Assembly: GCA_947306345.1 (NCBI GenBank)
Contig: CAMZGG010000003.1
Coordinates: forward strand, 1 to 44,832
Direction: 5' to 3'
DNA length: 44,832 nucleotides
Origin: an uncultured Caryophanales bacterium
GTDB lineage: Bacteria > Bacillota_I > Bacilli_A > RFN20 > CAG-826
The notes below the pieces were generated by a model. The model was given only the letters and a program-made list of their open reading frames with translations, searched no databases and was not told where the DNA came from. A program made the translations under genes and the position numbers. This document shows, one piece after another, positions 1 to 44,832 of this stretch. Each line of letters opens with the position of its first letter. Position 1 is the stretch's first letter.

Positions 1-1490
1 TACCAAGAAGAACCCGCACTACCTGGCATAGTAGATGTTTCACGTTTACCGTGAATGCCGTTATGGTTATATTCTTTCCATGCAGTAGCGTTTTCTAATG
101 GCGCTTTACCGTTATGACCTTTATAGTCATCTAGTTCTGGTAAGACTAATGGTAATTCATCGTCGTCTAAAGCGTGGACTGTGCCATCATCAAGATGGAC
201 AATAGGGACCGGTTCACCCCAGTATCTTTGTCTCGCAAAGACCCATTCTCTAAATTTATAGTTAACTTTTTGTTCACCAATGCCTTTTTCTTTTAAGAAG
301 GCAATCATCTTATTAATAGCGTCTTCTTTGTTAAGACCATCTAAGAAACCAGAATTGATGTGAGTACCATCTTCTTCATAAGCTTCTTTAGAGATATCTC
401 CACCTTCTAAGACTTGGATGATATCTAAGTTATATTTTTTCGCGAAAGCATAGTCTCTACTATCATGGGCTGGGACCGCCATAATGGCGCCTGTACCATA
501 GCTAGCTAAGACATAGTCAGAAATATAGATTGGAACTTTCTTGTTGTTCGCTGGGTTAATTGCATATGCACCTGTGAAGCAACCAGTCTTATCTTTAGAT
601 AAAGATGTTCTTTCGATTTCACTCTTCTTACTAGCGGCATCAATATAAGCAAGAACATCACTCTCTTGTTCTTTGCTCATAATCTTTTTGATTAAAGCGT
701 GTTCTGGAGAAAGAACACAGTATGTACAACCAAAGAGTGTATCCGCTCTTGTGGTAAAGACGATGAAAGATTCATCACTATCAGCGACTTGGAATTTGAT
801 TTCCGCACCAGTGGATTTACCAATCCAGTTTCTTTGGATTTCTTTTGTGCTTTCTGGCCAATCAATTCTTTCTAGTCCTTCTAATAAGCGTTCAGCAAAT
901 TTTGGTTGATCAATAACCCATTGTTTAAGGTTCTTTCTAATGACTGGATAACCACCACGTTCACTCTTACCGTCGATAACTTCATCGTTACTTAGAACAG
1001 TACCGAGTTCTTCGCACCAGTTAACTGGCATATCAATGTATTTAGCATAGCCATCTAAGAATAGACCTTTAAAGATCCATTGTGTCCATTTATAGAAAGA
1101 TGGATCGCTTGTGGCTATCACTCTATCCCAGTCATAGTCAAAACCGAGTTCTTTTAATTGTTTTGTGAAGTATGCAATATTCTTTTGGGTAAAGCCTTCT
1201 GGGTGATTACCAGTTTGGATAGCGTATTGTTCGGCAGGTAAACCGAAAGAGTCGTAGCCCATTGGGTGAAGGACATTATAGCCTTGCATCCTTTTCATAC
1301 GACAAACGATATCAGTGGCGGTATAGCCTTCTGGGTGACCAGCATGTAAACCCACACCACTTGGGTAAGGGAACATATCTAATGCGTAGAATTTAGGTTT
1401 GCTAAAATCATAGACATCAGTCTTAAATGTCTTATTATCTTCCCAGTACTTTTGCCACTTGGCTTCGATTTCACGATGATTGAATCCCAT
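1..1490 (-). CDS. leuS: Leucyl-tRNA synthetase, N-terminal part (runs off left edge)
   Basis: Charges tRNA-Leu with leucine in the cytoplasm. About 496 codons are visible from the ATG at 1490; the C-terminal part with the KMSKS loop and anticodon-binding domain lies outside the window. The N-terminus [16 protein letters not shown] is typical of bacterial LeuRS. The class I HIGH-type signature appears as [13 protein letters not shown] near residue 48, and the CP1 editing region is recognisable by [19 protein letters not shown] and [20 protein letters not shown] good ribosome site (AAAGGAG, 7-8 nt spacing) precedes the start. It lies 26 bp downstream of glgA on the same strand, so it may be cotranscribed with the glycogen genes. 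Identity is secure from the motifs; the partial status is only a window effect. Confidence 0.97.
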
Positions 1491-1511
1491 AATACATACT
1501 CCTTTAAGAGT

Positions 1512-1529
1512 GCTAGTTATCTAACTAGC
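1512..1529. repeat. Perfect 18-bp palindrome across the glgA stop codon
   Basis: GCTAGTTATCTAACTAGC has 8-base arms with no spacer longer than two bases (centre TATC-free reading: GCTAGTTA / TAACTAGC). It overlaps the glgA stop codon and sits just before the leuS ribosome site. There is no T-run, so it is not a clear terminator. It could be a weak hairpin that stabilises or processes the glgA end, or chance. Confidence 0.35.
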
Positions 1530-2953
1530 GCCTTATAAAGTTTAATGTATTCTAAGGTACTCTTCAACCATGAATTATCAGTATTCATGGCGTTTTTCAT
1601 CAATTGATGAAGCAATTTCTTATCATTGTAGACGTCAAAAGCGTAGTGAGCGGTACGTGTCATTTCATAGACACTGTAGGCATCAAAGCCAAAGCCGTTA
1701 CTAGTATCTGCGTTATTTCCGTCATAGCAGATAACACTGTCTTTTAAGCCACCTGTTCTACGAACAATTGGTAATGTGCCATATCTTTGAGCAATCATTT
1801 GGCCTAAGCCACATGGTTCAAAAAGGGATGGCATGATAAAGAAGTCACTCGCCGCGTAGACCTTGTGTGCGAGGTTATCGCTATAGCCGATAAATAGACC
1901 AATGCGGTCTGGATATTTTCTTTTTAATTCTTCCCACTTTTCTTCGTATTGGTGTTCACCACTACCGAGCATGAAGATATTCGCGCCTCTAGCGATTAAT
2001 TCTTCAATCGCAGGGAAGATGATATCAAAACCTTTTTGCCAGGTAATACGTGTCACTAAAGAATATAAAGGAGCTTTAGGATTCTTAATGCCGTATTGGT
2101 AGCATAAAGCTTCCTTATTAACTTTCTTACCACTGACTAAGTTCTTCGCTGTATATTCTTGAGCGATTTGTTTATCAGTTTCAGGATTAAACTCTAAATA
2201 ATCGATACCGTTTAAGATACCAGAGAAATCCCATTCTCTATAACGTAGGACGTTATCTAAACCCATACCACCTTCCGGTGTTAATAATTCGAGATGATGG
2301 GTTGGAGAAACGGTTGTGATTTTATTTGAATAAACAATACCCGCTTTTAAGGTGGAGACTTGATCTTTGAAACGGACAGAACCATTATCAAAGTATTCGT
2401 CTGTTAAGTTATAGAAATCACCTAAGGTGAACTTAGGCATTAAACCTTGGAAAGCTGGATTATGGATAGTGAAAACAAATTTTGTTTTAGCGAATTTTTC
2501 TCTACATTCTTCATCCACACGTAATAAGCATGGAAGCATGCCTGCTTGCCAGTCATGGACGTGCACAATATCTGGGCGAGTACGCTTGCTCAATAAGAAC
2601 TGCTTGACCGCCATAGTGAAGAAAGCAAATCTTTCACCATCATCAAAGTCACCATAAATGTGACCTCTTTCGAAATATTGTTGGTTTTCAATAAAGTAAT
2701 AATTGATACCTTCGTTTTCTAGTTGATAGACGTCGACATTTTGTTTTCTCCAAGACATGTGTGTCTTTAAAGAAGCCGCTTTCTTAAGCGCTTTATCGGA
2801 TATTTGACGACGAATAGAATCATAGAAAGGTAAAAATACGGAGACGTCTTCCCCCATCTTGACTAGTTCTTTAGAAAGGGAATAAACGACATCAGCAAGA
2901 CCGCCCGTCTTACAGAAAGGACGGGCCTCACTAGCAACCATTACGATTTTCAT
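1517..2953 (-). CDS. glgA: Glycogen synthase (ADP-glucose type)
   Basis: Transfers glucose from ADP-glucose to growing alpha-1,4-glucan in the cytoplasm (GT5 family). The N-terminus [22 protein letters not shown] holds the KTGGL substrate loop, the equivalent of KVGGL in other GlgA proteins. [10 protein letters not shown] and [19 protein letters not shown] mark the middle, and [18 protein letters not shown] with [10 protein letters not shown] marks the C-terminal nucleotide-sugar site. I chose the ATG at 2953, giving 478 aa, the usual family length: it has a GGAG site 11 nt upstream, whereas the in-frame TTG at 2971 would overlap glgD and lacks such a site. It starts one base after the glgD stop, so translation is probably coupled in the glgC-glgD-glgA cassette. 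No branching enzyme or phosphorylase gene is in view. Confidence 0.96.
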
Positions 2954-2954
2954 G

Positions 2955-4067
2955 TTAGATATTAGCTCCAAAACTTATATACATGTAGTGATCTTCTTCA
3001 CCAGCGACATCTCTAATTTCTTTGATTTGGACTTTCTTGTCCGCGACCACATATTGGAGATGACTACCTTTACCCACCTTAGTGCCACTGAAGAGGATGC
3101 AGTCTTTCACCACTGCGCCTTCTTCGACGACAACGTCACGGGAAAGGATGGAATTAATAACAGTACCCTTAATTGTGGAACCGTTAGAGATGAATGAATT
3201 CTTTACTTCAGCATTACTACCATATAAGGCTGGAGGAGTATTGTGCGTAGTTGTATAAATTGGCCAATCTTCTTTGAAGAGTTGTTTTCTTATTTCATAA
3301 GATAATAATTCCATGGAGTATTTAACAAAGCAGTCAAAGTCTAAGATTGGAGCGACATAACCATCAAAAGAGAAAGCATTAACTTCATATAAGCCATTTG
3401 TGGCGCAGTAATTGACTAAGTCACGAATGTTAAATAAAGTGGAAATCTCTCTTGTCTTGTTAACAAGTTGACAGAATGTCTTATAGTTGAAGATAAAGAT
3501 TTCAAGAGAAATCATGGCGTCTTTTGCCGTACCCATATTAATGGAGAAGTTCTTCACTAATTTGTTTTCTGTTTTAATAACGTCGCAGTTTAAGAATTCT
3601 TCTTTCGCATTCTTCACTCTCTTATAAATAAGAGAAATCTCACGACCTGATTCGATATGTTTTTCAATATAGTCTCTAAAGTCGATAGACATTAGAAAGA
3701 ATGCAGGAGCGACGACGACATAGTCGGCATCGATATCTTCAAAGTGTAATCTATTACTTAATAAATTATTAACATCAGTATTGAACTTCCTACTAGGAAC
3801 ATTTTCATTATAGAAAATTCTTTGGTTACCAAGTTTGGTATTGTTGACCCAAATAGAACCGTCTCTCACGTGAGACACCACAGAGTGGAGATGTTTATCC
3901 ACGAGGATACCGACATTATCAATGCCTGAGTTAGAGAAATTGGATAATGTGAAGTCCATTAAGCCATATCTACCTAAGAAGGAGACAGTACCAATTGGAC
4001 GCTTTTCAGTGAGCTTACCTAATGAAGGAGCATCGTGTAAGTTACAAAAACCATAGACTTTTGCCAT
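2955..4067 (-). CDS. glgD: GlgD, non-catalytic partner of ADP-glucose pyrophosphorylase
   Basis: This is the GlgD paralogue found beside GlgC in Firmicutes, known to form a hetero-oligomer and modulate GlgC activity. It has 370 residues with a nucleotidyltransferase-like fold followed by a left-handed beta-helix region near residues 285-355 (NSFISNGSTIKG, NSILSRDVVVEEGAVV). The N-terminus has FCNLHDAP in place of the GGxGTRL nucleotide-binding loop, and the catalytic signature regions seen in GlgC are absent, which supports a regulatory role. It begins one base after the glgC stop and ends one base before glgA. That GlgD regulates GlgC here is inferred from family knowledge and context. Confidence 0.93.
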   Translation of the reverse strand: MAKVYGFCNLHDAPSLGKLTEKRPIGTVSFLGRYGLMDFTLSNFSNSGIDNVGILVDKHLHSVVSHVRDGSIWVNNTKLGNQRIFYNENVPSRKFNTDVNNLLSNRLHFEDIDADYVVVAPAFFLMSIDFRDYIEKHIESGREISLIYKRVKNAKEEFLNCDVIKTENKLVKNFSINMGTAKDAMISLEIFIFNYKTFCQLVNKTREISTLFNIRDLVNYCATNGLYEVNAFSFDGYVAPILDFDCFVKYSMELLSYEIRKQLFKEDWPIYTTTHNTPPALYGSNAEVKNSFISNGSTIKGTVINSILSRDVVVEEGAVVKDCILFSGTKVGKGSHLQYVVADKKVQIKEIRDVAGEEDHYMYISFGANI

Positions 4068-4068
4068 A

Positions 4069-5193
4069 TTAGTGAGTCACCTTTCCGCCGACTAAGGCAA
4101 TTTCTTTACTATTTGCGTTGACCACAACACCACTTTCGATTGTGGTATTTGGGGCCACGATTGCGTTATAGACTTTCGCACCACGTTTAATGACGGAACC
4201 TTCCATAACAACACAGCGATCAACAACCGCATCTTCTTCAATTAAGACTTCGTTAGAAATAACAGAAGAATTAACATTACCTAAGACGATAGCGCCTTGG
4301 TTACAAATCGAAGATTTAATGGAAGCTTCTCTACCTAAATAATGAGGTAAGGAATATGTATCTTCAGTATAAATTCTAGTGCTTCTATCACCATGGAAGT
4401 GTAGGTCACTTCTATCAAGAGCGACGTCCATATTAGCTTCGTGTAAGGAATCTAATGTACCAACGTCTCTCCAGTAGCCTTTGAATCTATAGGCTTGAAG
4501 TTTTAAACCATCATTTAACATCGCTGGAATGATATCACCACCGAAATCGTGGTTGGTATCTAAATCTCTATCAGCGATTAAGTATTTTCTTAATACTTTC
4601 CAAGTAAAGACATAAACACCCATAGAGGCTAAATTGCTCTTTGGTTTCTTTGGCTTTTCTTGGAATTCAGTAATACGGTCAGTTTTATCAACCGCCATAA
4701 TACCAAATCTACTAGCTTCTTTTGGATCAACTTCAATAACGGAGATTGTGGCATCAGCACCACTATCAACATGAAGATCAATCATTTCATTATAAGTTGT
4801 CTTGTAAATATGGTCACCTGATAAAATCAGGACATAATCTGGGGATAGATCATCAAGGAATTCAATGTTTTGAGTGATGGCGTCAGCGGTACCTTTGTAC
4901 CAGTTAGCGCCTTCATCTGTTTGACGAGGGGCAATGGATGTTAGGAGAGCATGGACACCATTGAAACCCCATTTTTCACCATTACCGATATAACTATCGA
5001 GAAGGGTTGGTTCGTATTGGGTTAAAACACCAATAGTATTGATTCCACTGTTAGCGCAGTTACTAAGAGGGAAATCAATAATTCTGTATTTAGCCGCAAA
5101 AGAGACAGCAGGTTTGGCCATTTTTTTAGTTAAAAGACCTAATCTTGTCCCCTTGCCGCCTGCAAGAATCATTGCAACGACATTGTGTGACAT
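4069..5193 (-). CDS. glgC: Glucose-1-phosphate adenylyltransferase, catalytic subunit
   Basis: Makes ADP-glucose from ATP and glucose 1-phosphate, the committed step of glycogen synthesis. Motifs seen: ILAGGKGTRLG at the N-terminus (nucleotide loop), KPAVSFAAKYRIIDFPLSNC, GTADAITQN, LILSGDHIYK, ITEFQEKPKKPKS and GYWRDVGTLDSLHEANMD, followed by a C-terminal beta-helix. I chose the ATG at 5193 (374 aa): AAAGGAG lies 6 nt upstream, while an in-frame GTG at 5214 would place that ribosome site inside the gene. It heads the glg cassette; a possible promoter with TATAAT lies at 5219-5224 on the minus strand. Length and motifs match the family. Confidence 0.97.
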   Translation of the reverse strand: MSHNVVAMILAGGKGTRLGLLTKKMAKPAVSFAAKYRIIDFPLSNCANSGINTIGVLTQYEPTLLDSYIGNGEKWGFNGVHALLTSIAPRQTDEGANWYKGTADAITQNIEFLDDLSPDYVLILSGDHIYKTTYNEMIDLHVDSGADATISVIEVDPKEASRFGIMAVDKTDRITEFQEKPKKPKSNLASMGVYVFTWKVLRKYLIADRDLDTNHDFGGDIIPAMLNDGLKLQAYRFKGYWRDVGTLDSLHEANMDVALDRSDLHFHGDRSTRIYTEDTYSLPHYLGREASIKSSICNQGAIVLGNVNSSVISNEVLIEEDAVVDRCVVMEGSVIKRGAKVYNAIVAPNTTIESGVVVNANSKEIALVGGKVTH

Positions 5194-5218
5194 AATATGC
5201 TCCTTTTTATTCACTCAA

Positions 5219-5247
5219 ATTATAACACTGCGCACGCGTAGTTTAAA
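5219..5247 (-). promoter_or_regulatory. Candidate promoter for glgC
   Basis: On the minus strand, TATAAT occupies 5224-5219 with a weak TTTAAA at 5247-5242 (17-nt spacer). It lies 26 nt upstream of the glgC ATG. The -10 is perfect but the -35 is poor, so the call rests mainly on the -10 and position. Confidence 0.4.
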
Positions 5248-5254
5248 AACATTT

Positions 5255-5282
5255 TTGCTACTTTTATATAACTTGTTATAAT
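5255..5282 (+). promoter_or_regulatory. Promoter placing the transcript start at the ATG of the 5289 gene
   Basis: TTGCTA (5255-5260), a 16-nt spacer and a perfect TATAAT (5277-5282) are followed by six bases and then the ATG at 5289. Start of transcription would fall on or next to the A of ATG. No Shine-Dalgarno sequence precedes the ATG, so the mRNA is probably leaderless. Confidence 0.55.
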
Positions 5283-5288
5283 AAGCCC

Positions 5289-5738
5289 ATGAAAGTCCCA
5301 GTAGACCGTCGCAGAACTATATTAATCTTTATAATAATGGACCTGCTATTTGCAGCAGCTTTATTCTTATCTTGTATGAACTTATTCCTCTTCCAGAAAT
5401 GGGGAGTACTTCAAATACTCATAATTGCACTATTTGTCTTAACTAGTGTTGGCATGTTATTGCTTGCTTTATTACGTAATTTCTACGTGATTGAAAGTAA
5501 GTATCTCGTCCAAGTCAGAGCGTGGAAAGAAGCCTATTTCCACTACAACGATGTAGTGTATATCGATAAGGAGCAAGCAGAGAAGAAAAGAACACTTGCG
5601 TTCTACACTAATAAGGGGCATGTTAAATACTTACCTTTTGATAGGAAAGGAGAGATCTACAAAGCAATGCTTAAAAGATGCAACAATCTTATCGATAAAG
5701 AAACATTTAAGAAACGTCATCCTGATGTTAAAATCTAA
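5289..5738 (+). CDS. Small membrane protein with two TM segments and a PH-like cytoplasmic tail
   Basis: Function unknown. The 149-residue product has two hydrophobic helices at about residues 10-32 and 38-62, then a charged domain of about 85 residues (RNFYVIESKYLVQV, WKEAYFHYNDVVYIDK, KKRTLAFYTNKGHVKY) with the alternating pattern of bacterial PH-like domains. That assignment is tentative. The start at 5289 is supported by a promoter whose -10 ends six bases before it, although no ribosome site is visible; the next ATG (5337) also lacks one and would cut the first helix. It stands alone, divergent from glgC, and ends at a clear terminator. A similar two-helix layout is seen in the gene at 30613. 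Confidence 0.75.
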   Translation: MKVPVDRRRTILIFIIMDLLFAAALFLSCMNLFLFQKWGVLQILIIALFVLTSVGMLLLALLRNFYVIESKYLVQVRAWKEAYFHYNDVVYIDKEQAEKKRTLAFYTNKGHVKYLPFDRKGEIYKAMLKRCNNLIDKETFKKRHPDVKI

Positions 5739-5741
5739 AAG

Positions 5742-5774
5742 AAAAGAGGTTAAATAATATCAGCCTCTTTTTTA
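5742..5774 (+). terminator. Rho-independent terminator after the 5289 gene
   Basis: Arms AAAAGAGG (5742-5749) and CCTCTTTT (5764-5771) pair over a 14-nt loop and lead into a T-run. It begins four bases after the stop codon. Confidence 0.8.
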
Positions 5775-5832
5775 TTAGTTTCTCGTATAGTGAAAATTTT
5801 GATTTTCAATGAGTGAACAAAAAACAAATTTC

Positions 5833-5862
5833 TTGTTGCTATGATTTTTATCTTATGATAAT
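5833..5862 (+). promoter_or_regulatory. Candidate rpmB promoter
   Basis: TTGTTG (5833-5838) and GATAAT (5857-5862) are spaced by 18 nt, with the alternative -35 TTGCTA three bases downstream. The first gene after it is rpmB at 5895, preceded by the strong ribosome site AGGAGG. Confidence 0.45.
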
Positions 5863-5894
5863 ATTAATCGGCAACAAATCAGGAGGACGATGAT

Positions 5895-6089
5895 ATGTCA
5901 AGAGTTTGTCCAGTATTAGGAAAAGGTCCATTAAGCGGTAACAACCGTTCCCACTCTTTAAGAGCTACACGTCGTAGATGGAACACCAATCTTCAAGTTC
6001 GTACCGTCGTTGTTGATGGCAAAGAAATGCGTATTCGTATGTCTACAAGAGCATATCGTAGCCTCAATAAACAATATAAGGATCGCTAA
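5895..6089 (+). CDS. rpmB: 50S ribosomal protein L28
   Basis: Structural protein of the large ribosomal subunit. The 64-residue sequence begins MSRVCPVLGKGPLSGNNRSH and continues with RATRRRWNTNLQ and RIRMSTRAYRSL, the standard L28 pattern, highly basic throughout. A strong AGGAGG site lies upstream. In Bacillus subtilis rpmB sits just beyond rpe in the same chromosomal block, and here it is likewise next to that block, transcribed toward it. It ends at a shared terminator with the convergent lipoprotein gene. Confidence 0.97.
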   Translation: MSRVCPVLGKGPLSGNNRSHSLRATRRRWNTNLQVRTVVVDGKEMRIRMSTRAYRSLNKQYKDR

Positions 6090-6117
6090 TCTTTTTACTA
6101 AAAAGACAAGATATAAA

Positions 6118-6146
6118 AATCGACTCGAATTGAGTCGTTTTTTATT
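6118..6146. terminator. Bidirectional terminator between rpmB and the lipoprotein gene
   Basis: CGACTC (6121-6126) pairs with GAGTCG (6132-6137). A T-run follows on the plus strand, and the minus strand reads ATTTTTATAT after the stem. It therefore can end both rpmB and the long minus-strand run that finishes at 6142. Confidence 0.8.
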
Positions 6147-7194
6147 TTATCTTCAAGACATTTGGTTGACTGACTTCTTCACCACGATAGTCTATTTTCA
6201 TATCGTAGGTACCGAAGAGATTCTTAGATTCATATTTATCAAATAAATAATATGTTTCAACAATATGTTGACCATGAAGGATGTTATGTTCCTTAATGCC
6301 TGCGTCCACTACTATTTCTTGTTGTTGCGCCTGATAGGTATCTTTATAGAAGTATGGTCTAGCGCCATCAAGATAATAACTACCTTGATAAGTAAATGAT
6401 TCACCAGTCCAAGTCATATCTGTTTCAACTTTGAAACGATGTGTTAATCCTGGATAATCCACTGGGACGTTAGTTTCAAACTTTGCCAAGGTCACTTTAA
6501 CACTGTAATTAGTGCTTTCTAATGTAATACTTGGTTTAAGTATTTCATAATCTCTAATATAAGGATTAATATTACCAAGGAATTCATATCCAGTACTGTT
6601 TGTCTCTTGGAAGTAAATGGCAATAGCGTTTAATCTTTCTTTAAAGTACATTTGGCCCCAGAAAATCTCACTACTGACCATTTCACGAGACATTGTGTCT
6701 AATGTTGATATTTGAGTACTTTTACCAGTGGACTCTTCATATTCATAACAAACAGTAACTTCGTAGTTGCTATCTTTGTTCATGTCAGTGAATGCAACAG
6801 AGATGACTGAACCATAGACGGCAAAGCCTTCTTTGTTGCTTCTGATGTTAACTGGAGAGACCCTATATACTTCTTCATTAAAATAAAGATAAGCATCATC
6901 ATAGGTTTGTTCCCCATCATGGGCTCTAACTTTATATAGACCAACACCATATTCATCAAATATATTATGTGGCATTATGTTATGGACATCTAAGGTGACG
7001 GTATCACTACGATAGGAGATTTTACCTTCGTCTTTATATTTACCAAAAGCTTCAGTGAAATCTTCGAGTCTATATTCATCACTAACGTTTAAATCAACGA
7101 GAAAATGATCGCTGCTGCTACTACCTGCAAAATTACAGCTAGCGAGGGTGATGATTGATGCGCCTAAGAGAATGAGTTTAGTAAAGTTTTTCAT
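6142..7194 (-). CDS. Predicted lipoprotein of unknown function
   Basis: The 350-residue product starts MKNFTKLILLGASIITLASC, a lipoprotein signal peptide with lipobox LASC and acylated Cys20, followed by a short Ser-rich linker. The rest is a soluble, beta-rich extracellular domain with many Tyr and Thr residues (VTLDVHNIMPHN, YEVTVCYEYEES, YKIDYRGE-like pattern near the end). I do not recognise a family. It starts one base after the stop of the upstream membrane protein gene, without its own Shine-Dalgarno sequence, so translational coupling is likely and the two may work together at the cell surface. It is the last gene before the terminator at 6121-6146. Confidence 0.8.
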   Translation of the reverse strand: MKNFTKLILLGASIITLASCNFAGSSSSDHFLVDLNVSDEYRLEDFTEAFGKYKDEGKISYRSDTVTLDVHNIMPHNIFDEYGVGLYKVRAHDGEQTYDDAYLYFNEEVYRVSPVNIRSNKEGFAVYGSVISVAFTDMNKDSNYEVTVCYEYEESTGKSTQISTLDTMSREMVSSEIFWGQMYFKERLNAIAIYFQETNSTGYEFLGNINPYIRDYEILKPSITLESTNYSVKVTLAKFETNVPVDYPGLTHRFKVETDMTWTGESFTYQGSYYLDGARPYFYKDTYQAQQQEIVVDAGIKEHNILHGQHIVETYYLFDKYESKNLFGTYDMKIDYRGEEVSQPNVLKIK

Positions 7195-7195
7195 A

Positions 7196-7879
7196 TTAAG
7201 ATATAAAGCTTAAAAGGATTAAAGGTATTGGAGAAAGTATATAAGTGATAATCGCCCACCATTCGTTAAAAGCGATTGGAATGGACTTTGGTCTAGCCAT
7301 CACTTCGTTGCCATCTTTATCAACACTTTTATCTAAATAAATCTTATACGTTGCTTTCGGATTAAACAAGAATATAACCATCACTAACGCAAGAATAATT
7401 CCAACTATTATTGCGGTGATACTTAACGCTTTTGATAAGTTTGCATCAACCGCTCTATACGTTTCAAAGCCTAATAAGGCATTAAGCGCTGGCATAGCAA
7501 ACGCACATGTCATGGCTAAAGTAGAAACAATAATATGCGTTCTTAGGAACTGTAATGGCATGAACAACAAGCAACCGATTAATGCTGCTGTACCAATAGA
7601 AAGAGCCACTAAAACATAAATGGTAATACTTTGTGAACGGGTATTACTCATATAGTAGATATAGAAAACAATTGTACCCACCATCGCTAAGACTAAAGCG
7701 AGGTTACCATATATATTCCTTTTAAAAGAATTAGGATAGTTAAACTCGTATGGAAACATTCTTTTAATAGAATATTTCACGTCGTGTTTTTTATAGTAAA
7801 AAGCCGATGAAAGAAAATATCCACCGACAAAGAGTGCTAAGCTAGCAAAAAATATGACGAGAGTAATTAAACCAGGCAT
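7196..7879 (-). CDS. Six-helix integral membrane protein, unknown
   Basis: The 227-residue product has six hydrophobic segments at roughly residues 3-24, 58-77, 85-110, 115-137, 150-175 and 207-226. A charged stretch (about 176-200) that includes LDKSVDKDGNEVMARPK separates the last two. No catalytic or transport signature is evident and I cannot name a family. It begins one base after the stop of rpe and ends one base before the lipoprotein, so the two unknown envelope genes appear appended to the conserved rsgA-rpe run. Confidence 0.8.
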   Translation of the reverse strand: MPGLITLVIFFASLALFVGGYFLSSAFYYKKHDVKYSIKRMFPYEFNYPNSFKRNIYGNLALVLAMVGTIVFYIYYMSNTRSQSITIYVLVALSIGTAALIGCLLFMPLQFLRTHIIVSTLAMTCAFAMPALNALLGFETYRAVDANLSKALSITAIIVGIILALVMVIFLFNPKATYKIYLDKSVDKDGNEVMARPKSIPIAFNEWWAIITYILSPIPLILLSFIS

Positions 7880-7880
7880 A

Positions 7881-8540
7881 TTACTTAAATAAGCTGTCGT
7901 ATCTTTCCTTGAAGTTATCAGCGCTGAATAAGTAGTTACCAGCGACTAGAACGTCTGCGCCAATATTAAGGCAGTCTTTACCAGTGATATCGTTAATACC
8001 ACCATCGACGGAGATTAAAGCTTTACTTCTTGTTTCAACGATTTCATCGATTAACGCGCTAATTCTGTCTAAAGTTTCTGGAATGAACTTTTGACCACCA
8101 GCACCAGGTTCAACACTCATGACGAGCACAAGATCAAGCTTTTCTAAGAATGGATAGACCTTTTCAATTGGTGTTCCTGGTTTAACAGAAAGGCCCGCTT
8201 TCATTTTATTTTTATGGATTTCATCGATGACTGCATCAACTTCATCATCATCTTTACACGCTTCATAATGGAAGGTTAAATAGTCAGCGCCTGTTTTAGC
8301 GAACTTTTTAACGAAGCTCATTGGGTTTGTAACCATTAAGTGAACATCCTTAACGAAGTCGATATTTTTAAACAATTTTTCAAAGAAGATATTACCGAAA
8401 CTGATGTTAGGAACGAAGTGACCATCCATAACATCTAAATGAATCCAAGAACAACCAACATCCTTGATTTTTTGTAACTCTTGTTCTAAGTGTAAGTAGT
8501 CACACACAAGAATGGATGGGGAAACGATCATATTTTTCAT
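7881..8540 (-). CDS. rpe: Ribulose-phosphate 3-epimerase
   Basis: Interconverts ribulose 5-phosphate and xylulose 5-phosphate in the pentose phosphate pathway. The 219-residue TIM-barrel protein shows the family motifs SPSILVCD near the N-terminus, WIHLDVMDGHFVPNISFG (metal-binding His and Asp), VHLMVTNP, LVLVMSVEPGAGGQKF and ISVDGGINDIT, with a final ADVLVAGNYLF. The start overlaps the rsgA stop as ATGA and has AGAGG eight bases upstream. The rsgA-rpe order is the one seen in Bacillus. Confidence 0.97.
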   Translation of the reverse strand: MKNMIVSPSILVCDYLHLEQELQKIKDVGCSWIHLDVMDGHFVPNISFGNIFFEKLFKNIDFVKDVHLMVTNPMSFVKKFAKTGADYLTFHYEACKDDDEVDAVIDEIHKNKMKAGLSVKPGTPIEKVYPFLEKLDLVLVMSVEPGAGGQKFIPETLDRISALIDEIVETRSKALISVDGGINDITGKDCLNIGADVLVAGNYLFSADNFKERYDSLFK

Positions 8541-9403
8541 TTTGAATACCTCTCTTTTTTGAAAATTGCTTCTTCTGATAATTTTTTATAACATTCATAG
8601 GCGAGATTAGAAATCTCACCACTTTGTACCTTCTCTTTTACTAAACACCTATTTTCCGTTAAATGCAAGCAATCCGCAAAATAACATTTATTATATAAAC
8701 CAGTAAAACCAGGATAGAACGCTGCTAAGTCCTCTTTATAGAGATTTAACTCTAAAGAAGAGAAGCCAGGAGTATCAGCAATATAGCCACCTTGATATGG
8801 TAAAAGGATGACTTCTTTTGTTTGGTGTTTGCCACGACCTAGAGCCATTGAATATTCGCCAACTGCTCTTTCGTAATTGCTATCGATTGCGTTAATTAAG
8901 GAAGATTTACCGACACCAGTTTGACCCATGATGCAGCTTACTTCATCTTTAAATAAGGCCTTAACTTCTTCAATGCCTTCCTTTGTTTTATTGCTGATAA
9001 AATAGGTTTCAATATTGATGCTAGAAAAGGCTTCTTTGATCTCTTTAATTTGCTTTTCATCATGCTCTTTATCAATCTTAGTTATCACTAATTTTGCCTT
9101 GATATTGTGCATATTAGCGTAGGTTAGATATTTAAACGCTAAAAGATAGGAAAAATCAGGTTCTTTGAGGGAGAACACTAAGATGATTTGACTAATGTTA
9201 GCAATGAGCGGTCTTTTTAAAGATGACGTTCTTGGATAGATAGTTTCTATCACTAATTCATCTGGATTAAATTCCACGATATCACCCACCACTGGCTTAA
9301 CTCCTTGGTTACGGAATACACCACGAGGTTTGGTTTTATAGATGACGCCTTCCGCTTCAACAGCGTAGAGACCACATGTAATTGCAACAATTAAACCCTT
9401 CAT
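8537..9403 (-). CDS. rsgA: Ribosome small-subunit assembly GTPase RsgA
   Basis: A circularly permuted GTPase acting late in 30S subunit maturation. The 288 residues show an N-terminal OB fold, then G4 TKID (108-111), G1 GQTGVGKSS (160-168), G3 DTPGFSS (210-216) in the permuted order, and a zinc-binding C-terminus with C240, C245, H247 and C253. The ATG overlaps the prkC stop by one base (TAATG) and the TGA stop overlaps the rpe start. In Firmicutes RsgA is known to be a substrate of the neighbouring PrkC kinase, which fits the conserved gene order. Confidence 0.97.
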   Translation of the reverse strand: MKGLIVAITCGLYAVEAEGVIYKTKPRGVFRNQGVKPVVGDIVEFNPDELVIETIYPRTSSLKRPLIANISQIILVFSLKEPDFSYLLAFKYLTYANMHNIKAKLVITKIDKEHDEKQIKEIKEAFSSINIETYFISNKTKEGIEEVKALFKDEVSCIMGQTGVGKSSLINAIDSNYERAVGEYSMALGRGKHQTKEVILLPYQGGYIADTPGFSSLELNLYKEDLAAFYPGFTGLYNKCYFADCLHLTENRCLVKEKVQSGEISNLAYECYKKLSEEAIFKKERYSK

Positions 9404-10290
9404 TATTTAAACCCAAAGATCCTCGAGATGAGCGGTTTCTTTTCCTTTAAGATTTCTGGATGCTTACTTATTTCATATAAGTCATCGTAGAATTCATCCG
9501 CACCTTTATAACGGTCGCTTAAGCGTTTTCTTGTCGCATTAGCGATAATCTTTTCAATTTCTTTTGGACAGTTTGGCACGTACTTCTTAACTGGAGGGAA
9601 CTTCTCCTTAACGTGCGCTACTGCAACATTAACTGGGGTGTCTTTATCAAATGGGACATGACCAGTTAATAATTCATAGAAGGTGACACCAGCAGCATAG
9701 ATATCTGATTGAATAGAAGCTGGCTTACCTTGAGATATTTCAGGAGCTAAGTAATGGACAGAGCCCACGATTTCACTAGTTTTTGTAAAACTATCATCCA
9801 TGCCTTCGGCTTGAGCGATTCCAAAGTCCCCTAATTTAATCGTGCCATCGGGCATAACATAGATGTTTTGTGGTTTGATATCACGGTGAATGATGTTATG
9901 TTGATGGGCATAAAAAAGAGCAGACGTTAGTTGCAGCATATAGCTAACTGCTTCAGCGATTGGAATAGATGTTCTAAAGTCGAGCATATCTTTCATGCTT
10001 TGACCACGTACATACTCGTTAGCGATATATGGACGACCTTCAATTGTGCCATGATTAAAAACCTTAACGATGTTAGGGTGATTTAAACTAGAGGCAATTG
10101 TGGCTTCGTTTTGAAAACGACGAAGATTAATTGGGTTTTTCATGACGTCTTCCCTAATCATCTTAATTGCCACTTTACGTTTATTAATAATGTCGGTGGC
10201 TTCATAGACTTCCGCCATACCACCATGACCAATGCGTGCTTCAATACGATAGCGTCCGTCAACGAGGGCGCCAATTTTGATTGTACTCAT
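9403..10290 (-). CDS. prkC: Ser/Thr protein kinase of PrkC type, without membrane or PASTA domains
   Basis: A Hanks-type kinase that likely phosphorylates cytoplasmic targets. Within 295 residues are the glycine loop GHGGMAEVYE (21-30), catalytic Lys43, HRDIKPQN (135-142), DFG (155-157) and the activation region GSVHYLAPE. The kinase domain fills about residues 14-280. There is no transmembrane helix and no PASTA repeat, whereas Bacillus PrkC (about 650 residues) has both and uses them to sense cell-wall fragments; mycoplasma relatives also lack PASTA. It follows the prpC phosphatase gene after two bases, the usual antagonist pair. The kinase role is secure; the loss of wall sensing is inferred from the missing domains. 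Confidence 0.95.
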   Translation of the reverse strand: MSTIKIGALVDGRYRIEARIGHGGMAEVYEATDIINKRKVAIKMIREDVMKNPINLRRFQNEATIASSLNHPNIVKVFNHGTIEGRPYIANEYVRGQSMKDMLDFRTSIPIAEAVSYMLQLTSALFYAHQHNIIHRDIKPQNIYVMPDGTIKLGDFGIAQAEGMDDSFTKTSEIVGSVHYLAPEISQGKPASIQSDIYAAGVTFYELLTGHVPFDKDTPVNVAVAHVKEKFPPVKKYVPNCPKEIEKIIANATRKRLSDRYKGADEFYDDLYEISKHPEILKEKKPLISRIFGFK

Positions 10291-10292
10291 AG

Positions 10293-11048
10293 TTATTCTT
10301 GTGCCTCCCAGATAACGACGGCGATATTATCACTACCACCATTTTTATTGCCAATGGCAATAAGTTCATCGACTTTCTGTTCGACTGAATCTTCGCCTTT
10401 TAAGACTGAAGCGATGTCATTAGTAGGCACATTGTTATATAAACCATCACTACATAAAAGCACAGTCTCACCCATGTATGGGAATGTTTTAATATCCACG
10501 CTAGCGCTTGGATAGACACCTAACGCATTCATAAGGACGTGTCTTTTTGGATGGGTTAAAGCTTCTTCTTGATTGATTTGTCCGGTTCTCAATAAGTAGC
10601 CAACATAAGTTTGATCTTCCGACATTTGGGTGAACTCACGTCTATTTCTTAAGAAGTAACAACGAGAATCACCAACGTGTCCTAAAATAGCCGTATCTTT
10701 GATGATGAGTAACAATGTAATTGTGGTACCCATACCATGATAAGTCTTATTACTTTGTGAATGTTCATAGATGGACTTATTCGCTTCGCGAATAACTTTA
10801 CCCACCCACATCTTGGCAAAGTAACGATTAAGGAAGCCCTTACGGCTTTTAAATGATGTCGTAATTGTATTAATCGCGAGAGATGAGGCTAAATCGCCTT
10901 TATTTTGACCCCCCATACCATCACAAACAACGAGTAAAACATTACCCGAAGCATTGATTATGGCAGCGGCTTGGTCTTCATTACTCAAGCGTATTCTTCC
11001 AATGTCAGTTTTATATGAGAAGCGACCAGATAGATATCTACTATTCAT
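10293..11048 (-). CDS. prpC: PP2C-family protein phosphatase
   Basis: Removes phosphate from Ser/Thr residues, opposing PrkC. The 251 residues carry the PP2C metal-binding motifs: NED near residue 23-25, VVCDGMGGQNKGDLAS (D43, G44, G46-47), GHVGDSRCYF, LCSDGLYNNV and NGGSDNIAVVIW. The start at 11048 overlaps the rlmN stop by eight bases and has a GAGGAG site seven bases upstream. Length matches Bacillus PrpC. Confidence 0.95.
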   Translation of the reverse strand: MNSRYLSGRFSYKTDIGRIRLSNEDQAAAIINASGNVLLVVCDGMGGQNKGDLASSLAINTITTSFKSRKGFLNRYFAKMWVGKVIREANKSIYEHSQSNKTYHGMGTTITLLLIIKDTAILGHVGDSRCYFLRNRREFTQMSEDQTYVGYLLRTGQINQEEALTHPKRHVLMNALGVYPSASVDIKTFPYMGETVLLCSDGLYNNVPTNDIASVLKGEDSVEQKVDELIAIGNKNGGSDNIAVVIWEAQE

Positions 11049-12096
11049 GTCTACTCTCCTCTTCTACTTTGGCTTTTAATTGACCGCATGCTGCGTCAAT
11101 ATCACTGCCAAATTCTTTTCTAATTGTGGCGGTAACTCCACCTTTCATTAAATAATCTAAGAAAGCGTGGACACGGTTACCACTGGAACGATGGAATTCT
11201 GGGAATTTATTTGTCTCATTATATGGGATGAGATTAACGTATCCCATTGTTCCTTTAATTAATTTAATTAACTGTTGAGCGTGTTCTTTAGTGTCATTAA
11301 TACCTTCTAAAAGAAGATATTCATAAGTCACTCTACGCTTTGTTTCTTTTTCATAATAACGCACCGCTTCCATAACTTTATCCAAAGGATAAGCACGGTT
11401 AATTTTCATTAATCTACTTCTTAGCTCATCATTAGGTGCGTGTAAGGAGATGGCTAAATTAGTTTGAAGATGTTCATCAGCGTATTTATAAATATTTTCG
11501 ACAATACCACATGTAGATATGGTGATATGACGAGCGCCTATAGCTAAACCTTTTGGATGATTTAAGATTCTGATGAAATCTAAAACGTTATCGTAGTTAT
11601 CGAATGGTTCACCAGTTCCCATGACTACGACATGGGTCACATGTTGACCTTTGTTTTCTTCTTTGAGAAGTTTATTGATAAGTAAGACTTGTCCCATCAT
11701 TTCTTCTGGGGCTAAGTTTCTTTGTTTACCTAAGATACCACTAGAGCAGAAAGAACAACCCATATTACAACCCACCTGGCTAGAGACGCATACCGCGCAG
11801 CCATATGAGTAGCGCATTAAAACACATTCGACTTTATAGCCATCTTTAAGTTCGACGAGTAATTTGATTGTGCCGTCTTTACTCACTTGTTTAGTGTAAA
11901 CAGTTGGTAAGTCTAAACAGTATTTTTCTTTTAAAACTTCACGGAATGATTTAGAAATGTCACTCATCTCATCAAAGCTTTCGGCTTTCTTTTCATAAAT
12001 CCATGAGTAAAGTTGCGTGGCGCGGTAAGGCTTTTGTCCTTCCTCCTCCATCAGCTTGATGAGTTTATTCATTTCTAATCCGTAAAGATTAATCAT
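11041..12096 (-). CDS. rlmN: Radical SAM 23S rRNA / tRNA adenine-C2 methyltransferase RlmN
   Basis: Methylates C2 of A2503 in 23S rRNA (and A37 of some tRNAs). The 351 residues include the radical-SAM cluster CNMGCSFC, the VVMGTGEPFDNYDNV motif, SLHAPNDELRS, and AACGQL near the C-terminus, which holds the second catalytic cysteine; the first is in YGCAVCVSSQVG. Both catalytic cysteines and the cluster are present. It overlaps the upstream rsmB-like stop by eight bases. Confidence 0.96.
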   Translation of the reverse strand: MINLYGLEMNKLIKLMEEEGQKPYRATQLYSWIYEKKAESFDEMSDISKSFREVLKEKYCLDLPTVYTKQVSKDGTIKLLVELKDGYKVECVLMRYSYGCAVCVSSQVGCNMGCSFCSSGILGKQRNLAPEEMMGQVLLINKLLKEENKGQHVTHVVVMGTGEPFDNYDNVLDFIRILNHPKGLAIGARHITISTCGIVENIYKYADEHLQTNLAISLHAPNDELRSRLMKINRAYPLDKVMEAVRYYEKETKRRVTYEYLLLEGINDTKEHAQQLIKLIKGTMGYVNLIPYNETNKFPEFHRSSGNRVHAFLDYLMKGGVTATIRKEFGSDIDAACGQLKAKVEEESRHE

Positions 12097-13348
12097 TCTT
12101 TTTGGCCTTTTTTAATGCTGCAAAATAATAGGAACCACCATATTTCTTATATGGGAAATATAGTTTATCTCTCACTAAAGTGAAGTTTTCATTATTAGCG
12201 AGGAATTCATTGATAATGTTGATACTTTCTTTCTTTGAAAGAGTGTCCACTAAGTAGAGGAGATAACCGTCTTCTTCCACTTGTGCGGCAGCTTCATTTA
12301 ATGCAAGTTTTTGATTGGCGATTAATTCATCGAGTTTGTTGAAATCAAATCTTAAGAAATAATCTGGTAAGAGTTGTAAGAGATTGAATCTACTACTCTC
12401 AGGCATGACCACGAATGTATGCACAGGCTTAGATAAGCATGTGATAATCGAGGAAGCTTGAGCTTCGTAAACATTGATACCTTTTACTTGGTTTTTGTTA
12501 AGGAAGTTTCTTGTGTTAGAAGCTGTCGCTAAGTTACCAGCGATGAATTCCACACCGGAAATACCTTCCTTTCTAGAAAGAAGGTCAATGAGTAAATCAT
12601 TTGGAAATTCGGTATAGATGGCTAAGCCTCTTAACATATCGATATCACCTTCATCTAACATTTCCTTGAACGCTAAAGCGTATGGAGTGGCTAAAGCTTT
12701 TTCATTAACTTCGTGGTTTTTGAATTTACCTTCGCCTTTATATAAAGCCATACCATTAACACCTTCAATTCTTTCGAATTCAGGGTATTTATTGAAGAAC
12801 TCTTCGTCTTCAATCTTCTTGTTATCAATTCTTAAAACTACTGGAGCAGGTTTGCTGTTAGCCTTTAAGGCTTTAGAAACCGCAATATGACCGAACTGTT
12901 TGTTCCACATCTTAATGATGTCCACAGGTGTGTTATAGCGGAAAGAAAGGAATTCAAAAGAACCGACTTCAATGTTTTCTGGAACGAGTTTCTTCTCTTC
13001 GAGATATGGTTCAATGAAGTCTTTAGCCTTAACATCTTCTTCTTTGAGATATTGTTGGGCTTCTTTGTTGCAGTCCTCTTGATCAAGTTTCTTAATAAAT
13101 AAGGCATTGCTAAAAGCAATCATTAAGGCAATCACACCCACACTATCTAAGTTTGGATATTGTTTGCTTATCACATTGGATAAGACCAGATAATGGCGAA
13201 GTACACATCCGACCATCGCGGATATATTCGCTTTATCCTCCTTTGAAACTTCATTCTTTTTGAAAGCTTGCTTTAGGGCAAGAGAAAACGGTGTGTTTTC
13301 GTTAATGATTCTGTTTAGGATATCCCTAGCTAAAACTTGTGGAGTCAT
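12089..13348 (-). CDS. RsmB-like protein, probably catalytically inactive
   Basis: By position (directly before rlmN) and layout this is the rsmB/sun gene for 16S rRNA m5C967 methyltransferase. The N-terminal 130 residues look like the NusB-like RNA-binding domain, and the C-terminus ends GGSYYFAALKKAKK, comparable with the GGTDGFFIAKLRK end of RsmB. The enzyme core is eroded: the SAM loop (usually DxCAAPGGKT) is not recognisable near residues 239-256, motif IV (usually DAPCSG) reads VVMPESSRF at 313-321, and motif VI (usually YSTC) reads YLVDTLSKKES at 365-375, without the catalytic Cys. The frame is open over 419 codons with a good AGGAG site, so it is kept by selection rather than decaying. 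Probably an RNA-binding pseudoenzyme. Confidence 0.75.
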   Translation of the reverse strand: MTPQVLARDILNRIINENTPFSLALKQAFKKNEVSKEDKANISAMVGCVLRHYLVLSNVISKQYPNLDSVGVIALMIAFSNALFIKKLDQEDCNKEAQQYLKEEDVKAKDFIEPYLEEKKLVPENIEVGSFEFLSFRYNTPVDIIKMWNKQFGHIAVSKALKANSKPAPVVLRIDNKKIEDEEFFNKYPEFERIEGVNGMALYKGEGKFKNHEVNEKALATPYALAFKEMLDEGDIDMLRGLAIYTEFPNDLLIDLLSRKEGISGVEFIAGNLATASNTRNFLNKNQVKGINVYEAQASSIITCLSKPVHTFVVMPESSRFNLLQLLPDYFLRFDFNKLDELIANQKLALNEAAAQVEEDGYLLYLVDTLSKKESINIINEFLANNENFTLVRDKLYFPYKKYGGSYYFAALKKAKKND

Positions 13349-13369
13349 AATGACTTCTCCTGTTGACGT

Positions 13370-13822
13370 TTAGTCCTTGTTGAAATCACGGAAGATATCA
13401 CCGGTAAAGATTTCGTCTTCACCTTCGCCTTCTTCCATATCTTCATAGTCCTCATTAGCAACATCGACTAAATTATCACTGGCTATGAAGCGTGGATAAT
13501 TGTCGTTAAATTTGCTGTAGCGATCATCTTGCGAATAATAGTAAAATTCAAGATTTTTATTAATCGCGACATCGCCGATACTTTCTAAAATTAAATGCGC
13601 TACTTGATCTTGCAAGACAGCGACTTTCTTTGGCGCGTGGACATGAATGATGATATTCCAAGAAGTTTGTTCCACTCCGTTATGGAAGACCATGTTTTCT
13701 GGGGCCACGAATAAAATTTCGTCTTCGCTTAATTCGTAAATCTTGGCCAAATTTGGTGTCATTTCACGAGATAAACGACCGACTACAAATTGATCTAAAC
13801 CGTAAATGGTAATAGTAATCAT
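13370..13822 (-). CDS. DUF1904-like small protein with acidic tail
   Basis: Function unknown. The first 110 residues (MITITIYGLDQFVVGRLS, VEQTSWNIIIHVHAPKK, QDQVAHLILESIGD) resemble in pattern the small Firmicute family DUF1904, which has a tautomerase-like fold; this is from memory of the family pattern and is tentative. Residues 120-150 form a strongly acidic tail (NEDYEDMEEGEGEDEIF). A GAGG ribosome site precedes the ATG. In Bacillus the slot between priA and rsmB holds def and fmt; here this gene occupies it. The 47-bp gap upstream is AT-rich with possible -10 TATACT, so it may have its own promoter. Confidence 0.7.
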   Translation of the reverse strand: MITITIYGLDQFVVGRLSREMTPNLAKIYELSEDEILFVAPENMVFHNGVEQTSWNIIIHVHAPKKVAVLQDQVAHLILESIGDVAINKNLEFYYYSQDDRYSKFNDNYPRFIASDNLVDVANEDYEDMEEGEGEDEIFTGDIFRDFNKD

Positions 13823-13869
13823 ATAAAATACCTCGGAATAAGTATAATATATTAACTACATTTTTTATA

Positions 13870-16065
13870 CTAAAAATTGTACGGATCTATATTAACTAAG
13901 AGTTCGTAAGCACTGTTATAGGCAAATAATTCCTGCATTTTAACAAGGATATCGTGTGCCTTTTTAGGATCTTTAAACTTGATGAGAATAGCTCTCACAT
14001 GTAAGCCCATATCAAATGGAATATATGGTGTGGATGGGCCAAGTATTTGACCATCATCTAAGAATTCATCGTTTAAGAAGTCCACTATTCTGATGGTATT
14101 TTCGATAACTGTTTCCTCATTTTTACCGCGTATTGTCACACTCGCAAGATAAGCGTATGGAGGATAAAATTGTAGTTTACGCATTTCCATCTCTTTACGA
14201 TAGAAAAGTTCATAGTCTTGTCTCGCGGCAAATGTAATTGCGTAATGGCTTGGTAAATAGGTTTGAATAATGGCCATACCTGGCTTTTCTTTTCTTCCTG
14301 ATCGACCAATTGCTTGAGTAATAAGTTGGAACGCTCTTTCATTGCTACGATAAGAAGGCATGGATAAACCAATATCCGCTAAAACGATACCAACTAGGGT
14401 TACATCTGGGAAATCATGGCCTTTAGCAATCATTTGTGTACCGATTAAGACATCTGCTTCTTTCTTTCTAAAGGCTTCTATTACTTCAGGGATTTTGCTC
14501 TTGTTCTTTGCGGAATCACTATCTAGTCTCAGTGTTCTAGCGCTTGGGAAAAGACGTTCCACTTCTTCTTGGATTTTCTCTGTGCCAAAGCCTGTTTTGA
14601 TTAGGTATTTGGAGCCACATTCTGGACATGTTTCTGGCATTGGCTCAACATAGTCACAGTGATGACATTTAAGCATATTATCTTTCTTGTGGTAGGTTAG
14701 TGCTATACCACAGGTTGGACACTTAAAGACATGACCACAGTTACGACATGTTACATGTGTTGAAAAACCTCTTCTATTAATAAGTAAGATAGCTTGTTCA
14801 CCTTTCGCAAGCGTTTTATGTAGTTCATCTCTTAAAGCATGAGAGAAGATATAGGAATCTCGATCAATGTTATGATAATCGAGCATATTAACGATTTTAG
14901 TGGTTGGAAGTTTTTGGTTATTAATACGCTTCGTTAAATAAAGCATATGGTAAACGCCTTTTTGTCCTCTTGCCCTACTTTCTAAAGATGGAGTAGCACT
15001 GGCGAGTAACACTTTAGCGTTGTTATATGTGCCACGCATAATAGCGACTTCTCTAGCGTGATAGAACGGTAAGTTATCTTGTTTATAAGATTCTGTGTGT
15101 TCTTCATCGAGGATGATTAGGCCAATGTTCTTAAGAGGAGCAAATATTGCACTTCTCACACCAACGACAATCTTACAGTCCCCTTTAGCGATTTTACGAT
15201 ATTCGTCGTATTTCTCTGCAGGAGTGAGTTCACTATGAAGAATAGCGACGTTATTGGAGAAACGATGGAGGAAGTATTCCACCATCATTGGGGTTAATGA
15301 GATTTCAGGAACAAGCATCAAAACAGACTTACCCGCTTTAAGAACCTGTTCAGATAAGTTTAGATAGACCTCAGTTTTACCAGAACCAGTAACACCTTCT
15401 AACAGATAGACTTTATCGTTTGAATTATTGAACTCATCAATGACCTTATTTTGATCTTCGCTGAGCTTTGGTGGTTCTTGGTATTTATAGTCAGGTACTT
15501 TTAACCTGCGCTTTTCTTCTTTGATGATTTGGATTTTGTTCTTTTCTAAAAGCTTATCGATAATAGAAACTTGCTTAATATCACGCTTTAAAACGCGACC
15601 TTCAAGTTTGATAAATCTTAATAGTTCGATTTGTTTATTTGTAAGTTCGTCTTCACTTTCATCAATGACTTCTAGATATTGGTCGTAAGCTATTTTAGGG
15701 GCCTTTAAAGATGACTTCCTTGGAGATAAGCTAGGAGGTAGCATTGATTGAAGAACACTAATTTTAGGAACGAGGTAATAAGATGACACTTCATCTAATA
15801 AAGAAAGGAGTTCTTCATTAAGTAAAGGCACATCATCAAGGACATCTTTAATCTCAGAGATGGAGAAACCTTTTTCTTCTTCATATTGTACTAAAGATAG
15901 ATTAGTTTCTGTCACGTTTATTACATAACCAATGACATCTCTGTGATTAAATTCTAAAAGAACTCGAATACCTTTAACAAGCTTTTTATTACCTTTATAG
16001 CAGTAAGAAAAAGGACGGTTTAATGAACTCTTGGCATATTCAATAAGAACTTCCACTATTTGCAT
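13870..16065 (-). CDS. priA: Primosomal replication restart helicase PriA
   Basis: 3'-5' DNA helicase that reloads the replisome at stalled forks. The 731 residues contain an N-terminal DNA-binding domain, the Walker A motif GVTGSGKTEVYL (224-235), the DEEH box in ILDEEHTESYKQD, and a zinc-binding cluster CRNCGHVFKCPTCG with CHHCDYVEPMPETCPECG inserted between the helicase lobes. C-terminal motifs include GTQMIAKGHDFPDVTLV and QAIGRSGRKEKPG. All eight zinc cysteines appear to be present. It starts 14 bp after gmk. Length is typical for Firmicutes. Confidence 0.97.
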   Translation of the reverse strand: MQIVEVLIEYAKSSLNRPFSYCYKGNKKLVKGIRVLLEFNHRDVIGYVINVTETNLSLVQYEEEKGFSISEIKDVLDDVPLLNEELLSLLDEVSSYYLVPKISVLQSMLPPSLSPRKSSLKAPKIAYDQYLEVIDESEDELTNKQIELLRFIKLEGRVLKRDIKQVSIIDKLLEKNKIQIIKEEKRRLKVPDYKYQEPPKLSEDQNKVIDEFNNSNDKVYLLEGVTGSGKTEVYLNLSEQVLKAGKSVLMLVPEISLTPMMVEYFLHRFSNNVAILHSELTPAEKYDEYRKIAKGDCKIVVGVRSAIFAPLKNIGLIILDEEHTESYKQDNLPFYHAREVAIMRGTYNNAKVLLASATPSLESRARGQKGVYHMLYLTKRINNQKLPTTKIVNMLDYHNIDRDSYIFSHALRDELHKTLAKGEQAILLINRRGFSTHVTCRNCGHVFKCPTCGIALTYHKKDNMLKCHHCDYVEPMPETCPECGSKYLIKTGFGTEKIQEEVERLFPSARTLRLDSDSAKNKSKIPEVIEAFRKKEADVLIGTQMIAKGHDFPDVTLVGIVLADIGLSMPSYRSNERAFQLITQAIGRSGRKEKPGMAIIQTYLPSHYAITFAARQDYELFYRKEMEMRKLQFYPPYAYLASVTIRGKNEETVIENTIRIVDFLNDEFLDDGQILGPSTPYIPFDMGLHVRAILIKFKDPKKAHDILVKMQELFAYNSAYELLVNIDPYNF

Positions 16066-16079
16066 GTTCTACCGTCTCT

Positions 16080-16652
16080 TTAGTCTCCATCAAATTCCTT
16101 AAGGATTTTAATAATTTCATCACCAGCGCGATTAATACGATCGTTCATCACAACGAAATCATAATTCTTAGCTTTTTCCATTTCGGCTTCCGCTTTCGCT
16201 AAACGTTTTTTAATGACGTCTTCAGGTTCAGATTTTCTCTTTCTAATACGTGCTTCTAATTGCTTCATTGATGGCGGTTTTAAGTAGAAGGAAACGACTC
16301 TATCATCTTTAACCTTCGAAAGCACTTGTTCCGCACCATTGATTTCAATCTCAAGCAAGACATTTTTACCTTGATTACGAAGCTCTTCAACAATGCTTCT
16401 TGGAGTGCCATAACGGTTACCAACGAACTCCGCCCATTCAAGGAAATTATCGTTATCAATATTTCTTTGGAATTCTTCTTTACTAACAAAGTAATATTCC
16501 ACACCATTGGTCTCTGTAGCCCTTGGTTCTCTAGTGGTCATTGACACAGAAAATACCATCGGGAATAAATCACGATTCATGATGTATTTTCTGACAGTGC
16601 CTTTTCCGACACCTGATGGACCACTAAGAATAATTAATAACCCTTTTTTCAT
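16080..16652 (-). CDS. gmk: Guanylate kinase
   Basis: Phosphorylates GMP to GDP. The 190 residues show P-loop SGPSGVGKGT (9-18), SVSMTTREPRATETNG (GMP-binding), GVEYYFVSKEEF, FLEWAEFVGNRYGT and LEIEINGAEQV. The end of the protein is RINRAGDEIIKILKEF. A small palindrome (16659-16672) overlaps its ribosome-site region, which is weak (GGTAAG). Neighbours rqcH and priA match the Bacillus order, though rpoZ and coaBC are missing between gmk and priA. Confidence 0.97.
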   Translation of the reverse strand: MKKGLLIILSGPSGVGKGTVRKYIMNRDLFPMVFSVSMTTREPRATETNGVEYYFVSKEEFQRNIDNDNFLEWAEFVGNRYGTPRSIVEELRNQGKNVLLEIEINGAEQVLSKVKDDRVVSFYLKPPSMKQLEARIRKRKSEPEDVIKKRLAKAEAEMEKAKNYDFVVMNDRINRAGDEIIKILKEFDGD

Positions 16653-16658
16653 GTGCTT

Positions 16659-16672
16659 ACCATTTTAATGGT
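16659..16672. repeat. Inverted repeat at the gmk ribosome site
   Basis: ACCATT and AATGGT flank a TT centre, seven bases upstream of the gmk ATG. A hairpin here would cover the weak GG of the ribosome site. It may be functional or just part of the degraded sequence described next to it. Confidence 0.3.
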
Positions 16673-16791
16673 TATTAACAAGATATTCAACATTTCTTTG
16701 CCCTTTTTAAGCGTATAGTTTTATTGTGCTAAACCAATGCCATAAAAAGTGCTGAGTGTTTGGCAGCTTGTTCTATCCATAGTTCAATCAT
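16665..16791 (-). pseudogene. Possible remnant of a short coding sequence between the 312-aa gene and gmk
   Basis: Read on the minus strand from the ATG at 16791, the sequence gives MIELWIEQAAKHSALFMALV, a TAG at 16731-16729, then HNKTIRLKRAKKC and a TGA. Removing one A from the run at the KK codons would extend the frame with NVEYLVNNH before a TAA at 16667. The protein-like look of the broken reading suggests a decayed gene end, in the same frame as the upstream 312-aa gene. I cannot name a parent family. It could also be chance. Confidence 0.3.
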
Positions 16792-16800
16792 ATTAAACTG

Positions 16801-17739
16801 TTAAGCAATTTTTGGAAAAAAAGCAGTAATTCTTTTCGACAAACTTATCTTAATAAATATTTGGTAATCTATTATTCTATTATCCACCCTACTATACGTC
16901 AGCATTAAGCAATTTCCATATCCGTATGTTTTTGAAGTATCATAATAGATGATACTAGTGATATCATTATTAAGTGAAATGCAGGACACAGGTTTAAATC
17001 CATATGATTCAATCAATTGGCGTTTTTTATCATCGATTTGGCTTTTTTCGAAAGTGTATTCGACGTTTTGGTAAGAATAAATGATATTCTCTGTTTTTTC
17101 TTTGCAAGCTGTAATACTTACTTGACAAGAGTTTAAATAATTGTCAAAAGCGCAATATAGCGTTCTCTTATCGCTTTTCTCTATTGTTGTGAGTGTTTCT
17201 TCTAAAAAATTAAATTCATAAAACATATCACCAACTCTAAAATATCCTTCGGTACTGTATCCAAACGCACAGTCATAATCACGATAAGATTTGATGGTAC
17301 ATTCTCCTCCTATGACAGCAATCCTTTGGGTTGAAAACTCGTTGAAGCCCGTTTTATAAATGACCAACCTATCATAGTTAGAATCAAAGATATCTTCTAC
17401 TCCACAAAAATAAAAACAATTGTCTGTATACAAAACATATTTTTGAAGCGATATTGCCCTAATGTCTTTATTATTATGAAGTATTGAATTCTCGAGGCCT
17501 TTATCTAAATCTATATTATCGTTAAGCAATTTTAGATAGCGAATGTCACTTTCATAGCATATATACCTTTCACTTTTGCACCACGGCGAAAACTTATTCA
17601 CTATTTCATTTGCTTTCTCAAAATTTCGTTTGTCTTCAGATATATCAAAGACAGCAAATAAAACAATGGCAACAATAAAAGTTAAAGAAGAACTTATTCC
17701 AAAAATTATAAATAATCTTGATGTGAGTTTTTTTCTCAT
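16801..17739 (-). CDS. Membrane-anchored protein of unknown function
   Basis: The 312-residue product (ATG at 17739, with GGAAGTG upstream) begins MRKKLTSRLFIIFGI and has one N-terminal hydrophobic helix at about residues 8-35, then a large domain predicted to be outside the cell. That domain is rich in Tyr, Cys, Ile, Asn and Asp (CKSERYICYESDIRYL, YTDNCFYFCGVEDIF, IIYYDTSKTYGYGNCL) with about ten cysteines. No family recognised. Composition differs from the neighbouring core genes, and it splits the gmk and rqcH genes that are neighbours in Bacillus, which suggests an acquired gene. In-frame codon-like sequence lies on both sides, broken by stops (TAG at 17787-17785 upstream, TAA at 16803 at its own end). 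Confidence 0.65.
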   Translation of the reverse strand: MRKKLTSRLFIIFGISSSLTFIVAIVLFAVFDISEDKRNFEKANEIVNKFSPWCKSERYICYESDIRYLKLLNDNIDLDKGLENSILHNNKDIRAISLQKYVLYTDNCFYFCGVEDIFDSNYDRLVIYKTGFNEFSTQRIAVIGGECTIKSYRDYDCAFGYSTEGYFRVGDMFYEFNFLEETLTTIEKSDKRTLYCAFDNYLNSCQVSITACKEKTENIIYSYQNVEYTFEKSQIDDKKRQLIESYGFKPVSCISLNNDITSIIYYDTSKTYGYGNCLMLTYSRVDNRIIDYQIFIKISLSKRITAFFPKIA

Positions 17740-17784
17740 TTTAGTCACTTCCAAATGCCCAAAACACAAATAAGTCCCAAAGTA

Positions 17785-17814
17785 CTAGGTCAGGGTGACA
17801 AAGTTAAACGACAT
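17785..17814 (-). CDS. Nine-codon ORF with a strong ribosome site upstream of the 312-aa gene
   Basis: AAGGAG stands seven bases before an ATG at 17814 that encodes MSFNFVTLT and then TAG. The next codons, in the same frame, read YFGTYLCFGHLEVTK directly into the ATG of the 312-aa gene. It may be a leader peptide, or the true original start of a longer protein interrupted by a nonsense codon. The good ribosome site is the only direct support. Confidence 0.3.
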   Translation of the reverse strand: MSFNFVTLT

Positions 17815-17851
17815 GTTTGTTCTCCTTACGAATAAGATATATTATTAATCA

Positions 17852-17866
17852 TTTCTTTGAAAGAAA
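17852..17866. repeat. Perfect odd palindrome in the divergent region before rqcH
   Basis: TTTCTTT, a central G, and AAAGAAA. It lies midway between the minus-strand ribosome site at 17821-17826 and the rqcH start at 17914. It has the form of a repressor-binding site but is low in complexity, so chance is possible. Confidence 0.3.
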
Positions 17867-17913
17867 AATAAAATTCCACTGTTTAGAAAGTATTTATTTG
17901 ATAAACTAACAAT

Positions 17914-19287
17914 ATGAACTACTATTCTTACGCTGCGTTTAAGAAAGTCATTGATGAATTAAGAAGGAAAATCATTGGTTGTAGAATCAATAACATTACT
18001 GTGATTAACTCTCATGATTTTCTATGTACCTTATCAATGATTAAGGATGAAAAGCTACTCATTTCACTTAATCATCAGCATCCATTTTTAGGTTTAATCA
18101 GCGTTAATAAAGTTGAACCCACAATTATGGGTAATTTAAATGAGTCTTTAAGAAAATTCTTAAAGGATGCTTATATTGTGGACATTAATCTAAATAATGA
18201 TGACCGCATTGTTGAGTTTGTCATTCAAAAGGCTAATGACTACTATGAGAAAGTCGTTACTCATTTATATTTAGAATGTATTCCTCAAAGAGCGAATCTC
18301 TTGTTTGTGAATGAAGAAGGTAAGATTATTCACGCCTTACATTACGCGAGTGTCACAAGCGCTAGACCGATATTAAATGGCTTAAGTTACGAATATCCTA
18401 ATAAAGGCACTTTAAAGGAAGAAAACGAAGTTCCTTCTTTAGAAGATATTAAAAAACAAGCGGTGAACTATTATGAAAATGCTTTACAAGTGCATAAGAA
18501 AGAAAAGTTCACACCACTTTATCGTTATATCAAAAGTCGTATTAAATCACTTGATAAAAAGAGTGTTGTTTTAAGACGTGAAATAGAATCCGCGAAAGAA
18601 CATCTAAACGATGCTGATCATGGCAATTACTTATTAGCGTTCCAATCTGATAAAGAATTATTAGATGAATATCTTAAAGATAACAATCTCAAGCTAGATG
18701 AATCTAAGAGCATTGTTGAAAACGCGAATGCGATGTTTAAGAAATATAAAAAGAGCAAACGCACTATTGAGATGGCGGAATTAGAAGTTAATAAAGCTAA
18801 GGAAGAGGAAGAATATCTTTCCTATTTATTAGTGAGCTCACAGTACATGGATGATGAGGAATTATTCTCTTTAAGCCAAGAACTACTTCCAAAGCAACAT
18901 TTAAAGAAGAAACTATTACCAATTAGATGTTCTTATATTGTTTATGATAATGTGAAGATTTCCTTTGGCAAGAATGCTTCAAGTAATAACGAATTAACAT
19001 TTAAAATTGCTAATAAAGATGATTGGTATTTACATATCAAAGATTATCATGGCGCTCATGTCATTATTCATAATCCAAATCCAAGTAACGCAGTCAAATT
19101 AGTGGCTGCGGAACTCTGTTTAATCCTATCTAACAAAACCGCAGGCGATATTATGATCACCAACATGAAGAACGTTAGAAAAGGCCACGCTTTAGGCGAG
19201 GCTAATTTACTTAACTATTCCACTATTACTTTGAATAATGTAAGAGAAGAAACAGTGACTTTACTTTCTAATAAACAAGACTATTAA
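17914..19287 (+). CDS. rqcH: Ribosome-associated quality control protein RqcH (NFACT family), short form
   Basis: RqcH binds 50S subunits carrying stalled nascent chains and recruits tRNA-Ala to add alanine tails. Here 457 residues include an NFACT-N domain (about 1-165) with CRINNI near residue 23 and the D97-R98 pair in NNDDRIVEF, the same positions shown to be essential for tailing in Bacillus RqcH. A coiled-coil region (about 200-305) and an NFACT-R domain (about 338-445) with DDWYLHIKDYHGAHVII follow. Family members are usually about 570 residues; the helix-hairpin-helix segment expected after YEYP is largely missing. No ribosome site is visible before the ATG, so translation may be leaderless. 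It ends in a TTAA shared with the convergent trmL stop. Confidence 0.9.
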   Translation: MNYYSYAAFKKVIDELRRKIIGCRINNITVINSHDFLCTLSMIKDEKLLISLNHQHPFLGLISVNKVEPTIMGNLNESLRKFLKDAYIVDINLNNDDRIVEFVIQKANDYYEKVVTHLYLECIPQRANLLFVNEEGKIIHALHYASVTSARPILNGLSYEYPNKGTLKEENEVPSLEDIKKQAVNYYENALQVHKKEKFTPLYRYIKSRIKSLDKKSVVLRREIESAKEHLNDADHGNYLLAFQSDKELLDEYLKDNNLKLDESKSIVENANAMFKKYKKSKRTIEMAELEVNKAKEEEEYLSYLLVSSQYMDDEELFSLSQELLPKQHLKKKLLPIRCSYIVYDNVKISFGKNASSNNELTFKIANKDDWYLHIKDYHGAHVIIHNPNPSNAVKLVAAELCLILSNKTAGDIMITNMKNVRKGHALGEANLLNYSTITLNNVREETVTLLSNKQDY

Positions 19288-19796
19288 TCTTTAAATAAGA
19301 AATCTGGTCCTTTAATGGCTTCCTCTGTCGCTAGGTCAGGGAATTTTTGTTGTCTAAGGACTTCATAGGCCACTAAAGCGACACAGTTAGATAGATTTAA
19401 GCTTCTTGCTTCTGGGACCATAGGAATACGCATTAATCTATCTTCATGCATCTTTAGGATTTCATGAGGAATACCAGTAGATTCTCTTCCAAACATTAAA
19501 TAGATGTCTCTTAGAGGATTAGATAAATCATAGGTGGAATAGACTGTTCTAGCGTATCTAGTCACGTAATATGTATCAGCGTTAGGATTTTCTTTTACAA
19601 AAGCTTCATAGTCTTTATAAAAGTGCATTTTTAAATCATCAATATAGTCCATGCCCACTCTTTTGAGGTCTTTAGAGTCAATTGAAAAAGTAATTGGTCC
19701 AATAATGTGTAATGTGGCGTGAATAGCGACACATGTACGCATGATGTTACCAGTATTCTGTGGTTTTTCTGGACGATATAAGACGATATGAAGCAT
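19284..19796 (-). CDS. trmL: tRNA (cytidine/uridine-34-2'-O)-methyltransferase TrmL
   Basis: SPOUT-family enzyme that methylates the ribose of the wobble base in tRNA-Leu isoacceptors. The 170 residues contain RPEKPQNTGNIMRTC (motif 1), LMFGRESTGIPHEIL (motif 2) and RIPMVPEARSLNLSNCVALV (motif 3, knot and SAM site). The start overlaps the ppa stop by one base (TAATG), so it is the last gene of the atp run. Its stop shares TTAA with the convergent rqcH stop and no terminator lies between. Confidence 0.94.
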   Translation of the reverse strand: MLHIVLYRPEKPQNTGNIMRTCVAIHATLHIIGPITFSIDSKDLKRVGMDYIDDLKMHFYKDYEAFVKENPNADTYYVTRYARTVYSTYDLSNPLRDIYLMFGRESTGIPHEILKMHEDRLMRIPMVPEARSLNLSNCVALVAYEVLRQQKFPDLATEEAIKGPDFLFKD

Positions 19797-20359
19797 TAAT
19801 AGCCTCTTGCTTTTCTTTCTGCGGTAATACGTGGTTCGATATCGTGATGATATTTATCTAAGCTACGTTGAATAATCGCTTCCGCTTCTTTTCTATCTTT
19901 AAATACTTCTACTGAAGTATCTTTGCCTTCTAGTGATTTATAAACCATGAAGAAGTGTTTGATTTCATCCATGATGTGAGAAGGGATTTCACTAATATCG
20001 TTATAGCCGTTATAGAATGGATCGTTTTTAGCAACAGCAATAATCTTTTCATCGTTTAAACCATTATCCGTCATGATAAGAACACCAATTGGGGTGCATT
20101 CCACCATAGACATAGGAACGATTGGTTCGCTACAAAGGACTAAGACATCAAGTGGGTCGTAGTCATCTGCGAATGTACGTGGAATAAAACCATAGTTTTG
20201 TGGGTAGTGAGTACTAGTGAAAAGAACACGGTCTAAAATGAGGTGACCTGTTTCTTTATCAAGTTCATATTTGTTCTTACTGCCTTTGGATATTTCAATA
20301 ACCGCCAAAAAGTCGGTTGGGGTTACTCTAGAGATTTTTACATCATGCCAGGAATGCAT
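19796..20359 (-). CDS. ppa: Inorganic pyrophosphatase, family I
   Basis: Hydrolyses pyrophosphate to two phosphates. The 187 residues hold the family I signature DDYDPLDVLVL with metal-binding aspartates, EISKGSKNKYELDKETG upstream, THYPQNYGFIPRT, and KNDPFYNGYNDI. A strong AGGAGGAAC site precedes the ATG. It follows atpC after 11 bp and is followed by trmL with a one-base overlap. Placement at the end of the ATP synthase run, with a PPi-dependent PFK at its head, is notable. Confidence 0.95.
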   Translation of the reverse strand: MHSWHDVKISRVTPTDFLAVIEISKGSKNKYELDKETGHLILDRVLFTSTHYPQNYGFIPRTFADDYDPLDVLVLCSEPIVPMSMVECTPIGVLIMTDNGLNDEKIIAVAKNDPFYNGYNDISEIPSHIMDEIKHFFMVYKSLEGKDTSVEVFKDRKEAEAIIQRSLDKYHHDIEPRITAERKARGY

Positions 20360-20370
20360 AGAAGTTCCTC

Positions 20371-22169
<1,799 letters not shown>

Positions 22170-22176
22170 TCACTCC

Positions 22177-23013
22177 TTACATATTACTAGCACCGACAAT
22201 TTCGGTAATTTCTTGGGTAATCGCGCCTTGACGCGCTTTGTTGAACTCGATTTGTAAACTATCGAGTAATTCTTCGGCGTTCTTCGTGGCGTTTTCCATC
22301 GCGTTAGAACGCGCTGCTTGTTCACAAACTTCACTCTCTAAGAATTTAGCGTAGACACTATTTCTTAAGTAGAGAGGCACTAATGAGTCGATTAATGCTT
22401 CTTTACTTGGTTCCATAATTGGTGGATAGCCTTTCATCTCTTCTGTGCCTTTAAGCGGTAAGACCACATAGTCACAAGGATGGAAGACGAGTGAATTCTT
22501 ATAAGCGGTATATATTAGGTGTATTTCTTTATAAACACCTTTGGTGTACTCAGTGGAGATGAAGTTAACGATATTCTTAATAACCGCTTCATCTTTGATG
22601 GAAGAGTATTCTTTGAAATTTTCAATCTTCTTGAAGGCACCATTCTTATAATGGCTAATCGCTTTATTACCTAAGATGATGGCTTCATCGTTTTCTTTGA
22701 TGTGAGCGTCAGCGAGTCTGAAGATGTTATTGTTATACGCTCCACAGAGGCCTAAGGAAGATGAAAGAATGATGTAAAGATTCTTATCCGCTTTGTCGTT
22801 AGTGGCAAAGAATGGATTCTTGCTTTCTTCGACACTAGAAAAGACCATCTTAGCGATTTTATCAATACGCTGAGAATATTCTTTTGTTGCAAGCATCTTA
22901 TTCTTCCACTTCTTTAATTTCACTGTGGAAACTAGTTTCATCGCCGAAGTGATTTTATAAGAGCCAGTAACGGATTTGATTCTTTTCTTAATTCTTGTTA
23001 CTTCTTGGGCCAT
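22177..23013 (-). CDS. atpG: ATP synthase gamma subunit
   Basis: Rotor shaft of F1. The 278 residues begin MAQEVTRIKKRIKSVTGSYK, followed by ITSAMKLVSTVKLKK, and end with ITQEITEIVGASNM, the conserved terminal helices; ARSNAMENATKNAEELL precedes the end. It starts three bases after the atpA stop. Confidence 0.97.
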   Translation of the reverse strand: MAQEVTRIKKRIKSVTGSYKITSAMKLVSTVKLKKWKNKMLATKEYSQRIDKIAKMVFSSVEESKNPFFATNDKADKNLYIILSSSLGLCGAYNNNIFRLADAHIKENDEAIILGNKAISHYKNGAFKKIENFKEYSSIKDEAVIKNIVNFISTEYTKGVYKEIHLIYTAYKNSLVFHPCDYVVLPLKGTEEMKGYPPIMEPSKEALIDSLVPLYLRNSVYAKFLESEVCEQAARSNAMENATKNAEELLDSLQIEFNKARQGAITQEITEIVGASNM

Positions 23014-23016
23014 ACA

Positions 23017-24525
23017 CTATTGGTTCAAATTTTCAAAAAATGCTTTTAGTTCCTTACTTAAGACGGCTTCGTCTTCTTCGAGAATTTGTTTATTTTTATT
23101 AATGTTAGCTAAAACATCAGAATTGGTGGCTTTGAATTCGTCATAAGCCTTATCTAATATCTTTCTCACATTATTCTTATCTAAGTTATCTAAATAGTTG
23201 TTTTTAGCAACATATAAGTCAAAGACTTGCTTGTCTAATTGGTAGACATTGTATTGCTTTTGTTTAAGCATCGCCATTAAGGCTTCACCATGATTTAAGA
23301 CCGCTAATGTAGAAGCATCTAAATCACTACCAAATTGACTAAATGATTTCATTTCAAGATAGCTCGCTAATTCAATCTTTAAAGCACGAGCAACTTGTTT
23401 AGTGGCTTTGAACTGCGCATCTCCACCAACACGGGAAACGGAAAGACCACTATCGATGGCTGGTCTTTGGCCAGCGTTAAATAAATCTGCTTGTAAGAAG
23501 ATTTGACCATCTGTAATAGAGATGACGTTAGTTGGAATATAAGCACTGATGTCACCACTTTGTGTTTCAACAATTGGTAAGGCAGTGATCGAACCACCAC
23601 CGAATTCAGGGGCTAACTTACAAGCTCTTTCAAGTAATCTACTATGTAAATAGAAGACGTCACCAGGATAGGCTTCTCTACCTGGGGCTCTTTTTAATAA
23701 AAGGGATAAAGTACGATAAGCAACTGCGTGTTTACTTAAATCATCGTAGACAATTAAGACGTCTTTACCTTGATACATGAATTCTTCCGCCATCGCGCAA
23801 CCCGCATATGGAGCGACATATAGTAATGGCGCTGGTTCACTCGCAGAAGCGCTCATGACGATGGTATAATCCATCGCTTTATGACGTTTTAACTTATCGA
23901 CGATTTGAGCAACTGTACTATTCTTTTGACCGATCGCGACATAGATACAAATCACACCTTTATCTTTTTGGTTGATAATTGTGTCAATGGCAATCGCGGT
24001 TTTACCGGTTTGTCTATCACCGATAATTAGTTCTCTTTGACCGCGGCCAATAGGAGTCATCGCATCGATCATTGTGATACCGGTTTCTAGAGGGGTATCA
24101 ACACTCTTTCTTTTAATAACGCCTGGGGCAATCACTTCGATTGGACGACGTTTGGTTGTTTTGATTTCGCCTAAGCCATCAATGGCTTGACCTAATGAGT
24201 TAACAACACGACCTAACATTTCTTCACCAACAGGAACTTCCATGACCATCTTTGTACGATTGACTAAATCGCCTTCTTTAACCAAGTTATCGTTACCTAA
24301 AAGAACAACGCCCACACTATCGTTATCAAGGTTCATAACCATGCCATATACTTCGTTAGGGAACAGTAAAAGTTCACCAAGCATAGCTTTTTCTAAGCCA
24401 TAGACATTAGCAATACCATCACCGACAGAGACGACTGTACCGACGTCATTACTATCGATTTTGTGGCGGTAGTTTTTAATTTGCTCTTTAATAAGAGCGC
24501 TTATTTCATTAGCGTGGATTTTCAT
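23017..24525 (-). CDS. atpA: ATP synthase alpha subunit
   Basis: Non-catalytic nucleotide-binding F1 subunit. The 502 residues show [18 protein letters not shown] (P-loop), the [16 protein letters not shown] segment, [13 protein letters not shown] and [17 protein letters not shown]. It starts three bases after the atpH stop. Length is typical. Confidence 0.98.
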
Positions 24526-24528
24526 GGA

Positions 24529-25065
24529 TTAAAGCTCCTTTCCTAAGAGGTCAATCTGCATTTTTTCGAGTTGGTTTTTAATTGAACCATCATAGACGTG
24601 AGAATTGATAACGACTTTGACACCACCGATTAAGGTTGGATCAATACGTGAGATAAGTTCCACTTCCATGTGTTCAACTTCACTGATTTTGTTTTTAATG
24701 TTGTTAAGAGTTTCTTTTTTGAGAGGAAACGCTGAATAAATAAGCCCTTCTTTAACGCCTTTATATTCGTTGCATAATGAATTGAACGCTACTAAAGTAT
24801 CTTCGATATAATCAACACGATTGTTATCGATGATAACTTTAATCAAGTTAACGATATCTTCATCAAAGTCTTTAAGAACTTTATTAGCGATATCTTTTCT
24901 TTCACTAGCATCCAAAAAACGTGAATTTAGAAGCAATAAAAAGTCTTCATTATCATAGATAATTTCTGATAATGCTTTTCCTTCATCTTGGAGCTTAGTG
25001 ATTTTCTTTTCATCAAGCCCGATTGAGAAGAGAGCTTCGGCGTATGTTTGGGCAATTTGATTCAT
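24529..25065 (-). CDS. atpH: ATP synthase delta subunit
   Basis: Joins the peripheral stalk to F1. The 178 residues start MNQIAQTYAEALFSIGLDEK, the usual delta N-terminus, and end with the conserved pattern DPTLIGGVKVVINSHVYDGS followed by LEKMQIDLLG. It sits between atpF (6 bp) and atpA. Confidence 0.95.
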   Translation of the reverse strand: MNQIAQTYAEALFSIGLDEKKITKLQDEGKALSEIIYDNEDFLLLLNSRFLDASERKDIANKVLKDFDEDIVNLIKVIIDNNRVDYIEDTLVAFNSLCNEYKGVKEGLIYSAFPLKKETLNNIKNKISEVEHMEVELISRIDPTLIGGVKVVINSHVYDGSIKNQLEKMQIDLLGKEL

Positions 25066-25071
25066 AGTTTA

Positions 25072-25614
25072 TTAATTCAAACGATTGATGAAATCTTCCG
25101 CGAGTTTAGTGTTATCTTCACTATCGACTTCACGTTTTAAGATTTCCTTACTAGCGGTTAGTGCGACACTAACCATTTCATTCCTGATGTCTTTAAGAGC
25201 ATCTTGTTTAGCCTGTTCAATGTCTTGTTCAGCGGCTATTTTCATCTCTTTTACTTCTTCTTTAGCATCAGCGATGATGGCGTCATATTGTTCTTGGCCT
25301 TTTTTATTGGCGTTTTCAATAATGACACTGGCTTCCGCTTTAGAGTCGCTTAAGATTTTCTTAGCTTCTTTTGTTTGTTGAAGCGCTAAATCATTATTTT
25401 CTTTAGCCTGGTCAATTTCTTGTTGAATGAAAGCTGCACGTTTAGCGAGCATCTTTTTGACTGGCTTATAAGCGACAAAGAAGACAATTACTAAAAGGAC
25501 GATGAAGGAAAGAAATTGCACGATAAAAGAAAACAAATTTGGTATCAATTTATCGCCAATCGATTGCATTTGTTTATCAATGCCGTCCATGTTACTAAGC
25601 AAATATAGTGACAT
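25072..25614 (-). CDS. atpF: ATP synthase b subunit
   Basis: Membrane-anchored peripheral stalk. The 180 residues have one N-terminal helix (about 25-50; FSFIVQFLSFIVLLVIVFF) and then a long charged coiled coil rich in Glu, Lys, Ala and Gln to the C-terminus. AAAGGAGG precedes the ATG. Length is usual for b. Confidence 0.95.
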   Translation of the reverse strand: MSLYLLSNMDGIDKQMQSIGDKLIPNLFSFIVQFLSFIVLLVIVFFVAYKPVKKMLAKRAAFIQQEIDQAKENNDLALQQTKEAKKILSDSKAEASVIIENANKKGQEQYDAIIADAKEEVKEMKIAAEQDIEQAKQDALKDIRNEMVSVALTASKEILKREVDSEDNTKLAEDFINRLN

Positions 25615-25629
25615 AGTGTTTCCTCCTTT

Positions 25630-25845
25630 TTACTTTGTAAATAGAATTAAAATTGAAATGAGTAATGAGTAAATCGCGGTTGTTTCAACAAGAGCACAAG
25701 CGATAATCATTGTGGTTCTGAGTTTGGAATACATCTCAGGATTACGGGACATACCGTCAACGATATGTGCGCACACAAGACCTTCACCGATAGCACTTGG
25801 CATAACACCTAAAATCGCGATAGCAGCGGCTAAAGCACTATTCAT
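25630..25845 (-). CDS. atpE: ATP synthase c subunit with two-carboxylate, Na+-type site
   Basis: Proteolipid of the rotor ring; two helices in 71 residues. Helix 2 reads LVETTAIYSLL with E54, T55, T56 and Y59, aligning with E65, S66, T67 and Y70 of the Na+-binding Ilyobacter tartaricus subunit. Helix 1 has AIGEG with E21 where Ilyobacter has Q32; the paired glutamates match the two-carboxylate Na+ motif reported for Fusobacterium nucleatum. The RNPE loop is normal. The glycine ladder of helix 1 is eroded: V14, P16, A18, G20, G22 where five glycines are usual. It overlaps the atpB stop by eight bases and has AAAGGAGG upstream. Confidence 0.96.
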   Translation of the reverse strand: MNSALAAAIAILGVMPSAIGEGLVCAHIVDGMSRNPEMYSKLRTTMIIACALVETTAIYSLLISILILFTK

Positions 25846-26593
25846 GTTTTATTTTCCTCCTTTCCATAGTAGATAAAGTTATTTCCTCTGGGATTTCTTG
25901 ACCAATAAAGATTGTTGTCAAAAGGATGAAAACAAAGGTCTGGATGAAACCAGAGAAGAGATCGAAGTAAGCGTGAAGAATCGCTAAAGGAATTGGAGCA
26001 AGGAATATTTCATTCCAACCACTCGCCATAGCGGAGAAGATGGTCGCGGATAAATCCCTTAAAGCATATTCCACGATGGTTAACAAGGCCCAACCAGCCA
26101 CAGCGTTACCAAATAAACGTAAGGTGAGTGAGAGTAAAGGCGCCCACATGGAAATTAAGTTAATTGGTAAGAAGACTGGGATTGGGTCAACATAGCGTTT
26201 GAAATAACGCCATTTGGTAAATCTAGCGGATGTGAAGTGGATTAATAGGAATGTTGTTAAGCCAAGAGATAATGGCACCGCCATATAAGTCACTGGGGAT
26301 GGTAAACCTGTTAATCCAAAGATAAATGATAGGAAGAGGTACACCGCCACACCCATGAGGAAGCCACCAAAGTTAGGAACGGCAGGTCCCACTAGTTCGG
26401 CGGAGAAGTTATCGAAGTACTTAACACCGATTTCGGCTAATAGCAAAAGACCCCTTGGTCTTCTAAGCGGATTTTGACATGAAGCCCAGATACCAACGAT
26501 AATCGCGAGGATGACAATAATACCCATCACAATAAGTGATGAGATTACTTCTCCAGGAAGATCGAAACTTAAGAGTTTTTCGGTGTCGAACAT
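25838..26593 (-). CDS. atpB: ATP synthase a subunit
   Basis: Stator membrane subunit carrying the ion half-channels. The essential arginine is in SLTLRLFGNAVAG, and the C-terminal helices include SGFIQTFVFILLTTIFIG. I place the start at the ATG at 26593 (251 aa, MFDTEKLLSFDLPG), which has AGGAAAGGA upstream; a longer in-frame reading would begin inside atpI and has no better site. It overlaps atpI by 25 bp and atpE by eight. Confidence 0.94.
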   Translation of the reverse strand: MFDTEKLLSFDLPGEVISSLIVMGIIVILAIIVGIWASCQNPLRRPRGLLLLAEIGVKYFDNFSAELVGPAVPNFGGFLMGVAVYLFLSFIFGLTGLPSPVTYMAVPLSLGLTTFLLIHFTSARFTKWRYFKRYVDPIPVFLPINLISMWAPLLSLTLRLFGNAVAGWALLTIVEYALRDLSATIFSAMASGWNEIFLAPIPLAILHAYFDLFSGFIQTFVFILLTTIFIGQEIPEEITLSTMERRKIKHE

Positions 26594-26973
26594 TCTTTTT
26601 CCTTTCCTAAATGCACTAAGAGGGTTAATAAGGAAGTTACTAAGTAAGCGATAATTAAAGACACAGGTGAAATAATATATAGTCCAAACTTCCATTGCAC
26701 TAGTGCAAACGCGATAGAAAACGCGACTAATAAGCCTAGTCTTAGAAAGACAACAAAGATATCAAGTTTAATGGTCTCTTTGCCGTTTTTCTTGCTTAAG
26801 TAAAGTATTAACCAAGAGAGGAGTATAATACCCCCTCCGGTTAACACTCCGAAGGGGATATCTCCTCTATTAGACCAAAACAGAAATATTGTGCCTAGAA
26901 ATCCTAGGACGGTAACGATAGATGATATAATCAACGCTTTAATTTCTGTAGTTTGGTTTAAGAATTTTTTCAT
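26569..26973 (-). CDS. atpI: AtpI-like small membrane protein
   Basis: The 134 residues have four hydrophobic segments (about 12-33, 40-60, 72-92, 98-120) and lie directly before atpB, the standard place for atpI/uncI, whose product helps assemble the c ring. Sequence conservation in this family is weak, so the call leans on position and topology. Its start overlaps the stop of the phosphofructokinase gene by one base (TAATG). Confidence 0.7.
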   Translation of the reverse strand: MKKFLNQTTEIKALIISSIVTVLGFLGTIFLFWSNRGDIPFGVLTGGGIILLSWLILYLSKKNGKETIKLDIFVVFLRLGLLVAFSIAFALVQWKFGLYIISPVSLIIAYLVTSLLTLLVHLGKEKECSTPKNS

Positions 26974-28178
26974 TATTTAACTTTGATACGTTTGAAGTTA
27001 GTCACTGGGGCAATGCCATCTTTGTAGATGAGTTTGACTTCGCCTTGGACTAATGGACGTAAGTAATCTCTGAAGCTATCGCTCATACGTGTGGCGTCAA
27101 TAATCATTTCTGGTTTGACGTGGCTGACAGCATTAGCAACTTTGCTTAATGGAGCGAGTTTGTATTTAATCTTGTATGGGTTTTGGCTAACTCTTTCAAA
27201 GATGATCATTTTGCCCGTTCTACCTTTAAGAGCGGCTTGAACAGCTTTTTCACCAGTCTTGATAGCTTCTTTACGGTCAACGAGAGAGACATATTGTGGG
27301 AAAGCTCTTTGAATGATGGAGAATTCCACTGCTCTTGTACCGATGTCTAATCTGTTTTCAACGATTCTGCAGAGTTCCGCAGCAGCACCACCTAATTGGG
27401 CGTGACCGAAACCATCAACACGGACATTGGTCATATCTCTTTCGAATTGTAAACCTTCGGAGATAGCAACTAAGGCAAAGCCTTTTTCTTTATAGACTCT
27501 TTCGACATCCTTTAAGAATTGTTCTAAGTCGAACTTCATTTCTGGTAAGTAAATGAGGTGTGGTCTTGTTTGTTCTGGTAATAAGTCAACAGAGGCTGTT
27601 AACCAACCAGCGTCACGACCCATGATTTCCACGATGTGGACTTTACCTTTCTTGAAGCAGTTAGCATCCATTGCAAAGGCATTAACGGAGTTCATAACGA
27701 ATTTAGCGGCACTTGGGAAACCTAAGGAGTGGTCTGTGCAGGCTAAGTCGTTATCAATTGTTTTTGGAACACCGATAACTTTGACATCATCAATACCTAA
27801 TTCTTTGACTAATTTAGCGAGTTTATTACAGGTATCCATGGAGTCGTTACCACCATTGATGAAAACATAACCAATGTTGTGTTTTTTGATGTTTTCAATG
27901 ATAGCGGCGTATTCAGGTGTGTGGATATCCTTTGGAAGTTTTCTTCTTGTGGTACCTAAGATACTACCTGGAGTTTGGAGAAGAAGTTCGATTTGTTCAT
28001 CGTCTTCTAAACCTAAATCGATTAAATCGTCATCGATTAAGCCTTCAACACCATGTTGAGAGCCATAGATGTGACCGATAAGATCTGGATGTTTTTTTGC
28101 TTCTTTAATCGCACCATATAATGATGTGTTAATGACTGAGGTTGGTCCACCGGATTGGATGTAAACCATGTTTTTCAT
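26973..28178 (-). CDS. PPi-dependent 6-phosphofructokinase
   Basis: Phosphorylates fructose 6-phosphate using pyrophosphate, reversibly. The 401 residues contain SGGPTSVIN near the N-terminus, NGGNDSMDT (108-116) and VPKTIDND (137-144), then EIMGRDAGWLTA. Lysine in PKTIDND in place of the glycine of GTIDND is the hallmark of PPi-type enzymes, and Asp at the second position of the GGND loop excludes ATP in the usual model. AAAGGAG precedes the ATG at 28178. It heads the atp run, with one-base overlap into atpI. Donor use is predicted, not proven. Confidence 0.88.
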   Translation of the reverse strand: MKNMVYIQSGGPTSVINTSLYGAIKEAKKHPDLIGHIYGSQHGVEGLIDDDLIDLGLEDDEQIELLLQTPGSILGTTRRKLPKDIHTPEYAAIIENIKKHNIGYVFINGGNDSMDTCNKLAKLVKELGIDDVKVIGVPKTIDNDLACTDHSLGFPSAAKFVMNSVNAFAMDANCFKKGKVHIVEIMGRDAGWLTASVDLLPEQTRPHLIYLPEMKFDLEQFLKDVERVYKEKGFALVAISEGLQFERDMTNVRVDGFGHAQLGGAAAELCRIVENRLDIGTRAVEFSIIQRAFPQYVSLVDRKEAIKTGEKAVQAALKGRTGKMIIFERVSQNPYKIKYKLAPLSKVANAVSHVKPEMIIDATRMSDSFRDYLRPLVQGEVKLIYKDGIAPVTNFKRIKVK

Positions 28179-28222
28179 AAGTGAGTTTCTCCTTTATATA
28201 TTTATATAAGATTTATAATTGC

Positions 28223-28744
28223 CTAGATGATTTCCATGTGGAGATGTTTTAAAACATCAAAGGCCTTTTCTTGCATCTCTAAATCGAAGGATGAAGTTGC
28301 ATCTCTTACGATTTTGATTTTGCAGTATGGAGAGGCAGAGGCTTTCGCCACTATTGCGTTAGAGAATACGCAGATGTCACTGACAAGTCCACAGAGATAT
28401 ATTTCGTCGAAGTTGTTCTTTTCAATGTAATCGCCTAATGCCTTGCTACCAAAACCTGGTTTTTCAAACACTTCGGAGTCCTCTACGAGGTCTTTAATGG
28501 ATGGATGTAATTCCCAGCCTTTAGAGCCCTTTAAACAGTGAGGAGCAGGTAAGTATTGACCTTCGGTGGTTTTCATGTAGTCTTCGTCATGTGTGTCATA
28601 TGTGAATACAACTGTGTCCTTATTGGCGCGGAATTCTTTAATGAGTTCCACGATACGAGGTGCAATCTTCTCTGCGCCTTTAAAACCTAAGGCACCATCA
28701 ACAAAGTCATTCTGATAATCAACGACAACGAGTAATCTTTGCAT
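28223..28744 (-). CDS. pncA: Nicotinamidase / isochorismatase-family hydrolase
   Basis: Likely converts nicotinamide to nicotinate for NAD salvage. The 173 residues keep the catalytic triad D9 (VVDYQNDF), K95 (EKPGFGS) and C125 (GLVSDICV), plus metal-site residues D50 and H52 (YDTHDEDY) and H69 (APHCLKGSKG), which favour PncA over other members of the family. AAGG lies just before the ATG. A 44-bp gap separates it from the phosphofructokinase gene, so it may be the first gene of that run. Confidence 0.85.
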   Translation of the reverse strand: MQRLLVVVDYQNDFVDGALGFKGAEKIAPRIVELIKEFRANKDTVVFTYDTHDEDYMKTTEGQYLPAPHCLKGSKGWELHPSIKDLVEDSEVFEKPGFGSKALGDYIEKNNFDEIYLCGLVSDICVFSNAIVAKASASPYCKIKIVRDATSSFDLEMQEKAFDVLKHLHMEII

Positions 28745-28853
28745 ATATAATCCTTTCTAGCGATAATCACTATATCACATAATATATTTAAAAAATATAA
28801 AAATCGAAAAAACTCATTCTTTTACAAGTGAAATAACGTTATAATTAATTTGC

Positions 28854-28882
28854 TTGAAATTGTCTAGACATTTGTTTAGAAT
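28854..28882 (+). promoter_or_regulatory. Promoter of the nucleoside kinase gene, with a palindrome in its spacer
   Basis: TTGAAA (28854-28859), 17-nt spacer, TAGAAT (28877-28882); transcription would begin near 28889, leaving a 25-nt leader with AGGAGG. The spacer contains the perfect palindrome TGTCTAGACA (28861-28870), placed where a bound repressor would block RNA polymerase. Confidence 0.5.
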
Positions 28883-28913
28883 GTAAGACTTGACTCTTAG
28901 GAGGAACAATACA

Positions 28914-30557
28914 ATGCCAATTAAAGTGGTTTTTAATAACACAGAAAAAATTTATGATGCCCCAATTACTGTATTAGATGTCGTGGGCAAAGACAGAGAC
29001 ATTATTTGTGCTTATGTTAACGGCCGTGTCCGTGAACTCACATACACAATTGATAAGGATTCCGAGATTATCCCGTTAACCTGCAAAGACAGAGATGCTA
29101 AACCAATTTATGAATCATCTCTTCGTTTCTTAGTGGCCATGGCTATGCACAATATCCATCCTCATTATGAAATCAGATTTGCCTATAATGTTTCCCGTTC
29201 TATCTTCTTACAAATCTTAAATCCAGGCACCAGTGCTTCTGGTATTATGATCAAAGAATTAGTCGCCGAAATGAATAGATTAGTCTCTCTTGATTTACCA
29301 TTAGAAAGAAAAATTGTTTCTAAAGAAGAAGCTGCTAGAATCTTCGCGGAAGATGGTTATCAAGACAAAGTCGATATTTTAAAATATCGTCCAGAAAAGA
29401 CAGCGCACATTTACACATGTGGTAATTACCGCAACTATATGTATAACCGTATGGTTCCTTCCACTGGTTATATCAATAGATGGGTTATCAAGTATTATCA
29501 CCCAGGTATTATCATTCAATATCCTCGTCCTGACTTTAATGGCGAAATCCCACCATTTGAAGACGCTCCAACATTCGGTAAGACCTTAAAGAGAGCGCAC
29601 CAATGGGCCTTAGCGACAGGTTGTAACACTATCGTCGGTATTAACGAAAGAATCGAACAAGATGGCGATGTCGAATTTATCACACTTTGTGAACAAAGAC
29701 ACAATCGTCAATTATGTGAATTAGGTCAAATGATTGAAGACGAAAAAGAATCCATTCGTTTGATTTGTATCGCTGGTCCTTCTTCTTCTGGTAAGACCAC
29801 ATTCGCTAATAGATTAAGAATTGAATTATTATCTAGAGGTATTAAACCAATCCGTATTTCTATGGACGACTACTACTTGCCAAGAGGTGAAGCTCCTCTT
29901 GATGAAGATGGTAAGCCAGATTTAGAAAGCGCTGATGCGTTAGATATCGAATTATTTAACCAAAACTTAGCGGACTTAGTCGCTGGTTTAGAAGTTGAGT
30001 GTCCAAAATATGACTTCAAAGCTGGTCGTCGTGCGGAAGTTGGCAGAAAACTCATCGTTCCACAAGATCAACCAATTATCATCGAAGGCATTCATGCCTT
30101 AAACGAAAGATTAACAGCCTCAATTCCTGCTCACCAAAAGTTCAAAATCTTTATTGCCCCACAATCTCAAGTCAATATCGATAACCATAACCCAATGAGC
30201 TTAACCGATTTAAGACTTCTTAGAAGAATTGTGCGTGACCACCAATTCAGAAACGCTTCCGCTATTTCTACTTTAGAAATGTGGCCAAGTGTGAGAAAAG
30301 GTGAATTCAGATGGATTTATCCTTCTCAAGAAGGCGCTAACTATGTCTTCAATTCATTCTCCAGTTATGAACTTAGTGTCATGAAGAAATACGCTATGCC
30401 ACTACTTGAAGAAATCGACACTGAAAGTGAATACTTCCCAGTCGCTGAAAGATTAATCCGTATGTTAAAGTTCTTCGATGACTTAAGTGATCAATGGGTG
30501 CCATGCAATTCCATTATCCGTGAATTCATCGGTGGTTCTTGCTATCAAGACGACTAA
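28914..30557 (+). CDS. TGS-domain nucleoside kinase (uridine kinase-like)
   Basis: The 547-residue product joins a TGS-like N-terminal domain (about 1-60, MPIKVVFNNTEKIYDAPI), a central region resembling part of threonyl-tRNA synthetase (about 60-270, with NIHPHYEIRF and YMYNRMVPSTGYI) and a C-terminal phosphoribulokinase/uridine-kinase domain with P-loop GPSSSGKTT (288-296), ISMDDYYLPRG and IIEGIHALNE. This fusion is widespread in Firmicutes and is annotated as a nucleoside kinase; the substrate is not settled by the sequence. I chose the ATG at 28914, nine bases after AGGAGG, over a TTG at 28890 that lies upstream of that site. It is a single-gene unit with its own promoter and terminator. 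Confidence 0.9.
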   Translation: MPIKVVFNNTEKIYDAPITVLDVVGKDRDIICAYVNGRVRELTYTIDKDSEIIPLTCKDRDAKPIYESSLRFLVAMAMHNIHPHYEIRFAYNVSRSIFLQILNPGTSASGIMIKELVAEMNRLVSLDLPLERKIVSKEEAARIFAEDGYQDKVDILKYRPEKTAHIYTCGNYRNYMYNRMVPSTGYINRWVIKYYHPGIIIQYPRPDFNGEIPPFEDAPTFGKTLKRAHQWALATGCNTIVGINERIEQDGDVEFITLCEQRHNRQLCELGQMIEDEKESIRLICIAGPSSSGKTTFANRLRIELLSRGIKPIRISMDDYYLPRGEAPLDEDGKPDLESADALDIELFNQNLADLVAGLEVECPKYDFKAGRRAEVGRKLIVPQDQPIIIEGIHALNERLTASIPAHQKFKIFIAPQSQVNIDNHNPMSLTDLRLLRRIVRDHQFRNASAISTLEMWPSVRKGEFRWIYPSQEGANYVFNSFSSYELSVMKKYAMPLLEEIDTESEYFPVAERLIRMLKFFDDLSDQWVPCNSIIREFIGGSCYQDD

Positions 30558-30560
30558 TCT

Positions 30561-30576
30561 AAATTACATGTAATTT
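30561..30576. repeat. Perfect 16-bp palindrome before the terminator
   Basis: AAATTACATGTAATTT, three bases after the stop codon of the nucleoside kinase and abutting the terminator palindrome. Function unknown; it could be a second hairpin or a protein site. Confidence 0.5.
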
Positions 30577-30602
30577 AAAAGCTCCTGATCAGGAGCTTTT
30601 TT
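30577..30602. terminator. Strong terminator after the nucleoside kinase gene
   Basis: AAAAGCTCCTGA pairs perfectly with TCAGGAGCTTTT, followed by T's. The symmetry gives A- and T-runs on both sides, so it can also end the minus-strand gene finishing at 30613. Confidence 0.9.
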
Positions 30603-30612
30603 AATTGTATTT

Positions 30613-31083
30613 TCAATGCTGCTTAGACATTGATGAATTTTTGGACTTCAGCCATTCTAGTTCTTCCTGTGAAAGACAATAAGTTGGTATGGTGACAGTC
30701 TTTTTTCCTGAAGAAAAACAGATATTCTCTTGAGCAACCGTGAAGGGTTTGGTTCCGATAACAATAGTTTTAGTTTCAATAGACTCGGTTTCTGCGAATA
30801 AAAGTTTTCTTTTGTGAAATAAGTTTCCATTTGTAACGCCATCTTCATCAAACGCCCAATATCGCCAAGCGTCAAAAAGAGTCAAAATGAGAGCCATCGC
30901 AATAGCCAATCCAAAAGCACCAAAGCCAATAGCTAGAGCGCCTTCAACACCCCAATCAGCTATGCCGATTGTAAGACCTATTGTTAAAAAAACGATTTGA
31001 CCTACAATTAGTAGCGCTGTAGAAACTGTTATAAACCAAGAAAAAATGATATCGAAATAACCTTTTTTAATAAATTTACTCAT
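30613..31083 (-). CDS. Small membrane protein with two helices and a PH-like tail
   Basis: Function unknown. The 156 residues have hydrophobic stretches at about 12-38 and 46-70, then WRYWAFDEDGVTNGNLF, ETESIETKTIVIG and KKTVTIPTYCLSQEELEWL, a pattern typical of bacterial membrane PH-like proteins that start with a two-helix hairpin. The ATG at 31083 has GGAG seven bases upstream, inside the preceding 47-codon gene, whose stop it overlaps by eight bases. The stop is TGA. Layout resembles the gene at 5289. Confidence 0.7.
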   Translation of the reverse strand: MSKFIKKGYFDIIFSWFITVSTALLIVGQIVFLTIGLTIGIADWGVEGALAIGFGAFGLAIAMALILTLFDAWRYWAFDEDGVTNGNLFHKRKLLFAETESIETKTIVIGTKPFTVAQENICFSSGKKTVTIPTYCLSQEELEWLKSKNSSMSKQH

Positions 31084-31219
31084 AAAAATACTCCATTATT
31101 ATATCAAGTAACCAACCAGTAGGGTTGCCAAAAACATCCGAGACAAAATTTTGCATTATTGTTTCTGGTACGTTAATTAAAGATGAAACATTTTTGTTTG
31201 TCTGTTTATCAACGTTCAT
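31076..31219 (-). CDS. 47-codon gene, possibly leaderless
   Basis: The product MNVDKQTNKNVSSLINVPET and onward to IIMEYFYE has no recognised family. The ATG at 31219 lies exactly six bases after a predicted -10 with a well-placed -35, and no Shine-Dalgarno sequence precedes it. An in-frame TTG at 31267 is excluded because it lies in the terminator of the upstream gene. Its 3' end overlaps the ATG of the membrane protein gene by eight bases, so it may serve to couple translation. Confidence 0.5.
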   Translation of the reverse strand: MNVDKQTNKNVSSLINVPETIMQNFVSDVFGNPTGWLLDIIMEYFYE

Positions 31220-31225
31220 ATTTTT

Positions 31226-31254
31226 AAAATACCATAAAGATATGTAAGTATCAA
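31226..31254 (-). promoter_or_regulatory. Promoter for the 47-codon gene, giving a leaderless transcript
   Basis: On the minus strand TTGATA (31254-31249), a 17-nt spacer and TATTTT (31231-31226) are followed by six bases and ATG. Its -35 begins in the T-run of the upstream terminator, so one unit ends where the next begins. Confidence 0.5.
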
Positions 31255-31278
31255 AAAAGCTCACCATTCACTGAGCTT
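31253..31278 (-). terminator. Terminator of the giant-gene operon
   Basis: On the minus strand AAGCTCA pairs with TGAGCTT over an 8-nt loop, followed by six T's. The stem spans the TGA stop of the DUF5677-like gene at 31268. Confidence 0.85.
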
Positions 31279-32398
31279 TCTTGTTTCTGTTTGTTTGGAA
31301 TCTTTTAAATGTTTCCATTTCTCTTTTATGAATAATGACTAACTGCGAATAATAGACTTTACGCATTTCTTCATATTGTTTCATCTGCACTTCACTCACA
31401 CGTTTAGAGAAGAGAGAAACGAAGACTCTTTCTAATCTAAAGAAGCTTTCATAAAGACTTAATAAAGTCATGTAATAGAAATATTCTTTGTTTGAGTAGA
31501 TGAGTAATGGCGTACTATGGATGATTTCACTAGATATTTCATATCTCTTAGCGTACATCTCTAAACCCGCGAGCTTTTCTAAACCATCGCGGAAATTGAG
31601 TTTGAAGTTAGGATCATCTTTATCAGCGATGAGATACAACCAACCATATTCAATGTATTTACGGATGTCTTTACTCTTAAGACCATATTCACGCATCTCT
31701 TCTTTCATTTCGTAGAAGATTTTGTCTTGTTGTTCTTTATCTGGGATAGTGTCATTGAACGCTAAACCGAAATTCATATGTCTTAAGTATTTATTGATAA
31801 GAGGCGCTCCATACTTATCTAGCAAGATAAGAGTGCATTCACATTCGTGAAGAGTTCTCCAAGAAGAGAAGGCTTCTGTTTCATAACCATTAAGTAAGTT
31901 TTCTAAGATACAACGAGAGATAGTTAATGATTTCATGAGAAGGTCACTGATAAGAGATGATTGTGGGTCATTCTTCTTATAGCCCTTCACGATATTAAGC
32001 ATGAAATTTAAATAAATATTTAAAGAAGATGCTGGAGGAACGAATCTATTGCCGAGTTTCTTTTCGACGTGATTAAAAATGGATAAGGACAAATATTTAT
32101 CAGCAGCAACACTCGCCATAGAGGAAGGATATTCTTCGTTAGCTTTAAATCTTGCGAGTTCCGCTTCGTTAAGGTGAGAAACTGAATAATAGTATTCTCC
32201 AACACAATAAAGAAGGAGTTCAAATTGGTTAATCTCTTTAACCTCTATTTGTGCATTTTCTTGGTCCACTATTCCGATGAATTCGTTGGCCATTTCGTAG
32301 ACATCAAAAATGTAATCAGGATCTAATTCAACATTGACCTGAATACCTTTTAAATATCGACTTACTTGTTCCTTTGTCCAGATATTCTTAATTTCCAT
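31268..32398 (-). CDS. DUF5677-like cytoplasmic helical protein
   Basis: Function unknown. The 376 residues are almost entirely helical and soluble. The central segment LLMKSLTISRCILENLLNGY followed by SSWRTLHECECTLILLDKYG recalls DUF5677 proteins, which carry a conserved Arg...Glu pair at this place; some relatives occur in defence-type neighbourhoods, but nothing here supports that role. The assignment is from pattern memory only. AAGGAA precedes the ATG; it starts nine bases after glpK and ends the operon at a terminator. Confidence 0.6.
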   Translation of the reverse strand: MEIKNIWTKEQVSRYLKGIQVNVELDPDYIFDVYEMANEFIGIVDQENAQIEVKEINQFELLLYCVGEYYYSVSHLNEAELARFKANEEYPSSMASVAADKYLSLSIFNHVEKKLGNRFVPPASSLNIYLNFMLNIVKGYKKNDPQSSLISDLLMKSLTISRCILENLLNGYETEAFSSWRTLHECECTLILLDKYGAPLINKYLRHMNFGLAFNDTIPDKEQQDKIFYEMKEEMREYGLKSKDIRKYIEYGWLYLIADKDDPNFKLNFRDGLEKLAGLEMYAKRYEISSEIIHSTPLLIYSNKEYFYYMTLLSLYESFFRLERVFVSLFSKRVSEVQMKQYEEMRKVYYSQLVIIHKREMETFKRFQTNRNKKAQ

Positions 32399-32407
32399 TT
32401 TTATTCC

Positions 32408-33877
32408 TTATTTAAACATTCTTGTGGCTTTAATTGCCGTCTTCCAGCCTTTGTATAATTCTCTGATTTCTTTTTTACTCATTTGAGGTTCATAAATGGC
32501 TTGGTATTCATGAATCTTTTTAATGCTTTCTAAGTTTGGATAGTATCCGCACTCTAGGCCCGCCATATAGGCAGCACCTAAAGCTGTGGTTTCTAAGCAC
32601 TTAGGAAGCTTGATTGTGGTATGTAAGATGTCACTTTGGAACTGCATGAGATATTTGTTCTTAGTGGCACCACCATCAACCTTTAAGACAGTGATGTTTT
32701 GATTGGCGTCTTTTTGCATGACTTCCATGACATCTTTACATTGATAAGCGATAGCTTCTAAGCAGGCTCTGACAAATTGGCTCTTATTAGTGCCTCTTGT
32801 TAAGCCAAATACTGCCCCTCTAGCGTCATCATCCCAGTATGGAGTTCCTAAGCCTGTAAAAGCGGGAACAATATAAACACGAGAACGATGGCTCATTTGG
32901 GCAATCTTTTCACTATCCGCAGCGTTTTCAATTAACTGCATTTCATCTCTAATCCATTGGACAATCGCTCCACCGATAAAGACGGAACCTTCTAAAGCAT
33001 AAGTAACTTTATCACCGATTTGCCAAGCGACTGTGGTTAATAAGCCTTTATTAGAGAAGACTGGCTTATCACCAGTATTAACAAGTAAGAAGCAACCTGT
33101 GCCGTATGTATTCTTACTTTCACCACTTTCAAAGCATGTTTGACCAAACAAGGCTGCTTGTTGATCGCCTAACACACCAGTGATATGAACATCGCTCTTT
33201 AAGAATGTGGCTTGTCCATAATCATAAGCACTTGGCTTAACTTCTGGTAGCATAGACATTGGGATGTTAAACATTTTGCAGAGTTCGTCATCCCATTTCA
33301 TATCATTGATATTGAAAAGTAAGGTACGAGAAGCATTGGTCACGTCAGTTGCGTGCACTCTTCCACTTGTTAATTTATAGATAATCCAGGAATCAATTGT
33401 GCCAAATAATAGTTCACCAGATTCCGCTCTTTCTTGACCGTTTTCAATATGGTCTAAAATGAAACGCACTTTAGAAGCGGAGAAGTATGGATTGATAATT
33501 AAACCAGTCTTTTGATGAATGGTTTCTTTTTCTTTATCTAGAGAATCACAGATATCCGCGGATTGACGGGACTGCCAAACGATTGCGTTATAAACAGGCA
33601 TACCTGTAGCTTTAGACCAAACGACAGTTGTTTCTCTTTGGTTTGTCAAACCAATTGTAGCGATATCATCTATGGTTAAATTAGCCTTAATCAAGACTTC
33701 GTTAATAACATCCATGACTGAAACCCAGATGGCTAATGCATCCGCTTCAACCCAGCCAGAATGTGGGAACAAACAAGCCACTTCTCTTTGGGCAATTTGA
33801 ATTGGTTTACCAGTGTTATCAAAGAGAATTGCACGTGAACTTGTGGTGCCTTGATCAATCGCTAAAATGTACTTCAT
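32408..33877 (-). CDS. glpK: Glycerol kinase
   Basis: Phosphorylates glycerol to glycerol 3-phosphate with ATP. The 489 residues begin MKYILAIDQGTTSSRAILFD and show the FGGY-kinase features NQRETTVVW, IVWQSRQSADICD, GDQQAALFGQ, GTGCFLLVNTGD and LKVDGGATKNKYLMQFQSD. I chose the ATG at 33877 with AGAGG eight bases upstream; the longer in-frame start at 33916 would overlap the peptidase gene and adds a sequence not seen in the family. No glycerol facilitator or glycerol-3-phosphate oxidase is in view. Confidence 0.97.
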   Translation of the reverse strand: MKYILAIDQGTTSSRAILFDNTGKPIQIAQREVACLFPHSGWVEADALAIWVSVMDVINEVLIKANLTIDDIATIGLTNQRETTVVWSKATGMPVYNAIVWQSRQSADICDSLDKEKETIHQKTGLIINPYFSASKVRFILDHIENGQERAESGELLFGTIDSWIIYKLTSGRVHATDVTNASRTLLFNINDMKWDDELCKMFNIPMSMLPEVKPSAYDYGQATFLKSDVHITGVLGDQQAALFGQTCFESGESKNTYGTGCFLLVNTGDKPVFSNKGLLTTVAWQIGDKVTYALEGSVFIGGAIVQWIRDEMQLIENAADSEKIAQMSHRSRVYIVPAFTGLGTPYWDDDARGAVFGLTRGTNKSQFVRACLEAIAYQCKDVMEVMQKDANQNITVLKVDGGATKNKYLMQFQSDILHTTIKLPKCLETTALGAAYMAGLECGYYPNLESIKKIHEYQAIYEPQMSKKEIRELYKGWKTAIKATRMFK

Positions 33878-33881
33878 CTTT

Positions 33882-35132
33882 TTAACCTCTTGTGGCCATG
33901 AGTCTTTCGACTTCATCCATCTCTTTAACGATGTTCTTACTTAAGACGATAGAACCGCCTTCACTGACTAAAACATCGTCTTCAATACGCACACCCACGC
34001 CATATTTAGCGAAGTATAAGCCTGGTTCAACTGTAATGACATTACCATTTTCTAATGGTTTTTCTCTTAAGGAGATGTCATGCGTATCTAAACCAAGATG
34101 GTGAGAGACATTGTGGTAATAGTAATTACGGATATCATCATTCATATCCATAAGACCAGAATTGATGCATTGTTTTCTTAAATATTCAGTCGCGAATTCT
34201 TGTAAGTCTTTAATGGTTAATCCTGGTTTAATCATTTGAATAACTGCTTTATTGCAGTTAAGTACTGCTTCATAAATCTTAGCTTGAACACCGGTAAACT
34301 TACCGTTTACTGGGAAGGTACGGGAAATATCCGCACTATAGCCGTTATGTTCATAACCTAAGTCAAAGAGGATTAAATCGTTTTCTTTAACTGTGTCATT
34401 TTGGGATGGGTAATGTAAGCAGGTAGCGTTCTTACCTGAGGCAATAATTGTGTCGAAAGCAAGACCACTACGATCATGTAAACGACCATATAATTCAAAA
34501 TAGTCAGCGAGTTCATGTTCTTTCATGCCGACTTTTAATTTACTAATAGCGTAAGCAATGCCGTTATTTGTTTTTTCAATGGCTTTAACCATGCTTTCAA
34601 TTTCTTCAGAAGATTTAATCATTCTTAAATCTCTTAAGATTGGATAGCTATCAACGATATCTTTTTGATAATCAAGTTGCAACTTGACACTTAAATCGTT
34701 CATAAACATGCCATCTTTAATCTTTTGTTCAGGTGAAGTTAAATCTAAATAGATACAATCTATTTCGCCGTATTGAGCTTTATTAATAGCTAAAGAAAGC
34801 ATTGTTTCTAAGTTATCGGATGTATAAACGTTTTTAAGACCACTTATTAAGCTTGCGGCTTCTGGAGTTAAACGTTTACCAGTCCACTTTTCTTTAAGTT
34901 CACTATATGGATCAACAAACAAATAGGCTTTTCTTTCGCCTAATGTTTTGATGAGCATAAGCGCACTATGTTCTTGTTTAATACCTGTAAGATAATAGAA
35001 GTTTTTATTACAAACAAATGGTAATGCTTCATCTTCACTAGCGATTTTACTGACGCCAGAAAAGAAGATAGCAAGACTATTGTCTTTCATTTGGTCAAAG
35101 ACTTTTTTACGACGTGTATCTAATTCCAACAT
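33882..35132 (-). CDS. pepP: Xaa-Pro aminopeptidase, M24B family
   Basis: Removes N-terminal residues preceding proline. The 416 residues have an AMP-N-type N-terminal domain (SGVSKIASEDEALPF, KNFYYLTGI) and a pita-bread catalytic domain with the metal ligands: Asp in LILFDLGYEHNGYSADISRT (two Asp), His in VSHHLGLDTHD, Glu in ITVEPGLYF and Glu in GVRIEDDVLV. AAAGGAG precedes the ATG. It sits two bases after mrp and four before glpK. Confidence 0.93.
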   Translation of the reverse strand: MLELDTRRKKVFDQMKDNSLAIFFSGVSKIASEDEALPFVCNKNFYYLTGIKQEHSALMLIKTLGERKAYLFVDPYSELKEKWTGKRLTPEAASLISGLKNVYTSDNLETMLSLAINKAQYGEIDCIYLDLTSPEQKIKDGMFMNDLSVKLQLDYQKDIVDSYPILRDLRMIKSSEEIESMVKAIEKTNNGIAYAISKLKVGMKEHELADYFELYGRLHDRSGLAFDTIIASGKNATCLHYPSQNDTVKENDLILFDLGYEHNGYSADISRTFPVNGKFTGVQAKIYEAVLNCNKAVIQMIKPGLTIKDLQEFATEYLRKQCINSGLMDMNDDIRNYYYHNVSHHLGLDTHDISLREKPLENGNVITVEPGLYFAKYGVGVRIEDDVLVSEGGSIVLSKNIVKEMDEVERLMATRG

Positions 35133-35134
35133 AA

Positions 35135-35950
35135 TTATTCTCCTTTAATTGCTTCGATAACGCCTTTAATTTCAGGAAGAGAAATCTTTTCAATTTCACC
35201 CTTATCCATTAAAGCGGTGTTATCACTATTGAGTGGTAGTTTGCCTAAAATCTTGAAGTTCATTTGCTTTGCGAAATCATCTAAATGAGATTCACCAAAG
35301 ACTGGAATCTTTTCTGCGCATTTTGGACAAACTAGATAAGACATATTCTCCACAACACCAAGAACATGAATCTTCATCATATCCGCCATCTTGATGGCTT
35401 TAGAGACGATTAAAGAAACTAAGTCTTGTGGAGAAGTAACGATGATTAAATCATCGATTGGTAAGCTTTGGAAAGTGGTTAAAGCCACATCACCTGTGCC
35501 TGGAGGCATATCGATAAGTAAGACGTCTAATTCGCCCCACATCACTTGTTCAAAGAATTGTTTAACAAGGTTGCCTAATAATGGACCTCTCCAGATGATT
35601 GGGTCGCTTTCATCTTCCAAAAGAAGATTGGCACTCATTACTTCAATACCACCGGCGGTTTTGCATGGATAGATTAATCCATTTTCGCCATATGCTTTTT
35701 CCTTCACGCCAAAGGCTTTAGGAATACTAGGACCAGTAACATCGGCATCTAAAATACCGACCTTAAGTCCACTTCTATTTAAATAAGCTGCAATTGTGGA
35801 AGTCACAAAAGATTTACCGACTCCACCTTTGCCTGATAAAACACCAATGATTCTTTTGATGTTTGTAAATTCGTTTGGTTTGCTTTTAACGATACGTTCA
35901 CCACAGCCTTCAACACCGCAGTGTTCGCAGTTACCATCACAATTTGCCAT
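35135..35950 (-). CDS. mrp: Mrp/ApbC iron-sulfur cluster carrier ATPase
   Basis: P-loop ATPase that transfers Fe-S clusters to apoproteins. The 271 residues start with a Cys-rich leader (C4, C8, C11, C16) not present in the shortest Mrp proteins, then the deviant Walker A GKGGVGKSF (40-48), ILDADVTGPSIPKAFG, VLLIDMPPGTGDVALT and a CPKC pair near residue 205 that would bridge a cluster between two monomers. AAAGG lies before the ATG. Confidence 0.93.
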   Translation of the reverse strand: MANCDGNCEHCGVEGCGERIVKSKPNEFTNIKRIIGVLSGKGGVGKSFVTSTIAAYLNRSGLKVGILDADVTGPSIPKAFGVKEKAYGENGLIYPCKTAGGIEVMSANLLLEDESDPIIWRGPLLGNLVKQFFEQVMWGELDVLLIDMPPGTGDVALTTFQSLPIDDLIIVTSPQDLVSLIVSKAIKMADMMKIHVLGVVENMSYLVCPKCAEKIPVFGESHLDDFAKQMNFKILGKLPLNSDNTALMDKGEIEKISLPEIKGVIEAIKGE

Positions 35951-35957
35951 AATGCTG

Positions 35958-36344
35958 TTACCTTTCTAAAGCGATTAACTCGCTACTATTGATGACATCA
36001 ACACCCGCTTGTAAGTAGGTTCTAAGTAGTCTAGAAGCACCAAGAAGTGTGCCACCGAAATACCTGACCACTAATAAGGCGACATTATTAATGTCTTTTT
36101 TGTAAAGTAAGTCTAATAATGGATGACCAGCAGTACCTTTAGGTTCTCCATCATCACAAGATTTACTTTTCATACCGACGCGATACGCATAGACGATATG
36201 ACGCGCCTTTTTGTGTTCTTTACGAAGAGCGGCTAATATTGGTTTAAAGTCCTCTTCGTTATTTAAGGGAAGGAAGTAAGCAATAAACTTGCTTTTCATC
36301 ACTTCGATTTGGTTAACATGTTGTTCCTTAATTGTGCTTGCCAT
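35958..36344 (-). CDS. YigZ/IMPACT-family protein, N-terminal domain only
   Basis: Member of the UPF0029/IMPACT family, role uncertain in bacteria. The signature DDGEPKGTAGHPLL and VRYFGGTLLGASRLLRTY are both present. I chose the ATG at 36344, giving 128 residues (MASTIKEQHVNQIEVMKSKF), one base after the giant gene's stop; a longer in-frame reading to 36485 would lie wholly inside the giant gene. Bacterial YigZ proteins are usually about 200 residues with a C-terminal DUF1949 domain; that half is absent here. Confidence 0.88.
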   Translation of the reverse strand: MASTIKEQHVNQIEVMKSKFIAYFLPLNNEEDFKPILAALRKEHKKARHIVYAYRVGMKSKSCDDGEPKGTAGHPLLDLLYKKDINNVALLVVRYFGGTLLGASRLLRTYLQAGVDVINSSELIALER

Positions 36345-36345
36345 A

Positions 36346-39300
36346 TTAGATGAGAATAGTTGCTCCATTAAGGAAGTTATCAATTCTTTCACCGTATTCT
36401 TTGAACGAGAAAGTATTGCTATAGATGTTATTATCAACGGCTGGATCTTTGCTTGTTTCATTAACTGGAACAAACATTTCACCACCGTTAGTAACCAAAG
36501 GATTACGGAGCGCTAATAAGTATTGATGCGCTTCGGTGAGATATAAGGCTTGAGCCATATGGGCGTTCTTGCTTGGTTCTTGACCCATCATTGCAAACTT
36601 CGCTTTGATTTGTTCGCGGTTAGCTTGTAATGAACTTGGAGTAGATGTAGAACTGATGTAATCAGTGGCATCAAGCATACCTTCTAAACCATCTCTTTCA
36701 ATCTTATTGAGTTCAGCGTAGTCGGTGATGTCTAAGGTAGAAGCATCATCGTTACCAAAGCTGAAGACGACATATTGATATGTTGGTTTACTTTCGAGTT
36801 TGGTGTATTGGTTTTCTAAGATGTTATTGAATAAGCCAGAGATAAATTCACTGACAATCGCGGAGCGTTTATATTCTGCTGGGTCAGCTGCACCATTAGC
36901 GTTATACGCACTTTCAACGATACCTAAGATTAAGGCTTTTTTAGCTTTGATTGTATTAACGTTATTATCGTTAAATGTTGAGGCATCGATTTGGCCATCC
37001 GTTAAATCAACGAGGTTCTTTAAGCCTTTGGCTTCAATTTGATATGTAATATCGACTTCATCTTGGAAGTAGTTTTCCATATGGACGATTGTGGATAAGG
37101 TAGAAATCTTATCTAAAGCCGTCTTAGCAGGAGTTAACTTATCAGCGTCTCTAGCGATATAGGCGGATAAATCATTACCTAAGGAGTTATAAAGCATAAT
37201 ACCTTGAGCGGAAACGTTATGACCGTCGATGACGTTATATTGCTTGTAAGTACCCACTTGTGAGGTGTTGAAGATATGTGATTGATAGACGAACTTCAAT
37301 AAGCCAGTTAAGCGCGCTTCACCTTCTGCGCCTTTAGCGAAGTCAGTCATATTGTTAACACTTGTGTTATATGTTTGTGTACCTTCGTTATAAAGAACAC
37401 TCATCACTTGATAGATGTTATCGATTTCACTACCTTCTGGAGAAGTAGCGTTAGCACCACCATAGACGACTTGACCTAAGCGGTAGTAAGCATAGTTAAC
37501 ATCGCTATAAGAAGTTAAGGTACCTAAGTTAATAGAAGTGAAACCATCTTTGATGAATTTTGGTAAAGCATCAGCGAGAATATCAGAACTATTCACCGCG
37601 GTTAACATATTCTTGATTTGGGTTGGTGAGAGTTTATCTAATTCGAATGATGAGACATCTAGAGATGAACCACTGCCCATATCAGCGGCGGTATTAGCAA
37701 GATTCATAATGGAATCAATTTCTTGATACCAGGCTGTACCTTGTGCGGTGTGATAGACGTTAGTAGAAACACCAGTATCATCCGCTCTAGTGATTTCTTT
37801 GATGCGTGTTTCTAACTTATTAGCGGCGCTACCATAGGTAGTAACATCGAGTTCATAAGTTGAATCATAAGCAAAGTCATCTAACTTCACGAATGTACAA
37901 ATCTTACTAATTAATTCTTCGAATAAGGTATGACCTGTTTCATATTTATTGGTGTAATAAACACCACTATAGTTTCTAGCAGGAGTATGGAATAAGTTAG
38001 AATCATGCATATCAACAAGGATGCTCTTTAAAGCACCACCAGTACCGGTTAAGGCCTTTAATGTTGCAGGATCTGACATTTCCTTACCATCACGTTGAGT
38101 ATTGAATTCTTGATAATCAGTTAATAAGGAAATAATCGCGGAGATATCGCTATTCAAATACTTCGCGTTATAGTCGACAGATGTTCTTTGAACATTGTTG
38201 TTGTAATAATAATGATAGAATGGGTCAACACGATTGAATTCAACGGTTTGTCCACCACTTGTGATACTTAATTGGTTATTTTCAATAAAGATGTTATAAA
38301 TAGCGTTTGGTAAGCAGTCATATAACAAGTTGGAATTATTGAGGTTATTGAATAATGTTTCAATGACATCGATATTTTCACTCTTATTCATATCCGCTTG
38401 TTCAATCGCGGTTGTGGCGTTGCCATCTTTATCCTTTAAAGAATATAAGGAATCAACGCAGTCCATAAGATTGTTAATTTCATTAACTTGCTTATTTCTT
38501 TCATCAGTAAAGTTATATGAGCCATCGCTGATTTGTTTATCGGTTAAGAAGGTTGATGTGACGAGATATTCAATCTTACCTTCTTTGGTTGTGTAGTTAG
38601 TGGCATTCGCGTCTTTAGGTGACTTATCGCCTAAATAGATGACATCCTTCACACTACTTTGTGAGAGCATGGAGTTGAATAAACCTTGGAAGGTGGTCAT
38701 GCTGTTGACTTTGCCTGAACCAGAACGATGGAAAACATAGGAACTATTGAAGTTAATAATTGCGGTCTTCATCTTATTTAAGAATTCACCTTGGTTCATC
38801 TTGGAGTAATCAAAGTCACTACCATTGATAACACCATTACTCTTGGCTTCATCAATGACTTCGTAGAAGCTCATTAACTTATCGAGTTCAGCCTGTCTAG
38901 CTGGTCGACCATGAGCGAAGTCCATCACTGGATATTCAGCATCAACGATGTAGATGTTATAGGAAGAAGAAGTGTTAAAGGCACTATAACCTGATAACAG
39001 GTTATCATCAGCGACACGATAGAAGTTATATAAGCAGATACGCAAGCAGCTTGTTTCGTTAATGGATGTAAGTAAACCATCAAGAACATTAATTGGTAAT
39101 TGGTTAAGTGGGATTTGTGTACCAGCATCTGGACCTGTGGTTCTCTTTTCCATAACGCGTAAAGCGTATGTCATGAACTTACAAACACGAGAGATTTCAT
39201 CAACTTCAAAAACATCATTATATGCGGCGATGAAATCATCACTAGCGAAGTAGGCTTCCCATTCGTTAGCTTTATAAGTTGTATTGAGGTCAGTTTCATG

Positions 39301-42300
39301 AGCGGCTAAGAAGGCAGCTTGTTTCACTGTGAAGTTTGTATAATCACACCAATCAGTTGGTAATGATTCATCAGTGTTGGCTTTGCCACCTAAATAGACG
39401 AAGTCACGATAGGCCATCATATGGGTATCGACTTCTGTACCATCTGGATTGTATTTAGCGGTGTATTCTTCGAAGTATTGGTCAGAGTTTGCGTTGCCTG
39501 GTTTAATACCCCAGCTTTCTTTCCAGTCCCAAGAAGCATTTTCACCTGGTTTTGGATCCGCTAATAAGTCATATTCGTTAGAGTTAACGTTGAACTTCAC
39601 CATGGCGTCACTAATCTTTTGATAGAACCAGGCACCAAATTGATAATGGGTTTGACCATATTCATCAATGTAAGTGAAGATACCACTATGTGATAATTGA
39701 TGGAGCATATCGTTAAGTTCAACGATATCGTGAAGCTTGGACATATCAAAGTTCGTTAGGAAGTTCTTGGCTTCGCTATCGTTTTCAGGAACTAAATTAA
39801 TGAGAGATGTTAATAAGTTAGCAATGGCTTGACCTTCTTCAGTCCAGTTAAGGATGTTACTGAAGGAGACGTTAGTGCCTTGGTCAATTAAGAAACCACT
39901 TAAGACATCACCAAACATATCATCTAAGAATGGTCCTAATGAGGTCTTAAAGATATAGGATTTATCAACGAGTTCGAAGAGTTTTGGCAAACCAACTTTA
40001 CCTTCACCTTCGTCTTTTAAGTTATATAAAGATGTTCTGGTTAAGCCATCTGAGAACATATCAGCGGCTTTCATAACATCGTGGTTAGCAATGTATTTAA
40101 TGATATTAGCAATGGCTTGGAATTCACCATTTTCACCAGTCCAACCATTATGGTCACCGACTTCACGCATTCTTTCTCTAGTAACGGTCAAGCCCATACT
40201 AGAAGTAAAGTTAAAGACAAAGCCTAATAAACCATAGAGATTCTCATTCTTTTCATACCAGTCACCTGGTTGTGGATCTGGATTGATAAGTGGGTTTTCA
40301 AAGATGAGCGTTAAGATATGGACTAAAGAATCCACGAGGGAATCATCTTTGAACTTATCCATTAAGTTAGCACCATCAAGAGAACCACTGAGTGAATAAA
40401 TGTTTGCCAAATCTTCCCAGCAGTTAAGTAATGAACCAAAGTCAGTAAAGAATGAACGTTGGTTGGCTGGTTTTTTAGCGTCATGGTTAATAGCGGAAAC
40501 GATGACTTGGCTACTTAAACCTAAATCATTCATGGTGTTAGCAACACTAGCATCCGCGATAAAGACCTTAATGATTGGAACGATTGCAGAATAGATTAAG
40601 TCAGAAGCATTCATCTTACTAATCGCGGACTTTAAGTGATTAATATGAACTTGCTTAATAGAGAAGAAGTTATTTGGATCTTCCATTAAGGAATTAAAGC
40701 CGTTTGGACTAGAAAAGGCTTCTAATAATTCAGTATCTTTACCTAATTCAGCGACAACGCTTAAGACAGCGTGGAATTCTTTCTTATAGTTAACAAGAAT
40801 CTTACCTTGGCTAAGTTTAGCCACGGCTTGATGGTAAGATAGCATATCATCATCAGTTAGGTTAGCGACAAAGTCTTTGAATAAATCCAAATCAAAGAGC
40901 ATATCTGTGATACGTGGTAAGGCTTTTTCAAAGAGCATCATATCGAATAAGCAGTAGTTTCTACCTTCAATACGTTGACCGTTATTAAATACTTTAGTAC
41001 GACCAGAACTATCAACATCCACTAAATCACCAGAAGCATTCATCTTACCAACAATTAATTCGGTAAAGTCATCAGCGTGTAATGAAATTACTTCTTCAAG
41101 TTTCTTAATGGTTTCACCTTCCTTAGGTGTATAGGTTCCCGCTTTAATGAGGACCGCTTTTAAGAAGTCACGGTCGATTGTGGCGGTTTTATGTAAGAAA
41201 TCAAACAAGACATATAATTCATAGCCCCATTTGAATTCACAGATTTCATCCCAAGAGACTGGTAAGTATTTTTCAACTTGGCCCGTTGTATCTGAAGATT
41301 GTAAGTAACTGACTAAAGCTGGAACAACACGGGATAAGAGTTTGGAGTTATCAAGTGTTCTAAAGACATTGAGTACTTCATCAAAGTTCGGTTTATAAAT
41401 GATTTCCTCAATGAAATCGACAGTATCTTGGTCTTTAAATGAACGGAATTCTTTACGACCAGCATCGTTAGTAACCACGAGAGAATCCATCACACCACTG
41501 TCGAATAAACAGTCAATCATGTCTTGAACGTTTTGAAGCTCGTTCTTCCATTCAACATCACTTAAGTCTAAAAGACGTGTTGGAATGTAGCCCTCAAGCA
41601 TTTCACTATTTAAAGCAATATCCGCGGCCAATGGGACAATGCTTGTTAATAAGTTAGATTTAGTTAAAACGGAGAAAGTTGAATCAATGATTTCCTTGGT
41701 TAATAACTGTGTAGCGTCATACGCAAATTGGCCGTTTTCATCTTTAGTGATACCTGAAGCACCGATAATTAATAAATTAGCGGCGTTAGATAATTCGCTC
41801 AATAAGCTGACTGAAACATCACCGCTGATACCAGTTGTGAATGTCGAGAATAATTTGGTATCAAATGTCATGCCGTTTTCATCCGCAGTCCAGTTGAATA
41901 AAATCTTAGCAAATAATGAGTTATTATATGCATCAACGAAGTTACCAACATTCATGACTGTTTCATTATCTGAATTTGGTTTGTTCTTTTGATAGGATTG
42001 GTTAAGTGTATTTACTAACGATGTTAAAGGCATGAAGAATAACGCTGTAGTAACAACGAATGTCACAGCGGTTTCTATCGCCCCTAGCCATCTGACTTTT
42101 ACTGTTTTTCTTACAAACTTTGGAATGAGATGTTGACCAATGGCAAACCAAGTAATGAATGAGAAAAGGTTACCAAAGATGAGAATTAAGATGATATCTA
42201 CGATAAACAAGACAATCTTGATAGCAGATTCTGCGATTGCAAACGCTAAATTAGTTAAACTAGATGGTTCAGCAGAAACACCGAATACGGTATATAAGCC

Positions 42301-42630
42301 TTTAACAAATTCCGTAGCGGTTTCTTTAACGGATGTCACTGGGACATAATAGACCATGGTTTCAATACCATCATCAAATTGTTTGATGTATAAGGAACCA
42401 TAAATGAACTGTGATAAATCAAAGTTTTCAACGAACTTACAAAATGGATCTAAAGTGACGAAGGCAATGATGATAAGGGATAGCATGAAAACCATGTTAT
42501 GAGTGGATTTCCATACACCGCGTTTTAATCCTCTGAACGCCGCACCGATAGTGCCACCGATAAAGATGATGAAAATCACCACAAGAGCGATGTTGAAGTA
42601 AGCTGTGATTTGGTTAATGTCAAATTGCAT
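36346..42630 (-). CDS. Giant membrane-anchored protein with CvpA-like N-terminus and degenerate helical repeats
   Basis: Function unknown; 2094 residues, one of the longest frames likely in this genome. Hydrophobic helices lie at about residues 11-31, 45-62, 130-160 and 180-203. The first, with GAAFRGLKRGVWKS after it, resembles the start of CvpA (colicin V production) proteins. The remaining 1890 residues are soluble, rich in Asn, Asp, Ser, Thr and Tyr, and predicted to be outside the membrane. A loose motif (hydrophobic-hydrophobic-x-x-h-x-x-S-x-L/I-L/F, often P eight or nine residues later) recurs near residues 325, 429, 676, 891, 1194, 1433, 1544, 1682 and 1785. No sorting motif is at the C-terminus (NGATILI). 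It heads a six-gene operon and ends one base before the next ATG. Confidence 0.9.
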   Translation of the reverse strand: MQFDINQITAYFNIALVVIFIIFIGGTIGAAFRGLKRGVWKSTHNMVFMLSLIIIAFVTLDPFCKFVENFDLSQFIYGSLYIKQFDDGIETMVYYVPVTSVKETATEFVKGLYTVFGVSAEPSSLTNLAFAIAESAIKIVLFIVDIILILIFGNLFSFITWFAIGQHLIPKFVRKTVKVRWLGAIETAVTFVVTTALFFMPLTSLVNTLNQSYQKNKPNSDNETVMNVGNFVDAYNNSLFAKILFNWTADENGMTFDTKLFSTFTTGISGDVSVSLLSELSNAANLLIIGASGITKDENGQFAYDATQLLTKEIIDSTFSVLTKSNLLTSIVPLAADIALNSEMLEGYIPTRLLDLSDVEWKNELQNVQDMIDCLFDSGVMDSLVVTNDAGRKEFRSFKDQDTVDFIEEIIYKPNFDEVLNVFRTLDNSKLLSRVVPALVSYLQSSDTTGQVEKYLPVSWDEICEFKWGYELYVLFDFLHKTATIDRDFLKAVLIKAGTYTPKEGETIKKLEEVISLHADDFTELIVGKMNASGDLVDVDSSGRTKVFNNGQRIEGRNYCLFDMMLFEKALPRITDMLFDLDLFKDFVANLTDDDMLSYHQAVAKLSQGKILVNYKKEFHAVLSVVAELGKDTELLEAFSSPNGFNSLMEDPNNFFSIKQVHINHLKSAISKMNASDLIYSAIVPIIKVFIADASVANTMNDLGLSSQVIVSAINHDAKKPANQRSFFTDFGSLLNCWEDLANIYSLSGSLDGANLMDKFKDDSLVDSLVHILTLIFENPLINPDPQPGDWYEKNENLYGLLGFVFNFTSSMGLTVTRERMREVGDHNGWTGENGEFQAIANIIKYIANHDVMKAADMFSDGLTRTSLYNLKDEGEGKVGLPKLFELVDKSYIFKTSLGPFLDDMFGDVLSGFLIDQGTNVSFSNILNWTEEGQAIANLLTSLINLVPENDSEAKNFLTNFDMSKLHDIVELNDMLHQLSHSGIFTYIDEYGQTHYQFGAWFYQKISDAMVKFNVNSNEYDLLADPKPGENASWDWKESWGIKPGNANSDQYFEEYTAKYNPDGTEVDTHMMAYRDFVYLGGKANTDESLPTDWCDYTNFTVKQAAFLAAHETDLNTTYKANEWEAYFASDDFIAAYNDVFEVDEISRVCKFMTYALRVMEKRTTGPDAGTQIPLNQLPINVLDGLLTSINETSCLRICLYNFYRVADDNLLSGYSAFNTSSSYNIYIVDAEYPVMDFAHGRPARQAELDKLMSFYEVIDEAKSNGVINGSDFDYSKMNQGEFLNKMKTAIINFNSSYVFHRSGSGKVNSMTTFQGLFNSMLSQSSVKDVIYLGDKSPKDANATNYTTKEGKIEYLVTSTFLTDKQISDGSYNFTDERNKQVNEINNLMDCVDSLYSLKDKDGNATTAIEQADMNKSENIDVIETLFNNLNNSNLLYDCLPNAIYNIFIENNQLSITSGGQTVEFNRVDPFYHYYYNNNVQRTSVDYNAKYLNSDISAIISLLTDYQEFNTQRDGKEMSDPATLKALTGTGGALKSILVDMHDSNLFHTPARNYSGVYYTNKYETGHTLFEELISKICTFVKLDDFAYDSTYELDVTTYGSAANKLETRIKEITRADDTGVSTNVYHTAQGTAWYQEIDSIMNLANTAADMGSGSSLDVSSFELDKLSPTQIKNMLTAVNSSDILADALPKFIKDGFTSINLGTLTSYSDVNYAYYRLGQVVYGGANATSPEGSEIDNIYQVMSVLYNEGTQTYNTSVNNMTDFAKGAEGEARLTGLLKFVYQSHIFNTSQVGTYKQYNVIDGHNVSAQGIMLYNSLGNDLSAYIARDADKLTPAKTALDKISTLSTIVHMENYFQDEVDITYQIEAKGLKNLVDLTDGQIDASTFNDNNVNTIKAKKALILGIVESAYNANGAADPAEYKRSAIVSEFISGLFNNILENQYTKLESKPTYQYVVFSFGNDDASTLDITDYAELNKIERDGLEGMLDATDYISSTSTPSSLQANREQIKAKFAMMGQEPSKNAHMAQALYLTEAHQYLLALRNPLVTNGGEMFVPVNETSKDPAVDNNIYSNTFSFKEYGERIDNFLNGATILI

Positions 42631-42647
42631 GATTTATAATACCTTCG

Positions 42648-42664
42648 ATAACTTTGTAAGTTAT
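42648..42664. repeat. Inverted repeat in the divergent promoter region
   Basis: ATAACTT and AAGTTAT flank TGT, between the giant gene (minus) and the CPBP gene (plus). It starts 18 bp from the giant gene's ATG. It is placed to act as a shared operator. Confidence 0.4.
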
Positions 42665-42690
42665 TGCTATAATTACATCTGTCTTTAGTG

Positions 42691-42696
42691 TATAAT
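42691..42696 (+). promoter_or_regulatory. -10 element for the CPBP-TraX-trxA run
   Basis: A perfect TATAAT 23 bp upstream of the ATG at 42720; the -35 is not clear (TTGCTA at 42664-42669 is too far at 21 nt). AGGA at 42706-42709 is the likely ribosome site. Confidence 0.4.
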
Positions 42697-42719
42697 TTTT
42701 TCATTAGGATTGAAAGTAA

Positions 42720-43532
42720 ATGTTATTTAAAGATATTAAATGCCCTAATTGTGAGGCTTATCATGATCCGACACTAGAAAAGTGTCCAGAGTGCAATAAT
42801 AGTAATGAATTATTCAAGCTAAATAGAGTGCCAAAAAGGGTTGTTTTTTTACACCCTATTTGCCAAGTAGCGATGTTCATCATTGGTTTTGCCTACGCCG
42901 GAATGTATTTAGCGGAATTATTTTTTGCTTCTTTTATCAGAGTAATGGATGCTGATAATATCTACAAATCCACCCTCTTAATGACTTGCACATATCTTTT
43001 GATGTTTGTTTGTTTGATGGCAGTTCCACTATTCTCTAGAAGAAAGTTGTTCTTTGGTAAGTTCACTAATGGTATCGACTATATTTATGGTCTTGCTTAT
43101 GCCATCACTGTTCTAGCAGCAGGCGCTTTACTTAACGCTCTTATTTCAATTGCTCATACACCAGCGGATAATGTTAATCAAACTAACGTAGAATTGATAG
43201 CGACAAATTATCCTCTAGTTGGCATTTTTATCATGGGCATTATTGGACCTATTTGTGAAGAGTTAACATATCGTGTTGGCCTATATTCATTTTTAAGAAG
43301 AATTAATAAATATTTAGCGTTTGCTTTAACCATGTTCTTCTTTGCAATGATTCACTTTACATTTGATGCCGCTAACATGGTTGAAGAGCTCTGGTCTTTC
43401 CCAAGTTATTTACTCTCAGGTTTTTTACTAACACTAGCGTATGAACATCGCGGTCCTGCCTGTTCTATTACCGCTCACGTGTCTTATAATTTGATTGCCT
43501 TAATGATGGTAATGGTACAATCTAATGGATAA
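42720..43532 (+). CDS. CPBP-family membrane protease with zinc ribbon
   Basis: Likely an intramembrane metalloprotease of the CAAX/Abi (CPBP) family. The 270 residues open with a zinc ribbon (C8, C11, C22, C25) and continue with about eight membrane helices. CPBP motifs are EELTYR (180-185), MIHF with H212, and HVSYN (253-257). The zinc ribbon is an addition to the core CPBP layout. The gene overlaps the next by eight bases. Members act in immunity to bacteriocins, in prenyl-protein processing or in surface anchoring; the role here is unknown. Confidence 0.88.
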   Translation: MLFKDIKCPNCEAYHDPTLEKCPECNNSNELFKLNRVPKRVVFLHPICQVAMFIIGFAYAGMYLAELFFASFIRVMDADNIYKSTLLMTCTYLLMFVCLMAVPLFSRRKLFFGKFTNGIDYIYGLAYAITVLAAGALLNALISIAHTPADNVNQTNVELIATNYPLVGIFIMGIIGPICEELTYRVGLYSFLRRINKYLAFALTMFFFAMIHFTFDAANMVEELWSFPSYLLSGFLLTLAYEHRGPACSITAHVSYNLIALMMVMVQSNG

Positions 43533-44409
43533 TAATCGTAGATTTCCTTTATTCTTGAGTGGTTTTTGGCTAAAGATTATCGCCATTATTACTATGACAA
43601 TTGATCACATCGGTGTGATGTTTGACGTGGTACCTTGCCGTTATATTGGTCGATTAGCTTTGCCACTTTTCTGTTTAATGATTGCAGAAGGTGTTTTACA
43701 CACTAAAAACTTTAAGAAATATGCCTTAAGACTTGGCATTATGGCTAGCGCTATATCGATTATTATTATCGGTTCAGAAGTCATTCCAATCTTCCAACAA
43801 ATGCATTTAGGATTACGTTACGAAGGTGTGATTTTTCTTGACCTACTTTTAGGTGCTCTAGCGGTCTATTGCTTGATGAACAAAAGATGGTATATCAAAC
43901 TATTAGCAATATTACCATTTGCCTATGGCGTTGCCTCGTTTATCGCGATGTCGTTTGATGAATGCGGCTGCTTTGGTGAAGTCCTTTGGTTCCCATATTT
44001 CTTGCGCACACAATATGGATGGTACGGCATAGCCTTAATTGTGGGCTTCTATTTAGCACATCTTCTTACTGGTCTATTCTTTAAGAAACAAAGCACTATT
44101 TCTGGTATCGATGCTGAATCATATAAAGGTACACGCACTGAACAAATTGCTTTTAATCTTATTTCCGCTTTAGTTTTAGCGGTCATTACTGTTATCTATT
44201 ACGTTATTTATTTCGTCATGAGCCAACACATGTATATGAGTGTGATTTATGTTGTGCAATTATACTCAATTATTAGCGGAGCGTTTATTTTGCTTTATAA
44301 CGGAAGGCGCGGATATAATAAAAAATGGTTCCAGTATGGATGCTATATCTACTATCCATTACACCTGGCCATCATTGCCACTATTGCCGTAATAGTGTCG
44401 TCATTATAG
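43525..44409 (+). CDS. TraX-family integral membrane protein
   Basis: The 294 residues show the TraX-family start (LKIIAIITMTIDHIGVMF, RYIGRLALPLFCLMIAEG) and end (YNGRRGYNKKW, YYPLHLAIIATIA). About eight to nine helices are present. TraX was named for pilin N-acetylation on the F plasmid, but chromosomal relatives are common in Firmicutes and have no known substrate; the related acyltransferase-3 topology suggests acyl transfer at the membrane. Its start overlaps the CPBP stop by eight bases, so both are cotranslated. Confidence 0.88.
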   Translation: MDNNRRFPLFLSGFWLKIIAIITMTIDHIGVMFDVVPCRYIGRLALPLFCLMIAEGVLHTKNFKKYALRLGIMASAISIIIIGSEVIPIFQQMHLGLRYEGVIFLDLLLGALAVYCLMNKRWYIKLLAILPFAYGVASFIAMSFDECGCFGEVLWFPYFLRTQYGWYGIALIVGFYLAHLLTGLFFKKQSTISGIDAESYKGTRTEQIAFNLISALVLAVITVIYYVIYFVMSQHMYMSVIYVVQLYSIISGAFILLYNGRRGYNKKWFQYGCYIYYPLHLAIIATIAVIVSSL

Positions 44410-44421
44410 GAGGTAGTAACT

Positions 44422-44724
44422 ATGTTAAAACATGTTAATAATCGTGATGAATTTAATGAATTAATTAAAGAAGGTACTGTCTTAGTGGACTTCTTTGCTA
44501 CATGGTGTGGTCCATGTAAGATGCTTTCCCCTGTTTTAGAGGAATTAAGCGAAGAAAGTGACGTCCTCATTGTCAAAGTCGATGTCGATGAAGCTGGTCC
44601 TTTAGCCGCCCAATATGGTATTCAAGCTGTCCCAACACTTATGCTCTTTAAAAACGGTCAACGTGTTGATGTCAGAATGGGCTATCAAAACAAAAACCAA
44701 TTATTAGCTTTCATTAATCAATAG
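44422..44724 (+). CDS. trxA: Thioredoxin
   Basis: Cytoplasmic disulfide reductase. The 100 residues carry the active site WCGPC (28-32), FFAT before it, the cis-proline segment VPTLMLF, and a final Gly in the expected loop (MGYQNKNQLLAF). A strong AGGAGG site precedes the ATG, 12 bp after the TraX stop. Length and motifs are standard. Confidence 0.96.
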   Translation: MLKHVNNRDEFNELIKEGTVLVDFFATWCGPCKMLSPVLEELSEESDVLIVKVDVDEAGPLAAQYGIQAVPTLMLFKNGQRVDVRMGYQNKNQLLAFINQ

Positions 44725-44728
44725 TTTA

Positions 44729-44758
44729 TTGAAATGTTTAGTGGGGATGATATATAAT
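44729..44758 (+). promoter_or_regulatory. Promoter of the tRNA-Gly gene
   Basis: TTGAAA (44729-44734), an 18-nt spacer and a perfect TATAAT (44753-44758). The predicted start is about six bases before the tRNA. Confidence 0.7.
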
Positions 44759-44770
44759 CATTCTCGCTAC

Positions 44771-44832
44771 GCAAGTGTAGTTCAGTGGTAGAACATCAGC
44801 CTTCCAAGCTGATTATGCGGGTTCGATTCCCG
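44771..44832 (+). tRNA. tRNA-Gly (anticodon TCC), cut by the right edge
   Basis: The acceptor strand begins GCAAGTG, followed by TA and the D-arm GTTC/GAAC, anticodon stem TCAGC/GCTGA with loop CTTCCAA (anticodon TCC at 44803-44805), and the T-arm CGGG-TTCGATT-CCCG. The last bases of the T stem and the 3' acceptor strand lie outside the window. It reads GGA/GGG codons. Confidence 0.95.

Follow-up and report, generated by a model that had tools for sequence, protein, structure and literature searches.

A giant protein with a remote CvpA-like membrane domain and a predicted extracytoplasmic helical repeat arm at a conserved locus of uncultured Bacilli

The window analyzed here, a stretch of 44,832 nucleotides from an uncultured Caryophanales bacterium, contains an open reading frame of 2,094 codons, and the question that this locus raises is what kind of protein takes up ~6.3 kb of a genome of ~1.1 Mb and is kept there under steady purifying selection. 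The frame lies at positions 36346–42630, as originally predicted, with the correction that it is read on the minus strand, from an ATG at 42630 down to the stop codon at 36346–36348; it is intact and encodes a protein of 2,094 aa (hereafter, the giant; all coordinates within it refer to the minus strand). Matches to the gene are found in 14 of the 15 other genomes of the genus, 12 of them with a full-length intact frame and the remaining two with contig fragments; the full-length products within the genus range from 2,094 to 2,145 aa. The dN/dS ratio is 0.14–0.15 in comparison with two orthologs that are ~79% identical and 0.17 with an ortholog that is 63% identical. The neighboring genes for cytoplasmic enzymes show values of 0.04–0.07, and those for membrane proteins of the CPBP and TraX families 0.18, so that the giant evolves like a constrained envelope protein. 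Within the genus, conservation is even along the length of the giant, and the arm that follows the membrane domain is about as conserved as that domain itself. An artefactual or frameshifted frame is ruled out by the full-length frame in 12 further genomes of the genus and by dN/dS of ~0.15.

The locus is conserved as well. Directly downstream of the giant is a YigZ/UPF0029 gene (35958–36338, minus strand, with the true start near 36338), and the divergent neighbors on the plus strand encode an Rce1-like CPBP membrane protein with a Cys-rich N-terminus (42720–43532), a TraX-family membrane protein (43525–44409) and thioredoxin (44422–44724). In nearly all members of the order that were read, the same arrangement is present, with thioredoxin, TraX and CPBP divergent on one side of the giant and YigZ, Mrp, PepP and GlpK in the same orientation as the giant on the other side; the giants at this position range from 619 to 2,776 aa. 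Thus, the term “system” in the original prediction is an overstatement, given that a single protein is found at a conserved housekeeping locus. In 16 genomes without the giant, the same neighbors close up, and there is no large ORF between CPBP and YigZ; these clean empty sites indicate that the protein is dispensable in some lineages. A tree of four neighbor genes implies at least nine changes between presence and absence, without giving their direction; given the fixed position, the gene was more likely lost several times than inserted several times. When the first 480 residues are used as a profile, relatives are detected in 77 of the 117 genomes from the order, representing 28 of 40 genera; in six of the 77, there are only short CvpA-like ORFs. 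In the class, 115 of the 394 genomes contain relatives, and open frames reach 4,000–6,000 codons; across the order and class, the relatives range from 619 to more than 4,000 aa.

The N-terminal part of the giant (residues 1–250; 41881–42630), 12% of the protein, is a membrane domain. Hydropathy supports the four N-terminal helices that had been proposed, placing them near residues 14–32 (42535–42591), 46–64 (42439–42495), 139–157 (42160–42216) and 182–200 (42031–42087), and four such helices are also recognizable by hydropathy in most distant homologs tested; the domain includes a conserved segment after the fourth helix (GNFVDAYNNSLFAKILFNW). The similarity to CvpA that had been suggested for this region holds via intermediates but not in a direct test: searches of Pfam and NCBIfam with the window protein produce no match, CvpA (PF02674) included. 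This profile does reach two homologous giants, with E-values of 3e-5 and 9e-4 (24.3 and 19.7 bits), both scores being under the curated cut-off of 29.3. A comparison using hhalign of the first 250 residues of 15 giants with eight CvpA-type proteins of relatives yields 97.1% (E 7e-11) over 209 columns that span all four helices. Short CvpA-like ORFs of 252–305 aa are also matched by the A1 profile, and one of these is weakly matched by PF02674 too. Thus, the membrane domain is taken here as a remote homolog of CvpA, and not as a member of the family as curated. By eye, weak PF02674 matches of 582–585 aa in two genomes, considered as a second CvpA paralog in the genus, look ammonium transporter-like.

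The remainder of the protein sets it apart from CvpA. CvpA (PF02674) has four membrane helices in the same order; however, the CvpA-type proteins read here are ~240–330 aa long, whereas the giant carries ~1,850 further residues without a Pfam match. The original prediction placed a loose motif at nine positions of this region. Profile–profile self-comparison bears out the presence of internal repeats beyond chance expectation, the highest score among windows of the genus profile being 51 (94.5%), between residues ~1340–1460 and 1590–1705, compared to at most 33.7 for reversed profiles. A repeat HMM seeded with aligned segments around S325 and S429 and then iterated over 40 homologs identifies 249 units at i-E<1e-3 in these proteins and none in reversed sequences; at the 0.05 threshold, the respective numbers are 287 and 11. 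Given that these very proteins served for the iteration of the profile, the per-unit E-values are optimistic, a worry that is limited by the reversed control and by a search of the whole genomes of 40 relatives, where all matches fall within large open frames (486 codons or more). With few exceptions, the frames that carry repeats in these 40 genomes are giants by the N-terminal profile.

The repeat unit consists of ~80 residues, namely, a helix, an N-S turn and a second helix, often with a proline, followed by a stretch with Y-[ILV]-[DP] and W-x-x-E-[LI]. In the window protein, units are detected at residues 308–383 (S325; 41482–41709; i-E 5e-23), 411–491 (S429; 41158–41400; 2e-14) and 878–952 (S891; 39775–39999; 2e-13). 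A weak unit at residues ~663–705 (S676; 40516–40644) is below the threshold in the window protein and is significant only in two orthologs (2e-4 to 9e-4). The C-terminal half is organized in modules with a spacing of ~240 residues, as indicated by module comparison and profile self-comparison: module 1 at residues ~1160–1397 (38440–39153), module 2 at ~1398–1645 (37696–38439), with a unit at 1416–1469 (S1433; 4e-10), and module 3 at ~1646–1889 (36964–37695), with a unit at 1664–1720 (S1682; 2e-15). At positions 1194, 1544 and 1785 of the window protein, the repeat HMM gives no individually significant match.

In the family of the window protein, the C-terminal half comprises two to five such modules, of which the last, module 3 in the window, corresponds across several genera; in another relative, G028, 25 and 31 units, spaced by ~85 residues, form the arrays. 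Neighboring modules are 78% identical in G128, 51% in G100 and 20–50% in most relatives. Such values agree with the proposed growth by duplication and strong divergence; the module array is a case of tandem duplication with divergence. No tandem array is found at the nucleotide level in the DNA of the window, as expected of old, diverged repeats. Variability of the repeat count is seen between genera, but members of the genus differ little in length, so that the number of repeats presumably hardly varies there.

AlphaFold models of residues 1–1100 and 1000–2094, built from shallow alignments (14 and 13 sequences, respectively), are nearly all helical, with pLDDT mostly between 75 and 95, for residues ~360–960 and ~1250–2094; confidence is low for residues 1–350 and ~960–1240. 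All nine positions of the motif are real, and each lies at a turn between helices in these models; the units at S325 and S676 are modeled as helix-turn-helix. For the six serines with HMM support, in the window protein or in orthologs, the probability of such placement by chance is ~5e-5 under the serine background, a post hoc figure given that the motif was known beforehand. A Foldseek search against PDB reveals no significant match; the best hits (E=8e-3, TM ~0.1) are importin-beta/CRM1-like solenoids, so that the fold does not point to a specific binding role. The giant resembles HEAT/ARM alpha-solenoids in being an array of helix-turn-helix repeats, and these are the nearest Foldseek class, by analogy only. 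It contains the recurrent homologous helix-turn-helix units that define alpha-solenoids; however, it shows neither a significant sequence match nor a significant fold match to HEAT/ARM proteins and, unlike these, is bacterial and membrane-anchored. Thus, in the models, the arm appears to be solenoid-like without belonging to a recognized family. The helical models, where confident, and the charge pattern considered below are in accord with the originally proposed envelope-anchored solenoid, and there is no evidence for the filament that was offered along with it. A beta-rich lipid-bridge protein of the AsmA/TamB type, also considered, is inconsistent with the nearly all-helical model.

The loops after the first and third helices are positively charged (mean K+R of 3.4 and 5.6, and D+E of 0 and 0.2, respectively), and the remaining loops and the tail of the giant are acidic. 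Under this pattern, helix 1 is predicted to run from outside to inside, and both ends of the membrane domain, including the part C-terminal of helix 4, are predicted to be outside the cell; because of the same pattern, the arm is predicted to be outside too. The composition of the arm is compatible with this placement, which we infer from it and the charge rule only: the net charge is -6 per 100 residues, versus -0.9 in cytoplasmic neighbors, the cysteine content is 0.6% versus 1.4%, and N, S, T and D are enriched. At the C-terminus (...ERIDNFLNGATILI), neither an LPXTG motif nor a hydrophobic tail, the marks of a sortase-anchored surface adhesin, is present.

The four N-terminal helices of MarP are of the CvpA type. 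MarP (Rv3671c), a mycobacterial acid-resistance membrane protease, consists of four N-terminal helices followed by a periplasmic protease (PMC4992679) and thus shares with the giant the order of a four-helix domain and a large domain outside the membrane (predicted, in the case of the giant). However, the outside domain of MarP is a trypsin-like protease, whereas that of the giant is a helical repeat arm in which Pfam and NCBIfam detect no enzyme family. Thus, a large outside domain on a four-helix N-terminal domain has a precedent. Text searches of the open-access literature, with partial coverage, return no description of a protein like the giant. Neither Pfam and NCBIfam nor a sequence search of PDB gives a match for the window protein, and PHROGs yields two weak matches of unknown function. 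What looks new is that an anchor of the CvpA type carries a giant, still unnamed repeat arm.

What, then, would such a protein do? The reading given even chances here is that the giant is a housekeeping envelope protein, with a membrane-anchored extracytoplasmic arm that acts as a scaffold or tether. The fixed locus in most members of the order that were read and dN/dS of 0.14–0.17 speak for the housekeeping character; the anatomy and conservation of the protein are established computationally, and the scaffold role is inferred. In this picture, the CvpA-type four-helix domain would span the cytoplasmic membrane, with its two termini on the external side. There, it would carry a solenoid of ~1,850 residues, alpha-helical and acidic, that consists of diverged helix-turn-helix repeats of ~80 residues, with ~240-residue modules in the C-terminal half. 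Most likely, the solenoid would serve as a long scaffold or tether that binds envelope components along its length and thereby spaces and organizes them, be they polymers, a surface layer or proteins of the membrane.

The location predicted for the arm, the great size of the protein and the difference in repeat number between genera would suit a large surface protein, either an adhesin or a receptor, with the host, plant fiber or other microbes as its target, as would an origin from gut and rumen (the records of the genus are named uncultured Bacilli or Erysipelotrichaceae, several ruminant-derived and one from horse faeces). This explanation is nevertheless unlikely, because length is nearly constant within the genus and purifying selection uniform, the gene sits at a housekeeping locus that is fixed and not in a variable island, it is found in nearly every genome of the genus sampled, and the repeats are confined to these large frames.

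Another possibility, considered quite unlikely, is that the function resides in the CvpA-like domain, in transport, secretion or tolerance of membrane stress, and that the solenoid serves as an arm to dock or gate the substrate. Colicin V export and deoxycholate resistance have both been tied to CvpA in E. coli, phenotypes that are known only from enteric bacteria (PMC6705877), and, across families, the membrane domain with the segment after the fourth helix is among the better-conserved parts of the giant. However, CvpA itself has no settled biochemistry (PMC6705877), the conserved neighbors are not transport genes, and the comparable conservation of the arm within the genus does not single out the membrane domain.

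A solenoid that faces the cytoplasm as an internal scaffold would be in line with the best, non-significant fold matches, which are to solenoids of the cytoplasm and nucleus (importin-beta and CRM1, for example); the charge pattern, acidity and low cysteine content of the arm, along with the periplasmic location of the large domain that follows the four helices of MarP (PMC4992679), make this very improbable.

The envelope role can also be set against the genes for cell wall synthesis. FtsW/RodA, penicillin-binding transpeptidase and MraY/TagO-type genes are missing from all 16 genomes of the genus; several of these genomes are less than 90% complete, but the absence is common to all. In the order sample, a large A1-positive ORF is present in 23 of 23 genomes with transpeptidase genes, compared to 48 of 94 without (Fisher p 2e-6, without correction for shared ancestry); the empty sites found are all in genomes without the tested wall genes, and the absences that were examined at the locus come from two families within the order. 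The idea that the giant bears load in place of peptidoglycan in cells without a wall, which the lack of wall genes throughout the genus might suggest, is hardly credible, given that, in the sample, the giant is never absent where transpeptidases are present and is repeatedly absent where they are not.

The scaffold or tether reading can be extended, tentatively and with a clearly lower probability, to the proposal that the giants are a new class of membrane-anchored extracytoplasmic solenoids, built around CvpA, that organize the envelope across many uncultured Bacilli and were kept wherever wall-synthesis genes remain and lost repeatedly after the loss of the wall. Relatives of the giant run throughout a host-associated branch of Bacilli. 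Pfam, NCBIfam and PHROGs contain no family that convincingly covers the giant, and the protein is a candidate structural component for envelopes without peptidoglycan. The pattern of presence in relation to wall genes makes an envelope role of CvpA-type domains testable; if the proposal is true, the giants would represent a wall-linked envelope scaffold and provide a clue to the general role of CvpA domains.

The giant 2,094-aa protein with the CvpA-like N-terminal domain is directly followed by the YigZ gene. The YigZ frame as listed (window 35958-36485, minus strand) begins at a GTG at 36485, within the giant gene; comparison with orthologues indicates that this start is too far upstream and that translation starts near 36338, a few bases past the stop codon of the giant. 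On the other side, the giant adjoins a gene, conserved at this position, for an Rce1-like CPBP protein (42720-43532, plus strand), which contains a zinc-ribbon-like CxxC...CxxC segment at the N-terminus.

Among the relatives, the apparent partial copies in two draft genomes result from contig ends that split or cut the gene (L023 and L015 in G001; L006 in G015). Other genomes encode more than one family member. G131 possesses two, one of 619 aa at the standard locus, between the CPBP-TraX-thioredoxin and YigZ-Mrp genes (L104, 4354-6213), and one of 2,190 aa at another site (L103, 4686-11258). G028, a relative with transpeptidase genes, encodes at least three giant repeat ORFs (L039, 1-7987; L115, 1-9492; L040, 12829-15888), with 25 and 31 tandem units of the helix-turn-helix repeat detected in these giants; a MutS-like gene lies downstream of one of the ORFs. 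In Bacilli that are more distant, from other orders of the class, large CvpA-headed ORFs adjoin each other, one of about 800-1,100 aa beside one of roughly at least 3,000 aa (L137, L138 and L141).

Elsewhere in the window, four minus-strand ORFs of 156-419 aa (6142-7194, 7196-7879, 12089-13348 and 30613-31083) have no Pfam match. A 295-aa Ser/Thr kinase (9403-10290, minus strand) shows only the kinase domain in Pfam, with no PASTA sensor found, in keeping with a lack of peptidoglycan. Given that FtsW/RodA, transpeptidase and MraY/TagO-type genes were found in none of the 16 genomes searched (the source genome and 15 relatives from the genus), this genus is probably a wall-less lineage.
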